Source: Flavobacterium sinopsychrotolerans
GTDB taxonomy: Bacteria > Bacteroidota > Bacteroidia > Flavobacteriales > Flavobacteriaceae
Assembly: GCF_900110375.1 (NCBI RefSeq)
Contig: NZ_FODN01000001.1
Coordinates: 806,001-870,000, forward strand
DNA length: 64,000 bases
Direction of reading: 5' to 3'
Shown here: in pieces, positions 1-64,000 of the stretch
How the letters are laid out: each line of letters starts with the position of its first letter
How positions within the stretch are numbered: the stretch's first letter is position 1
Translations under genes and position numbers: made by a program
Notes under the pieces: model-generated
Told to the model about the DNA's origin: nothing
Databases searched by the model: none
What the model saw: the letters and a program-made list of their open reading frames with translations, nothing else

Positions 1-21
1 CTACTCCAATAATTATAAATT

Positions 22-675
22 TTAGATAATACCAATTTTCCGAGACTCTCTGATAATGTCTTCGTCATTCCCAGAATCAATATTTAACAATTCTTTTATA
101 ATAGATTTTCTTTTATGAACTGCACTTAGCGTTAAAGGTATATAATTGGGAATATTTTTAGTAGTTATCCCTTGTGAAATCAGAAGAATAATTTCTCTAT
201 TCAAACTGTCAAAATGTATGTCGCTAATTCTGTTCTGGTTTATGGTTTTGTTTACTCTATCACTTTTATAAACCTTCCCTTCTACGACTTCCTTAAAAAG
301 GATATAAATTGAATTATAATCAAGATCTGATTTTTCGACTAAACCTTCTGGATTTACTTTTCTTATAATGCTGCTTAATGTAAGCTTATTTAAATATCCT
401 GAGATAAAAATAATTTTAATTTCGGGGTACTTCGTTCGTAATAACCTTGCTAAATCTTCTCCGTTTTTTAAATTATTTTCTAAACACTCTGGCATACTCC
501 AATCTAACACTGCCAAATCAATAACTTCCAGATTTTGCTTAAGAACGAAATTATATGCACACTTCAAAGAATTGACTGAAGTGATTTCTGAATTTATTTC
601 TAAATCTTTTAAAACCATTTTATAGCAATCTGTAATCATAATATGATCATCAACTAATAAAATTTTTAGACACAT
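22..675 (-). CDS. Response regulator, receiver plus C-terminal HTH (LuxR/NarL-like)
   Basis: A 217-aa two-component response regulator. The N-terminal receiver domain (about residues 3-125) has the acidic pair in LLVDDH, the likely phospho-acceptor Asp in VLDWSMPE, the switch Ser in FISGYL and the conserved Lys in VEKSD. The C-terminal part (about 150-200) looks like a helix-turn-helix, with LNREIILLISQGITTKNI resembling the start of a LuxR-type domain, though it is divergent. No histidine kinase gene is visible next to it, so it is either an orphan or its partner lies left of the window. It probably controls transcription on phosphorylation. The receiver call is firm. The DNA-binding class is less certain. 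Confidence 0.85.
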   Translation of the reverse strand: MCLKILLVDDHIMITDCYKMVLKDLEINSEITSVNSLKCAYNFVLKQNLEVIDLAVLDWSMPECLENNLKNGEDLARLLRTKYPEIKIIFISGYLNKLTLSSIIRKVNPEGLVEKSDLDYNSIYILFKEVVEGKVYKSDRVNKTINQNRISDIHFDSLNREIILLISQGITTKNIPNYIPLTLSAVHKRKSIIKELLNIDSGNDEDIIRESRKIGII

Positions 676-1139
676 ATAATTTTAGCTTCTTGAAATTTTA
701 AAACCTTTGTTGTGTTTTAATTTGCGTGTAAGATATTCACAATCAGATCTATTTTCTACTTACATAAATCCTCAGTCCTAAATAAAAGCCATCAATTCTT
801 TTAGAAATTGACAAATCATTTTAGCTAACAGCAATGATAACGTAATAAGTGTACTCATTTGAAAAAAAGTTTGATTTTTTGTAAAACTAATCCGAAAATT
901 TTAATAAAACAATCACCTAAAACAGTGATATTTTCAACTTTATATTAAAATGAAATTTGAAGAATTTGGTACCGTTATTTGCTATAAAAATTACATTTTT
1001 TTAAAATACAGCTCCTTTTAATTTAGTTAAAAAAATAAGTTAAAAAGTAGTACTTCATCACTCTTTTACTTAATTTTATGACTTGAAAAATAGCCTGTAT
1101 TTTCTGCTATTTTTACATTAATAAAAGAACAACCAGTAC
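676..1139. other. Divergent intergenic region, AT-rich
   Basis: 464 bp between the divergent response regulator and metallophosphatase genes. I see no ORF with coding character and no RNA gene. A weak promoter-like pair for the rightward gene is present: TTG at 1083-1085 and TATTTTTA at 1108-1115, a poor match to the Bacteroidota -7 consensus. It probably holds both promoters. Confidence 0.5.
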
Positions 1140-1865
1140 ATGAGAACACTTGTTATAGGCGACATCCACGGTGGTTTGCGAGCGCTACACCAAATTATGG
1201 AAAGAGCCAAAATTACTAAAAACGATACTCTGATTTTTTTGGGAGATTACGTTGACGGCTGGAGCCAATCCCCTCAGGTACTCGATTTTATCATTGATTT
1301 AAAAACGAAACAAAATTGCATTTGCATTCGCGGGAATCACGATGATTTATTACTGGAATGGCTTGACGAAAGCAAAGACAATCTGTTGTGGTACAAACAT
1401 GGCGGGGAAGCGACGGTTTTGGCCTACGAATCCGTTAGCACCGAAACGAAACAAAAACATATTGAATTCCTAAAATCGTTGGATAATTTTTATCTGGATG
1501 AGCAACGTCGTTTGTTTGTTCATGCTGGTTTTACTAATATGAACGGTGTTGATTTCGAATATTTTCCTGGACTTTTCTATTGGGATAGAACCCTTTGGGA
1601 AACCGCATTGGCATTGGATACAACAATGAAATCCAATCACCCGTTTTACCCAAAACGGTTTACTTTATACAATGAAATCTATATTGGTCACACGCCCGTA
1701 ACCCGAATTAGTGAAACAACTCCCGTACAAAAAGCTAATGTTTGGAACGTAGATACCGGAGCAGCGTTCAAAGGACCATTGACCATTATGGATGTTGACA
1801 CCAAAGAATTCTGGCAAAGCGAACCTTTGGACCAATTGTATTTTGACGAGAAAGGAAGAAATTAG
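1140..1865 (+). CDS. Metallophosphoesterase (serine/threonine phosphatase-like)
   Basis: A 241-aa calcineurin-like metallophosphoesterase, probably cytoplasmic because no signal peptide is seen. The metal-binding motifs are in the canonical order: GDIHG (residues 7-11), GDYVDGW (35-41) and GNHDD (65-69), followed by VHAGF and IGHTP for the remaining His ligands. Its length fits the bacteriophage lambda/PrpE-type protein phosphatases and related Ap4A-hydrolase-like enzymes. Substrate cannot be told from sequence; protein phosphoserine, phosphothreonine and dinucleotide polyphosphates are all possible. The start at 1140 gives the complete first motif. It is followed after 43 bp by a same-strand membrane protein gene that has its own promoter-like element. 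Confidence 0.9.
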   Translation: MRTLVIGDIHGGLRALHQIMERAKITKNDTLIFLGDYVDGWSQSPQVLDFIIDLKTKQNCICIRGNHDDLLLEWLDESKDNLLWYKHGGEATVLAYESVSTETKQKHIEFLKSLDNFYLDEQRRLFVHAGFTNMNGVDFEYFPGLFYWDRTLWETALALDTTMKSNHPFYPKRFTLYNEIYIGHTPVTRISETTPVQKANVWNVDTGAAFKGPLTIMDVDTKEFWQSEPLDQLYFDEKGRN

Positions 1866-1877
1866 ATTTTATTGAAC

Positions 1878-1885
1878 TACTTTTG
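1878..1885 (+). promoter_or_regulatory. Promoter -7 element (TAnnTTTG) for the small barrel protein
   Basis: TACTTTTG matches the Bacteroidota -7 consensus and lies 24 bp before the ATG at 1909. No TTG at standard spacing was found upstream, so only the -7 half is supported. Confidence 0.5.
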
Positions 1886-1908
1886 CACCCACTTTAAAAA
1901 TTAAGAGT

Positions 1909-2406
1909 ATGAAAAAGATTACCACATTAGTATTGCTGTTGACTGTTGGACTGCTACATGCACAAGCTTTCAAAGGAAATGGAGACGTTAAATTTGATGT
2001 TGGAGCGAACTTTCAAAACGGAGGATCTGGAATTCGTGTTTCTTCGGATTTCGGTCTTGGAGAAAATATGTCATTCGGATTTGTCACTTCTTATTTGCTA
2101 TCTGTTTCTAATGATGATTTAGGAAACAAACCTGATTTTGGAGACAGAGTAGATATTAAAGGACGATTCAATGCAAACTTGGGAAATGTTTTTGAATTAG
2201 ATCCAAAAATGGATCTTTACCCGGGATTGGATTTAGGCTTAAGAAATTTTGGTGCGCATTTAGGTTTCCGTTATTTCTTTACCGAAGGTTTTGGTGTTTT
2301 CACCGAAGCTGGAATTCCAATTGCCAGTTACAAAACAAATCCAATAGGTTTTGATAAATTGAACAACCAATTCACGTTTAATATTGGTGCTTCTTTTAAT
2401 TTGTAA
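1909..2406 (+). CDS. Small outer-membrane beta-barrel-like protein (resembles DUF6646)
   Basis: A 165-aa exported protein. The signal peptide MKKITTLVLLLTVGLLHAQA (cleavage probably after HAQ) is followed by alternating hydrophobic/polar strands rich in Gly and aromatic residues, ending in FNIGASFNL. A terminal hydrophobic strand like that is typical of outer-membrane barrels. The whole-length pattern resembles the flavobacterial family I remember as DUF6646. No function is known to me. It faces the convergent aldehyde dehydrogenase gene and shares a bidirectional terminator with it. Confidence 0.75.
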   Translation: MKKITTLVLLLTVGLLHAQAFKGNGDVKFDVGANFQNGGSGIRVSSDFGLGENMSFGFVTSYLLSVSNDDLGNKPDFGDRVDIKGRFNANLGNVFELDPKMDLYPGLDLGLRNFGAHLGFRYFFTEGFGVFTEAGIPIASYKTNPIGFDKLNNQFTFNIGASFNL

Positions 2407-2450
2407 AATACTTTTCACAACAATTCTCGAAGCAATTTGAAATAAAAAAA

Positions 2451-2475
2451 GGCAATTTGAAATATTCAAATTGCC
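2451..2475. terminator. Bidirectional intrinsic terminator
   Basis: A perfect 10-bp stem (GGCAATTTGA at 2451-2460, TCAAATTGCC at 2466-2475) with a 5-nt loop, with an A-run on the left and a T-run on the right. It serves the + gene ending at 2406 and the - gene ending at 2501. Confidence 0.85.
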
Positions 2476-2500
2476 TTTTTTAGTTTATTATAATTTATTA

Positions 2501-4048
2501 CTACAAATCAAATTTGATTCCTTGTGCCAATGGCAATTGGGTTCCGTAATTGATCGTATTGGTTTGTCTTCTCATGTAGGCTTTCCAAGCATCTGAACCA
2601 GATTCACGTCCGCCACCAGTTTCTTTTTCACCACCAAAAGCTCCACCAATTTCTGCTCCGGAAGTACCGATATTCACATTTGCAATTCCACAATCAGAAC
2701 CAGATTGAGAAAGGAACAATTCCATTTCTCTCATGCTGTTTGTAAAAATAGAAGAAGAAAGTCCTTGTGGAACTCCATTTTGCAACGCAATCGCTTCTTC
2801 AATCGTGCTGTATTTCATTACATATAAAATAGGCGCAAAAGTTTCTGTTTGAACCATGTCAAAATGATTTTCAGCTTCAATGATACATGGTCTTACATAA
2901 CAACCACTTTCATATCCTTCGCCTTCAACCAATCCGCCTTCAACGATGATTTTTCCGCCTTCTTTTTTAGCGCTTTCTATTGCATTCAAATAATCCTGCA
3001 CAGCTCCTTTATCGATAAGCGGTCCAACGTGATTATTCTCATCCAATGGATTTCCTATTTGCAATTGACCGTACGCATTTTTCAATACGCTGATGGTTTT
3101 GTCATACACACTTTCGTGAATGATTAAACGTCTGGTTGATGTACAACGTTGTCCTGCTGTTCCTACCGCTCCAAAAACGGCTCCAACCAATACCATACTG
3201 ATATCAGCATGTTCCGAAACGATAATCGCATTGTTTCCTCCTAATTCAAGTATTGTATTTCCAAAACGTTCTGCAACGGTTTTTGATACGTGACGTCCTA
3301 TTCTTGTTGATCCTGTAAAAGAAACCAACGAAATTCTTTTGTCATTATTGATTAAATCTCCTGATTCGTTTCCTGTTACTAAACAACTCACACCTTCAGG
3401 AACGTTATTTCTTTTTAAAACTGTTTTGATAATATTTTGACAAGCAATTCCGCATAAAGGTACTTTTGAACTTGGTTTCCAAATGGCAACATCACCACAA
3501 ATCCAGGCAATCATTGCGTTCCAACTCCAAACCGCTACCGGAAAGTTAAACGCTGAAATGATTCCAACCGTTCCTATTGGGTGGTATTGCTCATACATTC
3601 TGTGCAAAGGTCTTTCAGAGTGCATTGTTAATCCGTATAACTGACGGGATAGTCCTACCGCAAAATCACAGATGTCAATCATTTCCTGTACTTCGCCATA
3701 TCCTTCTTGAAGACTTTTTCCCATTTCATACGAAACTAGTTTTCCTAGAGGCTCTTTGAATTTTCTTAATTCATCTCCCATTTGACGAACGATATCACCT
3801 CTTTTAGGAGCTGGAACCATACGCCACTCTAAGAACGCTTCTGAAGCTTTTTGCATCGCTTTTTCATAATCCTCTTTAGAAGACGTTTTTACTTTTCCAA
3901 TTAAAGTCCCATCTGCTGGTGAATAACTTTCGATGATTTTTCCGTTGGCAAAATTAGCTGCTCCAGTTGATGTTCCTTCATTTATCTCCTCAATCCCTAA
4001 TTGCTTAAGGGCGTCTTTGATTCCGAATTGATCTGCTATTGTTATCAT
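2501..4048 (-). CDS. Aldehyde dehydrogenase, ALDH7 (antiquitin) type; probable L-piperidine-6-carboxylate dehydrogenase
   Basis: A 515-aa NAD-dependent aldehyde dehydrogenase. Seen are the NAD-binding FNFPVAVWSWN and WKPSSKVPL segments, the FTGSTRIG turn, the general-base Glu in LELGGNNA (about residue 268) and the nucleophile Cys in GTAGQRCTSTRR (about 302). The overall sequence, including the N-terminal QLGI region and the GGAFGGEKETGGGRESGSD stretch, fits the ALDH7 family, which oxidises alpha-aminoadipate semialdehyde in lysine breakdown. This is family-level knowledge, and the substrate here is inferred. It lies downstream of 3-hydroxyanthranilate dioxygenase on the same strand, but a dispersed repeat separates them, so co-transcription is uncertain. 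Confidence 0.88.
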   Translation of the reverse strand: MITIADQFGIKDALKQLGIEEINEGTSTGAANFANGKIIESYSPADGTLIGKVKTSSKEDYEKAMQKASEAFLEWRMVPAPKRGDIVRQMGDELRKFKEPLGKLVSYEMGKSLQEGYGEVQEMIDICDFAVGLSRQLYGLTMHSERPLHRMYEQYHPIGTVGIISAFNFPVAVWSWNAMIAWICGDVAIWKPSSKVPLCGIACQNIIKTVLKRNNVPEGVSCLVTGNESGDLINNDKRISLVSFTGSTRIGRHVSKTVAERFGNTILELGGNNAIIVSEHADISMVLVGAVFGAVGTAGQRCTSTRRLIIHESVYDKTISVLKNAYGQLQIGNPLDENNHVGPLIDKGAVQDYLNAIESAKKEGGKIIVEGGLVEGEGYESGCYVRPCIIEAENHFDMVQTETFAPILYVMKYSTIEEAIALQNGVPQGLSSSIFTNSMREMELFLSQSGSDCGIANVNIGTSGAEIGGAFGGEKETGGGRESGSDAWKAYMRRQTNTINYGTQLPLAQGIKFDL

Positions 4049-4137
4049 TGTAACTTTTTTATTAAAAATTGTTATATTTTTTTACAAATATATTGATTTA
4101 AGGTTAAATAGTAAACGTTACTACTTATATTTTCATT

Positions 4138-4232
4138 TTTTAGCCCTGATAGAAGCGGCATCCTTTATAGGTTTCGTTTTTTACGAGACCTATAAAGATA
4201 CAGCGTATAGCAGGATGAGCTCCTGAAAATTA
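4138..4232 (+). repeat. Dispersed intergenic structured repeat, copy 1 (AGCCC...GCTCCT family)
   Basis: The element begins TAGCCCTGATAGAAGCGG (4141-4158) and ends CAGGATGAGCTCCTGAAAAT (4211-4230). Between them is a 15-bp stem (4163-4177 with 4183-4197, one G-T pair) around a T5 loop. The same head and tail occur near 24.2, 35.7 and 47.7 kb. It abuts the stop codon of the dioxygenase gene. Confidence 0.8.
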
Positions 4233-4769
4233 TTTTTTGGCAACAAATCGAGGGTCCGTTTCCATTATAGTTCCGCATTTTTCGCAAGTTCTCAAGTGTT
4301 CTGAATTATAGAAATGTTCGAAATGAGGCAAGAAATCCTTCTCGATATTATGCAGTTCAAAATAGACTTCGTGCAGCTTATGATTACAAGTATCGCAAAA
4401 CCAAAGCAAGCCATCTGTAAATCCTTGTCCGGCTCTTTTTCGTTCGATGACAAGCCCAATAGAACCTTCGGAACGAACTGGAGAATGTGGGATTTTAGCG
4501 GGATTAAGATACATATCGCCGGGATGTAATTCCATTTCTTTGCGCTCGCCGTCTTCTTGAATAATCACTTTTATAGAGCCTTCAAGTTGGTAAAACAATT
4601 CTTCGGTTTCGTTGTAATGATAGTCTTTTCGGGCATTTGGACCGGCAACAACCATAACGATATAATCCCCGGATTCTGTGTATAAATTCTTGTTGCCAAC
4701 AGGGGGTTTGAGCAGATGACGGTTTTCGTCAATCCATTTATTGAGGTTGAAAGGTTTTGCTATTGCCAT
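4230..4769 (-). CDS. nbaC: 3-hydroxyanthranilate 3,4-dioxygenase
   Basis: A 179-aa cupin dioxygenase that opens the ring of 3-hydroxyanthranilate in tryptophan (kynurenine) breakdown or NAD synthesis from tryptophan. The cupin iron ligands lie in DYHYNETEELFYQ (His and Glu) and in PAKIPHSP (His). The C-terminus carries the extra rubredoxin-like four-cysteine site, CDTC and CEKC, seen in bacterial enzymes of this family. Length matches the bacterial type. Other kynurenine-pathway genes are not in the window. The secreted hydrolase gene lies upstream on the same strand with a 40-bp gap. Function is confident. Confidence 0.93.
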   Translation of the reverse strand: MAIAKPFNLNKWIDENRHLLKPPVGNKNLYTESGDYIVMVVAGPNARKDYHYNETEELFYQLEGSIKVIIQEDGERKEMELHPGDMYLNPAKIPHSPVRSEGSIGLVIERKRAGQGFTDGLLWFCDTCNHKLHEVYFELHNIEKDFLPHFEHFYNSEHLRTCEKCGTIMETDPRFVAKK

Positions 4770-4809
4770 GATTTTTATTTTAATTGTAAAGTTATGAAAT
4801 ATTAAAACG

Positions 4810-5919
4810 TTATTTTTTTTCCTTAATCAAATAAATATAGACGGGAAAATGGTCGCTAAATCCTATTTCGGTGGTGGAATGACGTAACGGATAGCCTTTG
4901 TATTGTCCGCTGTTTTGTATCAAAAATGACTTGTTGTAAATTCCTGATTTCCAATATCGAAAGCTCGAATAATCCGTTTGCAGTAAGGTTTCAGAAACCA
5001 TTATTTGGTCAAAAATATCCCATGCATCCCGAAATGCGATGGTTCCAAATCCCTTTTTGGCCATTTCTTCGAATGGATTGTAAATTCCAAACGGAAGCAC
5101 ATCTGCCTTTTTTGCTTTGGCGCCAAGCCCAATTCTGACGCTTTTATTATACGGTCCATCATTCAAATCACCCAACGTAATCACTTTTGCGTTTGGATTG
5201 ATCCGTTGTAAAGAGTCTATTATTTTTCGGTTTAATGCACCGGCGGCCTCACGAAACGGACTTGATTTTTTCTCGCCACCAGAACGCGACGGCCAATGAT
5301 TGACGATGATATTGATTTCCTCACCATCGAGAAATCCAGTTACTAAAAGCTGATCTCGTGTATAAACCCGATAATTTTTGGTGCTTATCTGCAATTCATC
5401 ATCTGTTTTTTCTTCAGAACTGGCTTTGGAATTTTCGTTCGCAGTGCTCCCTTGTTTATAAATGTACAATGGAACATTGCTGTAACTCGTGGGCTGAAAT
5501 TTATTTTTCTGATACAAGAGCGCCACATCGATTCCTCTTTTGTCTGGAGAATCAAAATGGATAATTCCGTAGTCTTTTTCGATTAGTTTGGGTTGTTTGA
5601 CCAAATCTTCCAAAACGCCTCGGTTTTCTATTTCGCATCCACCAATAAATGTAGGTGAATCGGTGTTTTCTGCAGAACCTATTTCAGACAAAACGCGGGC
5701 TAAATTCCCTAATTTCTTTTCATATTTATCATATGTCCATCGCTGTAAACCTTTTGGTGTCCACTCTTCATCGAAAGTATCAGGATTATTTATGGTATCA
5801 AAAAGGTTTTCGAAATTATAAAACGCAACAGTATGAATGACGTATTTTTTTTGTTGAGCATTTGATTTTACTATTGGAAAAAATAAAAAAAGAATAGGAA
5901 TCCAATGGGTAATTCTCAT
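4810..5919 (-). CDS. Secreted endonuclease/exonuclease/phosphatase (EEP) family hydrolase
   Basis: A 369-aa exported protein with an N-terminal signal peptide ending near SNAQ. The EEP fold is supported by YNFENLFDT, GGCEIENRGVLEDL (metal-binding Glu), NIIVNHWPSRSGG (catalytic His), TLGDLNDGP (Asp-Asn pair) and the C-terminal GFSDHFPVYI (Asp-His). All active-site positions are present, so it should be an active Mg-dependent phosphodiesterase or nuclease in the periplasm or outside the cell. Family members cleave DNA, inositol phosphates or lipids, and the substrate cannot be read from the sequence. It may be the first gene of a short leftward unit with the dioxygenase. Confidence 0.85.
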   Translation of the reverse strand: MRITHWIPILFLFFPIVKSNAQQKKYVIHTVAFYNFENLFDTINNPDTFDEEWTPKGLQRWTYDKYEKKLGNLARVLSEIGSAENTDSPTFIGGCEIENRGVLEDLVKQPKLIEKDYGIIHFDSPDKRGIDVALLYQKNKFQPTSYSNVPLYIYKQGSTANENSKASSEEKTDDELQISTKNYRVYTRDQLLVTGFLDGEEINIIVNHWPSRSGGEKKSSPFREAAGALNRKIIDSLQRINPNAKVITLGDLNDGPYNKSVRIGLGAKAKKADVLPFGIYNPFEEMAKKGFGTIAFRDAWDIFDQIMVSETLLQTDYSSFRYWKSGIYNKSFLIQNSGQYKGYPLRHSTTEIGFSDHFPVYIYLIKEKK

Positions 5920-6021
5920 AAGTGTTATTTATTTCCAGTCGTTGATTGGATTCTATTTTAGAATCTGGCTATTGTAAAAATAGTCATTTGAACCTGAACT
6001 TAGAATTATTTTCTAATTGTC

Positions 6022-6029
6022 TATCTTTG
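6022..6029 (+). promoter_or_regulatory. Promoter -7 element for the S66 carboxypeptidase
   Basis: TATCTTTG matches TAnnTTTG and lies 54 bp before the chosen ATG at 6084. It falls inside the longer reading frame that starts at 5946, which argues for the later start. Confidence 0.6.
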
Positions 6030-6083
6030 TTTTTATCATTTAAAAACTTTACCACTAGAATTTTTTCAGAAAAGCATTCCAGC

Positions 6084-7085
6084 ATGAACAAAATCCGATT
6101 AATTTTTACACCACGCCGTCCTATATTATATCCATTTCTATTGCTTATTTTTGTTTTACAATCTTTCAACTGCCAAGCCCAATACAACATGATTACACCG
6201 CCAAGTTTACAAAAAGGAGACACAGTAGCTATTTTGGCAACAGCCAGAAAAAATACAGATGACAACTTGAAACCCGCTATTGCTTTATTGAAAAGTTGGG
6301 GTTTAGAAGTAGTCATTGGCAGTACAATTGGTTTAGATAATGACCAATTAGCCGGAACTGACGAACAACGTGCCGCCGATTTTCAGCAGCAATTAGACAA
6401 TCCAAACATCAAAGCCATTTGGTGTGTAAAAGGCGGATACGGAACTGTACGAATGATTGATTTACTGGATTTTTCTGCCTTCAAAAAAAATCCAAAATGG
6501 ATTGTTGGTTTCAGTGATGTGACCGTTTTACACAATCATTTGAATACAATGGGTTACAAATCCATTCACGGAATCATGCCGATAACCGTTCCAAGAGCAA
6601 CTCCTCAAGCCATAGAAACACTTCGAATTTCGTTATTTGGTGAAAAATTGTCTTATGAAATAGATCCTTTCCTGATGAACAGACCCGGAAAAGCTACCGG
6701 AGAATTAGTGGGCGGAAATTTATCGATTCTATACAGTTTGTTCGGTTCCCCATCCGCAATTGACTGTTCTGATAAAATCTTGTTTATAGAAGATTTAGAC
6801 GAATATTTGTATCATATTGACCGCATGATGATGAATTTAAAGCGAAATGGTTGTTTGGAAAGCATCAAGGGAATTGTTGTGGGTTCCATGACAAAAATGA
6901 AAGATAATGATATTCCTTGGGGGAAAAATGCCATAGAAATTATTGAAGATGTTACCAAAAAATATAATATTCCCGTCTTGTACAATTTCCCTGCCGGACA
7001 TATTCAAGACAATAGAGCCTTGATTTTAGGAAATAATGTGACTATCGATGTCAATGAAAAATGTAGTACGCTAGTTTTTGAATAA
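6084..7085 (+). CDS. LD-carboxypeptidase (muramoyltetrapeptide carboxypeptidase, peptidase S66)
   Basis: A 333-aa enzyme that removes the terminal D-alanine from muropeptide tetrapeptides in cell-wall recycling. The S66 nucleophile Ser sits in IVGFSDVTVLHNHL. GELVGGNLSILYSL, FIEDLDEYLYHIDRM (catalytic Glu region) and NFPAGH (catalytic His) follow in family order. I chose the ATG at 6084 over 5946 because it begins a typical export signal (MNKIRLIF..., hydrophobic core, ending CQAQ) and because a -7 promoter element lies at 6022-6029. A Cys just before QAQ could make it a lipoprotein, but the context is not a clean lipobox. Confidence 0.9.
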   Translation: MNKIRLIFTPRRPILYPFLLLIFVLQSFNCQAQYNMITPPSLQKGDTVAILATARKNTDDNLKPAIALLKSWGLEVVIGSTIGLDNDQLAGTDEQRAADFQQQLDNPNIKAIWCVKGGYGTVRMIDLLDFSAFKKNPKWIVGFSDVTVLHNHLNTMGYKSIHGIMPITVPRATPQAIETLRISLFGEKLSYEIDPFLMNRPGKATGELVGGNLSILYSLFGSPSAIDCSDKILFIEDLDEYLYHIDRMMMNLKRNGCLESIKGIVVGSMTKMKDNDIPWGKNAIEIIEDVTKKYNIPVLYNFPAGHIQDNRALILGNNVTIDVNEKCSTLVFE

Positions 7086-7139
7086 AGGCAATTTGATATT
7101 TGATAACAGAAGTTTAAAAACTTAAAACAAAATTTTTCA

Positions 7140-7499
7140 ATGGCGGAACACAACGAGCTCGGAAAACTTGGAGAAGAAATGGCGGTCGAATTTCTAAAGA
7201 AAGACGGTTACACTATTTTAGAAACCAACTGGACATTCCAAAAAGCCGAAATAGACATTCTCGCCCAAAAAGAAAATACACTTGCCGTTATTGAAGTCAA
7301 AACACGTTCCTCATTAGAATTTGGCTTGCCACAAGATTTTGTAAAACCAAAAAAAATCCAGCTTCTTGTGAAGGCAGTTGATGCGTTTGTCAACGAAAGA
7401 GATTTAGATATTGAAGTCCGTTTTGACATAATAGCTATCCATAAAGAAGGGAAATCTTTTGTAATTGAACACCTTATCGATGCTTTTTATCACTTTTAG
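7140..7499 (+). CDS. YraN / UPF0102 family protein
   Basis: A 119-aa protein of the YraN family, with the PD-(D/E)xK nuclease-like core: GEEMAVEFLKKDGY, the acidic EIDILAQ, and AVIEVKTRSS (the E-x-K motif). The following block, LPQDFVKPKKIQLL, is also conserved in the family. Length is normal. The cellular role is not settled for the family, although the fold resembles Holliday-junction resolvases. It follows the carboxypeptidase by 54 bp and could be read from the same transcript. Confidence 0.92.
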   Translation: MAEHNELGKLGEEMAVEFLKKDGYTILETNWTFQKAEIDILAQKENTLAVIEVKTRSSLEFGLPQDFVKPKKIQLLVKAVDAFVNERDLDIEVRFDIIAIHKEGKSFVIEHLIDAFYHF

Positions 7500-7520
7500 T
7501 TGTTTTTTCTAGATGTTATA

Positions 7521-7551
7521 TTTGTAACAAATTGTTTTTTATTTATATTTG
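7521..7551 (+). promoter_or_regulatory. Strong Bacteroidota promoter (TTTG-N19-TATATTTG)
   Basis: TTTG at 7521-7524 and TATATTTG at 7544-7551 with a 19-nt spacer. A second TATATTTG at 7517-7524 overlaps the -33 element. Predicted transcription start near 7558 gives a leader of about 50 nt before the ATG at 7609. Confidence 0.75.
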
Positions 7552-7608
7552 CGTCCTATTTACACACTGACTACGCGTATAATAACAACCAACTAAAAAA
7601 ATTACATC

Positions 7609-8265
7609 ATGAAAACTGTTTCTTCCATTGTAGAAAACTACATCAAAACAAAGCCTTTTTTACTAAATGCATTATCATTAGGCATCATTAATCTGACCTC
7701 ATTATCCCGAAATATAATGACCGAATTAGAAAGTGAATTTGGCAAGGAAGTAAAACAAGGTGCAGTTGTTATGGCTTTAAAAAGACTAACAGAAGAACTG
7801 GATTTCAGGTTAAACCATAAGATTAACAAAGTCATCAAAAATATTGGAGAAATCACCGTTCGTTCGGCTTTGACCGATTATACTTTTTCTGCATCTGACA
7901 CAGTATTGAACAAACAAGCCGATTTAATTACGGATATCAATTCACTTCCAGATATTTTTTACACTTCATCCAGAGGTGTAAACGAGACCAATATTGTAGT
8001 GAGCAACAGCATCAATCACTTAGTTGACAAGCATTTTGCCAATGAGAAATTGATTCAAAAACTAGACAATCTAGCTTCGATTACGGTAAAACTACCCAAA
8101 GAAAATATTGTCGTTCCTGGAATTTACTACTTCATTTTTCAACGTTTGGCTTGGGAAGGAATTATTATCAATGAAGTAATTTCGACTTCTAATGAATTCA
8201 CCATTTTAGTGAGCGAAGAACAAGTTGATGTTGCTTTTAAAGTAATTAAGGATTTGAAGAATTAG
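7609..8265 (+). CDS. ACT-domain-like regulatory protein, function unknown
   Basis: A 218-aa cytoplasmic protein. The N-terminal part (about 1-65) is helical, with a repressor-like stretch (ALSLGIINLTSLSRNIMTEL). The C-terminal half (about 90-218) reads like one or two ACT-type repeats, with alternating strands such as ITVRSALTDYTFSAS and GIYYFIFQRLAWEGIIINEVIS. Related proteins are sometimes labelled aspartate kinase, but no kinase domain is present here. A very good promoter lies just upstream, so it is probably a monocistronic, well-expressed gene. An amino-acid-sensing role is conceivable but unproven. Confidence 0.6.
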   Translation: MKTVSSIVENYIKTKPFLLNALSLGIINLTSLSRNIMTELESEFGKEVKQGAVVMALKRLTEELDFRLNHKINKVIKNIGEITVRSALTDYTFSASDTVLNKQADLITDINSLPDIFYTSSRGVNETNIVVSNSINHLVDKHFANEKLIQKLDNLASITVKLPKENIVVPGIYYFIFQRLAWEGIIINEVISTSNEFTILVSEEQVDVAFKVIKDLKN

Positions 8266-8280
8266 AAAATTCCGTTATCA

Positions 8281-8317
8281 ACAAAGCTTCCAGCCTTCAA
8301 AAGGCTGGAAGCTTTGT
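8281..8317. terminator. Long hairpin terminator between convergent genes
   Basis: A perfect 17-bp stem (8281-8297 with 8301-8317, 3-nt CAA loop) between the ACT-like gene and the convergent mfd gene. The flanking T/A runs are short, so it may also act as an mRNA-stabilising hairpin. Confidence 0.75.
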
Positions 8318-8320
8318 TAT

Positions 8321-11300
8321 TTATTCTCCACCCAATAGCTCCATCAATTCCAAAGCTGTTCTGGTATTTTTTACATTGTCAAAAGTCAACAAAAGCCGCA
8401 AACCAGCTGGCGTTTGCTTTTCTTTCATTTTGCATAAATTAGGATGTTTTTGTACAAACTGCAGTACTTTATGAAAACGATTCGATTGGTAATAATCGGA
8501 TTGTTGATCCGAAATGAAATACCCAATCATCTTGCCTTGTTTCATCACTAATTTCTCGATTCCAATGCGAGTCGCAATCCATTTGATTCGAATACTATTC
8601 ATTAATGCTTTGGCTCGTGGCGGCATTGGACCAAAACGGTCAATTAATTTATTTTGGAAAACAATCAATTCTTCTTCATTTTTGACTGCGCCTAATTCAT
8701 TGTACAAACTCAATCGCTCCGAAACATTATTGATGTATTCATCAGAAAATAACAGCTCAAAATCAGTATCGATTTGTAAGTCTTTGACGTATTCTTTGGT
8801 TTCCAAATTATTTTCCTCAGGATACAAATCTTTGAATTCATTTTCTTTCAATTCGTCAATGGCTTCATTCATGATTTTTTGGTAGGTGTCAAAACCTATT
8901 TCGTTGATGAAACCACTTTGTTCGCCACCTAATAAATCTCCGGCACCACGAATCTCTAAATCTTTCATCGCAATATTAAATCCACTTCCCAATTCACTGA
9001 ACTGTTCCAATGCCTGAATTCTCTTTCTGGCGTCATCGGTCATCGCAGAATATGGCGGACAAATAAAATAGCAAAACGCTTTCTTGTTGCTACGACCTAC
9101 CCGACCGCGCATTTGATGCAAATCAGACAATCCGAAATTATTCGCATTGTTTATGAAAATCGTATTCGCATTGGGAACGTCTAACCCGCTTTCGATAATT
9201 GTGGTTGCCACCAAAACGTCAAATTCTCCGTTCATGAAAGCCAACATCAATTCCTCGAGTTTTTTTCCGTCCATTTGTCCATGACCAATTCCAACTCTGG
9301 CATTTGGTACCAAACGCTGAATCATTCCGGCCACTTCCTTGATATTTTCTATTCGGTTATTAATGAAGAAAACCTGTCCGTTACGCTGAATTTCATACGA
9401 AATCGCATCCCGAATCAATTCTTCACTAAAACCAACTACATTCGTCTCAATAGGATAACGATTGGGTGGAGGTGTGGTTATTACAGATAAATCGCGTGCT
9501 GCCATTAGTGAAAACTGCAAGGTTCTCGGAATTGGCGTTGCCGTTAAAGTTAACGTATCAACATTCGCTGCAATCGTTTTAAGTTTGTCTTTTACATTAA
9601 CACCAAATTTTTGTTCCTCATCTACAATCAACAATCCAAGGTCTTTGAAAACTACATTTTTATTAACCAATTGGTGTGTTCCTATCACAATATCGAGTTT
9701 TCCTTCGGCCAATTGTTTTAGTGTTTCCGCTTTCTGTTTGGCCGTTCTAAAACGGTTTAGATAGCCAACAGAAACCGGCATATCTTTCAATCGTTCTGTA
9801 AAAGTTCTGTAATGTTGGTAGGCTAAAATGGTTGTTGGAACCAGAATTGCCACTTGTTTACTATTATCCACAGCTTTGAAAGCCGCACGAATAGCGACTT
9901 CAGTTTTACCAAAACCTACATCTCCACAAACCAAGCGATCCATTGGACGATCGCTTTCCATATCAGCTTTGACTTCTGCAGTTGATTTAGTTTGGTCCGG
10001 CGTATCTTCATAAATGAACGAGCTTTCTAATTCGTTTTGTAAATAACTGTCGGGCGCAAACTGGAATCCTTTTTCCAGTCTTCTTTTGGCATACAATTGA
10101 ATCAAGTTGAATGCAATATGTTTTACTCTAGCCTTGGTTTTTTGTTTTAAAATCTTCCAGGCATTCGAACCCAATTTGTAAATTTTGGGTGGCGTTCCGT
10201 CTTTTCCGTTGTATTTTGAAATTTTGTGCAGCGAATGAATACTCACATACACAATATCATTATCGGCATAAACGAGCTTGATGGCTTCTTGCGTTTTGCC
10301 TTCAACTTGTATTTTTTGCAATCCTCCAAAACGTCCGATTCCGTGATCAATGTGCGTCACATAATCGCCAACTGAAAGTGTTGTGAGTTCTTTTAAAGTG
10401 ATATTTTGTTTTTTCGAATATCCGTTTTTAATATTGAATTTATGGTAGCGTTCAAAAATCTGATGGTCCGTGTAACAGGTTATTTGGTTTTCTTCGTCAA
10501 TAAATCCTTGGTACAAAGGCAAAACAACGGTGTGATATTGCTTACGGATATTCTCTGAATTCGCTTCGTCCAACGTTTCAAAAATATCATGAAATCGTTT
10601 CGCCTGAGCTTCATTCGAACAAAACAAATAATTTTTGTAGCCGTTAAAATGATTTTCGTTAAGATTATTCAATAACAAATCAAATTGTTTGTTGAAAGAC
10701 GGTTGTGGCTGAATGTGAAATTCGAATTTTTTGGTGGTTCTAAAAATAGCTTTTGAACTCAATTCAACAATCGAAAAATCCAACGCTCTTTTTATAAATG
10801 CTGCTTGATTCAAAAACAATTGTTCTGGCGAAGACCGCTTTATTTCCTGCGACAATTTTGCGAAAGCTTCTTCGGCTTTGCCAAATTGTTTATCCAATTG
10901 CAATAAAAAATCTTCGGTATTTTGAATGAAAATTACTGTTTTCTCCGAAATATAATCTAAGAAACTTTCTCGGTTTTCCTGAAAAACTTTGTTTTCCACA
11001 TTTGGGATTATTGTAATCTTTTTTTGTGTTTCAATAGACAATTGCGTCGCAACATCAAACGTACGGATGCTCTCGACTTCGTCTCCAAAAAACTCAATTC
11101 GATACGGATTATCATTCGAAAATGAAAACACATCGACAATTCCTCCACGAACTGAAAACTCTCCTGGTTCCGTAATGAAATCGACTCTTTTGAATTCGTA
11201 TTCGAACAAAACTTCATTGATAAAGTCGATGGAAATCTTATCCCCAACAGCAACTTTCAACGTGTTTTTGTCCAATTCTTTTCGGGTTACTACTTTCTCG

Positions 11301-11689
11301 AAAAGCGCTTCGGGATAGGTAACAATAATGGCCGGTTTCTTGCGGGAATTGATTCGGTTTAACACCTCGGCGCGAAGCAAAACATTCGCGTTATCCGTAT
11401 CTTCTATTTCGTACGGGCGACGAAATGAACCGGGGTAAAATAGCACATCTTGCTCCCCAATCATCTGTTCCAAATCGTTCAAGTAATACGCCGCTTCTTC
11501 TTTATTGTTTAAAATAACTAAAAAAGGAAGCTCCGATTGTTTAAATACAGAACGAATTACAAACGAAACTGCAGAACCCAAAAGTCCCGACAGCTGCATT
11601 TTTACTTGATTGTTTTCTAATAAACGAGCAACAATTTGCTGGATTTTTGGCGAATTATCGTAGGTATGGTATAAGATTTTTTTACTCAA
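8321..11689 (-). CDS. mfd: Transcription-repair coupling factor Mfd
   Basis: A 1122-aa DNA translocase that removes RNA polymerase stalled at lesions and recruits UvrA. Domains in order: UvrB-homology N-terminal region (NKEEAAYYLNDLEQM, YPGSFRRPYEIED), RNAP-interaction domain starting at VGDYVTHIDHGIGRF (about 440), RecG-like helicase with Walker A GDVGFGKTEVAIRAAF (about 590), DEEQ box in IVDEEQKFGV and TATPIPRTL, then the TRG and C-terminal UvrA-binding domain (YPEENNL to the end). Length is normal. The start overlaps the stop of the upstream lipoprotein gene by 8 bp, so the two are probably co-transcribed. Confidence 0.97.
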   Translation of the reverse strand: MSKKILYHTYDNSPKIQQIVARLLENNQVKMQLSGLLGSAVSFVIRSVFKQSELPFLVILNNKEEAAYYLNDLEQMIGEQDVLFYPGSFRRPYEIEDTDNANVLLRAEVLNRINSRKKPAIIVTYPEALFEKVVTRKELDKNTLKVAVGDKISIDFINEVLFEYEFKRVDFITEPGEFSVRGGIVDVFSFSNDNPYRIEFFGDEVESIRTFDVATQLSIETQKKITIIPNVENKVFQENRESFLDYISEKTVIFIQNTEDFLLQLDKQFGKAEEAFAKLSQEIKRSSPEQLFLNQAAFIKRALDFSIVELSSKAIFRTTKKFEFHIQPQPSFNKQFDLLLNNLNENHFNGYKNYLFCSNEAQAKRFHDIFETLDEANSENIRKQYHTVVLPLYQGFIDEENQITCYTDHQIFERYHKFNIKNGYSKKQNITLKELTTLSVGDYVTHIDHGIGRFGGLQKIQVEGKTQEAIKLVYADNDIVYVSIHSLHKISKYNGKDGTPPKIYKLGSNAWKILKQKTKARVKHIAFNLIQLYAKRRLEKGFQFAPDSYLQNELESSFIYEDTPDQTKSTAEVKADMESDRPMDRLVCGDVGFGKTEVAIRAAFKAVDNSKQVAILVPTTILAYQHYRTFTERLKDMPVSVGYLNRFRTAKQKAETLKQLAEGKLDIVIGTHQLVNKNVVFKDLGLLIVDEEQKFGVNVKDKLKTIAANVDTLTLTATPIPRTLQFSLMAARDLSVITTPPPNRYPIETNVVGFSEELIRDAISYEIQRNGQVFFINNRIENIKEVAGMIQRLVPNARVGIGHGQMDGKKLEELMLAFMNGEFDVLVATTIIESGLDVPNANTIFINNANNFGLSDLHQMRGRVGRSNKKAFCYFICPPYSAMTDDARKRIQALEQFSELGSGFNIAMKDLEIRGAGDLLGGEQSGFINEIGFDTYQKIMNEAIDELKENEFKDLYPEENNLETKEYVKDLQIDTDFELLFSDEYINNVSERLSLYNELGAVKNEEELIVFQNKLIDRFGPMPPRAKALMNSIRIKWIATRIGIEKLVMKQGKMIGYFISDQQSDYYQSNRFHKVLQFVQKHPNLCKMKEKQTPAGLRLLLTFDNVKNTRTALELMELLGGE

Positions 11690-12287
11690 CGCGTGGGATA
11701 TTTGGATCTATAACTGGTGTATTGGGAATGGCTCTTGAGGTGTCCATCATTCTCCATAATTCAGATTCACCCTCTTCAATAGGAATTTTACTTTTCTCCA
11801 CAATTTTGTCCATTTGTCTTTGTAGTGATACCAATTCCAAGTTGATTTCTGACACTAACAACGTCACTTTTTTATCTGGAATATTATCTAAATGAATGAA
11901 TAAATCCAACAATCGTACTTTAGTAATCAACGTCGAAATCCTACTTTTTATTTGAGGTTTGTTGTATTCGTAAGGAATATTATCGTTTAAAGCCATTGCT
12001 TTTTTCGAAAGCGCTTTCGATTTTTGCTGAAAAGCTCCAATCGTTTTTTTAGGCTTTTGTGCTAATTCAGCCAAAAACATACGCCATTCGTTCCAAGACG
12101 CAATGCTTTTTTCACCCGCTTCGGTTACTGGTTCATCGTATAAAACCCAACCTTTCTGTATGTTTGCAAATATGATTTCTCTTTTTTGTATCTCTTTTTT
12201 GTTTTCCGCAATTCGTTTTTGATCGTCATTTTTACAAGAGAACAAAACAAAAACCAGAGAGAAGAAAACGGCTATTTTATATTTCAT
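11682..12287 (-). CDS. Hypothetical lipoprotein, overlapping mfd
   Basis: A 201-aa protein starting at 12287 (MKYKIAVFFSLVFVLFSCKND), which gives a clean lipoprotein signal with lipobox LFSC. An upstream ATG at 12383 would hide this signal, so I reject it. The mature part is Lys-rich and mostly helical, with a possible coiled-coil stretch (about 100-170) and a Pro-rich end (IPNTPVIDPNIPRVE). I do not recognise the family. Its 3' end overlaps mfd by 8 bp. Confidence 0.75.
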   Translation of the reverse strand: MKYKIAVFFSLVFVLFSCKNDDQKRIAENKKEIQKREIIFANIQKGWVLYDEPVTEAGEKSIASWNEWRMFLAELAQKPKKTIGAFQQKSKALSKKAMALNDNIPYEYNKPQIKSRISTLITKVRLLDLFIHLDNIPDKKVTLLVSEINLELVSLQRQMDKIVEKSKIPIEEGESELWRMMDTSRAIPNTPVIDPNIPRVE

Positions 12288-12572
12288 GTGCGTCAATTTA
12301 TCATTTTTTAATGGATGAAAGTAATTCAAATACAGTTGTAATTTTTTAAAAAAGAAGCAATTATGACTCTTTAAAAATTCCATTAATTTAGGTGCAAAGT
12401 TACAAAGTAAATTTACAATAATGAATTCCAGTATTGGAATAACAATCTAATATTGCCAGACTGATTTTTATGTTTAAAAACATGAAAATTTAAGAAAATA
12501 AACATGTTTTTAAAAACTATTTTAAGATTTTTATAATCATTTTCATCAAAGTTATGTTATTTGCGAAAACGT

Positions 12573-12580
12573 TATCTTTG
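12573..12580 (+). promoter_or_regulatory. Promoter -7 element for L-threonine dehydrogenase
   Basis: TATCTTTG, a perfect TAnnTTTG, 19 bp before the ATG at 12600. No TTG at good spacing was found upstream. Confidence 0.6.
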
Positions 12581-12599
12581 TTTTTCAAAACAGACAAAA

Positions 12600-13550
12600 A
12601 TGAGTACAAAAATATTGATTATTGGCGCTTGTGGCCAAATAGGAACGGAGCTTACCGAAAAACTACGAAAAATATACGGAACTGAAAATGTAATCGCTTC
12701 GGATATCCGAAAGCTAAATATTGATGTGGTGAATTCCGGTCCATTTGAAGTGGTGAACGCTTTAGATTTCAATCAAATTGAGCATTTGGTCGAAGTACAC
12801 CAAATTGATGAAGTGTATTTGATGGCTGCATTGTTATCGGCAACAGCGGAAAAAAATCCTGCATTTGCTTGGGATCTAAATATGAATTCGTTGTTTCACG
12901 TTTTGAATTTGGCGAAAGCAGGAAAAATAAAAAAAATATTCTGGCCTTCGAGTATTGCGGTTTTTGGACCAACAACTCCGAAAGAAAATACCCCACAATA
13001 CACGATAATGGAGCCTTCAACGGTGTACGGAATCAGCAAACAAGCCGGCGAAAGATGGTGTGAATACTACCATAATATTTTTGGTGTAGATGTAAGAAGC
13101 ATCCGTTATCCGGGTTTAATCAGCTGGTCATCGCCTCCTGGTGGTGGAACTACAGATTATGCAGTGGATATTTTTCACAAAGCACTTTCCGATAAAACAT
13201 ACGAATGTTTTTTATCCTCAGAAACTAAAATGCCAATGATGTATATGGACGATGCCATTGCTGCGACCATCCAAATTATGCAAGCGCCGGCTGACCAAAT
13301 AAAAATTCATTCTTCGTACAATCTAGCCGCCATGAGCTTTACGCCAACAGAGATTGCTGCCGAAATCAAAAAACACATTCCTGAATTTACCATCACTTAT
13401 GAGCCAGACTTCCGTCAAAAAATAGCAGACAGTTGGCCAGCAAGTATTGATGATGCTGAAGCAAGAAAGGACTGGGAATGGAAACATGAATTTGATTTAG
13501 AATCAATGACTAAAGATATGTTGAAAAATTTGAGTGCCGAAAAAGCATAA
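12600..13550 (+). CDS. L-threonine 3-dehydrogenase, SDR (epimerase-like) type
   Basis: A 316-aa short-chain dehydrogenase that oxidises L-threonine to 2-amino-3-ketobutyrate with NAD. Seen are the Rossmann GACGQIG near the N-terminus, SSIAVFG with the catalytic Ser/Thr region, YGISKQAGE with the Tyr-x3-Lys pair, and the characteristic RYPGLISWSSPPGGGTTDYAVDI region. The latter is diagnostic of UDP-galactose-epimerase-like threonine dehydrogenases known from Flavobacterium. The ATG at 12600 is preferred over 12561 because the earlier start would place the -7 promoter element inside the gene. No kbl ligase gene is adjacent. Confidence 0.9.
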   Translation: MSTKILIIGACGQIGTELTEKLRKIYGTENVIASDIRKLNIDVVNSGPFEVVNALDFNQIEHLVEVHQIDEVYLMAALLSATAEKNPAFAWDLNMNSLFHVLNLAKAGKIKKIFWPSSIAVFGPTTPKENTPQYTIMEPSTVYGISKQAGERWCEYYHNIFGVDVRSIRYPGLISWSSPPGGGTTDYAVDIFHKALSDKTYECFLSSETKMPMMYMDDAIAATIQIMQAPADQIKIHSSYNLAAMSFTPTEIAAEIKKHIPEFTITYEPDFRQKIADSWPASIDDAEARKDWEWKHEFDLESMTKDMLKNLSAEKA

Positions 13551-13644
13551 TAATTTTATTTATAAAGAGTTCGGGTTTTAGAAAATTAGGGTGAAAATCT
13601 AGTTTTTTGAAACCCGATTTTTTTTTAAAATTATTTTTTTTAAC

Positions 13645-13652
13645 TAAATTTG
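13645..13652 (+). promoter_or_regulatory. Promoter -7 element for the FAD oxidoreductase
   Basis: TAAATTTG matches TAnnTTTG and ends 17 bp before the ATG at 13670. The T-rich run upstream lacks a clear TTG. Confidence 0.45.
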
Positions 13653-13669
13653 ATAAAAACCTGAGCGCC

Positions 13670-14875
13670 ATGAAACTAAAATCAAGTGAACCTTTTTGGT
13701 TGGTAAAAAACGGAATCATCAACTCGTATCCGTCATTAAGAGAAAATCTGGATACAGAAATTCTAATTGTAGGAGGCGGAATAACTGGCAGTCTGATAGC
13801 GCATCAATGCATGGCGGATGGTTACAAAACCGTACTGATCGATCGCAGAGAAATTGGTCATGGAAGCACATCGGCTACGACATCCATGTTGCAATATGAA
13901 ATTGACGTGCCTTTGCACCAACTTATTGATTTGATTGGCGAAAAAGCTGCCGTTGACAGTTATTGGGCATGCTACAAATCGATTGATGATTTGAAGAAAA
14001 TAGTACAACAAGTAAAATCGGATTGTGGATTTAAGAAAAAAGAATCGCTTTATTTTGCCGCTTTAAAGAAAGATGTTGGTTGGCTAAAAAAAGAATTCGA
14101 AGCTCGAAAAAAAATTGGAATGCCTGTAAAATGGCTTGAAGCCGATGAAATTGAAGAAAAGTTTCACATCAAACATTCGTATGGTGGAATCTTATCAGAA
14201 CAAGGTGGCAGTATAGATGCTTTCCAATTAGCTCACGATATTCTAGCGTACAATCACGAAAAGGGATTACAGATTTTTGATAAAACCGATATTAAAAAAG
14301 TCACTTATAAACAAAATGGCGTTACCGTTCTAACCGAACATGGAACTACCATCACTGCAAAAAAAATAATTTATTGTAATGGTTTTGAAAGTACCGAAAT
14401 CATTAAAGACAAATTTGTAAAACTACTGTCTACTTACGCCATTGTAGGAGAACGCTTTGAAGACGATCAATCGCATCTTAACGACACTCTTTTTTGGAAT
14501 ACGGCGGAACCCTACATGTATATGCGAACCACGGATGATAATCGATTGCTTATTGGCGGCGAGGATGAAGATTTTGTTGATGCTGCAAAAAGAGATTCCT
14601 TACTCAACGAAAAGTCCGATAAATTAACTAAATATCTGAAGAAAATTCTACCTGATTATGATTTCAGAATGGATTTTGTATGGGCGGGTACTTTTGGCGA
14701 GACCAAAGACGGCTTACCTTACATTGGAAAACATCCCAATTTTCCAAGCACTTATTTTGTCTTGGGCTTTGGAGGAAACGGTATCACATTTTCAGTTATT
14801 GGAATGGAACTTGTTTCTGAAATGTTGAAAAATAAGAAACATCCTTTAGCCGAATATTTTAAATTCAGAAGGTAA
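13670..14875 (+). CDS. FAD-dependent oxidoreductase, D-amino-acid oxidase/glycine oxidase fold
   Basis: A 401-aa flavoenzyme. The dinucleotide-binding motif ILIVGGGITGSLIAHQC (about 30-46) is followed by GHGSTSATTSMLQYEID. A C-terminal FAD block reads GLPYIGKHPNFPSTYFVLGFGGNGITFS. This layout fits the DAO superfamily and resembles enzymes acting on secondary amines. The substrate cannot be told. The ATG at 13670 was chosen because it puts the nucleotide-binding strand at a normal distance and leaves the upstream T-rich promoter region outside. It may share a catabolic role with the neighbouring threonine dehydrogenase, but nothing proves this. Confidence 0.85.
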   Translation: MKLKSSEPFWLVKNGIINSYPSLRENLDTEILIVGGGITGSLIAHQCMADGYKTVLIDRREIGHGSTSATTSMLQYEIDVPLHQLIDLIGEKAAVDSYWACYKSIDDLKKIVQQVKSDCGFKKKESLYFAALKKDVGWLKKEFEARKKIGMPVKWLEADEIEEKFHIKHSYGGILSEQGGSIDAFQLAHDILAYNHEKGLQIFDKTDIKKVTYKQNGVTVLTEHGTTITAKKIIYCNGFESTEIIKDKFVKLLSTYAIVGERFEDDQSHLNDTLFWNTAEPYMYMRTTDDNRLLIGGEDEDFVDAAKRDSLLNEKSDKLTKYLKKILPDYDFRMDFVWAGTFGETKDGLPYIGKHPNFPSTYFVLGFGGNGITFSVIGMELVSEMLKNKKHPLAEYFKFRR

Positions 14876-14911
14876 TTTTTAAGCACCAACATTTCGTTAA
14901 ACTGCATAAAA

Positions 14912-14931
14912 AAAGCCCTTTTCAAGGCTTT
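14912..14931. terminator. Bidirectional terminator hairpin
   Basis: AAAGCC at 14912-14917 pairs with GGCTTT at 14926-14931, extended inward by TT/AA with one bulge. It is flanked by an A-run and an AT-rich end, between convergent genes. Confidence 0.6.
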
Positions 14932-14937
14932 AAATTA

Positions 14938-16812
14938 TTACTTTAATTCGTAGGTATTGTTTTCCTTCTTGATGTCAGCCATTAATCCACTTGGATCAAT
15001 AGTTATTTTCTTGATGGAAGCTTTTGATTTAGCAATGTTGAATTCAAAAGTTGGGTACGCCCAAGCCCAATCATTCAAAACTGTTCTTTTTACAGCAGGA
15101 TTTGGGTTTTCTTTTTCAAAACTCATCATGCGCAACGGGATGTAAAAACTTTCCATTGTTCCATCTGTGTACTCCACTAATAAATCAATTGGCATTGGCA
15201 TTCTGCCTATTCTTCCTAAAGTAACCGTTGTTTTATCTGCATTTTCTTTTACATCATTGATTGCATAATCAATAGTATTTGTGGTTTGTGTCCAATCCGT
15301 CAAGTACCAATCCAGATTTGCTCCTGTAATTCTTTCGGCAGATCTTTTAATATCATTTGGCGTAGGATGTTTGAATTTAAAATCGCTGTAATACTTTTTT
15401 AAAGTTTTCATCAGATTTTCCTTCCCTATCAAATACATCAATTGTGTCAGGAAAAGTTCTCCTTTACTATACGAAGTAATGCTGTACACTCTATTTTCGT
15501 CAAAACGATCCGCATGTGTTCCTTGTGGTAATTCTTTTCCTGAATTTACCATTGAAAAATATCCAGCATACGCTCCCGTAAATGGGTTTTCTACTTTTTT
15601 ATCTGCAATTTCATTCATTCCTAAATCTTCAAGGAATGAAGTAAAACCCTCATCCATCCATCCGTGTTTTGATTCATTGGAAGCCAATACATGCTGGAAC
15701 CAAGAGTGTGCCATTTCGTGAGCGGTTACGCCTAATAATCCTTCAAAACTCCCTTGTCCTAAAATCAACGTACACATGGCATATTCCATTCCACCATCGC
15801 CACCCTGAATCACAGAATATTGTTTGTACGGATAATCGCCAACTGTTTTATTGTAAAACTCCATTAACCGCACTGTTTTTGACTGTAAATCTTTCCAGTT
15901 TTGTACAAATTTTGGATTGTTTTTGTACAAGAAATGAATATCAACCCCATTTGGGCCTTTGGCAATATCATGAATATAATTTTTATCAGCTGCCCAAGTA
16001 AAATCATGAACCATTGGTGCATTAAAATGCCAAGTCAACGTTTTAGTTTTCTTTGGAACAGACACAACAACACCTTGGTCTTGGTAGCCGTGACCTATTT
16101 CGTTTTTGTTTTGCAAATATCCGGTACCACCTAAAATGTAGTTTTTATCAATAGTAATATTTACGTCAAAATTCCCCCAAACGCCATGAAATTCTCTGGC
16201 GATGTAAGGATCGGCATGCCAACCTTCAAAATCAAATTCGGCTAGTTTTGGATACCATTGTGCCATTGATAATTCGACACCTTCGGCATTATTTCTTCCG
16301 GAACGACGAATCTGAATGGGAACCTGACCATCAAAATCTAATGTGAATGTAGTTTTGGAATTGGGTAGTATTGGCTTAGCCAAAGTTACTTCAAGAATAG
16401 TCCCAATCTCTTTTGCATTAGCAACTGCTCCGTCTTGTTTGAAATTAGAAATTCGCAAATAACCAATTTCATTTGGTTTCAAATTTTTAATGCGGCTTTC
16501 TTTGACTTCTTTATCACCAACTTTTACTTTGGTGACCATTCTGCCATCTGGATCTTTTATGCTTTGGATTCTTGCATCCATTTCGCTTCCGGGCTGAAAA
16601 GCATTATTGAATAGGTGGTAATATACTTTTCTCAAAGTATCAGGAGAATTATTGGTGTAAACCAATTCTTGTTTTCCTTTGTATTGGTATGTTTTTACAT
16701 CCATGGAAACATCCATTTTGTAATCGACATGCTGTTGCCAATATGAAGTGTTTTGGGCAAAAATAGTTCCGAAACTCAAAGTGACAAAAGAGAATAAAAG
16801 TAGTTTTTTCAT
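14938..16812 (-). CDS. M1 family aminopeptidase (secreted zinc metallopeptidase)
   Basis: A 624-aa exported metallopeptidase. The signal peptide MKKLLLFSFVTLSFGTIFAQ begins at the ATG at 16812; a start at 16854 would only add an unrelated 14-residue tail. The zinc site is GVTAHEMAHSW, with the third ligand in WMDEGFTSFLEDL. GGDGGMEYAMCTLI is the substrate-binding GxMEN-like segment in variant form. The N-terminal half is the saddle-shaped M1 beta domain. It probably trims peptides in the periplasm or at the surface. It is followed in the genome by the S8 protease gene on the same strand (62 bp upstream). Confidence 0.93.
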   Translation of the reverse strand: MKKLLLFSFVTLSFGTIFAQNTSYWQQHVDYKMDVSMDVKTYQYKGKQELVYTNNSPDTLRKVYYHLFNNAFQPGSEMDARIQSIKDPDGRMVTKVKVGDKEVKESRIKNLKPNEIGYLRISNFKQDGAVANAKEIGTILEVTLAKPILPNSKTTFTLDFDGQVPIQIRRSGRNNAEGVELSMAQWYPKLAEFDFEGWHADPYIAREFHGVWGNFDVNITIDKNYILGGTGYLQNKNEIGHGYQDQGVVVSVPKKTKTLTWHFNAPMVHDFTWAADKNYIHDIAKGPNGVDIHFLYKNNPKFVQNWKDLQSKTVRLMEFYNKTVGDYPYKQYSVIQGGDGGMEYAMCTLILGQGSFEGLLGVTAHEMAHSWFQHVLASNESKHGWMDEGFTSFLEDLGMNEIADKKVENPFTGAYAGYFSMVNSGKELPQGTHADRFDENRVYSITSYSKGELFLTQLMYLIGKENLMKTLKKYYSDFKFKHPTPNDIKRSAERITGANLDWYLTDWTQTTNTIDYAINDVKENADKTTVTLGRIGRMPMPIDLLVEYTDGTMESFYIPLRMMSFEKENPNPAVKRTVLNDWAWAYPTFEFNIAKSKASIKKITIDPSGLMADIKKENNTYELK

Positions 16813-16873
16813 ATTTGATTTAAATAAAAATGGAAGGACAAATTGCCCTTCCATATAATGAATTGTTTAAATA

Positions 16874-18502
16874 TTATTTAGCCATTTTTTCTGCCATCAG
16901 CAAAGCATTGTAGGCATTTACTATTTTCCCTGATTTAGACAGAGTAGTAAAAGAACGCGTATCATTTGCTTTTCCACCAACAATAACCTCTGTTGAAATG
17001 GCAATTCCTGAATCCATCAAAATATGCTTCACTTGTTTAGCTGATAATTTTGGATAGTACGAACGGATTAGTGCAGCAACTCCGGCAGCATTTGGTGCAG
17101 CCATTGAAGTTCCTTGTAAATATTTATAAGTATTGTTTGGAGTTGTTGCGTAGATTTTTACACCAGGAGCAAAAACGTCAACATTAATTTTCCCAATATT
17201 AGAAAAACGAGCCACAACTTTATTTCCATATTCAAAATTCAAAGCACCAATTGTGATTAAATTATCAGCAAATTCGGTTACTTTATCTTCAGAATCATTA
17301 GGGAAATTTTCAGCAAAGTCAATGTCTTTTGCATCATTACCAGCTGCGTGAACGATTAATACATCTTTTTTCTCAGCATATTTTATAGCATCATAAACCC
17401 ATTGCTTGTGTGGAGAAAAACTTTTTCCAAAACTTCCGTTGATTACTTTGGCACCATTATCAACAGCGTAACGAATTCCAAGTGCAATATCTTTATCATA
17501 CTCGTCACCGTCTGGCACTGCACGAACGGTAAGAATTTGAACATTATTAGCAACACCATCTCCGCCTAATACGTTGTTTCTACTTTGCGCAACAATTCCG
17601 GCAACGTGCGTTCCATGAAGAATTTCGTTCTTGTCTGGTCCCATCACATTATTATTTCCATATTTTGTATCGGTAATATCATTTGGATTATCTCCTACTA
17701 CTTTACGGTAATCTGTTTTCAGATTGTCTCCGTTTATAAGAGCAACCTGATCGTCTAATTGTTTTTGAACAGCAACTTTTAGATCCGCAATTGGCAATCC
17801 ATAAGAAAGCATTTGTTGCATAGCTGCTTTACTTTTTTGAGTTGCCGGTTCTTGCGAAACAATTGCATTTACTTCTTCAATTGTATAAACTGGTTTACCT
17901 AAATGTTTCACTAAAACAGCATCACCTGCAACAATAGTTTCTAGCATTTGCTCTGAACGAGTTTTCCCAGCAGCAGCTTCAGCAACTTTTTTGTCATTCA
18001 ATGCTTTCGCCGCTTGATATGTAGCATCATCAACTAAAGTTTTGTCTTTGATGATTCTTTCGTATTCCAAGTTTTCTTTAGTACTGTCCCCAAGAAAATT
18101 CCATCCGTGAATATCATCGATATATCCGTTTTTGTCATCGTCAATTCCGTTTCCGGCAATTTCTTTCGTATTGGTCCAAAGTACCGATTTCAAATCTTCG
18201 TGTTCGATATCCACACCAGAATCTACAATTCCAACAATAACTGGCACGCCTTTTTTACCTTTCAATAATTCAGCGTATACCTTGTCAACACTCATTCCAG
18301 GAATGGTATCTGACACAATATCTAAATGACTCCAACGCTTCAAGTCATTTTCAGTTATTGGTGCCTTTTTTGTAATGTTCAAAGGGGCGCTTATGGCAAC
18401 GAGCCCTGAAGTAGAAGTATTTGAAACTTGTTTTGAAGCGCCACATCCTACTAATGCTAAAAGTGCAAAAGCAGAAATGTAAATAGGTTTAATGGTATTC
18501 AT
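16874..18502 (-). CDS. S8 family serine peptidase (subtilisin-like lipoprotein)
   Basis: A 542-aa subtilase. A lipoprotein signal ends in LALVGC, so it is likely anchored to the outer or inner membrane. The catalytic triad is complete: Asp in GIVDSGVDIEHEDL (about residue 92), His in LHGTHVAGIVAQ (about 298) and Ser in QGTSMAAPNAAGVAAL (about 468). An insert of about 150 residues between the Asp and His motifs (KDKTLVDDATYQ to KYGNNNVMGPD) is Ala/Lys-rich and helical, which is common in flavobacterial S8 enzymes. No C-terminal type IX sorting domain is seen. Confidence 0.95.
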   Translation of the reverse strand: MNTIKPIYISAFALLALVGCGASKQVSNTSTSGLVAISAPLNITKKAPITENDLKRWSHLDIVSDTIPGMSVDKVYAELLKGKKGVPVIVGIVDSGVDIEHEDLKSVLWTNTKEIAGNGIDDDKNGYIDDIHGWNFLGDSTKENLEYERIIKDKTLVDDATYQAAKALNDKKVAEAAAGKTRSEQMLETIVAGDAVLVKHLGKPVYTIEEVNAIVSQEPATQKSKAAMQQMLSYGLPIADLKVAVQKQLDDQVALINGDNLKTDYRKVVGDNPNDITDTKYGNNNVMGPDKNEILHGTHVAGIVAQSRNNVLGGDGVANNVQILTVRAVPDGDEYDKDIALGIRYAVDNGAKVINGSFGKSFSPHKQWVYDAIKYAEKKDVLIVHAAGNDAKDIDFAENFPNDSEDKVTEFADNLITIGALNFEYGNKVVARFSNIGKINVDVFAPGVKIYATTPNNTYKYLQGTSMAAPNAAGVAALIRSYYPKLSAKQVKHILMDSGIAISTEVIVGGKANDTRSFTTLSKSGKIVNAYNALLMAEKMAK

Positions 18503-18576
18503 TTCGGATTTTTATTAAGTTTTGAAATATTTGTCTAAAATAATTTTTTTTGTTACAAAAGGCGTTAAGATTAACA

Positions 18577-19437
18577 CTATGTTAAGATTTGTTCGCAAGT
18601 AAAAACTTCTGCTAACCGAACTCCTTTTTCTGTTTTTTGTACGGTTATTATTTCATTATGCGCATCGTGTTCCAAGAACAAATAATAATTGTTATCGGCG
18701 GCCGCATTCATGAATTTTTCTTTTTCCGGCATCGTTAACAACGGTCGAGTATCATATCCCATAACATACGGAATTGGAATATGTCCGGCTGTCGCCAATA
18801 AATCAGCGCAAAAAACGATGGTCTTATCCTTATATTGTATATGCGGAATCATTTGCTTTTCGGTGTGTCCATCAGCAAAGAAAATGCCAAAACCCAATTC
18901 CGATGTTGAAAGAAAATCTCCTTCGGGTCTTTGGATGAAATTCAGCTGTCCGCTTTCCTGCATCGGCAAAATATTTTCGGATAAAAAAGATGCTTTCTCT
19001 CTCGCATTAGGTTTTGTTGCCCATTCCCAGTGATTTTCATTAGACCAGAATTTAGCATTTTTAAACGCAGGTTCGTATCCTGTTTTGTCAGCGTTCCATT
19101 GTACGCTTCCACCACAATGGTCAAAATGCAAATGTGTCATAAAAACATCGGTAACATCATCGCGATGAAAACCGTATTTAGCCAACGATTTATCCATGGA
19201 ATGCGTTCCCCAAAGCGAGTAATACCCAAAAAATTTCTCGGATTGCTTGTTTCCCATTCCGGTATCAATCAAAATCAATCGATTGCCATCTTCAATTAAT
19301 AAACAGCGTGCCGCAATATCAATAAGGTTATTTTCATCGGCTGGATTGGTTTTGTTCCAAATGGTTTTTGGGACCACGCCGAACATAGCGCCGCCATCCA
19401 ATTTAAAATTTCCGGTTTCTATGGGATATAGTTTCAT
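18577..19437 (-). CDS. MBL fold metallo-hydrolase
   Basis: A 286-aa metallo-beta-lactamase-fold hydrolase without a signal peptide. The metal motif is TDVFMTHLHFDHCGG (HxHxDH). Further ligands are in FFADGHTEKQMIPHI and the C-terminal FLEHDAHNEII. It resembles the quorum-quenching lactonase/AttM-like branch, but substrate assignment by eye is unsafe. A small palindrome lies just upstream of the start. Confidence 0.88.
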   Translation of the reverse strand: MKLYPIETGNFKLDGGAMFGVVPKTIWNKTNPADENNLIDIAARCLLIEDGNRLILIDTGMGNKQSEKFFGYYSLWGTHSMDKSLAKYGFHRDDVTDVFMTHLHFDHCGGSVQWNADKTGYEPAFKNAKFWSNENHWEWATKPNAREKASFLSENILPMQESGQLNFIQRPEGDFLSTSELGFGIFFADGHTEKQMIPHIQYKDKTIVFCADLLATAGHIPIPYVMGYDTRPLLTMPEKEKFMNAAADNNYYLFLEHDAHNEIITVQKTEKGVRLAEVFTCEQILT

Positions 19438-19450
19438 GGTTTTTCTGTTT

Positions 19451-19466
19451 TTTGAGAGGCCTCAAA
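19451..19466. promoter_or_regulatory. Palindrome upstream of the MBL hydrolase gene
   Basis: TTTGAG-AGGC-CTCAAA, a perfect 6-bp inverted repeat ending 14 bp before the MBL start codon. It could be an operator or a leader hairpin. No regulator can be named. Confidence 0.3.
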
Positions 19467-19567
19467 GTTAGGGAATTCAAATGCTTTTTACGGTTTCAAA
19501 TAGCTTTTTTCTATTTTGTCATTTGCTATAAAAATGTTATCAATTATGGAAAAAGCATTTTATACAC

Positions 19568-19575
19568 TATCTTTG
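19568..19575 (+). promoter_or_regulatory. Promoter -7 element for sufA/sufB
   Basis: TATCTTTG, perfect TAnnTTTG, 30 bp before the sufA ATG at 19606. No well-spaced TTG was found. Confidence 0.6.
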
Positions 19576-19605
19576 TCCTTAATTTAGACAAAATCAATAT
19601 AAGCT

Positions 19606-19935
19606 ATGATAAAAGTTTCTGACACAGCAAGAAAAAAAATCATCGATTTAATGCAAGATGATGGTTTTGACGCTGCAATCGACTACGTAAGAGTGGGTGT
19701 AAAAAGCGGCGGATGTTCTGGATTGTCTTATGATTTAAAATTTGATAAAACAAAAAACGAAGACGATAAAATTTTTGTAGACAACGATATCACTATCGCT
19801 GTTGAAAAAAAATCTTTTCTGTACTTAGCCGGAACAATATTAGAATTCTCAGGAGGAATTAATGGTAAAGGGTTTGTTTTCAATAACCCAAACGCGAATA
19901 GAACATGTGGTTGCGGGGAATCATTTTCTCTATAA
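19606..19935 (+). CDS. sufA: Iron-sulfur cluster assembly A-type protein (HesB/IscA/SufA family)
   Basis: A 109-aa A-type carrier that receives Fe-S clusters from the SufBCD scaffold and hands them to apoproteins. The three cluster-binding cysteines are present: C37 in SGGCSGLSYD, and C101 and C103 in the C-terminal CGCGESFSL. Length is normal. It opens the SUF locus and is followed by sufB. The 72-bp gap holds a palindromic repeat. Confidence 0.95.
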   Translation: MIKVSDTARKKIIDLMQDDGFDAAIDYVRVGVKSGGCSGLSYDLKFDKTKNEDDKIFVDNDITIAVEKKSFLYLAGTILEFSGGINGKGFVFNNPNANRTCGCGESFSL

Positions 19936-19953
19936 CCAAATAACAAAAGATTT

Positions 19954-19993
19954 AAACCATTAAGAAATTACGCTAATTAAGTCTTAATGGTTT
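19954..19993. repeat. AACCATTAAG palindrome, copy 1 (between sufA and sufB)
   Basis: AAACCATTAAG at 19954-19964 is the exact inverse of CTTAATGGTTT at 19983-19993, with an 18-nt loop. The same word forms a longer palindrome upstream of sufS (26557-26620). With no T-run directly after it, it is more like a dispersed palindrome than a terminator. Confidence 0.7.
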
Positions 19994-20007
19994 TAAAAAA
20001 TAAAATT

Positions 20008-21456
20008 ATGTCAAAATATACAGAAGACGATTTAAAAATCGAACTCGAAAATAAAGAATACGAATACGGATTTTACACCGAATTAGAATCGGAAACGTTT
20101 CCTGTAGGTTTAAATGAAGATATCGTTCGCGCTATTTCGCACAAAAAAGGAGAGCCACAATGGATGACCGATTGGCGTCTGGAGGCTTTTCGTGCTTGGG
20201 AGCAAATGACAGAGCCAGAATGGGCAAATGTGCATTACACTAAACCTGATTTTCAGGCGATTTCCTATTATTCAGCTCCAAAAGCGGTAGATCCCAATAA
20301 AACATTGGACGATGTAGATCCGGAACTTTTAGAAATGTACAAAAAGTTAGGTATCTCTGTCGATGAGCAAAAAATGATGAATAATGTAGCAATGGATATC
20401 GTTGTGGATTCAGTTTCAGTAGCGACTACATTCAAGAAAACATTAGGCGAAAAAGGAATTATCTTCATGAGTATTTCTGAAGCCATCAAAGAGCATCCAG
20501 AATTAGTTCGTAAATATTTAGGAACAGTTGTACCGCAAAAAGATAATTTTTATGCGGCTTTGAATTCAGCAGTTTTCTCTGATGGATCTTTCTGTTATAT
20601 TCCAAAAGGTGTTCGTTGCCCAATGGAACTTTCAACTTATTTTAGAATCAATCAAGCAGGAACAGGACAATTTGAAAGAACATTATTAGTTGCTGACGAA
20701 GGCAGTTATGTAAGCTACCTTGAAGGTTGTACCGCACCAAGTCGTGATGAAAATCAATTGCACGCTGCTGTAGTGGAACTAATCGCTTTGGACGATGCCG
20801 AAATCAAATATTCAACCGTACAAAACTGGTATCCTGGAAACAAAGAAGGAAAAGGTGGCGTTTTCAACTTTGTTACTAAAAGAGGAATCTGCGAGAAAAA
20901 CGCAAAAATTTCTTGGACACAAGTAGAAACCGGTTCAGCTATAACTTGGAAATATCCTTCTGTTATATTAAAAGGAGACAATTCAACAGGCGAATTTTAT
21001 TCGATTGCGGTTACCAATAATTTCCAACAAGCCGATACAGGAACAAAAATGATCCATTTAGGTAAAAACACTAAATCGACCATTATTTCTAAAGGAATTT
21101 CTGCTGGAAAATCACAAAATAGTTATAGAGGTTTGGTACGAATTTCACCAAACGCAGATAACGCCAGAAACTTTTCGCAATGTGATTCCTTATTAATGGG
21201 GAACAATTGTGGCGCACATACTTTCCCTTATATCGAAAGTAAAAATCCATCGGCAAAAATAGAACATGAAGCTACGACAAGTAAAATTGGCGAAGACCAA
21301 GTTTTCTATTGCAACCAACGTGGAATTCCAACTGAAAAAGCCATTGCTTTAATTGTAAACGGTTTCAGTAAAGATGTATTGAATAAGTTACCAATGGAAT
21401 TTGCAGTAGAAGCACAAAAATTATTAGAAATTTCTCTTGAGGGAAGTGTTGGATAA
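20008..21456 (+). CDS. sufB: Fe-S cluster assembly scaffold protein SufB
   Basis: A 482-aa subunit of the SufBC2D scaffold on which clusters are built with sulfur from SufS/SufE. The sequence matches SufB throughout: [55 protein letters not shown] and the C-terminal [13 protein letters not shown] and [22 protein letters not shown]. The last includes the Cys region proposed for cluster assembly. I take the ATG at 20008 because the family begins near MSKYTEDD; the frame is open from 19987. Confidence 0.97.
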
Positions 21457-21463
21457 TTTGAAT

Positions 21464-21952
21464 ATGGGAAACAAGAAAGTTATTATTGTAGGTTCTTCCA
21501 GAAGCAATGGAAATACTTCAAAAATAGCTGGTAAAATTTCCACCCAAATAAATGCTGATGTTATTAATTTAAGAGATTATTCTATTTCCTATTATGATTA
21601 TGAAAGCGGAAATAGAGCCGATGATTTTTTGCCTTTAATAACTTCAATTATTGAAAAATATGACACGCTTGTTTTTGCAACACCTGTTTACTGGTATGCA
21701 ATGAGCGGAATAATGAAAGTGTTTTTTGACCGATTTTCTGATTTGATCAGAATCGAAAAAGAATTAGGTCGAAAATTAAGAGGTAAAAATATGTTTGTAA
21801 TTTCAAATTCTGATGAAGATCAAATGGATTATGATTTTTATTTACCCTTTCGATTATCAGCGGACTATTTAGGAATAAAATATTTAGGAGAAAAGCATTT
21901 GTCCTATCAAACAATAAAAGACCAAGAACACATCAATAGTATTTTAGAATAA
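21464..21952 (+). CDS. NADPH-dependent FMN reductase-like (flavodoxin-fold) protein within the suf operon
   Basis: A 162-aa flavodoxin-fold protein. The phosphate loop VGSSRSNGNTSKIA is at the N-terminus, and FATPVYWYAMSGIMKVFFDRFSDL is the typical FMN-binding region of NAD(P)H-dependent FMN reductases and iron-sulfur flavoproteins. No extra Cys cluster is seen, so it is not an ISF. The ATG at 21464 starts 7 bp after the sufB stop; a start at 21437 would overlap sufB by 20 bp. It sits tightly between sufB and sufC. A redox role for Fe-S assembly or repair is plausible but inferred. Confidence 0.85.
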   Translation: MGNKKVIIVGSSRSNGNTSKIAGKISTQINADVINLRDYSISYYDYESGNRADDFLPLITSIIEKYDTLVFATPVYWYAMSGIMKVFFDRFSDLIRIEKELGRKLRGKNMFVISNSDEDQMDYDFYLPFRLSADYLGIKYLGEKHLSYQTIKDQEHINSILE

Positions 21953-21988
21953 AAGAGAATTTAAATCCTTTTAAAATTAAAGAAACAA

Positions 21989-22741
21989 ATGTTAAGTATA
22001 AAAAATTTACACGCCTCGATAGGTGACAAAGAAATATTGAAAGGGATTAACCTTGAAGTAAAAGCAGGAGAAATTCATGCGATTATGGGACCAAACGGAG
22101 CCGGAAAAAGTACCCTTGCGTCAATCATTGCAGGAAACGAAAACTACGAAGTAACCGAAGGAGAAATCTCTTTAGACGGAGAAGACCTTTCTGAATTGGC
22201 ACCAGAAGAAAGAGCACATAAAGGTGTTTTTCTTTCGTTCCAATATCCGGTTGAAATTCCGGGAGTTTCAGTTACCAACTTCATGAGAACTGCCATTAAC
22301 GAAACTCGTAAAGCAAACGGTCTGGAAGAAATGCCGGCTAAAGATATGCTGAAAGTGATTCGTGAAAAATCAGAATTATTAGAAATTGACCGTAAATTTT
22401 TATCTCGTTCTCTAAACGAAGGTTTTTCTGGTGGAGAGAAAAAACGTAACGAAATTTTCCAAATGGCGATGCTGGAACCAAAATTGGCTATCCTTGATGA
22501 AACCGATTCTGGTCTTGATATTGATGCGTTACGAATTGTTGCCAATGGTGTTAACAAACTAAAAAGTGACAAAAACGCCATCGTAGTAATTACGCATTAC
22601 CAAAGATTATTAGATTATATCGTCCCTGATTTCGTTCACGTGTTATACAACGGAAAAATTGTAAAATCCGGTGGAAAAGAACTAGCGCACGAACTGGAAG
22701 AAAAAGGATACGACTGGATTAAACAAGAACAAGAAGCTTAA
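21989..22741 (+). CDS. sufC: Fe-S cluster assembly ATPase SufC
   Basis: A 250-aa ABC-type ATPase of the SufBC2D complex. Walker A is GPNGAGKSTLASII, the signature is FSGGEKKRNEIFQMAML, and Walker B is LAILDETDSGLDIDAL with the SufC-specific DSGLD after the Asp-Glu. The H-loop is in VVITHYQRLLDYI. It is soluble and has no transporter partner here. It is spaced 36 bp from the flavodoxin-fold gene upstream. Confidence 0.97.
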   Translation: MLSIKNLHASIGDKEILKGINLEVKAGEIHAIMGPNGAGKSTLASIIAGNENYEVTEGEISLDGEDLSELAPEERAHKGVFLSFQYPVEIPGVSVTNFMRTAINETRKANGLEEMPAKDMLKVIREKSELLEIDRKFLSRSLNEGFSGGEKKRNEIFQMAMLEPKLAILDETDSGLDIDALRIVANGVNKLKSDKNAIVVITHYQRLLDYIVPDFVHVLYNGKIVKSGGKELAHELEEKGYDWIKQEQEA

Positions 22742-22754
22742 AATTTTGTTTGAA

Positions 22755-22813
22755 GTTTAAAGTTTAAAGTTACCTCGGAATAACTTTAAATTTTTAAACC
22801 TTAAACTTTAAAC
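22755..22813. repeat. Palindromic AT-rich repeat between sufC and sufD
   Basis: GTTTAAAG words (two overlapping at 22755-22769) face CTTTAAAC at 22806-22813, with further complementary words (AAAGTTA and TAACTTT) inside. The whole 59 bp can fold into one long hairpin. It may be a dispersed repeat or a processing site inside the operon. Confidence 0.55.
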
Positions 22814-22822
22814 AATAAAAAA

Positions 22823-24139
22823 ATGGAATTAAAAGAAAAATTACTATCGTCTTTTATGGCTTTCGAAGAGCGTGTGGATGTTCACTCTGAACTTCATGAC
22901 GTGAGAACTGCCGCCATAAAAAACTTTGAAAATAAAGGTTTCCCAACCAAAAAAGACGAAGCTTGGAAATACACTTCACTAAATGCCATCTTAAAAAATG
23001 ACTTTACCGTTTTTCCAAAGCAAGAAAATGCAGTTGAATTCAACCACGTAAAAAAATATTTTTTACACGAAATAGATACGTATAAAGTAGTGTTTATTGA
23101 TGGTGTTTTCAGTTCGCATTTATCGTCAACAACACACGAAGGAATTGATGTTTGCTTGATGTCATCGGCATTGACCAAACCAAAATACAAAATGGTTATT
23201 GATTCTTATTTTAACCAAATTGCCAACAAAGACGAAAGTCTAACTTCCTTGAATACGGCTTTCGCCATTGAAGGAGCGTATATCAACATTCCAAAAAGTA
23301 AAGTAGCAGATAAACCTATTGAAATCATGTATTTCTCTACAGGAAATGAAGCAGCTCTTTTGGTTCAGCCAAGAAACTTAGTGATTGTGGGTGAAAATTC
23401 ACATGTTCAAATTATCGAGCGCCATCAAAGTTTAAACGAAAATCCTGTGTTAACGAATTCTGTTACCGAGATTTTTGCTCAAAAACGCGCTATCGTTGAT
23501 TATTACAAAATTCAAAACGATACGCTTGAAGCGAATTTAATAGATAACACCTACGTTTCTCAACAAAAAGAAAGTCACGTTTCGGTTCATACATTCTCTT
23601 TTGGAGGAAACTTAACGAGAAACAACTTGAATTTTTATCACTTTGGAGAACGATTGACAAGCACATTAAACGGAATCACGATTATTGGCGAAAAACAACA
23701 CGTAGACCATTATACTTTGGTGAAACATTCGACTCCAAATTGCGAAAGTTTCCAAGATTATAAAGGAATCTATGCTGATCGTTCTACAGGAGTTTTTAAC
23801 GGAAAAGTGTACGTAGAGAAAGACGCTCAAAAAACAAATGCATTCCAAAAAAGCAATAATATTTTATTGAGTGACAAAGCGACTATAAATGCTAAACCAC
23901 AATTGGAGATTTTTGCTGATGACGTAAAATGTTCTCACGGTTGTACTGTTGGACAATTAGACGAAACAGCAATGTTCTACATGCAACAACGCGGAATCCC
24001 TAAAAAAGAAGCCAAAGCGTTATTGATGTATGCGTTCTCGAATGCTGTTATCGAAAACATCAAAATACCAGAATTAAAACAGCGTATCACCAAAATTATC
24101 GCCACAAAATTAGGGGTGAAATTGGGATTTGATTTGTAG
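22823..24139 (+). CDS. sufD: Fe-S cluster assembly protein SufD
   Basis: A 438-aa SufB paralogue that forms the SufBC2D scaffold. Recognisable are FPTKKDEAWKYTSLNAIL near the N-terminus, the beta-helix core, the HYTLVKHSTPNCESFQDYKGIY region and the family signature EIFADDVKCSHGCTVGQLDE, which includes the conserved His. QQRGIPKKEAKALLMYAF closes the gene. It is the last gene of the first suf unit and is followed by a strong terminator. Confidence 0.96.
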   Translation: MELKEKLLSSFMAFEERVDVHSELHDVRTAAIKNFENKGFPTKKDEAWKYTSLNAILKNDFTVFPKQENAVEFNHVKKYFLHEIDTYKVVFIDGVFSSHLSSTTHEGIDVCLMSSALTKPKYKMVIDSYFNQIANKDESLTSLNTAFAIEGAYINIPKSKVADKPIEIMYFSTGNEAALLVQPRNLVIVGENSHVQIIERHQSLNENPVLTNSVTEIFAQKRAIVDYYKIQNDTLEANLIDNTYVSQQKESHVSVHTFSFGGNLTRNNLNFYHFGERLTSTLNGITIIGEKQHVDHYTLVKHSTPNCESFQDYKGIYADRSTGVFNGKVYVEKDAQKTNAFQKSNNILLSDKATINAKPQLEIFADDVKCSHGCTVGQLDETAMFYMQQRGIPKKEAKALLMYAFSNAVIENIKIPELKQRITKIIATKLGVKLGFDL

Positions 24140-24164
24140 TATAATTCAAAACCAGATATAAAAA

Positions 24165-24195
24165 AACCCGACAGATTTTAGAAATCTTTCGGGTT
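24165..24195 (+). terminator. Intrinsic terminator after sufD
   Basis: ACCCGA/TCGGGT and AGATTT/AAATCT stems with one mismatch, a 3-nt loop, and a run of nine T from 24194. Confidence 0.85.
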
Positions 24196-24201
24196 TTTTT
24201 T

Positions 24202-24328
24202 TAGGAGCTAATCCCGCTATACATTGCAAATGAAATTCACTGAATACCAAAATAAAACATCAAATTGGTGAAGTACTCTTTTTTCGGTAAAAACCTCAAA
24301 AAGGATTTTCATTTCTATCGGGGCTTAA
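24202..24328 (-). repeat. Dispersed intergenic structured repeat, copy 2
   Basis: In reverse orientation it reads AAGCCCCGATAGAAATG...AATCCTTTTTGAGG...TATAGCGGGATTAGCTCCTAA, the same head and tail as the copy at 4138. The middle is longer, about 127 bp in total, and its inner hairpin is weaker. It fills the space between the sufD terminator and the stop of the convergent lipoprotein gene. Confidence 0.7.
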
Positions 24329-24339
24329 AAATCTCTGCC

Positions 24340-25032
24340 TTAATTAATAATATAACTAACCAAAGTACTTTCTACCGTACTTCCATCAATAGTATTTATT
24401 GATTTTATTGGTCCAACTCCTTTTGCATACCAATATACCGATTCTGTAATAGTAGTTTGACCTTGAAAACTTACTTCTTGTTTAAAACTAATTTTAATAA
24501 CACTCGCATAAACCTTACCATTGACAGTCATACTTGCATCTTTTTCTACAATAATTCCCAAATATTTTATAGATGCATCAAAAGCAGATGAAAAAGAACC
24601 ATTTGTCACACTTACCTTTGAAATAACAGTACCACTCCATTGTTCACCAACCGCCAAATTATCTTTCAATACTGGCAATTCATAAGCCTCCATTTTAAGA
24701 ATAACACCATTTTCGTTGGCATTATATTCTCCTGTCCTTAAAAAATAAGTCGCTCCTTTTTTAGTCGCCCAAGCTTGTAAATCATAGACATTCTCCGTTG
24801 AAACACGATAATAAGTAGTCCCTCCAAAATTATCTGCACCTGTGATTTTCACAGGAGAAGTTACAGAACCATTTTCATTATAAATCCATTGATTGTTTAA
24901 AGCTAAAGGCCAATAATCGCCACTCGAAACCCCATTTGAATCATCAGAAACAGAATCATCATTAGAACAAGATGTAATTAATAAGGAAGAAAATAGCAAT
25001 GTAAACAATGCCAATAAAGTAATTTTTTTCAT
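24340..25032 (-). CDS. Hypothetical lipoprotein
   Basis: A 230-aa exported lipoprotein with signal MKKITLLALFTLLFSSLL and lipobox ITSC, followed by an acidic Ser/Asp linker (SNDDSVSDDSNG). Such a linker is typical of lipoproteins in this group and may favour surface export. The mature domain is beta-rich, with YWPLALNNQWIYNENG near its start, a motif seen in many Bacteroidota surface lipoproteins of unknown function. No catalytic motif is visible. It lies on the opposite strand between sufD and sufS, interrupting the SUF locus. Confidence 0.75.
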   Translation of the reverse strand: MKKITLLALFTLLFSSLLITSCSNDDSVSDDSNGVSSGDYWPLALNNQWIYNENGSVTSPVKITGADNFGGTTYYRVSTENVYDLQAWATKKGATYFLRTGEYNANENGVILKMEAYELPVLKDNLAVGEQWSGTVISKVSVTNGSFSSAFDASIKYLGIIVEKDASMTVNGKVYASVIKISFKQEVSFQGQTTITESVYWYAKGVGPIKSINTIDGSTVESTLVSYIIN

Positions 25033-25108
25033 GTTAATATCGTTTTATTAGACCAATATATAACATTTTAAGCATATTTATAAACCCTACTAACAAATAT
25101 GCTAATTT

Positions 25109-26455
25109 TTATTTCTTCAAACTCCCAATAATCCCTTTCAACATTCCATTAAAATCAAAATTAGGATCTTCTTTCAAGCCCATTCGAACAATCACTAAAT
25201 CAAGTGACGGAATAATCGCCACCATTTGCCCTTGAAAACCGCTACAATAATACATATCTCTTGGTACATCGGGAAAATGTCCGCCGGCATTGAGCCAAAA
25301 GTGTCCACCGTATCTTCCGTCTGAAGTATTCGTAGGTGTTGCGGTATATTTTGCCCAACCTTCATTGAAAATTTGTTCCCCGTTCCAATTACCGTTATGT
25401 AAATACAACAACCCAAATTTTGACCAATCTCTCGTTGTAGCCCAACCGTAGGATGAACCCACATAATTTCCAGCCATATCTGTTTCGATAACCATAGAAT
25501 TCATTCCTATTTTATCAATCAAAGCACTGTACCAAAAATCTAGATATTCTTGATGCGTTTTGAATTGCTTTCGCAAAATACCTGAAAGTAAATTCGTCGT
25601 TCCTGAGGAGTAATTCCATCGCGTGTTGGGTTTATGCTCTGCTGGTTTCTCAAGTTGGGAACGCGTCATATCCTCGGCTTGGAAAAGCATTTTTGTAGCA
25701 TCCGAAATTGTCGCATAATCCTCCACCCATTGTAAACCGGAATTCATGTGCAGCAAATCATTTGTGGTTATCAATTTTCGTCCGTCGTTTGCCCATTCTG
25801 GGATTGGAGCAGGAGCATCAATGTCAAATTTTCTTTGTTTTTCCAAAACTCCAAATACAGCGCTCGTGATACTTTTGGTCATCGACCAACCCAGAATTTT
25901 ACTGTTTTTATCGAAACCAGTATTGTATTTTTCGGCAATGATTTTGTCTTTATAAATTACTAATAGGGTCCGTGTTCGTTTTTTGATTTGCCCTTTTGCA
26001 TCAAAAGCATTGGCGACAGCCGCATTCAATTTAGTATAATCAACGTTAGCAAAAATGGTGTCTTTAGCTTCCTTATTTCCATACGGAAAAGGTAAATTGT
26101 TATTCAATTTTGTTCTTTTGGGAACCAAATACGGTTTTGACACATCAAAATCATCATTGATTAAAGTCGCTCCCAAACCTTCGCGGTAAATTGCTTTTCG
26201 TTCTTTCAAACCATAAACCGAAGCAACGGCAAACTTTCCGGCATCTTCAATTTTGTTTTTGGCCAAATCAATCATGTCGATATCATTGTCACCTTTCTCA
26301 ATCATTTCTTGCGAACGATTATCAATAAAATGTCCTGACGCGATACTTTTGGCTGAAAAGCCAGAAATTAAATCCAGTTTTGGATAAGTAGTGAACCCAA
26401 CATAAAAGATTCCGATAAAAGAAGCAAAACCAACGAACTTGAATAATTTTTTCAT
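25109..26455 (-). CDS. Serine hydrolase, class C beta-lactamase/penicillin-binding-like
   Basis: A 448-aa hydrolase with an N-terminal membrane or signal segment (FVGFASFIGIFYVGF). The SxxK catalytic motif is SMTK in GWSMTKSITSAVFG, the YxN-like position lies in WNYSSGTTNLLSG, and YGGHFWLNAGGHFPD lies near the third motif. Family members include D-aminopeptidases, esterases and 6-aminohexanoate hydrolases, so beta-lactam hydrolysis should not be assumed. Together with the lipoprotein it forms a leftward pair within the SUF locus. Confidence 0.87.
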   Translation of the reverse strand: MKKLFKFVGFASFIGIFYVGFTTYPKLDLISGFSAKSIASGHFIDNRSQEMIEKGDNDIDMIDLAKNKIEDAGKFAVASVYGLKERKAIYREGLGATLINDDFDVSKPYLVPKRTKLNNNLPFPYGNKEAKDTIFANVDYTKLNAAVANAFDAKGQIKKRTRTLLVIYKDKIIAEKYNTGFDKNSKILGWSMTKSITSAVFGVLEKQRKFDIDAPAPIPEWANDGRKLITTNDLLHMNSGLQWVEDYATISDATKMLFQAEDMTRSQLEKPAEHKPNTRWNYSSGTTNLLSGILRKQFKTHQEYLDFWYSALIDKIGMNSMVIETDMAGNYVGSSYGWATTRDWSKFGLLYLHNGNWNGEQIFNEGWAKYTATPTNTSDGRYGGHFWLNAGGHFPDVPRDMYYCSGFQGQMVAIIPSLDLVIVRMGLKEDPNFDFNGMLKGIIGSLKK

Positions 26456-26556
26456 AGAGAATTAATTTGAAGCAATTTAATAAAAAAGAACCACATTTTT
26501 GAAACAGTAATAATGACTGTAAAGTGATTTTTCTGTGAACAACTATTTTTTATTTA

Positions 26557-26620
26557 AACCATTAAGAAATTAAGTTTCATTAAGAATTATCACTTAATTT
26601 TTCTTAATTTCTTAATGGTT
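26557..26620. repeat. AACCATTAAG palindrome, copy 2 (upstream of sufS)
   Basis: A perfect 18-bp inverted repeat: 26557-26574 (AACCATTAAGAAATTAAG) with 26603-26620 and a 28-nt loop that itself contains TTAAG words. The outer word is shared with the copy at 19954-19993. Confidence 0.8.
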
Positions 26621-26761
26621 AAATTTATAAAGAGAAATCGTTTCATAAAATCTTCCGGTTTACCAAAAAGTAAGGTTTGAAGTCGTATTATATTTTTCTA
26701 AATCATAAATAGTAATAACTTTTATTAACAAGTGTTTGCTAAAAATTAATTCCAATTTCAC

Positions 26762-26769
26762 TACTTTTG
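26762..26769 (+). promoter_or_regulatory. Promoter -7 element for sufS
   Basis: TACTTTTG matches TAnnTTTG. TTTG at 26735-26738 is a possible -33 element, but the 23-nt spacing is long. The predicted transcription start falls in the palindrome at 26771-26789. Confidence 0.6.
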
Positions 26770-26770
26770 T

Positions 26771-26789
26771 ATTTAGAAAAATTCTAAAT
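26771..26789. promoter_or_regulatory. Operator-like palindrome at the sufS transcription start
   Basis: ATTTAGAA-AAA-TTCTAAAT, a perfect 8-bp inverted repeat with a 3-nt centre, one base after the -7 element. Its place is ideal for repression. The TTTAGA/TCTAAA half-sites resemble metal-dependent repressor sites, so iron control is a guess, not a finding. Confidence 0.5.
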
Positions 26790-26884
26790 AATGAAAGGCT
26801 AATTTCAACTTAGTCTGTCAAAAAAATGTTGAATATTGGCAATCAATTTGACCAATAAAAACATTAAAAAAACAAGCCGACAAA

Positions 26885-28099
26885 ATGTTAGACATTAATA
26901 AAATTAGAGCCGACTTCCCTATTCTTTCGCAAAAAGTAAACGGAAAACCATTGGTTTATTTTGACAACGGAGCTACTTCGCAAAAACCACAAGTGGTGAT
27001 TGATGCGATTTCAAAATATTATCAGGAAATCAACGCTAATATACATCGCGGCGTTCACACGTTAAGTCAATTAGCAACTGATGCGTACGAGATTTCACGC
27101 GGTAAACTTCAAAATCACATCAATGCAAAATTTGCTCATGAAGTACTTTTTACTTCGGGAACAACGCATGGAATCAATTTAGTTACTAATGGATTTGCTT
27201 CGATTTTGAAACCAGGCGATGAAGTTTTAGTTTCGGCATTGGAACACCACAGCAATATTGTGCCTTGGCAAATGTTGTGCGAGAAAACGGGAGCGACTTT
27301 GCGCGTGATTCCAATGAATCTTGATGGCGAACTGATTATGTCAGAGTATGACAAATTACTTTCGGATAAAACCAAAGTTGTTACTGTAAATCACATTTCG
27401 AATGCTCTGGGAACGGTCAATCCAATTAAATATATGATTGACAAAGCACATGAAGTTGGCGCGGCGATTTTGATTGACGGAGCGCAAGCGGTTCCGCATT
27501 TAAAACCTGATGTTCAGGAATTGGATTGTGATTTTTATGTTTTTTCAGGACATAAAATATGTGGGCCAACAGGAACCGGAATTTTATACGGAAAAGAAGC
27601 TTGGTTGAATAAATTACCGCCATATCAAGGTGGAGGCGAAATGATTAAGGAAGTGACTTTCGAGAAAACTACTTATGCGGAGTTGCCTCATAAATTTGAA
27701 GCAGGAACACCAAATATTGCCGGAGGAATTGTTCTGGGAACTGCCGTTGATTATATGAATGAAGTTGGTTTTGACAACATTCAACAACAAGAAAAAGAAT
27801 TGCTGGAATACGGAACGAAACGATTATTGGAAATTGAAGGTTTAAAGATTTTTGGCACCGCCAAAGAAAAAACTTCCGTAATTTCGTTTAACATTGAAGG
27901 TATTCATCCGTACGACATTGGCACCATAATTGACAAATTAGGAATAGCAGTACGAACAGGCCATCATTGCGCCCAACCCATTATGAATTTCTTTAATATT
28001 CCGGGAACTATACGAGCATCATTTGCTTTTTATAATACCAAAGAAGAAATTGATGTTATGGTTGAAGCTATTAAAAAAGCGCAACTCATGTTGTCCTAA
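26885..28099 (+). CDS. sufS: Cysteine desulfurase SufS
   Basis: A 404-aa PLP enzyme that releases sulfur from cysteine and loads it onto SufE. The PLP lysine is in FSGHKICGPTGTG, the substrate-binding HHSNIVPW precedes it, and the persulfide-forming cysteine is C362 in RTGHHCAQP, in the short-loop arrangement of group II (SufS/CsdA) enzymes. It starts the second suf unit, after a promoter and an operator-like palindrome. Confidence 0.96.
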   Translation: MLDINKIRADFPILSQKVNGKPLVYFDNGATSQKPQVVIDAISKYYQEINANIHRGVHTLSQLATDAYEISRGKLQNHINAKFAHEVLFTSGTTHGINLVTNGFASILKPGDEVLVSALEHHSNIVPWQMLCEKTGATLRVIPMNLDGELIMSEYDKLLSDKTKVVTVNHISNALGTVNPIKYMIDKAHEVGAAILIDGAQAVPHLKPDVQELDCDFYVFSGHKICGPTGTGILYGKEAWLNKLPPYQGGGEMIKEVTFEKTTYAELPHKFEAGTPNIAGGIVLGTAVDYMNEVGFDNIQQQEKELLEYGTKRLLEIEGLKIFGTAKEKTSVISFNIEGIHPYDIGTIIDKLGIAVRTGHHCAQPIMNFFNIPGTIRASFAFYNTKEEIDVMVEAIKKAQLMLS

Positions 28100-28121
28100 A
28101 AAAAATTAAAAATATCAACAC

Positions 28122-28553
28122 ATGAAAATTCTATCCTTATTATTTCTGACTATTTTTCTGGGCAACGGTTGCGATAGCGCCAAAGCTCAAGATATTGAAA
28201 CCGCTGTTATTGAATACACGGCGAACACCAGAGGTTTTTATCAAAAAATAACAGTGAAAAATCAGATGCTGACGGTATCAAAAGACAGAGACGGAAATGA
28301 TAAAGAGGTACCAACAAAAATATCGGATGCCGACTGGAAAGAATTAGTGGATTGTTTTAAAAAGGTGGAATTGGATAGTTTATCCAAATTAAAAGCACCA
28401 TCCGAAAAACGTTTTTATGACGGTGCGGCTATTGCCAATTTGAAAATCACCTTCAAAGATAAAACCTATGAAACGGATAGTTTTGATCATGGTTTTCCAC
28501 CAAAAGAAATTAAGAAATTAGTGGATACAATAACGTCATTAGCTAAAGAATAA
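28122..28553 (+). CDS. Small exported protein between sufS and sufE, function unknown
   Basis: A 143-aa protein with an N-terminal signal (MKILSLLFLTIFLGNGCDSAKAQ). The Cys in GNGC could be a lipobox; alternatively cleavage follows AKAQ. The mature part is a small alpha/beta domain with a WKELVDCF helix and YETDSFDHGFPPKEIKKL near the end. I do not recognise a named family. An exported protein is out of place among cytoplasmic Fe-S genes, so it is probably a passenger. It is 22 bp after sufS and 23 bp before sufE. Confidence 0.75.
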   Translation: MKILSLLFLTIFLGNGCDSAKAQDIETAVIEYTANTRGFYQKITVKNQMLTVSKDRDGNDKEVPTKISDADWKELVDCFKKVELDSLSKLKAPSEKRFYDGAAIANLKITFKDKTYETDSFDHGFPPKEIKKLVDTITSLAKE

Positions 28554-28576
28554 AACTGAAATAAATTCAGCATAGT

Positions 28577-28996
28577 ATGAAAATTAAAGAGATACAAGAG
28601 GAAATTGTTGATGAGTTCTCCATGTTTGACGACTGGATGGAGCGTTATGAATACATCATCGAATTAGGAAAAAAACTTCCTTTAATCAAAGAAGAATTCA
28701 AAACCGAAAACAATCTGATTAAAGGCTGCCAGTCAAAAGTGTGGTTGAAAGGAGAACAAACGGATGACAAAATTGTTTTCACTGCCGATAGCGATGCCAT
28801 TTTGACCAAAGGAATTATTGCGATATTAATTAGGACTTTTTCCAATCAAAAAGCATCTGATATTCTCGAAGCCGACATGAATTTTATTGACGAAATAGGT
28901 TTGAAAGAACATTTATCACCCACCCGCGCCAATGGATTGGTATCGATGATAAAAAATATAAAAATGTATGCTTTGGCGTTCAACACGCAGAATTGA
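28577..28996 (+). CDS. sufE: SufE family sulfur acceptor
   Basis: A 139-aa partner of SufS that accepts the persulfide and passes sulfur to SufB. The acceptor cysteine is C51 in NLIKGCQSKVWL, the invariant SufE motif. FDDWMERYEYIIELGKKLP at the N-terminus and LSPTRANGLVSMIKNIK at the end are family blocks. Length is normal. Confidence 0.95.
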   Translation: MKIKEIQEEIVDEFSMFDDWMERYEYIIELGKKLPLIKEEFKTENNLIKGCQSKVWLKGEQTDDKIVFTADSDAILTKGIIAILIRTFSNQKASDILEADMNFIDEIGLKEHLSPTRANGLVSMIKNIKMYALAFNTQN

Positions 28997-29014
28997 TTTC
29001 AAACTAATTCGTTT

Positions 29015-29044
29015 AACCATATAAGACATTTAAGGTCATATAAG
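29015..29044 (+). repeat. Left inverted repeat of the GxxExxY unit
   Basis: 30 bp beginning AACCATATAAGACATT and ending GGTCATATAAG. It matches the reverse complement of 29561-29590 at 28 of 30 positions. It begins 18 bp after the sufE stop and contains two CATATAAG words. Confidence 0.85.
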
Positions 29045-29069
29045 TCAGAATAAAAAAAACGGAAAATTT

Positions 29070-29477
29070 ATGACCAAAACATATTTAAAAGATTTAGTGT
29101 ATCAGGTTAATGGTTGTGCTATAGAAGTACATAAGCATCTTGGTCCCGGTCTTTTAGAAAGTGTTTATCATACTTGTTTAAAAAAAGAATTGACAATTAG
29201 AGGTTTTGAATTTCTAACTGAACTTACAATTCCTGTTTATTATAAAGGTTTAGAACTTGAAGCAGGATTAAGATGTGACTTATTGGTTGAAAAAAGTTTA
29301 GTAGTTGAACTTAAAGCAGTCGAAAAAGTTTTACCAATACATGAAGCCCAAATTTTAACCTATATGAACCTTTTAGAAATTCCTATAGGATTAATGATAA
29401 ATTTCAATGTAACACATATTTTTAAAGAAGGACAAAAAACATATGTCAACGAAAGATATAGACATCTGGATGAATAA
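29070..29477 (+). CDS. GxxExxY protein (PD-(D/E)xK nuclease-like)
   Basis: A 135-aa protein of the GxxExxY family. The name motif is GLLESVY (G27, E30, Y33). A PD-(D/E)xK nuclease-like core follows: D70 in LRCDLLV, E80 and K82 in VVELKAV, and Q94 with Tyr in EAQILTYM. All four candidate active-site positions are kept, so nuclease activity is possible; the family's biological role is unknown to me. The gene lies between sufE and the DUF59 gene, bounded on both sides by 30-bp inverted repeats. This suggests it came in as a unit rather than belonging to the Fe-S pathway. Confidence 0.9.
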   Translation: MTKTYLKDLVYQVNGCAIEVHKHLGPGLLESVYHTCLKKELTIRGFEFLTELTIPVYYKGLELEAGLRCDLLVEKSLVVELKAVEKVLPIHEAQILTYMNLLEIPIGLMINFNVTHIFKEGQKTYVNERYRHLDE

Positions 29478-29560
29478 AAAACAAAAATAGCAGACTTTAA
29501 ATAAGATTTAATCAAGCTAAATAATAAAAAAAGTACTAATATAATATTCAAAACAAAAAC

Positions 29561-29590
29561 CTTAAATGACCTTCAATGTCTTATATGGTT
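29561..29590 (-). repeat. Right inverted repeat of the GxxExxY unit
   Basis: 30 bp ending CAATGTCTTATATGGTT. Its reverse complement differs from 29015-29044 at two positions only. It is 14 bp before the start of the DUF59 gene. Confidence 0.85.
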
Positions 29591-29604
29591 AAAACACTCA
29601 AACA

Positions 29605-29928
29605 ATGGAACAAGAAATAGACACCACTGAATTAGGAGAATCAATCGTAAAAATATTAAAGACTATTTACGATCCGGAGATTCCTGTAGATATTTACGAA
29701 TTAGGATTGATTTATGACGTGATGGTTAATACGGATTATGAAGTAAAAATACTGATGACACTTACCTCTCCAAACTGCCCAGTTGCAGAAAGTTTACCAA
29801 GAGAAGTAGAAGAAAAAGTAAAATCATTAGAGAATGTAAAAGATGCTGAAGTAGAAATAACTTTTGATCCGCCTTGGAGTAAAGATTTAATGAGCGAAGA
29901 AGCAAAATTAGAATTGGGAATGCTTTAA
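29605..29928 (+). CDS. SUF-associated Fe-S assembly protein, DUF59/MIP18 family (SufT-like)
   Basis: A 107-aa DUF59 protein of the kind found in SUF operons of Bacteroidota, thought to help mature Fe-S proteins. The family block is YDPEIPVDIYELGLIYDV; the reactive Cys is C58 in LTSPNCPVAESLP, and VEITFDPPWSKDLMSEEAKLELG closes it. Length is normal. It precedes the ABC exporter with 1 bp between stop and start, so translation is probably coupled. Confidence 0.93.
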   Translation: MEQEIDTTELGESIVKILKTIYDPEIPVDIYELGLIYDVMVNTDYEVKILMTLTSPNCPVAESLPREVEEKVKSLENVKDAEVEITFDPPWSKDLMSEEAKLELGML

Positions 29929-29929
29929 A

Positions 29930-31762
29930 ATGGCGCGGACTCAACCCAAATCTTTAAACGATCAAAAAATTGGACTAAAATCTTCTTTTGATTCGCTTTT
30001 TTTTATACCCCGCTTTTTCAAAGAAATTTGGCGTACTAACAAAACGTTATTCTTGACATCAGCTTTTTGCAGAATCGTTGCGGCTTTGTTGCCCGTTGCA
30101 ATTTTATGGGTTGGAAAACTCATTTTTGATGCCATCATCCAAATTACAACACACGGCGAAAAGGATTATTCTACGTTATGGCATTCTGTAGCAATAGAGT
30201 TTATACTCGTCGTGTTATCTGATTTGGTAGGTCGGGCAATTTCACTTACCGATGGAATTCTTGGAGATCAGTACAATATCAATAGTTCGATTAAAATTAT
30301 CAAAAAGACTAATGAAATCGATATTAGTCTGCTGGAAAATTCTGAATTTTATGACAAGCTTGATCGAGCAAGAACGCAAACGGCAGGTCGTGTCGATTTA
30401 ATGTCGAATGTTTTAGGTCAGGCACAAACTACGATTTCTATCTTTTCGCTTGTAATAGGATTGATTTATTTTGAACCTTATTTAATTGTCTTATTAATTT
30501 TAAGCATTTTTCCGTCTTTTATTAACGAAGTACGTTTCAGTCAACAACAATATTCGCTGGCTAGAAGCTGGACTTCCGAAAGAAGGGAATTGGATTACCT
30601 TAGATTTATTGGCGCTAATGATAAAACGGCAAAGGAAATTAAGCTTTTTGGATTAACTAGCTTTCTGGTCGAAAGATTTGAAACCCTTGCAACGCGTTAT
30701 TTTAAATTAAATAAATCGCTCGTTGTAAAACGTTCCAGTTATGGGTTTTTATTTAATGTTTTAGGATCAATTAGTTATTATGCAGCATATGTTTTTATAA
30801 TTTACAGAGTTCTTTCGGGCGGAATTACACTTGGTGAATTAACTTTTTTATCCGGGAGTTTCAATCGCTTAATGAGTAGTCTGCGAGATTTTTTTTCGAA
30901 ATTTACTCGGATATCCGAAAGCTCTTTATATCTGAAAGATTATTTTGATTTTCTTGACATTCCGTCCGAATATAAAAATGAAAAGGAGGTTCCGTTGCCA
31001 GAAAAAATCAAAATCGGATTTGAATTTAAAAACGTCTATTTTGCTTATCCGGAATCTGATAATCAAATAGTAAAAGACATTAGTTTTGTTATAAAAGCTG
31101 GAGAAAAAATAGCATTCGTTGGGCAGAATGGTGCTGGAAAAACAACACTTACTAAATTACTGCTTCGGTTTTACGAGCCAACATCGGGTGAAATTTTGCT
31201 TGACGGCATCAATATAAATCGATATAATAAGGCCGATTATCAGGAATATTTTGGAGTCCTTTTTCAGGATTTTTTCAAGTATGAATTTTCAGTGAAAGAA
31301 AATATCGCCATCGGCAAAATTGATGAAATTAATGATTACGAACGAATACAAAAAGCGGCTGAATTAAGTTTGGCCAACGAAGTTGTCTCTGAATTAAAGT
31401 ATGGCTACGATCAACAACTAGGAAAACGATTTGCCAAAGGTCAGGAACTATCCGGAGGACAATGGCAAAAAATTGCATTGGCACGGGCTTACATGAAAAA
31501 CGCTGAGGTTATGATTCTAGACGAGCCCACATCGGCACTGGATGCCAAAGCTGAAAGCGAAGTTTTTGAACGATTTATAGGATTAATAAAAGATAAAACC
31601 AGTGTAATAATCTCTCATAGATTTAGCACTGTGAGACAGGCAGACCGTATTTTAGTCTTACAAGAAGGTAAGATTTTAGAATCAGGAACGCATAATGAGT
31701 TAATGGAAAATAAAAAATTATATGCCCAACTGTTCACACTGCAGGCTGAAGGCTATCTATAA
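29930..31762 (+). CDS. ABC transporter, fused permease and ATPase (MDR/exporter type)
   Basis: A 610-aa half-size exporter that should work as a homodimer. The N-terminal region (about 30-330) has several hydrophobic membrane segments. The ATPase domain (about 360-610) has Walker A GQNGAGKTTLTKLL, the signature QELSGGQWQKIALARAY, Walker B VMILDEPTSALD and the H-loop VIISHRFSTV. FQDFFKYEFSVKENIAIG is the Q-loop region. Substrate unknown. Its ATG follows the DUF59 stop by 1 bp, and the DUF2480 gene follows after 9 bp, so it is embedded in the suf operon. Confidence 0.9.
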   Translation: MARTQPKSLNDQKIGLKSSFDSLFFIPRFFKEIWRTNKTLFLTSAFCRIVAALLPVAILWVGKLIFDAIIQITTHGEKDYSTLWHSVAIEFILVVLSDLVGRAISLTDGILGDQYNINSSIKIIKKTNEIDISLLENSEFYDKLDRARTQTAGRVDLMSNVLGQAQTTISIFSLVIGLIYFEPYLIVLLILSIFPSFINEVRFSQQQYSLARSWTSERRELDYLRFIGANDKTAKEIKLFGLTSFLVERFETLATRYFKLNKSLVVKRSSYGFLFNVLGSISYYAAYVFIIYRVLSGGITLGELTFLSGSFNRLMSSLRDFFSKFTRISESSLYLKDYFDFLDIPSEYKNEKEVPLPEKIKIGFEFKNVYFAYPESDNQIVKDISFVIKAGEKIAFVGQNGAGKTTLTKLLLRFYEPTSGEILLDGININRYNKADYQEYFGVLFQDFFKYEFSVKENIAIGKIDEINDYERIQKAAELSLANEVVSELKYGYDQQLGKRFAKGQELSGGQWQKIALARAYMKNAEVMILDEPTSALDAKAESEVFERFIGLIKDKTSVIISHRFSTVRQADRILVLQEGKILESGTHNELMENKKLYAQLFTLQAEGYL

Positions 31763-31771
31763 AAAAATGGT

Positions 31772-32287
31772 ATGGAAGATGAAATAATAAATAAAGTTGC
31801 GAATAGTGTTTTGGAAGTTTTCGATCTCGAAGATTATTATCCAAAAGCAATTCGCACGCAAATCGATATTTCGCAATGGCTTTTGGAAGGTTTTTTATTG
31901 AAAGAAAAAGACTTTAGAGAGGAATTGAAAAATCACGATTGGTCACAATATCAAGATCAATATGTAGCTATTGATTGCAGTACCGATGCTATTGTTCCGG
32001 CTTGGGCTTCAATTTTAGTGGCGATTCAACTAGCGCCATTTGCAAAGAAAATCATCAATGGAACTTTGGAAGATTTAGACGCTTCACTCTATGAAGAATT
32101 ATTGCCTAAAATTGATTATTCGGTTTATGAAAATAAGCCTGTTATTATAAAAGGATGCTCCAGAAAACCGGTTCCGATGCGGGCTTATGTATTAGCAGCG
32201 CATTACTTGCAACCTTTTGCACGAAGTATAATGTATGGCGAAGCATGCTCTGCCGTTCCATTATACAAAGCACCTAAAAAGGGATAA
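31772..32287 (+). CDS. DUF2480 family protein
   Basis: A 171-aa cytoplasmic protein that matches what I know of DUF2480: IRTQIDISQWLLEGFLLKEKDFRE, then IVPAWASILVAIQLAPFAKKI, KPVIIKGCSRKPVPMRAYVLAAHYLQPFARSIMYGEACSAVPLY. Cysteines in IKGCSRK and EACSAV are suggestive of metal or redox chemistry. The family usually accompanies the suf genes in Flavobacteriaceae, so a link to Fe-S biogenesis is likely but its role is unknown. Confidence 0.88.
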   Translation: MEDEIINKVANSVLEVFDLEDYYPKAIRTQIDISQWLLEGFLLKEKDFREELKNHDWSQYQDQYVAIDCSTDAIVPAWASILVAIQLAPFAKKIINGTLEDLDASLYEELLPKIDYSVYENKPVIIKGCSRKPVPMRAYVLAAHYLQPFARSIMYGEACSAVPLYKAPKKG

Positions 32288-32334
32288 TATATTTACGTTT
32301 AGGAATACTTTAAAATGTATTTAAATTATAAAAC

Positions 32335-33183
32335 ATGAAAAAAATAGCTTTTTCTGTAGTGTTTCTTTTTGCAGTGCTTTCTGCTGCTGCACAAGAAACG
32401 GCAACAGACACGACTAAGTATTGGACCAAAAAAGGAAACATCTCACTGCTTTTTAATCAATCGGCATATAATAAGCAATGGCTGGGTGGTGGAACTTCGA
32501 ATATTGCGGGGAATTTTGGACTGAATTATGACTTCAATTATAAAAAGGAAGATATCGTTTGGGATAACAAATTTATTTTAGCGTACGGCCTAACCAAAAT
32601 AAAAGGAGACGAAAAAACCGCAAAAACAGACGATCGTCTGGAACTGAATTCTCTTTGGGGAAAGAAGGCCAAAGGACAATGGTACTATTCGATGTTTTTT
32701 AATTTCAAGACTCAAATGGACACAGGTTTAGACAAAAATGATGATAAAATATCGCATTTTTTCTCTCCGGCTTATTTCCAGTTGGGACCAGGAATGCTGT
32801 GGAAAAAAAGTAATAATTTGAGTGTCAATTTTTCTCCTGCGACAGCAAAACTAATTATCGTTCACCCTCATTTTACAGAATTTGGTCCTTCTTTTGGAGT
32901 ATTGCAAGGCGATTCTACTCGATTTGAGTTTGGAGCCAGTATTACGGCATACTATAAATTCAATATCATGACAAATGTATCTGTAGAAAACCGACTGAAT
33001 TTATATTCCAATTATTTAGACAATCCTCAAAACGTTGATATCGATTACCAAATGAATGTCATCATGAAAATCAATAAATACTTGTCGGCTAACGTAGCGG
33101 TACAAGCCATTTATGATGACAATTCGATTCAAGCCGTTCAGGTTAGAGAAGTATTTGGATTAGGTGTTAATTACGGTTTCTAA
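32335..33183 (+). CDS. DUF3078 family outer-membrane beta-barrel-like protein
   Basis: A 282-aa exported protein: signal MKKIAFSVVFLFAVLSAAAQ, then the DUF3078 block TKYWTKKGNISLLFNQSAYNKQW, with many amphipathic strands rich in Asn and aromatic residues, ending VFGLGVNYGF. It is probably an outer-membrane barrel. It is usually the last gene after DUF2480 in this locus type, and a strong terminator follows. Confidence 0.85.
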   Translation: MKKIAFSVVFLFAVLSAAAQETATDTTKYWTKKGNISLLFNQSAYNKQWLGGGTSNIAGNFGLNYDFNYKKEDIVWDNKFILAYGLTKIKGDEKTAKTDDRLELNSLWGKKAKGQWYYSMFFNFKTQMDTGLDKNDDKISHFFSPAYFQLGPGMLWKKSNNLSVNFSPATAKLIIVHPHFTEFGPSFGVLQGDSTRFEFGASITAYYKFNIMTNVSVENRLNLYSNYLDNPQNVDIDYQMNVIMKINKYLSANVAVQAIYDDNSIQAVQVREVFGLGVNYGF

Positions 33184-33206
33184 GAAAATACATTCTTATA
33201 AAAAAA

Positions 33207-33230
33207 GACCTTTAGAAATTTCTAAAGGTC
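33207..33230. terminator. Bidirectional terminator after the DUF3078 gene
   Basis: A perfect palindrome of 12 + 12 bases (GACCTTTAGAAA with its complement), flanked by an A-run on the left and eight T on the right. It closes the SUF locus. Confidence 0.9.
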
Positions 33231-33259
33231 TTTTTTTTGTTGTGTAGTGTCTCTGTACT

Positions 33260-33290
33260 CTGGTGCTCGTTTGCAACGAGTACCTACTTA
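33260..33290 (+). repeat. REP hairpin, left end of the RAYT unit
   Basis: 31 bp with the stem CTCGT...ACGAG, followed by TACCTACTTA. It is the inverse of 34007-34037, differing only at three bases in the loop. It overlaps the stop codon of the transposase gene. Confidence 0.85.
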
Positions 33291-33902
33291 CTTGTGTGAA
33301 CTAAATAAAGCGTTTGCAACGCGGTTAATATAAACAGATTGCCATAAAGGTTCGACATTTACATTACAAAAAACAGTATTGTCTTCTTCATAATTTCTAT
33401 AACTACTGTTTACATAATCTCTTTCATGAAAAACGATTTCGGCTTCAACAGGATTATAATGAATATACTTTAGACGCTGTTCTATTTTTTCCAAAGTATC
33501 CAATATAACGGGATGAAAACCATCTTGCCATACTTTATAATTTTTAGCTCTTCCTGATTTTTGAGCTTCAAAACTAAATTTTCGTAACAGCCATTCTCGC
33601 CTGCTTTCAGGGTGTTCTTTTATTGCTTGTACCAGTTTTTTTGAGGTGAATTTTTTAAAATCTCGAATAACATTTTGCAGCTCACCATCAAATGCTGTTA
33701 CAATTAAATGAATGTGACTAGTCATGTATACATAAGCATGCACACTCAATCCTTTTTCCTTGATACAATAATTTAAGGATTCGTCTAAAATACTACAATA
33801 ATTAGGTCGTACCAATAAATCTACCCAGTCTACAACTGTTATTGTAATAAAAGTAGGCACTGTACTATCGATAACTTTGTAATTCTCAGACATTTTTTTC
33901 AA
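33288..33902 (-). CDS. REP-associated tyrosine transposase (RAYT), Y1/IS200-like
   Basis: A 204-aa single-strand DNA transposase of the HUH class. The HUH motif is HIH (H63, H65) in MTSHIHLIVTAF, and the catalytic Tyr is probably Y146 in LKYIHYNPVEAEIV. WQDGFHPVIL and the segments around it are typical of RAYT proteins. RAYTs act on REP hairpins and can spread them. An alternative start is M4 (33893). The inner REP sequence overlaps the last codons (RVANAL), so the left end has been fused into the coding region. The gene looks intact. Confidence 0.9.
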   Translation of the reverse strand: MKKMSENYKVIDSTVPTFITITVVDWVDLLVRPNYCSILDESLNYCIKEKGLSVHAYVYMTSHIHLIVTAFDGELQNVIRDFKKFTSKKLVQAIKEHPESRREWLLRKFSFEAQKSGRAKNYKVWQDGFHPVILDTLEKIEQRLKYIHYNPVEAEIVFHERDYVNSSYRNYEEDNTVFCNVNVEPLWQSVYINRVANALFSSHK

Positions 33903-34006
33903 ATATTGATTTTAAGAAACTCTACTATAAAACAGTCGTATAGTTATTTAAAGGTACTCCGGTTTTAGCGATCCGCGTTGCAAACGCTATAATTTGTTTC
34001 TTAATT

Positions 34007-34037
34007 TAAGTAGGTACTCGTCACAGACGAGCACCAG
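34007..34037 (-). repeat. REP hairpin, right end of the RAYT unit
   Basis: 31 bp reading TAAGTAGGTACTCGT, a 5-nt loop, then ACGAGCACCAG. It is the inverse of the left REP. Stem bases are kept and only loop bases differ, which suggests selection on the hairpin. Confidence 0.85.
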
Positions 34038-34098
34038 AGAACGTGGACAAACGAGCGCTAGTGGGTTCCAGTTAGCTCAAAATGGCTGTTGTGTGCTG

Positions 34099-35481
34099 TT
34101 ATTTTATGGGAATTTTTGGAAAATTAATTATTGAACCTAATCCATCTTGAATTGACTTCCTACATTCTATTTTAAAATCATTATTATCATTAGCTGTTAG
34201 GTACTGACAAATGAAGAAAAGATCTATAGTTTTTATTAAACCTATTTTTTCTCTTTCAGCACCTTTAATACATTTTTGAGTAAAGAATTCTTTTCTTTTT
34301 TCTATTTGAATTAATCTATGAGGATTTCCAAATAATAATCCAAATGCTTTTTCTTCAACTTCTGCACGTTCAAAATCTTCATTTAATGAGTCTTGAAGTT
34401 GTCGGAACTTTCCAATATCTATTGATTTGCTATCTTTTCCTTCACATTCACCAATGTATCTAACGTTTTCTGGAGAAGTTATAACTTGATCTAATTCTAA
34501 AACTCCATCATCGAAATTGGCAGCTGTGTATCCTATTATTTCTAATGCTTTTATTACAGCGATTTCTAATGGTTTTCCTGTTTCAAATAAAAGATCTTTA
34601 TATATTTCGTCATTCTTAAAAACTATCTCTAATCTTTCTTTTTCTTGCTCAAGTTCCTTTATGGATGAATTAACATTACCCAATAATTCTTGGGTGATTT
34701 CAGCTTTTTTCAAACTTAATTCTTTGTCATTGAGCCAATCAGGTTTTACTGTTTTTTCTACATTTGAAGAAATTTGTTTGTCAATTTCAATTATTCCAGT
34801 TAAAAGTTTTTTTCCAAAAATAATAGCCTTATTAGTCCATTCTCCATCTTTTTCGTAAAACTCATCTTTGTCATTATCTAAATAAGGTAAAATTATAACA
34901 TTACCTTCTTCCATTTTAAATGATATTGATAAAAGTTTATCTAATGTTTTTGTTTTAAGTAATTCCGTATAAGATTCTTGTGATTCAATATATGCTTCGA
35001 AAGTTAAGTCTTTTTCAAAAGTTTTAAAAAACGGTTTAATTAATTCATTTTGACAGACTATTTTCTTGCCATTTGAATTATGAACCTCAAGTTCAAATGG
35101 AAGTGCTTTATAGTTATTTTGTAATTCAACTAAATTAGTCACTTTTTGATTTCTTCCAGTTCCACTTGTTTGTCTTTGGCCACTATCGATATAAAATTCA
35201 TCTTTATATTTTAAAAGTACAAATAGATTTCTACCGCTTTTTAAGTAAGAACCTAATTCTTTTCTCCAATGTTTAATTGAATCAACAATTCTAGTTGAAG
35301 TATTAAGATTATATGATCTTTTACCTCTATAATTATTTTCATTATAATCATCAAAAGTATCTTTAAAATCAGGACAAAAAATAACTAAATCAGCATCCGA
35401 AAGAGATTTTTGGCTATCAATTGAAATATAATCATCCTCGTTTGTTGGTAATTGATAACCTACTGATAAAATTTCTTTCAT
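34099..35481 (-). CDS. Uncharacterised protein with N-terminal alpha/beta domain, coiled coil and C-terminal PD-(D/E)xK nuclease-like domain
   Basis: A 460-aa protein, no signal peptide. The start at 35481 is used because the longer frame (35523) adds residues that run through a REP-like region. The N-terminal part (about 1-205) looks like a Rossmann or amidotransferase-like fold (SLSDADLVIFCPDF, LKSGRNLFVLLKY, EGNVIILPYL). A helical linker follows (about 255-295, charged, likely coiled coil). Then comes LLFETGKPLEIAVIKALEIIGY, with E306, D331 in LELDQV and E347-x-K349 in GECEGKDS, the pattern of a PD-(D/E)xK nuclease. It stands alone between two REP families. A defence role is a reasonable guess but unproven. 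Confidence 0.65.
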   Translation of the reverse strand: MKEILSVGYQLPTNEDDYISIDSQKSLSDADLVIFCPDFKDTFDDYNENNYRGKRSYNLNTSTRIVDSIKHWRKELGSYLKSGRNLFVLLKYKDEFYIDSGQRQTSGTGRNQKVTNLVELQNNYKALPFELEVHNSNGKKIVCQNELIKPFFKTFEKDLTFEAYIESQESYTELLKTKTLDKLLSISFKMEEGNVIILPYLDNDKDEFYEKDGEWTNKAIIFGKKLLTGIIEIDKQISSNVEKTVKPDWLNDKELSLKKAEITQELLGNVNSSIKELEQEKERLEIVFKNDEIYKDLLFETGKPLEIAVIKALEIIGYTAANFDDGVLELDQVITSPENVRYIGECEGKDSKSIDIGKFRQLQDSLNEDFERAEVEEKAFGLLFGNPHRLIQIEKRKEFFTQKCIKGAEREKIGLIKTIDLFFICQYLTANDNNDFKIECRKSIQDGLGSIINFPKIPIK

Positions 35482-35532
35482 AATTACATATTTGTATTTT
35501 GCACAGATTTTATAATTGCACACAACTTGTAT

Positions 35533-35600
35533 ATAGGCGCTACAAAATAGCGCATGTACATCTTATTTTTTTGGATAGGCGCTACTGCATAGCGTATTAC
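35533..35600. repeat. Tandem REP-like hairpin pair
   Basis: Two direct copies of ATAGGCGCTAC-(loop)-ATAGCG at 35533-35559 and 35575-35600, each a GCGCTA/TAGCGC-type hairpin. The family differs from the RAYT's own REPs. The pair lies just upstream of the nuclease-like gene. Confidence 0.65.
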
Positions 35601-35685
35601 TTTCAAATATACACTTTAATAATTATCTTACAAATCATCAAATGGACTTTTTATTTGTAAATTATCGTCATCGCTAAATCGCATG

Positions 35686-35758
35686 AAGGATGGCAGCGGA
35701 AATCCTTTTATGTAGTCCCGAAGATTCGGGACTACATAAAAGATTGCAGCGAACAGCC
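35686..35758 (+). repeat. Dispersed intergenic structured repeat, copy 3
   Basis: GAAGGATGGCAGCGGAAATCC, then a perfect 18-bp stem (35705-35722 with 35725-35742), then GCAGCGAACAGCC. Head and tail are shorter and more diverged than in the copies at 4138 and 24202, but the order GGCAGC - ATCC - hairpin - CAGCGAACAGC is the same. Confidence 0.6.
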
Positions 35759-35802
35759 TGACGCAGCTGTAACGCAGAGCAAGCTGGGACATGCCCAAAA
35801 AA

Positions 35803-35831
35803 AATCCCTTTTGAAAATATCAAAAGGGATT
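35803..35831 (-). terminator. Terminator after hflX
   Basis: A 12-bp perfect stem (35803-35814 with 35820-35831), followed on the minus strand by a T-run. It lies 25 bp past the hflX stop. Confidence 0.85.
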
Positions 35832-35855
35832 GTGTATTTTATGTTTACGAGAAAA

Positions 35856-37106
35856 TTATTCGTTTTCTTCTTCGTCTTTGTCTTCTTTTTCCACCGCGTC
35901 TTTATAATCCGGATATAAAAATTTATTGTACGGAAAACGGGTGATGTGAATTTGTCTTACGGCTTCGTAAACGCGTTCTCTAAATTCCTCGAAATTTTCT
36001 TTCTCGGTAGCCGAAATGAATAACGCATTTTGCTCTCCAACTCTGCTCATCCAAGTCGCTTTCCATTCTTCCAGCGTGTAATGTCTTGGCGTTTTTTCGG
36101 TCATTAAATCATCTTCATCAATAGTCAAATGCTTATACGCATCGATTTTGTTGAAAACCATAATTACCGGTTTGTCATTTGCCTTGATGTCCAATAACGT
36201 TTGGTTTACGGATGCAATATGATCTTCAAATTCCGGATGCGAAATATCAACTACATGCAATAACAAATCCGCTTCGCGAACCTCATCCAGCGTACTTTTG
36301 AAAGAATCAACCAGTTGTGTTGGCAATTTCCTGATAAATCCTACGGTATCCGAAAGCAGGAAAGGCAGGTTTTTGATAACTACTTTTCTAACGGTCGTAT
36401 CCAAAGTTGCAAAAAGTTTGTTCTCTACAAAAACGTCACTTTTCCCAACAGCATTCATCAAAGTCGATTTCCCCACATTAGTATACCCAACCAGAGCCAC
36501 GCGTACCATGGAACCGCGATTGCCTCTTTGCGTTCCCATTTGTTTGTCGATTGCTTTGATTTTATCTTTCAATAAAGCGATTCTATCTCTTACAATACGT
36601 CTGTCTGTCTCAATCTCTGTTTCACCAGGTCCACGCATTCCAATTCCCCCTTTTTGACGTTCAAGGTGTGTCCACAGTCCCGATAATCGAGGCAACATAT
36701 AGATACATTGTGCTAATTCTACCTGCGTTCTTGCATACGAAGTCTCGGCACGTTGCGCAAAAATATCTAGGATAAGGTGCGTTCTATCCAGAATTTTACA
36801 TTCTGTTATGATTTTAGATATATTTTTTTGTTGTGAAGGCGATAATTCATCATCAAATACCAAAGTTGAGATATCATTTTCTTTTACAAAAAGATGAATC
36901 TCTTCAATTTTTCCAGTTCCTACAAAAGTTTTAGGATTAGGACGTTCCATTTTTTGCGAAAAACGTTTCACCACTTGACCTCCTGCGGTAAAAGTCAAAA
37001 ACTCCAATTCGTCAAGATATTCGTTTAGTTTCTCTTCACTTTGGTTTTGAGTCACAATACCAACTATAGCCGTTTTTTCGAAATTTATTACTTCTTTTTC
37101 TAACAT
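35856..37106 (-). CDS. hflX: GTPase HflX
   Basis: A 416-aa ribosome-associated GTPase that splits or rescues stalled ribosomes. The HflX-specific N-terminal domain includes KTFVGTGKIEEI and LSPSQQKNISKI. The linker has RLSGLWTHLERQKGGIGMRGPGETEIETDRR. The G domain has G1 GYTNVGKSTLM, G3 DTVGFIRKLP and G4 NKID. The C-terminus is acidic and charged. Length is normal. A possible minus-strand -7 element (complement of 37123-37130) precedes the start. Confidence 0.96.
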   Translation of the reverse strand: MLEKEVINFEKTAIVGIVTQNQSEEKLNEYLDELEFLTFTAGGQVVKRFSQKMERPNPKTFVGTGKIEEIHLFVKENDISTLVFDDELSPSQQKNISKIITECKILDRTHLILDIFAQRAETSYARTQVELAQCIYMLPRLSGLWTHLERQKGGIGMRGPGETEIETDRRIVRDRIALLKDKIKAIDKQMGTQRGNRGSMVRVALVGYTNVGKSTLMNAVGKSDVFVENKLFATLDTTVRKVVIKNLPFLLSDTVGFIRKLPTQLVDSFKSTLDEVREADLLLHVVDISHPEFEDHIASVNQTLLDIKANDKPVIMVFNKIDAYKHLTIDEDDLMTEKTPRHYTLEEWKATWMSRVGEQNALFISATEKENFEEFRERVYEAVRQIHITRFPYNKFLYPDYKDAVEKEDKDEEENE

Positions 37107-37250
37107 ATTTTTGAATAAGTTACAAATTTAATGATTTGTAAGGGACTTATTGAGTTCTGGGTTTATAAAAAAATCATAACGTGTGAATAATGATAGTATT
37201 TTGGTCGAACGCCATATTAGACCAAACAAGCCCCGAAAGAAATTAGCAAA

Positions 37251-37280
37251 TTTGCCGAATTTGAAAATCAAATACGTTTG
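37251..37280 (+). promoter_or_regulatory. Promoter for the DUF6377 gene (TTTG-N18-TACGTTTG)
   Basis: TTTG at 37251-37254 and TACGTTTG at 37273-37280 match both halves of the Bacteroidota consensus. The leader to the ATG at 37346 is about 58 nt. Confidence 0.65.
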
Positions 37281-37345
37281 CCATGCTTACTATAGCAGTT
37301 CCATTGGATTTTTAATTATTTTTACAGCAATTTAATACCATTTGA

Positions 37346-38992
37346 ATGAATCGCTTTTTGACTGTACTTATTGCGTTACTGCTTCCTGTTTTTCTTTTTG
37401 CCCAAAATAATTCTGAACAATTATTGCAGGAATTGGATCAAACAGTTGAGGATTACCAATTGTATTCAGATAAAAAAGAGATTCAAATCAACAAACTCAA
37501 AGAACTGCTGCCTTCTTCTTCTACCGATATTCAAAAATATGATGTTTACGGAAAATTGTATGCGGAATATAAATCGTATCAATCGGATTCCGCGTTGATT
37601 TACGCTCGAAAGAGTTTTCAAATTGCCGAAAAACTAAATGACATTGAAAAGCTAAATCATGCCCGATTAAATCTAGCGTCCATCATGGGAACATTAGGAA
37701 TGTACAAGGAAGCAACCGACATTCTTAATCGAATCAACATCACTACTTCACCCGAATTAAAAGGTTATTATTTCACCGTAAATAGCGCCGTTTATGGCTA
37801 TATGTCTGATTATGCGGCTTCGCTTCAGGAAAAAAAGAAGTATATTGTTTTAACAAAAAAGTACCGTGATTCTTCTTTAAACTATTACAAACCACAATCA
37901 AGCGCCTATATTATGGCGAAATCCAGTACGCTTCTTGATGCCGGAAAACACAAGGAAACACTGACTTTATTACTGAACTATTTCCCGAAAATTGCTCACA
38001 ACAGTGATGATCGAGCGGTTATTGCCTACATTATTTCACAGGCGTATCGCCAAAAAAAAGACTTTAATCAGGAGAAAAAATGGTTGACTATTTCGGCTAT
38101 TTCCGATTTGCAATTGGCCAAGAAAGAATATATTTCGTTGCGTTCGTTGGCTTTTCTGATGTATGAAAACGGAGCTATTGACCGCGCTTACAAATACATA
38201 AAACGCTCGCTTGAAGATGCCCTTTTCTGTAATGCACGCCTACGAACCTATGAAATATCTAAGATGTTGCCCATTATCAACGAAGCGTATCAAAAACAAA
38301 ATGAAACCAATCGATTTCAGTTGGTATTGTTTTTAATAAGTGTGAGTATCTTATCCGTGTTCTTGTTGGCGGTGCTTTTTTTACTTTTTAAGCAAATGAA
38401 AAAATTATCCAAAGCAAAGCAGGATTTAAGTTTGGCCAACAGTAAGCTTTCGGAGTTGAATACTGAACTAAATACTTTCAATGAGAAGTTAAACGAGACG
38501 AATTATACGCTGACCGAAGCCAATCTTTTGAAAGAAATATACATTGGCCGTTACATGGATCAGTGTTCAGATTACATCGGCAAGTTAGACGAATACCGCC
38601 GAAAATTGAATGTGATGGCAACAACGGGAAAAATGAATGACTTAATCAGTGCCGTAAAATCAAAACAATTTGTCGAAAATGAACTGGCTGCATTTCTCAC
38701 GAATTTCGACAAGACTTTCCTGCAACTCTTTCCTAATTTCATACCAGAATTCAGCGATTTGTTGATTGATAAAGAAGCGATACAATTGAAGGAAGGCGAA
38801 CTACTGAATACGGAACTCCGAATCTTTGCACTCATCCGTTTGGGCATTAAAGACAGTGCAAAAATTTCGACATTTCTTCGGTATTCGGTATCCACAATTT
38901 ACAATTACCGTTCGCAACTCAAAAACAAAGCAGCGGGTCCAAGAGAAGATTTTGAGGCCAAAGTAATGCGGATTGGAACCAATCTAAAATAG
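37346..38992 (+). CDS. DUF6377 family membrane-bound regulator with TPR-like sensor region
   Basis: A 548-aa protein. A signal peptide (ending LFAQ) leads into a helical, TPR-like periplasmic region (about 30-320). One membrane segment follows (FQLVLFLISVSILSVFLLAV, about 328-350), then a cytoplasmic coiled coil (about 355-400) and a C-terminal domain ending in an HTH-like block (LRIFALIRLGIKDSAKISTFLRYSVSTIYNYR). This layout resembles DUF6377/SusR-like one-component regulators. It lies directly upstream of a GH97 gene with which it is probably functionally linked, but each gene appears to have its own signals. Confidence 0.85.
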   Translation: MNRFLTVLIALLLPVFLFAQNNSEQLLQELDQTVEDYQLYSDKKEIQINKLKELLPSSSTDIQKYDVYGKLYAEYKSYQSDSALIYARKSFQIAEKLNDIEKLNHARLNLASIMGTLGMYKEATDILNRINITTSPELKGYYFTVNSAVYGYMSDYAASLQEKKKYIVLTKKYRDSSLNYYKPQSSAYIMAKSSTLLDAGKHKETLTLLLNYFPKIAHNSDDRAVIAYIISQAYRQKKDFNQEKKWLTISAISDLQLAKKEYISLRSLAFLMYENGAIDRAYKYIKRSLEDALFCNARLRTYEISKMLPIINEAYQKQNETNRFQLVLFLISVSILSVFLLAVLFLLFKQMKKLSKAKQDLSLANSKLSELNTELNTFNEKLNETNYTLTEANLLKEIYIGRYMDQCSDYIGKLDEYRRKLNVMATTGKMNDLISAVKSKQFVENELAAFLTNFDKTFLQLFPNFIPEFSDLLIDKEAIQLKEGELLNTELRIFALIRLGIKDSAKISTFLRYSVSTIYNYRSQLKNKAAGPREDFEAKVMRIGTNLK

Positions 38993-39013
38993 AAAAATCC
39001 TGTTTTTCAAGGA

Positions 39014-39044
39014 GGTCTTTGGGATTAAAACAATCTCAAAGACC
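39014..39044 (+). terminator. Terminator after the DUF6377 gene
   Basis: GGTCTTTG at 39014-39021 pairs with CAAAGACC at 39037-39044, extended inward by five pairs including one G-T, and followed by a run of T. Confidence 0.75.
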
Positions 39045-39172
39045 ACTTTTTTATTATAAATCTACCACTTTTTTTAAATACTAAATTTACATAATAAACA
39101 GTTATTCAGTATCTTGCATTTAAAAAAGAGAAATACAATCTACTTTTTTATGATGACAAAAATATGTAGTGT

Positions 39173-39185
39173 GTAAAGCGTTTAC
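39173..39185. promoter_or_regulatory. Operator-like palindrome upstream of GH97
   Basis: GTAAA-GCG-TTTAC, a 13-bp palindrome resembling LacI-family operators, 104 bp before the GH97 start. AAACGTT-type words follow at about 39208-39213. No LacI gene is in the window, so regulation is a guess. Confidence 0.35.
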
Positions 39186-39285
39186 TTTTACCTTTTCGAA
39201 ATATGGAAAACGTTGCATTTTCAATAAATCGATTTCGTAAAATCATATTCTATTACCAAACCTGAAAAATTAATTTATATTTTAA

Positions 39286-41406
<2,121 letters not shown>

Positions 41407-41416
41407 CTAACTATAA

Positions 41417-41440
41417 AAGGCTGTCTAAATAGACAGCCTT
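41417..41440 (+). terminator. Terminator after GH97
   Basis: A perfect 10-bp stem (AAGGCTGTCT and its complement) with an AAAT loop followed by T5. Confidence 0.9.
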
Positions 41441-41493
41441 TTTATTTTCTAAAAAATACGGAAAGAAAAACAGGATCATACATTGACTTTCTA

Positions 41494-42360
41494 TTATTCG
41501 TATAAATAATTAAACTCCGTTTTTACTATCCCATTTTCTTCTACAAGGGAACAGGATACTGGATAGTTTAAATTATTGTATTTGTATTTTCTGCTTTTAC
41601 CAATAGCATTTACTGCAGTAGAGGCAAAACTTAATTCATTATTATTAGATATTGATTCAAAATCAAATTCATCTTCATGAAAAGAAACTAGTGGCACAAT
41701 CGTTTTATAATTTTGACCAAAAATGTTTTTCACTATTAATAAATCAGCAGAGTTTTTATCATCAAAAGTATAGTTCTTGATTGATTTGTCACCAATCAAT
41801 CCTTTATGTCTGACAATATTGTCTTTGAAATACACATACTCTATTTTATTAACTATTTGTTGATTTCGATCCCTAGAAGAACGTCTGGCTACAAGTCCAT
41901 TTTCAACAACATATTCAATATCTTCAATCAAGGTTTGATGACTGTTACTTTTTTTAGTTACTGCTTTTACTCTTGATCCTTCGTAAGTAATAATAACTGT
42001 TTTAGTAACAAGTTCTCCACCTTCTTCGTATTTCTTGGTAAACTTTACCAATTGATCCTCTTTATTATAAGCGTAATTTACAACCTCTTTCCAGTTACTT
42101 CCTTGTCGTTCTTTGACTGTCATGTCCAATAATTCTTTTGGATTATAAAAAAAACTTTGAATAACGTCAGATGTTTTAATGGACTGTAATTTTCCGTCCT
42201 TAAATAAGATGGTTTTATTTATAATCTCACCACTTTTTAAATTACGGAAATTTGTCTTTACAATATTAATTTGCTTTAACTTGACTGAATTTTCTGAAAT
42301 TTGGCTTAGCATCAAACACGGCATGACCATCATAAATAAGGCAATAAAGTAGGTTTTCAT
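41494..42360 (-). CDS. Hypothetical secreted protein
   Basis: A 288-aa exported protein. The start at 42360 gives the signal peptide MKTYFIALFMMVMPCLMLSQ; an upstream start at 42408 would bury it. The mature part consists of repeated short beta-hairpin units of the type YxxxDNxVxxxKxxxGxK and YxxKNxLVxF, similar to Bacteroidota proteins built of RHS/YD-like or DUF4595-like repeats. No catalytic motif is visible. Confidence 0.7.
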   Translation of the reverse strand: MKTYFIALFMMVMPCLMLSQISENSVKLKQINIVKTNFRNLKSGEIINKTILFKDGKLQSIKTSDVIQSFFYNPKELLDMTVKERQGSNWKEVVNYAYNKEDQLVKFTKKYEEGGELVTKTVIITYEGSRVKAVTKKSNSHQTLIEDIEYVVENGLVARRSSRDRNQQIVNKIEYVYFKDNIVRHKGLIGDKSIKNYTFDDKNSADLLIVKNIFGQNYKTIVPLVSFHEDEFDFESISNNNELSFASTAVNAIGKSRKYKYNNLNYPVSCSLVEENGIVKTEFNYLYE

Positions 42361-42492
42361 TAGGTATTTATATTGATTTGGAATGGCCAAAATACAAAAA
42401 CCAATCAAAGTATAAAATTTTTATTCCAAATTTATATTTTTCAGCTTGAATGCCATCTGTTTAGGTTTATGCATGGTGTTTCTATCAAAAAA

Positions 42493-42526
42493 ACAGGAGT
42501 TATCTCCAAAAATAGATAACTCCTGT
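42493..42526. terminator. Bidirectional terminator near the FKBP gene
   Basis: A 13-bp perfect stem (42493-42505 with 42514-42526) with A- and T-runs on either side, between the FKBP gene and the start of the secreted protein gene. Confidence 0.85.
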
Positions 42527-42575
42527 TTTTTATATGATAACTCTTCAGTTTTTAATAATATCTGAGCAATGAATC

Positions 42576-43025
42576 TTAATTTATTGTAATAAGTTTAACC
42601 TCAAAAATAAGCACAGAACCTCCGGGAATTGGACCTCTATCGTCATTCCCATATCCAAGGCGAGCAGGAATTAAAAGAATTCCACTTCCGCCTTCTTTAA
42701 AATAAGGGATACCTTCTGTCCAGCCTTTTATCACTTGGTTTAAACCAAATGAAATACCTTCCGCTTCACTTTCGTCGAATACCGATCCATTAGTAAAATA
42801 GCCTTTGTAAGCAACTGTTACATTAGAGGTTGCGGTAGGTTGTTCACCAGTTCCCGCTTCATTAACTACATAATACAAACCTGAATCGCTTCTTTGGGCT
42901 GTTAAATTATTTTTTGCGATATATGCAATAATATCTTGTTCATTTTGGGCAACATAGTCAACTTTTTTGTCTTTTGAACAAGACATACTAAGTACTAAAG
43001 TAAGTGCAAAAAGGATTTTTTTCAT
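42576..43025 (-). CDS. FKBP-type peptidyl-prolyl isomerase, lipoprotein
   Basis: A 149-aa lipoprotein (lipobox LSMSC) with one FKBP domain (about 55-149). Its blocks are VTVAYKGYFTNGSVFDES, VIKGWTEGIPYFKEGG and ILLIPARLGYGNDDRGPIPGGSVLIFEVKLI. The usual prolyl-isomerase pocket residues (Tyr, Phe-Asp, Val-Ile, Trp, Tyr) are all present. It probably helps fold exported proteins in the periplasm. Gliding-motility-associated relatives exist in flavobacteria, but this gene has no gld neighbours. Confidence 0.93.
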   Translation of the reverse strand: MKKILFALTLVLSMSCSKDKKVDYVAQNEQDIIAYIAKNNLTAQRSDSGLYYVVNEAGTGEQPTATSNVTVAYKGYFTNGSVFDESEAEGISFGLNQVIKGWTEGIPYFKEGGSGILLIPARLGYGNDDRGPIPGGSVLIFEVKLITIN

Positions 43026-43115
43026 AATAAATTTTATTTAAAGAAGGCAAATATAATGAAAATGTGACTGTAGCGATGCTAAAAATCAACCCCCTCCTTT
43101 TCTTTTAAATAAAAA

Positions 43116-44471
43116 TCATTTGTCCCCAAAAACCTGAACATCATCTACTTGAAAAGCGCCATCCAAAGCCAGATTTTTCCCGGAGCCGGTATATTTGAAA
43201 GCAATGTTAATTTTACCTTTATAAGAAGATAAATCTACTGCGCCACTTCCTATAAATTGATACCATGCTGTAGCTTGTTTAGGCAAATTTACAACTAACG
43301 GAGTCCACGTTGCGGAAGCCACATTCAGTCCGTCAAAATCAGAGGAAACATAAACTTCTAAAGAATTCAATGGTGAGTCAACATCTAAATGATGCTGAGC
43401 CGTCCTAAAAGTCAAGACTTCTTTAGTATGAACATCCATGTCAATTTTTGGCGAAATCAGCCAAGCAATATTGGATACGACTTTAGTTCCTGAAATGCTA
43501 AACTCGGCATAACCGTTTCCGGAATACACTGTCCCTTTCCAGAAAAGCGTTCCTGATTGAACCATATTTGACCAACTGGGAAGACTCAATTTTGAGTTAT
43601 CCACTACTTTTTCAAAATCTTCAGAGAAGAAAGGAACTGCTCTTGTTCCAGTCATAACGACGTCTTTTTCGGAGCGGGGCAATAATTGGTAATCCGTTCC
43701 GTATTTCGTCAAAATCCCTCGTACTTTTCCGCTTCCTTCCGGAACTAATTTAGTTGCAAAATCAGAAAAACTACTGGTTCTAAAATAGATTTGATTCCCT
43801 AATTTATCCATCAAACCCCAATTCGTTGCACCGCCCACATTATTGGTTTCTTCAAAATAATGACGGCCAATTGCCAATGCCGAAAACTGAACATCAGACA
43901 ACTCAACCAACGTATTCAAATTAGAATCATTCAGCAGTTCCGACATTGTTAACGACCGAACTAAAGCCTCTTCCTTTACATTCGTACAAGAAGCATTCAA
44001 CACTTTTTTATACTCATTTTGCGAAAGTCGCCCCACGCCACCTTCATTGTAAGAATTCACAAAAATACTTCCGATACGCATTCCGCCAAACGAAATATCC
44101 GTGTATTGATTTTTCAAATTGATGTATACTTTATTGCCCAACCTATAGTCAATATACAAATTTGTAGCATCCACAGGAACACTAAATCCTATGGCTGGCG
44201 TTGTGGCTGTTGCCAAAGTCTGAAAGGAAATCGACTTGAAAAAATTACCCGATTCATCGCTGGAAACCACATATGCCTCGATGACATCATCGTATTTGTA
44301 TTGCGTTACAATCGCATTTGCAACCGCATGAACTTCGCTGACAGTTTTATTAGTCACTAAATCCGGCTGTGTGCAAATAAGTTTTGGAGCCACAACCTCA
44401 TCGGTCACGCAACTACCAAATGTGATTGTCATCAGTAAAAATAGAACCGATTTGTAAAATGTTGATTTCAT
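43116..44471 (-). CDS. DUF5689 domain lipoprotein with choice-of-anchor-like C-terminal domain
   Basis: A 451-aa surface lipoprotein (lipobox FGSC). The N-terminal two thirds match DUF5689 (ALVRSLTMSELLNDSNLNTLVELSDVQF, GKVRGILTKYGTDYQLLPRSEKDV), built of OB-like repeats. The C-terminal third (about 290-451) is a jelly-roll domain (FFSEDFEKV..., WLISPKIDMDVHTKEVLTFRTA, GAFQVDDVQVFG). It follows the TonB-dependent receptor by 10 bp, so the two are translated from one message. It is probably the surface partner of that receptor, and the ligand is unknown. Confidence 0.85.
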   Translation of the reverse strand: MKSTFYKSVLFLLMTITFGSCVTDEVVAPKLICTQPDLVTNKTVSEVHAVANAIVTQYKYDDVIEAYVVSSDESGNFFKSISFQTLATATTPAIGFSVPVDATNLYIDYRLGNKVYINLKNQYTDISFGGMRIGSIFVNSYNEGGVGRLSQNEYKKVLNASCTNVKEEALVRSLTMSELLNDSNLNTLVELSDVQFSALAIGRHYFEETNNVGGATNWGLMDKLGNQIYFRTSSFSDFATKLVPEGSGKVRGILTKYGTDYQLLPRSEKDVVMTGTRAVPFFSEDFEKVVDNSKLSLPSWSNMVQSGTLFWKGTVYSGNGYAEFSISGTKVVSNIAWLISPKIDMDVHTKEVLTFRTAQHHLDVDSPLNSLEVYVSSDFDGLNVASATWTPLVVNLPKQATAWYQFIGSGAVDLSSYKGKINIAFKYTGSGKNLALDGAFQVDDVQVFGDK

Positions 44472-44481
44472 ATGCTTTAAT

Positions 44482-47319
44482 TTATAGATTGATATAAAGA
44501 TTCACGAAGTACGTTCTGCCGTATCCGTAGAAATATTTTGGTCCAAAAGAAGGCGTACCGCTGGAAACATCTTGATTAATTTGTCTGAAATTGGCATTTC
44601 GGGCTTGTTCGTAACCACCCGTTTTATAGGTAACATCAAGCACATTATTGATGCTGGCAAAAACGCCAACATTCTTTCCATAAATTCGCCATGATTTTCC
44701 ACCCACGAGATTGAGTAACATCGTAGGATCAAATTTTTCTTGTTTTAATAATACTGCGGCTCTTTCCTCCGTCGCCTCCGGAAAATTAAAACCGCTTGCG
44801 GGATTCTTATAAAATATTTCGGTTCTTGAAATAGGTGAAATATCAATATAACTGTTGGTGAGGTAATTTACATTGGCGCTAAGCCACCAATATTTTGGAT
44901 CTCGATACTCAATTCCTACGGAATACGCGCGTTGTGGCATTCCTGCTTGCTTGTAATTTTTGAGGGAAGCCGTTCCAAAATCAAAAACCGGACTGGTGTT
45001 TTCTGGAGTTGCTTCGGCATCGTTTGTCAATGTCACATGTGGATTACTGTCATACGTATATTCGCCAAAAGCCGCTGAAAAAGTAGTTTTAAATGTTTGC
45101 GTCAATTGATATTCCAAACTAAATTCTACACCCATATTCTTCTTGTTTAATTGCGTTAATGTTTGGCTCACAAAAGCATCTGTATTTAAATAACCGGAGC
45201 CATCATCAAAAATTCCTTCGGCATAAAAAAAGGAAATTTGAGTTGCGTTTTTAATCAGGGAATAATAAGCTGTCAGTCGGGCTTTCAGTTTTGGTGAACG
45301 GTAGACATAACTCGCATCCAAACTGCTGATGTTCTCACTTTCGATTCCGTCTACAATTGCATTATTCAAACGGGAATTTGCAAAAGTATTTTTCAAAGAA
45401 GGCGCTTTGGTCAAATGTGCCGCATTAAAAGTCACCAACTGTTTGCCGGAGATTTTCAAATTGAATCCGGCTTTGAAGCCAAAGTTTTCAAACGCAACTT
45501 TCTCACTTTTCCCAAAGGAATTGGTTTCATAAATCCCATTTTTGTACAAACCCTCCCGTTGATAATCTGCTCTGGAAAAATTTTGTGCCAGATAGAAATC
45601 CACTTTGCTATAAGTGAATTTAAATTGGGTAAATGCTTCTACCGTATTGGCAAAATAATTATAATTGTATCCGTATGTATCGCCAACGACTACTTGACGG
45701 TCTGGATTATTCAAATCAGATTGTGATTGATTCCCGCTGTAAAAAGCATCAATATCTTCAAAATAAGAGCCACCAAGCAAGTCCAATAACTTTTGTGAAT
45801 TGTGCGATTTTAGTTTTTTGAAAGACGCTCCGGCATTCATAAAAATATTTTCTGAGAGTTGCGCGCTAAAATTTGTTGTGGCCACCGCCGTTTCATCTTC
45901 CACTTGATCTTCATACAAAACATACTTGCTTTTTGTGGGTTCGTAGCCCGTAATTGTTCCATTAGCATCCAAAACTGGATTTTGATTGGCTTGATATAAT
46001 GCTGACCAATCAATTTGAGGATTGGCTAAAAATTCCCCTTTGCTTTTCTCCGCATTTTCATAATCCGGAGTAAATGCTCCCGAAAATTCTCCGTTATCCG
46101 GTGCATAAAGCGAGCTGTAATAACTAGGCATTTTTCTGTAATACGTGGGGTCAGGACTATTGGCATTTTGATAATCGATGTTGCTGTTGGCAATTTTTCC
46201 AAATTGATACATTACGCTCGAATTCAGATTCGTTTTATCATTGATTTTAAAATAATGATTCAGCATCATCGTGGGTTCTTCAATGGTTTTCATGCGGGCA
46301 TTTCTTTTTTCACCGTCCTGAAAACCCCAATACGAATTGTATTTTACGTTTGTAAGCTTCGTAACTTCGGCAGTGTTTGGCGAATTTTTGGCTCTGGAAT
46401 TAGGCGTGTACAGTGCCGTAAGATTCAACGAATGCTTCTCGCTTAACTTTTTTTCCAGGCTTATAAAAAAGGAATTCGCATCATAATTGGTTCCTTCAAA
46501 ATATCCTTCCTGCGCCCAGCGCTTTCCTGCCGAAACTACAAAAGCCCAACCACGGGAATTCATACCGGAAGCATGCGTTGCCATCGTGCGCCAACTGTAA
46601 TTGGTATTGGTTGATGAAAAGGAGATTCGGGAACCTGGTCTGTAAATGGAAGCCCGCGTGTTAATTTCCTGAGTTCCCAAAATTCCGCCAAACGTATAAT
46701 CTGAAGGGGCTGTTCCAAGGGTGAATTCCTGATTGCGGAGCGCATCATTCAATCCGCCCCATTCTCCCCATTGTGGTCTTCCATCATAAATTTTGTTCAT
46801 GGAAACGCCATTAATCATCATCGTGGAATGTTCGCTGTCTAATCCCCGCACTCTAAAACGAGCTTGTCCCCAGTTGAAAGCAGCGGATTGCAGAAAAGCA
46901 TCGCGGGACGATTGCAAGAGTCCGGAAGTACTTTCGGAACTGCTGTTGTCTTCGCCAAAATCGCTTTCGATAAGTGTGATAATGCTGTTTTGTTGTTCTG
47001 TGGATTGGTCTTCTTCTAAAGTCATGGTTCCCAAATCCAGCATTTGTCCTTCGGTGATTTCGACCGGATATAAGCCATCTTTGAAACCCTGACTGTGTAC
47101 CAGAAGCAATATATTTCCTGTGGGAACGGAATCAAAACTGAAATTACCATCCTCTTTAGTGAGTTGCATTAAAGTCGTATTTTGAACACTGACGACGACA
47201 AAACCTAATGGATTTTGGGTTTTGGAATCTACGACTTTTCCAAAAAAACCCGTACTGTTTTGTGCAATACTACATCCAATATGAACCATAAAGAAGAACG
47301 CAACGTAAAATTTATTCAT
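44482..47319 (-). CDS. TonB-dependent receptor with carboxypeptidase-regulatory-like N-terminal domain
   Basis: A 945-aa outer-membrane receptor. After the signal peptide comes a carboxypeptidase-regulatory-like domain (about 22-100: GFFGKVVDSKTQNPLGFVVVSVQNT), then a plug (about 120-230, RFRVRGLDSEHSTMMINGVSMN) and a long barrel ending in YFVNLYINL with a terminal aromatic/hydrophobic strand. It imports a large or scarce nutrient with energy from TonB. The operon partner is a DUF5689 lipoprotein, the kind of pair that replaces SusC/SusD for some substrates. Two stacked hairpins precede the gene. Confidence 0.92.
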   Translation of the reverse strand: MNKFYVAFFFMVHIGCSIAQNSTGFFGKVVDSKTQNPLGFVVVSVQNTTLMQLTKEDGNFSFDSVPTGNILLLVHSQGFKDGLYPVEITEGQMLDLGTMTLEEDQSTEQQNSIITLIESDFGEDNSSSESTSGLLQSSRDAFLQSAAFNWGQARFRVRGLDSEHSTMMINGVSMNKIYDGRPQWGEWGGLNDALRNQEFTLGTAPSDYTFGGILGTQEINTRASIYRPGSRISFSSTNTNYSWRTMATHASGMNSRGWAFVVSAGKRWAQEGYFEGTNYDANSFFISLEKKLSEKHSLNLTALYTPNSRAKNSPNTAEVTKLTNVKYNSYWGFQDGEKRNARMKTIEEPTMMLNHYFKINDKTNLNSSVMYQFGKIANSNIDYQNANSPDPTYYRKMPSYYSSLYAPDNGEFSGAFTPDYENAEKSKGEFLANPQIDWSALYQANQNPVLDANGTITGYEPTKSKYVLYEDQVEDETAVATTNFSAQLSENIFMNAGASFKKLKSHNSQKLLDLLGGSYFEDIDAFYSGNQSQSDLNNPDRQVVVGDTYGYNYNYFANTVEAFTQFKFTYSKVDFYLAQNFSRADYQREGLYKNGIYETNSFGKSEKVAFENFGFKAGFNLKISGKQLVTFNAAHLTKAPSLKNTFANSRLNNAIVDGIESENISSLDASYVYRSPKLKARLTAYYSLIKNATQISFFYAEGIFDDGSGYLNTDAFVSQTLTQLNKKNMGVEFSLEYQLTQTFKTTFSAAFGEYTYDSNPHVTLTNDAEATPENTSPVFDFGTASLKNYKQAGMPQRAYSVGIEYRDPKYWWLSANVNYLTNSYIDISPISRTEIFYKNPASGFNFPEATEERAAVLLKQEKFDPTMLLNLVGGKSWRIYGKNVGVFASINNVLDVTYKTGGYEQARNANFRQINQDVSSGTPSFGPKYFYGYGRTYFVNLYINL

Positions 47320-47367
47320 GAATTCAGATGATGAGGTTACAGTATAAAAGCGGGAATTACAATAAGA

Positions 47368-47403
47368 AGTTCAACCGTTACAATGAATTGCAACGGTTGA
47401 ACT
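47368..47403 (-). promoter_or_regulatory. Leader hairpin 1 upstream of the TonB receptor
   Basis: A 12-bp perfect stem (AGTTCAACCGTT and its complement AACGGTTGAACT) with CAAT/ATTG pairing in the loop region. It lies 49 bp from the start codon and has no T-run, so it is not a simple terminator. Operator or leader structure. Confidence 0.5.
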
Positions 47404-47415
47404 ACAAAAATTGAA

Positions 47416-47441
47416 AACGTTATCCGAAATGGGATAACGTT
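47416..47441 (-). promoter_or_regulatory. Leader hairpin 2 upstream of the TonB receptor
   Basis: AACGTTATCC and GGATAACGTT form a perfect 10-bp stem with a 6-nt loop, 12 bp beyond hairpin 1. The AACGTTATCC word resembles a dimeric operator half-site. No regulator can be assigned. Confidence 0.5.
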
Positions 47442-47658
47442 AAATAATTAAAAGTGAATTTTGGAAAAAGTGGTATAAACCTTAAATACGATACTGCTGA
47501 ATGAGTGGTATTTTGCATGCAGTATCAAATGAAAATATTCTATAAAAGAATTATAATGTTAAATGTATAAAAAAAATACTAACATATTGATTTTCAATGA
47601 AAATATTTTATCAAACCTGTTTTCGGGGAAAGTTCTTAGATAATCTGAACGAGTTCAG

Positions 47659-47760
47659 TAGCCCCGATGGCAGCAAGTATCCCAAGCTTTTGGACGTGGA
47701 TACTGCGAACAGCGGGAGAAAATGTTTTTATGGAAACGAAATATCGTGCTCCTAAAAATT
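47659..47760 (+). repeat. Dispersed intergenic structured repeat, copy 4
   Basis: Head TAGCCCCGATGGCAGCAAGTATCCC, middle with GGATACTGCGAACAGCGGGAG, tail TCGTGCTCCTAAAAAT. It ends 6 bp before the stop codon of the MFS gene. The inner stem is shorter than in copies 1 and 3 (GTATCC pairs with GGATAC). Confidence 0.6.
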
Positions 47761-47765
47761 TATAG

Positions 47766-48977
47766 TTATTCTATTGCTTTGATTCGGGATACCATTATTG
47801 CGATTAGAATCCCAAAAACGCCGATGAATGCGAATGAAAATCTGAGGCTTGACAGCTCCGCTATGTACCCGATGATTGGCGGACCCATAAGAAAACCCAG
47901 AAAACTTACGCTGGAAACGGTCGTCAAGGCTACGCTGGGCGACACATTTGGGGTTTTTCCGGCCACACTGTAAACTGTGGGAACTATGGTGGAAACTCCC
48001 AAACCAACGAACATAAACGCGATGGTTGCGGGAATGACAAATGGGAAGAATACGGCTGTAAAAAGTCCGGCTGATATCATGATGCCGCTGATTTGCAAGA
48101 CAGTTTTTCGGCCAAATTTACGAATCAAACCGTCTCCTAAGAAACGTCCGCCCGCCATCATAATCATAAAGGAAGTGTACCCCAAAATCACTAATGGTCC
48201 GGGCGCCTTGATGACATCTTTGAAATAAACACCGCTCCAGTCGAACATTACGCCTTCGCTTGCCATGCAACAAAACCCGATTATTCCCAACCAAATCAGC
48301 GCACTGTCCGGTTTAGAGAATAATTTTTTCTTTTCGGTTTGTATGGTTTCTTTGGCTTTTATTAAAAATTTATAGTTGAAAGCCATCATCAAAAATACGA
48401 TTCCGGCCACAATGAGAAAGTGAATGTACGGTGTTAATTCAAAAGCCAGCATTCCTAATCCTACTAATGCTCCCATGAATCCAGCAAAACTCCACATCCC
48501 GTGAAAGGAGGACATAATGGTTTTTTTGAAAAGCACTTCGGTGTAAACGCCTTGTGTGTTTACGGCGATATTAGATAGGTTTCCAAAGATTCCAAAGACG
48601 AATAATCCCAATGACAATTGCCAAGCGGAAACAGCCAATCCTAAATTTGTCATGCTAAAAACATATAATGAAAGGGCAAATATCAAGATTCTATTACTGC
48701 CAAAACGGGCGACTAATTTTCCAGAAAAAGGCATTATCACTAATTGACCTAATGGCAAAGCGAATAAAATACTTCCTAAATCACCTTCGCTAAGATGCAA
48801 AGCGGTTTTGATATCCGGGATTCGGCTAGCCCAAGTGGCAAAGCACAAACCCATCCCAAAGTAAAACATAGAAACTGCCCAACGAATTCGGTTCAAATAA
48901 GAAACCTTAGCTTCAGTGTATGTTTTCTTGAGTTTGGCTTTCGTATTTGACCTTCCTAAAAAGTTTAAATCTATCAA
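47766..48977 (-). CDS. MFS transporter
   Basis: A 403-aa major facilitator with about 12 hydrophobic segments. The first helix region reads AVSMFYFGMGLCFATWASRIPDIK; the ALHLSEGDLGSILFALPLGQLV block and GKLVARFGSNR loop are typical of the YbjJ/fucose-permease-like branch. A charged N-terminal tail of about 30 residues precedes the first helix; a later start is possible but not needed. Substrate unknown; sugar or drug efflux are the family possibilities. Confidence 0.9.
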   Translation of the reverse strand: MIDLNFLGRSNTKAKLKKTYTEAKVSYLNRIRWAVSMFYFGMGLCFATWASRIPDIKTALHLSEGDLGSILFALPLGQLVIMPFSGKLVARFGSNRILIFALSLYVFSMTNLGLAVSAWQLSLGLFVFGIFGNLSNIAVNTQGVYTEVLFKKTIMSSFHGMWSFAGFMGALVGLGMLAFELTPYIHFLIVAGIVFLMMAFNYKFLIKAKETIQTEKKKLFSKPDSALIWLGIIGFCCMASEGVMFDWSGVYFKDVIKAPGPLVILGYTSFMIMMAGGRFLGDGLIRKFGRKTVLQISGIMISAGLFTAVFFPFVIPATIAFMFVGLGVSTIVPTVYSVAGKTPNVSPSVALTTVSSVSFLGFLMGPPIIGYIAELSSLRFSFAFIGVFGILIAIMVSRIKAIE

Positions 48978-49086
48978 AGTGATTTATTTTAGCATTTAAT
49001 GGGTCAAAATTACAAAAAGCAATCATTGGTTGTGTCAAAACAAAACATTTGACGAAAAATACAACGTTATTGTTTATAAAAGTAGT

Positions 49087-49139
49087 TACCGCGAATTCGC
49101 GAATTTCTATACTTTTTAAAAATTAGCTAATTCGCGGTA
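49087..49139. terminator. Hairpin after the Gfo/Idh/MocA gene
   Basis: TACCGCGAATT at 49087-49097 pairs perfectly with AATTCGCGGTA at 49129-49139, with a 31-nt AT-rich loop containing TTCGCGAA. It lies just past the stop of the leftward gene. The large loop is unusual for a terminator, so it may be another dispersed palindrome. Confidence 0.5.
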
Positions 49140-49143
49140 GATT

Positions 49144-50184
49144 TTATAAGTCGATTACTTTTTTCTGTGCACTGCTTTGAATCGCAGCTTCAATAATTTG
49201 CATTACCTGAACACCTTCTTGTGCCGTTACCGGTTCGGTCGTGTCATTTACAATCGATTGATAAACTCCGTCAAAAAAGTCATAATAATTGCCTTGAAGT
49301 GTAGGAATAATTTCCTGAATAATTTCGCCATTAATTTCAGTGTGCAACAGTCCTTGTCTTTCGATGGATTCCGTTCCCCACGTTTCTAAATTTGGTTTAT
49401 TTCCTAATTTCAATTCGTCTTCCTGAACATCGCCGCGTGGTTTTAGGAATGAGCCTTTTTTCCCATGAATGACGTACGCCGGAATTGCTTCCCGAACAAA
49501 AAATCCTGCTTTGAGTCGGACGCGGAAATTGGAATAATACAGTAAAATATCAATATAATCATCTACCAAAGAATGTTCCCTTGTAATACGAATATCGGCA
49601 AAAACGGATTGTGGCAAACCAAATAAACACAGCGCCTGATCGATCAAATGCGGTCCCAAATCCTTCAGAATTCCAGCACCGGAATTGGCCGTTTCTTTGT
49701 GTTGTTTCGGACTCAAAAGTGGATTGTAGCGGTCGAAATGGAATTCGGCTTCCACGATATCACCTAATAGTTTATCTGAAATAATTTTCTGGACGGTTTT
49801 GAAATCGCTGTCCCACCTTCTGTTTTGGAAAACGGCCAGTTTCAATCCTTTTTCTTTGGCGATAGCCGCTAATTCCTGCGCTTGGGCAACCGTTGTAGTA
49901 AATGCTTTTTCGACAATAGCGTGTTTTCCGGCCAAAAGGACTTGTTTTGCATATTCATAATGCGTTTCCACCGGCGTATTTATAACGACTAAATCTACGT
50001 CATCTTCCAACAACTCTTCCATGGTGGCGTAACTTTTCACCGAAGGAAAATCCTGATGAATTAATTTTTTACTTCGTTCCCAAGAACCAAGGAGTTCAAA
50101 TCCGGGGTGAAAATTTAAAAAAGGAGCATGAAATACTTTCCCGGACATGCCGTAGGAAAGTAAAGCTGTTTTTATTTTTTGCAT
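49144..50184 (-). CDS. Gfo/Idh/MocA family oxidoreductase
   Basis: A 346-aa NAD(P)-dependent sugar or polyol dehydrogenase. The N-terminal Rossmann segment includes TALLSYGMSGKVFHAPF, and the family Glu-Lys-x-x motif is in KHAIVEKAFTTTVAQA. The catalytic-domain blocks are AEFHFDRYNPLLS and LKDLGPHLIDQALCLFG, with the catalytic His. It resembles E. coli YdgJ. The start at 50184 places the nucleotide-binding strand at a normal distance; the longer frame (50235) would run into a repeat array. Confidence 0.92.
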   Translation of the reverse strand: MQKIKTALLSYGMSGKVFHAPFLNFHPGFELLGSWERSKKLIHQDFPSVKSYATMEELLEDDVDLVVINTPVETHYEYAKQVLLAGKHAIVEKAFTTTVAQAQELAAIAKEKGLKLAVFQNRRWDSDFKTVQKIISDKLLGDIVEAEFHFDRYNPLLSPKQHKETANSGAGILKDLGPHLIDQALCLFGLPQSVFADIRITREHSLVDDYIDILLYYSNFRVRLKAGFFVREAIPAYVIHGKKGSFLKPRGDVQEDELKLGNKPNLETWGTESIERQGLLHTEINGEIIQEIIPTLQGNYYDFFDGVYQSIVNDTTEPVTAQEGVQVMQIIEAAIQSSAQKKVIDL

Positions 50185-50210
50185 GGTATTATTTTTCAAA
50201 TTATTGGCGT

Positions 50211-50574
50211 GTTTTTTTAAACATATAAGCCACATAAGTTTTTAAAAATTAAATAAGTAGTGAAGTTTTTGTCATTTATTTTCTTTTAAAATGGAGACTG
50301 ACACCTGTTTTTTTAACATATAAGTCATGTAAGTTTTTAAAAATTAGACAAGTAGTCAACTTTTTGTCATTTCTTTTCTTTCAAAAAATAGAGACTGAAA
50401 CCTATTTTTTTAACATATAAGGCATATAAGTTCATATAAGAATTGAAATATTTTTATACAGTTTCATTTTATAATTTTTAAAAGTAAAACTTAGATGACT
50501 TATACGTTTCAAAAATTAAACATATAAGTCATCTAAGAAATCTTAAAAAAAAAACTTATATGACTTATATGTTT
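50211..50574. repeat. CATATAAG repeat array
   Basis: Two tandem units (50211-50306 and 50307-50403; 96 and 97 nt, roughly 87 percent identical by eye) and the head of a third, each headed by AACATATAAG-nCAn-TAAG. Further copies follow: inverse at 50490-50509, direct at 50518-50537 and inverse at 50555-50574. The same motif bounds the GxxExxY unit at 29015-29590. No ORF inside. Confidence 0.85.
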
Positions 50575-50587
50575 CAAAATCAAAATC

Positions 50588-51655
50588 TTACATTTTAGCT
50601 CTTTCGTATTGTTTCGGCCATTCGACATCCGCATTTAAATCATGAGCAAATGTCAATCCCAGATTCGGATTTCTAAGGGATTCTCTGGCAAATAACACTA
50701 AATCCGCTTTTCCTGAAGCAACTATTTCTTCGGCTTGAGCGGCATCAGTAATTAAACCTACGGCGCTAGTCAGGATTCCGGTTTCATTTTTTATGCTTTC
50801 CGCAAAAGGAACTTGGTAATTTGGTCCCAAAGGAATTTGTTGGTGTGAAACTAATCCTCCCGAAGAAACATCAATTAAATCCACGCCTTTTTCTTTTAAC
50901 ATTTTCGAAAGCTGTACCGATTCCTCCAAGTTCCATCCGCCTTCTGCCCAATCTGTAGCCGAAATTCTAACGAATAAAGGCAAGTTTTCCGGCCATTCTG
51001 ATTGAACTGCATCCACGACTTCGAGTGTTAAACGGATTCGGTTTTCAAAACTTCCACCATATGCATCGGTTCTAAAATTAGACAAAGGCGAAAGAAACTG
51101 ATGCAACAAATACCCGTGTGCGGCATGAATTTCCATTACCTGAAAACCTGCTTGAACCGCTCTTTTTGTAGCTGATTTAAAGTCGGAAACTACCTTTTGA
51201 ATTCCCGCTTCGTCTAATGCAACGAGTGAGTTTTCAGTGTGATGATACGCAACCGCACTTGGCGCCATGGTATCCCAACCGCCTTGTGTTGCGTCTAGTT
51301 TTCGGCCTCCGTTCCAAGGTGATGCGGCACTTGCTTTTCTTCCGGCATGCGCCAATTGGATTCCGGGAACCGATTTCTGACTGATAATAAATTGATTAAT
51401 CTGCTGCATTTTTTCGATTTGCTCGTCTTTCCAAAGTCCCAAATCTTCTGGTGAAATTCGACCTTCGGGAGAAACTGAAGTCGCTTCCTGGATGATTAAT
51501 CCCGCACCACCACTGGCACGACTTCCAAGATGTACAAGATGCCAGTCATTGGCAAAGCCATCTTGGGCCGAATATTGGCACATTGGTGAAATAGCAATTC
51601 TATTTTTTAGCGTTATGCTTTTTATTTTGAGTGGAGAAAATAATTTTGAAGACAT
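50588..51655 (-). CDS. NADH:flavin oxidoreductase, old yellow enzyme family (YqjM/NamA-like)
   Basis: A 355-aa FMN-dependent ene-reductase. Seen are LKNRIAISPMCQYSAQDG (with the Cys typical of YqjM-type enzymes), WHLVHLGSRASGGAGLIIQEATSV, the His pair and Tyr of QVMEIHAAHGYLLHQFLSP, and LVLFARESLRNP at the C-terminal flavin phosphate site. It reduces activated double bonds with NADPH. Physiological substrate unknown. Confidence 0.95.
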   Translation of the reverse strand: MSSKLFSPLKIKSITLKNRIAISPMCQYSAQDGFANDWHLVHLGSRASGGAGLIIQEATSVSPEGRISPEDLGLWKDEQIEKMQQINQFIISQKSVPGIQLAHAGRKASAASPWNGGRKLDATQGGWDTMAPSAVAYHHTENSLVALDEAGIQKVVSDFKSATKRAVQAGFQVMEIHAAHGYLLHQFLSPLSNFRTDAYGGSFENRIRLTLEVVDAVQSEWPENLPLFVRISATDWAEGGWNLEESVQLSKMLKEKGVDLIDVSSGGLVSHQQIPLGPNYQVPFAESIKNETGILTSAVGLITDAAQAEEIVASGKADLVLFARESLRNPNLGLTFAHDLNADVEWPKQYERAKM

Positions 51656-51807
51656 ATCTTTATTTTAAAAGTGAAAGAAACGAGAAATGCTCATTTCAAA
51701 AAAGTAAAGTTAAGATTCACAGACCAAAGTAAGAATTGAATTTCTATTAATTAACAAACTTTTAAAATGGTATGGAACAATTATTGTAAAATAAACAAAT
51801 AGAAAAC

Positions 51808-51815
51808 CTTACTTT
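51808..51815 (+). promoter_or_regulatory. Promoter -7 element for rseP
   Basis: TACTTTTG matches TAnnTTTG, 64 bp before the rseP start. A TTG at 51782-51784 is 23 nt upstream, longer than ideal. Confidence 0.5.
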
Positions 51816-51879
51816 TGTGAGTTATAAAATTAAATTAATAAGAGGATTAGATTGCTTCGTTCCTCGCAATGACAAATAA

Positions 51880-53223
51880 ATGGACATAGTTATCAAGCTT
51901 TCTCAATTTTTATTGAGCTTATCATTACTGATTATACTTCACGAATTAGGACATTTCATTCCTGCAAAACTGTTTAAAACCAGAGTCGAAAAATTCTACT
52001 TATTTTTTGATGTTAAATATTCCCTTATCAAAAAGAAAATTGGCGAAACTGAATACGGTATCGGTTGGTTGCCTTTGGGCGGTTATGTGAAAATTTCCGG
52101 AATGATTGACGAAAGTATGGACAAGGAACAAATGGCTTTGCCTCCTCAACCATGGGAATTTCGTTCTAAACCGGCTTGGCAACGTTTGATTATTATGCTG
52201 GGTGGTGTTACCGTAAATTTCATTTTGGCTTTTATCATTTACATCGGAATGGCATTTGCATATGGCGATACCTATATTGCTAATGAAGATTTGAAAGACG
52301 GACTTTTGATTGAGAATCCCGTTATGAACAAAGCAGGTTTTCAAACAGGAGATAAAATAATTGCCGTTGATGGTGAAAAAATCATCAAGTTTGACAATGA
52401 AATGAATATGAAAATCATCATGGCTAAACAAGTCTTGATTGAAAGAAATGGAATAGAGCAAACAATCAAAATACCAGTTGATTTCGTGGATCAATTGTCT
52501 AAAGTAGAAAAAGGTTCTTTAGTTTCTATTAGAAAACCATTTGCCATTACTTCAATTTCTGAAGGATCTTTGAATACTAATTTACAGCCAAAAGATATTA
52601 TTTTGTCTTTAAATGGAGTATCAACCAAGTATTATGATCAAGTAACTTCCGTTTTAGAAAAGAATAAAAACAAAACTATTTCGGCTGTTGTTTTAAGAGA
52701 TGAAAAACAAGTTCCGTTGCAAGTTATTGTTTCTAAAGATGCAAAATTAGGAATTGGTATCGGAAGCTTAGGAATGGAATCATTAGAAAAATTAGGATAC
52801 TATAAAATCAGTAAACAGGAATTTAGTTTACTGGAATCAATCCCTGTAGGATTAGAGAAAGGAAAAAATCAATTAGTAGGGTACGGAAAACAATTGAAAA
52901 TGATTTTTAGTCCAAGTACAGGTGCTTACAAACAAGTAGGTGGTTTTAAAGCGATATTTGATATTTTTCCTAATACGTGGAGCTGGGAAGTTTTCTGGAA
53001 CATCACTGCTTTGTTATCCATAATGCTTGGCGTAATGAACTTATTGCCTATTCCAGCACTTGATGGCGGGCACGTAATGTTTTTATTATATGAAATCATC
53101 AGCGGTAAAAAACCAAGTGACAAATTCCTAGAGAATGCGCAAATGGTTGGTTTCGTATTACTTATAACGCTGTTACTATTTGCTAACGGAAATGACATTT
53201 ACAAGGCAATTGTAGGGAAGTAA
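51880..53223 (+). CDS. rseP: RIP zinc metalloprotease RseP (site-2 protease)
   Basis: A 447-aa intramembrane protease that cuts anti-sigma factors and leftover signal peptides. The zinc motif HELGH (H21, H25) lies in the first membrane helix. FYLFFDVKYSLIKKKIGETEYGIGWLPLGGYVKI follows in the family layout. There are two PDZ-like regions (about 140-290), and the third ligand region MNLLPIPALDGGHVMFLLYE lies near the end. Complete. Confidence 0.96.
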   Translation: MDIVIKLSQFLLSLSLLIILHELGHFIPAKLFKTRVEKFYLFFDVKYSLIKKKIGETEYGIGWLPLGGYVKISGMIDESMDKEQMALPPQPWEFRSKPAWQRLIIMLGGVTVNFILAFIIYIGMAFAYGDTYIANEDLKDGLLIENPVMNKAGFQTGDKIIAVDGEKIIKFDNEMNMKIIMAKQVLIERNGIEQTIKIPVDFVDQLSKVEKGSLVSIRKPFAITSISEGSLNTNLQPKDIILSLNGVSTKYYDQVTSVLEKNKNKTISAVVLRDEKQVPLQVIVSKDAKLGIGIGSLGMESLEKLGYYKISKQEFSLLESIPVGLEKGKNQLVGYGKQLKMIFSPSTGAYKQVGGFKAIFDIFPNTWSWEVFWNITALLSIMLGVMNLLPIPALDGGHVMFLLYEIISGKKPSDKFLENAQMVGFVLLITLLLFANGNDIYKAIVGK

Positions 53224-53250
53224 AAAAAATTAAAAAAAGTTTGATTTTTA

Positions 53251-53281
53251 TTTGCACAAACCAAATGATAGCCTATCTTTG
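53251..53281 (+). promoter_or_regulatory. Promoter for tRNA-Asn (TTTG-N19-TATCTTTG)
   Basis: TTTG at 53251-53254 and TATCTTTG at 53274-53281 with a 19-nt spacer, both halves matching the Bacteroidota consensus. Transcription would begin about 75 nt before the mature tRNA. Confidence 0.8.
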
Positions 53282-53360
53282 CACCGCTTTACAACTGAAA
53301 CGCACATCATAATAAAGCAATTAAAAACGTTCATTCACACCAGAATAAAAATATACAGTT

Positions 53361-53434
53361 TCCTTCTTAGCTCAGTTGGTTAGAGCATCTGACTGTTAAT
53401 CAGAGGGTCCTTGGTTCGAGCCCAAGAGAGGGAG
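53361..53434 (+). tRNA. tRNA-Asn (anticodon GTT)
   Basis: A 74-nt cloverleaf. Acceptor TCCTTCT pairs with AGAGGGA (one G-T pair), discriminator G at 53434. D-arm contains AGCTCAGTTGGTTAGAGC, anticodon stem TCTGA/TCAGA with GTT at 53395-53397. T-arm is CTTGG-TTCGAGC-CCAAG. The terminal CCA is not encoded. A T-rich hairpin terminator follows at once. Confidence 0.98.
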
Positions 53435-53442
53435 CTTTTTAA

Positions 53443-53470
53443 AAAGACTTTACAGCAATGTAAGGTCTTT
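53443..53470 (+). terminator. Terminator after tRNA-Asn
   Basis: A 12-bp stem with one G-T pair and a GCAA loop (53455-53458), followed by a T-run. Confidence 0.85.
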
Positions 53471-53557
53471 TTTGTTTTAAGGCGGTAGTGAAACAATATA
53501 ATTGTTAGGAAGTCATAAAACCAACTTTGCACATTCCCGGTTACAAGAAATAAAAAA

Positions 53558-53589
53558 GAGGATTCAAAAACATTACGTTTTGAATCCTC
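53558..53589 (-). terminator. Terminator after the PRISE-type reductase gene
   Basis: GAGGATTCAAAA at 53558-53569 pairs perfectly with 53578-53589, with an 8-nt loop and A/T runs on both sides. It serves the leftward gene ending at 53623. Confidence 0.85.
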
Positions 53590-53622
53590 TTTTTTTATTT
53601 CTTTCAGACTACCTTAAGATAA

Positions 53623-54690
53623 CTACGGAATCAATCGGTCAGTACGAAGCTGTTCAAACAAATCGTAAAAGGAATCTTCCGTTCTTTGAAAAACAGGGAA
53701 TCCGAGTTTGCGACTTTTAGACGTATCCGTCATCACTTCTATCGGGCGTCCTAAATCAAGATCCGTATGCCACGGAGAAGCCAACTTGTTTAAATTAGAC
53801 TCTTCAAGAGCATATTGCGTAGCAATTTTTTTCCAAACCGGAGCTTCATTTTTCATTTGTTCTTCAAGAGTATGAATCGTACCATCAAAACCTATTGCTT
53901 CAATTTCGAACGATTCCGCTAATTTTTTCCAAAGCCATTTCCAACGAAAAAAATCGCCATTGACTACGTTGAATGCTTCGTTACGAGCCGCTGCTGTAGT
54001 CGAAGCCCAAATTAAATGTTCAGCCAATACTCTGGCATCGGTAACATCCGAAAGTCCATTCCATTGTGCTGCTGAACCCGGCCACTGAAATGGCTTTCCT
54101 GTTTCTTTACAAATGCTGGCAAATACCGCAAGCGTCGTACCAAGATTCATTAAGTTGCCTACTGCTTTTCCTATAACCGTATGCGGGCGGTGGATGCTCC
54201 ATGTAAAACCATCTCGGGCTGCAGCAGCATAGACCTCATCTTCCTGAGCATAATAAAAATTCTCTAAATCAAGACGCGGCTGCTCTTCCCTAAGTGGAGT
54301 TTCGGGCAAAAATCCTTCTTTGGCGTAAGCCTCAAACGGTCCAAGATAATGTTTCAATCCTGTAACAAGTGCTACGTGTTGCACTGAATTTTTTGGAGAT
54401 AATGCCTCGAGAAGGTTCCTTATCATCAAGCTATTTACCCGAATGTTTTCGGCTTCAGAATCCTGACGCATCCAAGTTGTAATGTAAATGTGAGTGGGAG
54501 AAATGTCTTTTAAAGCTGTTTTTAAATTCTGCAAATCCAAAAGATCTGCAGCAACAGGCTGAAGGTTCTCTATATCTTTTCGTGGATTTCTGGCTAACCC
54601 GAAAGTCGTCCACCCTTTAGCAATAAGTTTTTCTGCGAGATTGCTACCCGTTATTCCGGTTGCTCCAACAACTAGTGCTATATTTTCCAT
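53623..54690 (-). CDS. SDR family oxidoreductase, PRISE-like (progesterone 5-beta-reductase/iridoid synthase-like)
   Basis: A 355-aa atypical short-chain dehydrogenase. The nucleotide-binding motif is VVGATGITGSNLAEKL. VALVTGLKHYLGPFEAY and ENFYYAQEDEVY carry the Lys and Tyr positions of the PRISE enone reductases, and WSIHRPHTVIGKAVGN follows. It is likely an NADPH-dependent enone reductase; substrate unknown. It lies 95 bp downstream of a Crp-like regulator gene on the same strand, which may control it. Confidence 0.88.
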   Translation of the reverse strand: MENIALVVGATGITGSNLAEKLIAKGWTTFGLARNPRKDIENLQPVAADLLDLQNLKTALKDISPTHIYITTWMRQDSEAENIRVNSLMIRNLLEALSPKNSVQHVALVTGLKHYLGPFEAYAKEGFLPETPLREEQPRLDLENFYYAQEDEVYAAAARDGFTWSIHRPHTVIGKAVGNLMNLGTTLAVFASICKETGKPFQWPGSAAQWNGLSDVTDARVLAEHLIWASTTAAARNEAFNVVNGDFFRWKWLWKKLAESFEIEAIGFDGTIHTLEEQMKNEAPVWKKIATQYALEESNLNKLASPWHTDLDLGRPIEVMTDTSKSRKLGFPVFQRTEDSFYDLFEQLRTDRLIP

Positions 54691-54785
54691 ATTTCTGTTT
54701 TAAAATTTTATCAAGTACAAAATTCTAAAACATTCCATGGATTATAAAGGACATACGTCACAGATAATTTGTGACCTATATCACA

Positions 54786-55349
54786 TCAATGCGATAAACG
54801 ACTCAAAGTTTCTCTTGAAATTCCCAGATACGATGCTATTAAAGTTTTAGGAATGCGGTGAATCAAATCCGGATATAATTGGATAAATTGAATGTATCGT
54901 TCTTCTGAATTCTTACTCATTAACGATAGAATTCGGTTTTGAAGCGCAATATTGCCAGCAGTCATTTTTTGCAGAAAGAAGAATTCCATTTTCTGTAATT
55001 CGGCACACAATTTTTCTCTGTTATCAAGAGTAATATAATAGGTTTGTGCATCTTCTAAACAGTCAATATTGAGTGTGGCATTCTGGTTATTATAAAAACC
55101 TTGATTATCCGTTATCCACCAATCTTCCATGGCAAATTGCAAAATATAACTCTTTCCCGATTTGTCGATGTAAAATGATTTCAGCAGCCCTTTTACAACA
55201 AAATGAACATACGGAACAGGATTTTCTTGCTGAACAATATATTGATGTTTTTTATAGTTACCAACCGAAAAGTGAGACAGCACTAATCGAAATTCATCAT
55301 CTGTTAATGGTACAATTTTCTCAATTTGTTGTCTTAAAATTTCTTCCAT
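54786..55349 (-). CDS. Crp/Fnr family transcriptional regulator
   Basis: A 187-aa regulator. An N-terminal cyclic-nucleotide-binding-like beta-roll (about 15-120) includes QYIVQQENPVPYVHFVVKGLLKSFYID. The C-terminal HTH is RIPKTLIASYLGISRETLSRLSH. It lacks the canonical cAMP-binding Arg-Glu pattern and has no Fnr cysteines, so the effector is unknown. Such short regulators are common in Bacteroidota and often control a neighbouring oxidoreductase. Confidence 0.93.
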   Translation of the reverse strand: MEEILRQQIEKIVPLTDDEFRLVLSHFSVGNYKKHQYIVQQENPVPYVHFVVKGLLKSFYIDKSGKSYILQFAMEDWWITDNQGFYNNQNATLNIDCLEDAQTYYITLDNREKLCAELQKMEFFFLQKMTAGNIALQNRILSLMSKNSEERYIQFIQLYPDLIHRIPKTLIASYLGISRETLSRLSH

Positions 55350-55554
55350 AGTTCCTTTGCTTAATGCCTGGATAAAAATACAATTAAAAAAGAACGATTA
55401 GGATTTATTGCCAATCTTGAATACAAAAATTAAAAATCATACGTAAAATACAAAGAAAACAACACGATGAGTTCAATGCCATTTTTAGAAAACTATTCTG
55501 TTTTTAGAAATATAAAGAAACGCTCTATCTCCAAATTATCTCGATTATTTTAGA

Positions 55555-55974
55555 TTAGTAAAGCTGCGAATCAACTGCATTCAGGAGAATCCATTTTTTA
55601 TCACTGTTGAGTTTAAAAGTACCAATATGTTCTTTATTCCATTCGTTCGGACCTATCAACGAAAGAAAGTTTACGCCTGCAGCATCTCTGTACAAATGAT
55701 AGATTTCGCCAATAACGGGTTCAAATGAAAATTTAGCGCTGTATACTAATTCATTCCATTCGTATTCTTGCATCAATTTTTGATATTGCACCTTGAGTTC
55801 ATTAAATTTATTCCCTAGCTCTTTATTCACATTGTCTATCCCTCTACTTTTCCAAGAAACAACATCACCTACGCTAATTACCGGAGCCCCAACATTGGTA
55901 GCGTAAGGCAATATATTTGCATTATATCCTGCTTCAACTGAATATACGACATTATCAGGTTTTTTATTTTTCAT
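55555..55974 (-). CDS. DUF2452 family protein
   Basis: A 139-aa cytoplasmic protein matching DUF2452: KKPDNVVYSVEAGYNANILPYATNVGAP at the start, a helical middle (NKFNELKVQYQKLMQEYEWNELVY) and FSFEPVIGEIYHLYRDAAGVNFLSLI at the end. No catalytic residues are evident. I cannot give a function. Confidence 0.85.
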   Translation of the reverse strand: MKNKKPDNVVYSVEAGYNANILPYATNVGAPVISVGDVVSWKSRGIDNVNKELGNKFNELKVQYQKLMQEYEWNELVYSAKFSFEPVIGEIYHLYRDAAGVNFLSLIGPNEWNKEHIGTFKLNSDKKWILLNAVDSQLY

Positions 55975-56457
55975 CTAATTTTAATTTATTTTTTCCAATT
56001 AATTATATGGAATCAATTAGTAACGTTTCATTTACAAATTTCAAACCTATGTTTTAAAAATAATTTTTTTTGTTTAAATATTTTAACACAAAGTTAAACA
56101 AAAAAATATAAAAATCCCACCTTCAAATAAAAGAGAGGAAGCAAAAAGGATAATCGCAAAAGTGGCTATATTTTATGTACTTCCAAAAAAAGCACCAAAA
56201 GACTACAGATGATAGTATTTTTTCTTGAAGCTCTTGTTCTTAGGATTGAACGGAAGTTCCTTAAACTTTTGATTTAGTTTCTACTACACCTTACTTAAAA
56301 CACCAAATTACAGTTTGTCCAATAATTTTCTATCACTAGACCGAATCTTTCATCTGTTAATTCTAAGCAAATTTAAAATAACTATTTGTCTTTTTTATTC
56401 CTCTTTTACTATCTTTAAAAAGACTTATGAAGTACAAAGAACTAAAAAATAATACTC
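55975..56457. other. Divergent intergenic region
   Basis: 483 bp between DUF2452 and the sugar dehydrogenase genes. Apart from the rightward promoter at 56385-56417 I see no ORF, RNA gene or repeat. Sequence is AT-rich with several homopolymer runs. Confidence 0.55.
56385..56417 (+). promoter_or_regulatory. Promoter for the PQQ sugar dehydrogenase (TTTG-N21-TATCTTTA)
   Basis: TTTG at 56385-56388 and TATCTTTA at 56410-56417, the latter one base off consensus. The leader to the ATG at 56458 is about 35 nt. Confidence 0.5.
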
Positions 56458-57582
56458 ATGAAAAAAATCACATTAGTTTCACTTTCAATTATATCCTTTC
56501 TTTCTTTCAGTTGCGATGCGCAGGTAAAATCCAATGACATTGCTATTAAAGATGAAGTAAAAAACTATACGCTTGAAACCGTAGCTTCCGATATTGCCAT
56601 TCCGTGGGGAATGACTTGGCTGCCTGACGGAACAATGTTAGTTACCGAAAAAAGTGGTATTCTGTATCATATCAAAAACGGTATAAAAACCGAAATCAAA
56701 AATGTTTCAAAAGTATATTCTCGTGGACAAGGTGGATTGTTAGATATCGTTTTACATCCTGATTATGCTAAAAATGGTTGGATTTATATGACGTATGCTT
56801 CCGATGAAGGTGAAGGTACCGGCGGCCACACAAAACTCATTCGAGCCAAATTAGTAGACGGAAGTCTGACACAAATCGAATCACTTTACAAAGCCACTCC
56901 GAATACTACAAAAGGACAACATTTTGGTTCCCGAATTGCATTTGACAACGAAGGCTATTTGTATTTCTCCGTGGGTGAGCGTGGCGATCATTTCGTAAAT
57001 CCCCAAGACATTAAGCGCGATGGCGGAAAAATATACCGATTAAATGATGACGGAAGTATTCCTAAAGACAATCCGTTTGTCAGTCAGACCGGAGCAAAAG
57101 AAGCTATTTACACCTACGGGAATCGCAACCCGCAAGGAATGGCAAAAAACCCTGTAACAGGAGCAGTTTGGGCACATGAACACGGACCTCAAGGTGGAGA
57201 TGAAATCAATATTATCAAGAAAGCGGCTAATTACGGATGGCCTGTTGTTACTTATGGTATCGATTATGACGGAACAACCATCAGTAAAGAAAACGAAAAA
57301 CCAGGCATTGAAAAACCCATTTATTATTGGTTGCCTTCCATCGCTCCTAGCGGAATGGCTTTTGTGACCGGTGATAAATATCCGGACTGGAAAGGACATT
57401 TGTTGGTTGGTTCTTTAAAATTCCAATATCTTGAATTGTTAAAGTTGAAAGGCAATGAAGTTATCGGCAGACAAAAAATCGCTACTAATATTGGGCGTGT
57501 GCGTAATGTGGCACAAGGTCCGGATGGATATATTTACATGGGCGTGGAAGGAAAAGGAATCATCAAAATTATACCGAATTAA
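56458..57582 (+). CDS. PQQ-dependent sugar dehydrogenase (soluble aldose dehydrogenase type)
   Basis: A 374-aa exported beta-propeller enzyme of the soluble aldose/glucose dehydrogenase family, which oxidises sugars with PQQ. The signal peptide ends near SFSCDAQ, so it may be a lipoprotein. Family blocks are AIPWGMTWLPDGTMLVTEKSG, GQGGLLDIVLHPDYAKNGWIYMTYA, GQHFGSRIAFDNEGYLYFSVGERGD, NRNPQGMAKNPVTGAVWAHEHGPQGGDEINII and NYGWPVVTYG. These hold the PQQ-contact His, Arg and acidic residues. A cytochrome c gene starts 3 bp later and is the likely electron acceptor. No PQQ biosynthesis genes are in view. Confidence 0.93.
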   Translation: MKKITLVSLSIISFLSFSCDAQVKSNDIAIKDEVKNYTLETVASDIAIPWGMTWLPDGTMLVTEKSGILYHIKNGIKTEIKNVSKVYSRGQGGLLDIVLHPDYAKNGWIYMTYASDEGEGTGGHTKLIRAKLVDGSLTQIESLYKATPNTTKGQHFGSRIAFDNEGYLYFSVGERGDHFVNPQDIKRDGGKIYRLNDDGSIPKDNPFVSQTGAKEAIYTYGNRNPQGMAKNPVTGAVWAHEHGPQGGDEINIIKKAANYGWPVVTYGIDYDGTTISKENEKPGIEKPIYYWLPSIAPSGMAFVTGDKYPDWKGHLLVGSLKFQYLELLKLKGNEVIGRQKIATNIGRVRNVAQGPDGYIYMGVEGKGIIKIIPN

Positions 57583-57585
57583 ACG

Positions 57586-58029
57586 ATGCTGACAACGAAA
57601 TTATTTTTGGGATTTGGAGTATTTGTATTGGGAAGCTTCTCTTTCGAAAACCCATTTTCCCCAGACAACTATATTGACTTAAATACCGAAACCACAGTTG
57701 TTTCAAAATTTCAGTCACCCGGAAAAGAAATCTATGCTGATTTTTGCATGCAATGTCATGGCGCAAATGGCAAAGGAGATACTAAAAACTTCCCTCCTCT
57801 TGACGGTTCTGACTGGTTGAAAACCAAGAGGAATCAAAGTATTGCTGCTGTAAAATTTGGACAAAGTGGCGAAATTGTTGTCAATAAAATCATGTACAAT
57901 AGCAGTATGCCAGCCATGGGGCTTACGGATCAGGAAGTTGCTGATGTGATGAATTACATTATGACTTCTTGGAGCAATAAACAAACCAAAATCGTTACTG
58001 AGAAAGAAGTCGCAGCCATTAAAAAATAA
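57586..58029 (+). CDS. Cytochrome c, single-haem class I
   Basis: A 147-aa exported cytochrome. The haem site is CMQCH (C54, C57, H58), followed by GANGKGDTKNFPPLDGSDWL. The axial Met is likely in MYNSSMPAMGLTDQEVADVMNYIM. The ATG lies 3 bp after the dehydrogenase stop, which implies one transcript and a shared role passing electrons from sugar oxidation to the respiratory chain. Confidence 0.93.
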   Translation: MLTTKLFLGFGVFVLGSFSFENPFSPDNYIDLNTETTVVSKFQSPGKEIYADFCMQCHGANGKGDTKNFPPLDGSDWLKTKRNQSIAAVKFGQSGEIVVNKIMYNSSMPAMGLTDQEVADVMNYIMTSWSNKQTKIVTEKEVAAIKK

Positions 58030-58050
58030 AATTCAGGCTTAGATTTCTAT

Positions 58051-60129
58051 CTAAAAAACATACGATACCGAAAAACCACCATAAAAATTTACGGGATTTC
58101 CGGGGTAAAAATAACGTGGAGCAGCATTTCCAAAACCAACTGCGTTAGGCAAAATATTAGCCGCATATTGGGTATCCAATGTGTTATTTACTCCGGCATT
58201 CAGCTCTGTTTTTAGGATTTTAAGAATCGTAAAAATATACGTCGTTTTAATATCGAGCAACGAATACCGCTCACTGTATTTTGTATTGGAATCATTTAAC
58301 GGAATTTTACCCATCGTTCGGAAAGAAGTGTTGACACTAAATCCATTTTTGGTATTTACATCCACTCCAAAATTGAATTGCTTTTCGGGAACGCCAGTCA
58401 ATTGGTTTCCCGAATAATCAGCATCACCATCCAAGAATTCTTTGAATTTAAAGTTATTCACCGTTCCTGAAAAATAAGGTGTGATTTGAAAATGTGTTAG
58501 TTCCAAAAGTTTGTAATTAACCAAGAATTCCAATCCAGTATGAGAACTGCTACCTGCATTAATCCCTACAAATTGATCATTGGCAGTACGTCGAGCCACT
58601 AATAAATTTTTAATTTGTGTGGTATAAAAAGTTACTTCGGTGTATACTTCATTTTTAAGCCAATTCCCTTTGAAACCCAATTCATAATTCCAACCTATTT
58701 CTGGTTTCAAATCAGTGTTTATTTGACCTTCGGGAGTCAATGTTTCTGCAACTGATGGAACCGAAAATCCTTTACTGACTGATGTAAATATGTTTTTTCC
58801 TTTGCTTATTTTATACGACAAACCAACTCGTGGAGACCAAACATTTCCAAAAGTAAAAGGCATTTTTTGACTGCCAGAATTATTTTCGAAAACATCTTCT
58901 AACGAATATTTGGTTGTGTTTAATGCCATACCAGTTTCCAAATGCAGCTTTTCTGAAATCCAAAGTTCCATTTGTAAAAAGTAGTTGGTATAATTTCGGT
59001 TTTGTTTGATGGCGCTGAACTCGTCGCCTTTTATACTTCCTTGTCCCGGTTGCGATTGGTACAAATTTTCAAAAAGGGAATACTCATATTTTTCTGTTAA
59101 TAACTCGGTGCCAAAACTTAGTTCAAACGGAAAAGAAAACAATCGATCTTTATAATTTAAATTGGAACGAAAACCTGCAGCACTTGTATTTTCATCCAAA
59201 ATATCAAACGGTCTGGGCTCGTAAGCATCTTTAAAATTAGAAAAAACACTGGTTTGTATGGACCATTTTTTAGAAAATTGATGATCGTATCCTAATCCGA
59301 ACATGAATTTATCATACGACTCAAAACCTTGTGCCGCAGCCCAAGTAGCGGCTGCTTTTTCAGGATTATTTTTTAAATCAGTCTCATTTATAGAACTCGG
59401 AATAAAAGCTTTCAATCGGGTGAACGTTCCCAAAAATGATAAATTACTGTTGGAAGTAATTTTTTGTTTGCCGTGCAGATTGAATGATTTTCTGTTATAG
59501 GAACTATTGGCTCTAAACCCATCGCTTTGTAAATCCGTAAAACTTGTGAATATATTTGTTTTGGAATCGCTGTAACCGGCCGAAAGTCGTTGCTGCAACA
59601 AACCAAAACTCCCAAAAGTAACTGTTGATTTTCCAAACGATTCTAGCAATGGCGTTTCTCTTGAAAACAGCTGAATTACACCACCCAAACCGGAACCAAA
59701 ACTGGTGGAATTTGGTCCTTTTATAATTTCAATTTTTTCGATGGAAGCCAAATCAATATCGTCAATTGTAGTTTCGCCTTCACCGGAACTTAATGGTATC
59801 CCATCAAAATAGGCTTTTATTTTATTGGTTCCATATTGAGATCGGGCGCCAATACCACGAATCGTAATCCTGTTGGTGTTCAAAGCACCTTGTTGCATTG
59901 TCACCCCGGGAATCTTATTTAAAACCGGAGTCAATATAATTCCGTCACTTTTATTGATGTCGGCAGCAGTAATCACTGAAACGGAAGAAGCCGTGTTTTG
60001 AAGTACATTTTTGATTGGCAAACCCTTCAATGTAATTTCTGAAAGGGCAATTGTATCTTTTTTTATTTGGCCAAAAACAGCAGTTACACTACCTAAAAAA
60101 AGAAGAAAAGTAAGGAAATGTTTGAACAA
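58051..60129 (-). CDS. TonB-dependent receptor (siderophore/cobalamin type)
   Basis: A 692-aa outer-membrane receptor. The signal peptide ends VFGQ. There is no carboxypeptidase-like domain. A TonB-box-like start (TIALSEITLKGLP) leads into the plug (about 40-160: SSVSVITAADINKSDG, NRITIRGIGARSQYGTNKIKAYFDGIPLSSGEG, IEIIKGPNSTSFGSGLGGVIQL) and then the barrel ending YGGFSVSYVF. The size and plug fit FecA/BtuB-like receptors. The ligand is unknown. It is convergent with the cytochrome gene, with 21 bp between their stops. Confidence 0.94.
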   Translation of the reverse strand: MFKHFLTFLLFLGSVTAVFGQIKKDTIALSEITLKGLPIKNVLQNTASSVSVITAADINKSDGIILTPVLNKIPGVTMQQGALNTNRITIRGIGARSQYGTNKIKAYFDGIPLSSGEGETTIDDIDLASIEKIEIIKGPNSTSFGSGLGGVIQLFSRETPLLESFGKSTVTFGSFGLLQQRLSAGYSDSKTNIFTSFTDLQSDGFRANSSYNRKSFNLHGKQKITSNSNLSFLGTFTRLKAFIPSSINETDLKNNPEKAAATWAAAQGFESYDKFMFGLGYDHQFSKKWSIQTSVFSNFKDAYEPRPFDILDENTSAAGFRSNLNYKDRLFSFPFELSFGTELLTEKYEYSLFENLYQSQPGQGSIKGDEFSAIKQNRNYTNYFLQMELWISEKLHLETGMALNTTKYSLEDVFENNSGSQKMPFTFGNVWSPRVGLSYKISKGKNIFTSVSKGFSVPSVAETLTPEGQINTDLKPEIGWNYELGFKGNWLKNEVYTEVTFYTTQIKNLLVARRTANDQFVGINAGSSSHTGLEFLVNYKLLELTHFQITPYFSGTVNNFKFKEFLDGDADYSGNQLTGVPEKQFNFGVDVNTKNGFSVNTSFRTMGKIPLNDSNTKYSERYSLLDIKTTYIFTILKILKTELNAGVNNTLDTQYAANILPNAVGFGNAAPRYFYPGNPVNFYGGFSVSYVF

Positions 60130-60473
60130 TTGCTAGAGTATTTGAATGAGTAAAAACGTTTATAAAGTTAGCCTTTTTCTTTGTATTCTTAAAAATCATT
60201 TTTTTAACAAGTCTTGATTATAGAATATTTACGTTTATATATAAGCAGGAATTTATATTCTGCTTGGTAGTGTTTTTATATTTGATTGAAATGTATTGAA
60301 AAATTACATAAAGCCCTTGTTAAACCGTAAATTATATAAAAAATAGCACTTTGAAACACTACTTTAAAGGAAAAGACGTTCTTTAAAAATCATACCTTTG
60401 TGATTGAAACAACAATTAAATTATCTTTAAACTCCGATATTCCTTTTAAATAAAAAAACAACATTATCTACCT
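60130..60473. other. Divergent intergenic region
   Basis: 344 bp between the TonB receptor and the lipoprotein gene. The rightward -7 element at 60393-60400 is seen. No ORF, RNA gene or strong palindrome was found. A metal-repressor box was looked for on the TonB side and not found. Confidence 0.55.
60393..60400 (+). promoter_or_regulatory. Promoter -7 element for the 60474 lipoprotein gene
   Basis: TACCTTTG, a perfect TAnnTTTG, 73 bp before the ATG. No well-placed TTG upstream. Confidence 0.5.
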
Positions 60474-61502
60474 ATGAAAAAATTAGCAATTGCATGTATC
60501 ACACTTCCTTTATTGTTGTTAAGTACTGTAGCCTGTAATCGTGGCAAAGCAGCCGATATAGAAAGCGAAACAGAGAAAACGAAAACAGTAAACGCAGATT
60601 CAATAGAGAAAAAAACAGTTCTTACCATTGACACGCTTGATTTTAATAAAAGAATGGTCGCTTTAAGCAACAATGACACTACTGGCAGATGGCCTGTAAA
60701 AGCGCCTTACCCTTTACCTGGCGCGTTATTACCATACAATAGAATTATTGCCTATTACGGAAATTTATACTCCACAAGAATGGGAATCTTGGGTGAACTT
60801 CCCCGAAAAGAAATGTTGGCAAAATTACAAGGCGAAGTAGCTAAATGGCAGGCAGCTGATTCTACTGTAAAAACAATTCCCGCTTTGCACTACATTGCTG
60901 TTACGGCTCAAGGCGCTCCGGGGAAAAACAACATGCACCGCTTGCGAATGCCTTTTAAACAAATTGATACTGTTATCAGTTGGGCAAAACCAATCAATGC
61001 ATTAGTGTTTTTAGATATTCAAGTAGGTCACAGTACGGTGAAAGCTGAAGTGGCTGAGTTAGAAAAATACCTTTCTATGCCTAATGTACATCTTGGAATT
61101 GACCCTGAATTTTCGATGAAAAACGGAGAGCGTCCAGGTTCTAAAATCGGGCATTTTACTGCCGCAGATATTAATGACGCCATTACTATTTTGGCAGACA
61201 TTGTGCGCAAAAATAAACTGACTCCCAAAGTGTTAGTAATACACCGTTTTACACAAGGTATGGTGAAAAACTACAAAGAAATCAAAACCGTACCCGAAGT
61301 TCAAATCGTTATGGACATGGATGGTTTTGGAAGTAAAGTATTAAAAAAAGATTCTTATATGAGTTATATTTATAGAGAACCCGTACAGTTTGCCGGTTTT
61401 AAATTATTTTATAAAAATGACAATAAAAAGGATTGGAAAATGTACAGCCCGGAAGAATTAGTAAAATTCACTCCAAAACCGATTTATATTCAGTACCAAT
61501 AA
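60474..61502 (+). CDS. Uncharacterised lipoprotein with TIM-barrel-like domain
   Basis: A 342-aa lipoprotein (lipobox VAC, then an acidic and Lys-rich linker to about residue 50). The folded part (about 70-340) has the strand/helix rhythm of a TIM barrel: NRIIAYYGNLYSTRMGILGE, LHYIAVTAQGAPG, ALVFLDIQVGHSTVKAEVAELEKYL, NVHLGIDPEFSMKNG, KVLVIHRFTQGM and VQIVMDMDGFGS. Asp and Glu at strand ends (LDIQ, IDPEF, MDMDGFG) resemble a glycoside-hydrolase active site, but I cannot place the family. It lies 15 bp upstream of a polysaccharide deacetylase, which points to a glycan substrate. Confidence 0.7.
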   Translation: MKKLAIACITLPLLLLSTVACNRGKAADIESETEKTKTVNADSIEKKTVLTIDTLDFNKRMVALSNNDTTGRWPVKAPYPLPGALLPYNRIIAYYGNLYSTRMGILGELPRKEMLAKLQGEVAKWQAADSTVKTIPALHYIAVTAQGAPGKNNMHRLRMPFKQIDTVISWAKPINALVFLDIQVGHSTVKAEVAELEKYLSMPNVHLGIDPEFSMKNGERPGSKIGHFTAADINDAITILADIVRKNKLTPKVLVIHRFTQGMVKNYKEIKTVPEVQIVMDMDGFGSKVLKKDSYMSYIYREPVQFAGFKLFYKNDNKKDWKMYSPEELVKFTPKPIYIQYQ

Positions 61503-61517
61503 TTTACCATTGAATTC

Positions 61518-62366
61518 ATGAAAAATATTTTTTATTCCGTTTTCGTGGGACTTTTTTTATTGGTGGGCTGCCAATCAGAATCCCGTAAAATAGTTCCAGA
61601 AGTTCCGCTTGTTGCTGCTCCAGCAAAAATTGTTGCTCCAAAAAAAGTAGCTGCTGATGCCGCGACTATTCTTTCGAAAAAAGAAGTGCCCATTTTATGT
61701 TATCATAACATCAGGGATTTTAGCGACAGTGCGAGTGGAAACGTGAAAGTATATACCGTAAAACCTCCTGCTTTTGCGGAACAAATGAAAACGTTAGCTG
61801 ATGCAGGCTACCAAACCATTTTGCCAGAACAATTATATAATTATTTGGTTTTTGATGGGCCATTACCTGCAAAACCAATCATGATTACCTTTGATGATAC
61901 GCGGGAAGAACAATTTAGCATTGGCGCAGCCGAAATGAAAAAATACGGCTTCAAAGGGGTATTTTTCATCATGACAGTTTCAATTAACCGTCCCGGATAT
62001 ATGAGCAAAGAGCAAATCAAAAGCTTGTCTGACGAAGGGCATGTTGTAGGAGCACATACTTGGGATCATCATATGGTTACAAAATATACCGGAGACGATT
62101 GGAATACACAATTGGTAAAACCAAAAGCAAAACTGGAGGAAATCATAGGAAAACCAGTAACCGATTTTGCCTATCCGTTTGGATTATGGAATACCGCGGC
62201 AATCCCTGAAATAAAAAAGAGTGATTATAAAATGGCTTATATTTTATCTACCAAAAGAGATCCTGTAGATCCGTTACACACCATCAGACGCATTATAGTT
62301 TCAGGAACTTGGTCTATTGAAGGAACAATGAAGGCTATAAATTCTTCTTTTAACAAAGCAGAATAG
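61518..62366 (+). CDS. Polysaccharide deacetylase (NodB domain) lipoprotein
   Basis: A 282-aa lipoprotein (lipobox LVGC at residues 15-18) with an Ala/Pro/Lys-rich linker and a NodB deacetylase domain (about 55-270). The motif-1 Asp pair is TFDD (D126, D127), and the zinc histidines are H180 and H184 in AHTWDHH. DFAYPFGLWN is motif 3. It likely removes acetyl groups from an N-acetylated glycan, for example peptidoglycan or a PNAG-like polymer, outside the inner membrane. It is co-transcribed with the preceding lipoprotein. Confidence 0.92.
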   Translation: MKNIFYSVFVGLFLLVGCQSESRKIVPEVPLVAAPAKIVAPKKVAADAATILSKKEVPILCYHNIRDFSDSASGNVKVYTVKPPAFAEQMKTLADAGYQTILPEQLYNYLVFDGPLPAKPIMITFDDTREEQFSIGAAEMKKYGFKGVFFIMTVSINRPGYMSKEQIKSLSDEGHVVGAHTWDHHMVTKYTGDDWNTQLVKPKAKLEEIIGKPVTDFAYPFGLWNTAAIPEIKKSDYKMAYILSTKRDPVDPLHTIRRIIVSGTWSIEGTMKAINSSFNKAE

Positions 62367-62520
62367 CCCATTAAACAGATTCTAAATTCGCATTTGTTTT
62401 ATAAATTAAACCAACTGTACTAACTATAAATTAAGAACACAACTGTTGAAAAGGTTCCTTACATAATCTTTTATCCTTTACTTCTAAAGAGTTTCTTATC
62501 TAAAAATAGCGTTTATAAAA

Positions 62521-62558
62521 AAAGCACTATCTTATTCCAAGGAATACGATAGTGCTTT
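62521..62558. terminator. Bidirectional terminator between deacetylase and EnvC-like genes
   Basis: AAAGCACTATC pairs with GATAGTGCTTT, extended by TATTCC/GGAATA after one mismatch, with a 2-nt centre and long A and T runs. Confidence 0.9.
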
Positions 62559-62579
62559 TTTTATGTGAACAACCCTTTC

Positions 62580-63833
62580 TTATCTTGGTGACAGCCACCC
62601 TTCAGGATTGTTATATGTCGTATTTTGAAGGATTAGGAATTTAATGATTGTTTTACCCGTTTCCCCATTGGTTCTTACTTTTCCAAGGCTTTGCTTGATA
62701 CTCACTTTATCGCCTTTGCTAACATTCACAGAACTTAGATTTTGATAGACCGTGAAGTAATCCCCATGTTGTATCATTACCGCTTTGTTTACGGGTGACA
62801 AAACAATAACGCTGGTTACTTCTCCGCCAAAAACGGCTCTGGCACTTGCGCCTTTGTCAGTGGTGATTTCTACACCGCTATTGTGTACGATTATCGTATT
62901 AAACAATGGATGCGTTTGGTTGCCGTATCCTAATGACACATATCCTTTTTCAACAGGGTAAGGCAATCTTCCTCTGTTGGCTCTAAAATTATCTGCAACA
63001 ATTTTGGCTTCCGGAGTTAACTCAATTTTGGATGATGACACCGCAGCTTTAGAAACCGGGGCATTCGGATTGGCTTTTGCCTTTTCTAAGGCTGCTTTCC
63101 TGTTGGCTGCAGCAATAGCTTCCCGAATTAATTTATTGATTTGCCTGTCAATTTTTTTGTACTCTTGTTGTCTTTTTCTAATTTCTTGGGAAATCTTATT
63201 CTTATCTTTTTTGATAACGCTTACCAACTTTAACTGCTCTTTTTTCTCTTTTTCAAGTGACAATCGTTCTTTTTCGTTTTCAGCAATCAGTTTTTGTTTT
63301 GCTGTTTTTTGTACGTTTAGTTTTTGATTAAAATCCGTAAGCTTATTCGACTTCGTTTTTATTTCTTCACCCTGCATTTTTCTATAGCTGGTGTATTGCT
63401 TCATATACTGGGCTCTTTTGTAAGCCTGTAAAAAATTTTCAGACGACAATAAGAACATTGCTCTACTTTCGGCTGAACGACTTTTATATGATTTCACAAT
63501 CATTTCGGCATAATCCTCCTTAAGTTCTGCCAATTCTTTCTTCAATTTATTAATCTGAACTTGATTAATATACATGTCATTACTCAGCAATTTGGTTTGC
63601 TTTTCAGTCGTGTTTATTAATTTTTCTTTAAGCTTTATTTTAGTGCTTTGAATAATCACTACGTTAACAGCAGATTTTTCTTTTTTCTTTACAGATTGTA
63701 ATAACTTTTCATTTTCTCTAATTTCTTTTTGAATTTGAGCTTTACGTTCTTCTAATTTTTCTTGTTGTGATTCCTGACTCCACAGTAATGAAGTCATACA
63801 GATAAAAATTAGGCTTAGGAGAAATTTTGGCAT
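62580..63833 (-). CDS. EnvC-like coiled-coil protein with degenerate M23 (LytM) domain
   Basis: A 417-aa exported protein. The signal peptide (ending LLWSQ) is followed by a long Lys/Glu-rich coiled coil (about 20-245) and a C-terminal LytM domain (about 290-417: GRLPYPVEKGYVSLGYGNQTHP, GVEITTDKGASARAVFGGEV, VMIQHGDYFTVYQNLSSVNVSKGD). The zinc motif HxGxD reads NSGVE, and the HxH motif reads IKF, so key ligands are lost. It is therefore probably a non-catalytic amidase activator, as E. coli EnvC is. It lies 23 bp downstream of the DUF4292 gene. Confidence 0.88.
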   Translation of the reverse strand: MPKFLLSLIFICMTSLLWSQESQQEKLEERKAQIQKEIRENEKLLQSVKKKEKSAVNVVIIQSTKIKLKEKLINTTEKQTKLLSNDMYINQVQINKLKKELAELKEDYAEMIVKSYKSRSAESRAMFLLSSENFLQAYKRAQYMKQYTSYRKMQGEEIKTKSNKLTDFNQKLNVQKTAKQKLIAENEKERLSLEKEKKEQLKLVSVIKKDKNKISQEIRKRQQEYKKIDRQINKLIREAIAAANRKAALEKAKANPNAPVSKAAVSSSKIELTPEAKIVADNFRANRGRLPYPVEKGYVSLGYGNQTHPLFNTIIVHNSGVEITTDKGASARAVFGGEVTSVIVLSPVNKAVMIQHGDYFTVYQNLSSVNVSKGDKVSIKQSLGKVRTNGETGKTIIKFLILQNTTYNNPEGWLSPR

Positions 63834-63856
63834 ATCGAAAAAATATTTTTGCTAAT

Positions 63857-64000
63857 TTACTTAATTATAATTCTTTTGTACCCATTTGGAACACTATAAG
63901 GAAAAGAAAGTTCTTCATTGAAAGTTACCGAGTTGTATTCCAGATTGATTTCGGTATTTCCTTTCTTCTGAAATGTATTGATCAGGACACTTGTAGGCAA
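63857..64000 (-). CDS. DUF4292 family protein, 3' end only
   Basis: The window ends inside this gene. The visible C-terminal 47 residues (..INLEYNSVTFNEELSFPYSVP, then NGYKRIIIK) match the end of DUF4292 outer-membrane-associated lipoproteins, which commonly precede the M23 gene in Flavobacteriaceae. The frame is open to the window edge and stops at 63857-63859. Only 23 bp separate it from the EnvC-like gene, so the two are probably in one operon. Confidence 0.75.
   Translation of the reverse strand: MPTSVLINTFQKKGNTEINLEYNSVTFNEELSFPYSVPNGYKRIIIK

What the first reader, a model, noticed from the sequence alone, without database searches (positions are those of the whole stretch)
50211..50574. 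Gene-less array sharing the end motif of the GxxExxY unit
Seen: tandem units of 96 and 97 nt plus a partial third, each headed by AACATATAAG-nCAn-TAAG, then inverse, direct and inverse single copies (50490-50509, 50518-50537, 50555-50574). Six copies of the motif lie in under 400 bp between two unrelated leftward genes. The motif matches the ends at 29015 and 29561. Inference: a non-autonomous relative or the remnant of several insertions of the GxxExxY-type element.
Basis: partly seen in the sequence, partly recalled or inferred. Interest (0 to 1): 0.65.

Follow-up and report, generated by a model that had tools for sequence, protein, structure and literature searches.

The report
Hairpin repeat array matching nuclease-gene ends
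The small repeat array is one of about 20 short hairpin-like sites scattered through this Flavobacterium genome that share their ends with a single nuclease gene elsewhere in the same window; the two have evolved together across the phylum, which suggests a little-studied nuclease family with its own population of parasitic mini-repeats.

Summary
The array is real: five exact and one near-exact copy of ACATATAAG-N-CA-NN-TAAG at 50221-50572, order F F F R F R, spacing 95 and 97. The genome holds 42 copies (at most 1 mismatch; 0 for the reversed-pattern control), mostly inward-facing pairs 36-200 bp apart in intergenic gaps.

The link to GxxExxY is real. Genus-wide, the type of the repeats flanking a GxxExxY gene follows the protein's clade (5 changes on the tree against 58.7 when shuffled). 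The window's clade always carries CATATAAG ends and sits at one site (sufE-DUF59) in 38 of 200 genomes. At that site other species keep only the ends, one with the last GxxExxY codons: an internal deletion. The subtype of the gene's ends predicts the subtype of dispersed gene-less copies (14/14 against 1/24 genomes).

The array is therefore a gene-less relative of that element, formed by tandem amplification of one end (3F+1R, shared with two relatives) plus one recent F/R addition, not by several independent insertions. It works like a REPIN/RAYT pair but with a PD-(D/E)XK nuclease. That GxxExxY moves the repeats is inferred; against it, in one lineage genomes without the gene carry as many copies.

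The parts
50221..50238 (+). motif copy F1 ACATATAAGCCACATAAG, head of tandem unit 1
   Evidence: present in G007 and G029
50316..50333 (+). motif copy F2, head of tandem unit 2 (95 bp after F1)
   Evidence: present in G007 and G029
50413..50430 (+). motif copy F3 (97 bp after F2), followed by a third iteron TTCATATAAG
   Evidence: present in G007 and G029
50490..50507 (-). motif copy R1, closing arm; private TCATCTAAG variant shared with F4
50520..50537 (+). motif copy F4, private to this genome; complementary to R1 over 20 nt with one mismatch, 8-nt loop
   Evidence: (I6)
50555..50572 (-). motif copy R2, outermost closing arm, next to the flank shared with relatives
29012..29044 (+). left terminal inverted repeat of the GxxExxY unit (three iterons: CCATATAAG-ACATTTAAG-GTCATATAAG)
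29070..29477 (+). GxxExxY gene, PD-(D/E)XK nuclease superfamily (TIGR04256, PF13366), 135 aa, catalytic D70, E80, K82 intact
29561..29593 (-). right terminal inverted repeat of the GxxExxY unit

Best explanation
The array is a gene-less member of a family of short intergenic elements bounded by inward-facing iteron ends (here CATATAAG-type), whose gene-bearing member is the GxxExxY unit at 29 kb of the same window. Shown: shared ends; about 20 sites genome-wide; TIR type tracking the GxxExxY clade across sites and families of Bacteroidota; gene-less internal-deletion derivatives; the array inherited as 3F+1R with a recent private F/R addition. Inferred: the GxxExxY nuclease binds its iteron ends (as DNA hairpins or as paired ends) and promotes their copying or retention in trans, a fixed 'master' gene with a dispersed population of non-autonomous copies, like RAYT and REPINs. 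Also inferred: the tandem units arose afterwards by slippage or unequal recombination between ends, and the last R-F-R part by hairpin template switching or insertion of one doublet beside an old one.
For: Genome-wide dispersal, mostly as F..R pairs. TIR type against GxxExxY tree: 5 changes (minimum 4), shuffled mean 58.7; 162 proteins including other families: 12 changes against 80.3. CATATAAG-type ends around this clade in about 23 flank clusters in Flavobacteriaceae, Weeksellaceae, Sphingobacteriaceae, Cyclobacteriaceae, Saprospiraceae, Marinilabiliaceae, Prolixibacteraceae and Crocinitomicaceae. One gene copy per genome at one site in 38/38 genomes. Site states at sufE-DUF59: 5-bp empty gap (G010), full element, decayed gene (G019), ends only (G113, G005), ends plus the last GxxExxY codons (G151). 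End subtype predicts copy subtype, 14/14 against 1/24, Fisher 1.6e-9. Copy number higher with the gene, median 8 against 1, p 1e-8. The two arms of one doublet match each other more than arms of other doublets, 0 of 2000 permutations. One copy present here and absent in two close relatives; one ~160-bp subfamily at several unrelated sites. Confident PD-(D/E)XK fold, closest to SSO0001 (Cas4-like), weaker to Hjc resolvases and lambda exonuclease (PADLOC Cas4 E 5e-4).
Against: Within the lineage with subtype S2, genomes lacking the gene have as many copies as those with it (median 27 against 31, p 0.44), e.g. 91 in G008; G007 has 27 motif copies and no clade gene. No clean target-site duplication at the one filled/empty pair. 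In the genus the clade sits at one site, so part of the TIR-clade association there is plain vertical inheritance; the counts are not corrected for phylogeny. Some doublets enclose host intrinsic terminators (L379, L380, L387), which a simple internal-deletion unit does not explain. No biochemical evidence exists.
Confidence: 0.6

Rival explanations
1. The ends and hairpins are moved by some other enzyme; the GxxExxY gene is one cargo or passenger that travels with its ends.
For: Genomes without the clade gene keep or carry many copies. Hairpins of several iteron families occupy the same intergenic gaps, as if one host process handled all of them.
Against: No other protein lies within CATATAAG ends in this genome. 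Ends track the protein clade across sites and families, not just the species. The Y1_Tnp genes have unrelated inverted repeats and no paired CATATAAG motif.
Confidence: 0.25
2. They are functional intergenic RNA or DNA hairpins (3'-end stabilisers or terminators) kept by selection, and the GxxExxY resemblance is secondary.
For: Many sites lie about 6-40 bp after a stop codon. Motifs are better conserved than spacers between species in the array (94-97% against 87%). Arms covary within a doublet. Different hairpin families replace each other at the same place.
Against: T-run lies 5' and A-run 3' of the stem, the wrong polarity for an intrinsic terminator. Some sites lie between divergent genes (L013, L039). 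Presence varies between close relatives. It does not explain the clade-specific ends of GxxExxY genes.
Confidence: 0.12
3. REP/REPIN elements mobilised by a RAYT (Y1/HUH) transposase.
For: Inverted doublets in intergenic gaps; three Y1_Tnp matches in the genome.
Against: The Y1_Tnp loci are flanked by other, unrelated inverted repeats, and only one stray CATATAAG occurs in about 9.6 kb around them.
Confidence: 0.03

Closest known systems
REPINs with RAYT transposases (Bertels and co-workers; PMC3116915, PMC8049555)
   Same: Dispersed intergenic inverted doublets; a single-copy, site-conserved, apparently vertically inherited gene whose own flanks carry the repeat; copies more common where the gene is present.
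   Different: Enzyme is a PD-(D/E)XK nuclease, not a Y1/HUH transposase; ends are 2-3 AT-rich iterons of 9-10 bp, not a G+C-rich REP palindrome with a tetranucleotide tag; doublet loops vary from 2 to 230 nt.
MITEs of insertion sequences
   Same: Short, gene-less, shared terminal inverted repeats; internal-deletion derivatives seen at one site.
   Different: No DDE or other known transposase, no clean target-site duplication, interiors mostly unrelated between copies.
GxxExxY protein family (TIGR04256 / PF13366 PDDEXK_3)
   Same: The gene at 29 kb is a clear member.
   Different: No described association of this family with iteron ends or dispersed repeats was found in the held literature.

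Membership tests
REPIN/RAYT | inverted doublets dispersed in intergenic gaps | tested here: met
REPIN/RAYT | associated Y1/HUH (RAYT) gene flanked by the same repeat | tested here: not met
   Y1_Tnp loci have other inverted repeats; the gene flanked by this repeat is GxxExxY
REPIN/RAYT | single-copy gene at a conserved site | tested here: met
   38/38 at sufE-DUF59, one per genome; this holds for GxxExxY, not for a RAYT
MITE | terminal inverted repeats shared with a gene-bearing element | tested here: met
MITE | target-site duplication | tested here: inconclusive
   one filled/empty pair, no clean duplication
MITE | mobilised in trans by the enzyme of the parent element | not testable with these tools
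   needs an experiment; correlations only
GxxExxY (TIGR04256), for the 29-kb gene | profile score above the curated cut-off | tested here: met
   136.2 bits against a cut-off of 35
GxxExxY (TIGR04256), for the 29-kb gene | intact PD-(D/E)XK residues | tested here: met
   D70, E80, K82 invariant in 19 sequences

The most novel reading that the evidence does not exclude
GxxExxY proteins are the site-recognising nucleases of a widespread, undescribed class of mini-element systems in Bacteroidota: each protein clade has its own iteron end (CATATAAG, CATTAAG, CACATAG, CACAGAG/CGCAAAG, CACAGATT, CAyCTAAG), lives as a fixed gene, and feeds a genome-wide population of gene-less hairpins and arrays such as this one.
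Probability: 0.45. Interest if true: 0.85.

Novelty: new variant of a known kind. Interest (0 to 1): 0.7.

Why it matters
GxxExxY proteins occur in 162 of 200 genomes sampled from this genus, several per genome, and have no known role. A one-to-one match between protein clade and flanking iteron type gives each clade a predicted DNA target that can be tested directly. It also offers a source for common intergenic repeats of Bacteroidota and would be a second case, with an unrelated enzyme, of the REPIN/RAYT arrangement.

Tried and rejected
Chance: rejected (reversed-pattern control 0). Confinement to two places: rejected. RAYT origin: rejected as main explanation. Intrinsic terminators: wrong polarity of the T and A runs. 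Other transposase between CATATAAG ends in this genome: none seen in the fetched sites. Plain inverted-repeat score as proof of ends: too weak by itself, since a direct-orientation control also scores high on these AT-rich flanks (110/122 at 16 or more against 63/150), so I relied on iteron type instead. A mixed GxxExxY alignment was too diverse for the genome-contig scan, so the window protein alone was used. The GxxExxY TIR motif sequences gave no literature hits.

Full report
Observation. The array is as described, with six copies of ACATATAAG-N-CA-NN-TAAG at 50221-50572, order F F F R F R. The spacings are 95 and 97. The left gene is a GFO/IDH/MocA oxidoreductase whose likely start is 50184 (the longer ORF start at 50235 runs into the array), and the right gene is an NADH:flavin oxidoreductase ending at 50588. 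The ends of the GxxExxY unit at 29 kb are 33-nt arms, 94% complementary, of three iterons each.

Genome census. The window lies in a 3.52-Mb genome in 19 contigs; related records are Flavobacterium (GxxExxY protein 96% identical in F. omnivorum and Flavobacterium sp. RSP15). The motif occurs 42 times at up to one mismatch, with 0 for the reversed pattern. Nearly all copies form inward-facing pairs in intergenic gaps, often 6-40 bp from a stop codon. The genome has only one GxxExxY gene.

Clade and end type. Flanks of 122 GxxExxY loci from the genus show that end type follows protein clade: at least 61% identity to the window protein, CATATAAG; 52-61%, CACATAG or CATTAAG; about 50% and lower, CACAGAG, CGCAAAG, CACGAAG or CACAGATT types. 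On a tree of 115 proteins the five labels need 5 changes (minimum 4; shuffled mean 58.7). Labels were assigned by pattern and the CACAGAG class is broad. Within the genus the CATATAAG clade is at a single site in 38/38 genomes, while the other types occupy 6, 4, 9 and 2 sites. Beyond the genus, CATATAAG ends surround this clade in about 23 flank clusters in at least eight families; with these added, 12 changes against 80.3. Short flanks may split some clusters, so 23 is an upper bound.

The sufE-DUF59 site. Across species this gap is empty (5 bp in G010, 11 in G030), holds the full GxxExxY element, a decayed gene (G019), CATATAAG ends without the gene (G113 80 bp, G005 158 bp), ends plus the last GxxExxY codons (G151, 156 bp), or hairpins of other families (CATTAAG in G150, G004, G006; CACGAATT in G008). 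Gene-less elements therefore do arise from the gene-bearing one.

Co-variation of gene ends and dispersed copies. All genes compared here sit at the same site, yet some have ends of subtype CATATAAGTDATRTAAG. Those 14 genomes all have at least 5 (6-74) dispersed copies of that subtype; of the other 24, one does. The reversed control is 0 in all 200 genomes. The subtype is probably one lineage, so this is not 14 independent events. Overall copy number is higher where the gene is present (median 8 against 1), but within the subtype lineage it is not (31 against 27, p 0.44). The repeats therefore persist, or are still moved, without the gene.

The array in relatives. G007 and G029 (86-90% identity) have 3F+1R in the same gap, G017 a shorter version, G010 a 55-bp gap without it, and G004, G008, G015, G005, G006 and G030 carry hairpins of other iteron families there. 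The F4-R2 part is private to this genome, and R1 and F4 share a private variant, which suggests copying through a hairpin. Motifs are 94-97% conserved against 87% for the spacers. Tandem or nested arrays of the same motif occur elsewhere in the genus: L112, L113, L115, L116 (one end repeated) and L114 (an outer pair enclosing four inner pairs).

Mobility. The doublet at C7:579779 is absent in G007 and G029, right after an intrinsic terminator, without a clean duplication. A subfamily of about 160 bp with a shared interior occurs at three unrelated sites here and more in G007. Arms of one doublet resemble each other more than expected. Other doublets enclose terminators or hairpins of a different family, so not every doublet is a simple transposed unit.

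Enzyme. The 135-aa protein scores 136 bits against GxxExxY and hits PDDEXK_3. The model is confident (pLDDT 95.8) and nearest to SSO0001 (Cas4-like), more weakly to Hjc resolvases and lambda exonuclease; no PDB match is below E 0.001.

Comparison. The closest arrangement is REPIN/RAYT: single-copy, vertically inherited gene, dispersed doublets more common where the gene is present (PMC8049555). The enzyme and ends differ, so this is not a member. No paper held describes GxxExxY with such repeats; subscription literature could not be searched.

Verdict. The array is a gene-less relative of the GxxExxY element (high confidence); that GxxExxY acts on it is a reasonable but untested inference.

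Noticed in passing
L045:1435-1470 and L045:1841-1865 (own genome C15:207425): The only 23S-rRNA-IVP (four-helix-bundle, PF05635) gene of the genome is also flanked by short iterons of another type (CAAAG), as if the same arrangement applied to a second protein family.
   Followed up: partly
L376, L384, L391, L111, L022: Doublets of one iteron family nested inside the loop of another (for example CGCAAAG or CATTAAG hairpins inside CATATAAG pairs).
   Followed up: partly
L379, L380, L387: CATATAAG-type pairs that enclose what look like host intrinsic terminators.
   Followed up: no
L034 and L038 against L271-L279: At the same intergenic gap, close species have hairpins of different iteron families, as if one replaced the other.
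   Followed up: partly
L115, L116: Tandem arrays whose unit has a CATATAAG end on one side and a CACAGATT-type end (AATCTGTGTAATCTGTGG) on the other.
   Followed up: no
L042 against L260: Next to a probable tRNA gene, G029 has an expanded region with an extra CATTAAG hairpin and repeated tRNA-end-like pieces that this genome lacks.
   Followed up: no
L226, L245 (G029, G105): The sufE-DUF59 gap holds an unrelated insertion of about 730 bp that seems to encode a secreted protein.
   Followed up: no
L046, L047, L048: Three Y1_Tnp genes, one of them in the window's contig near 33.6 kb, each with its own long inverted repeats (36 to 77 nt).
   Followed up: partly
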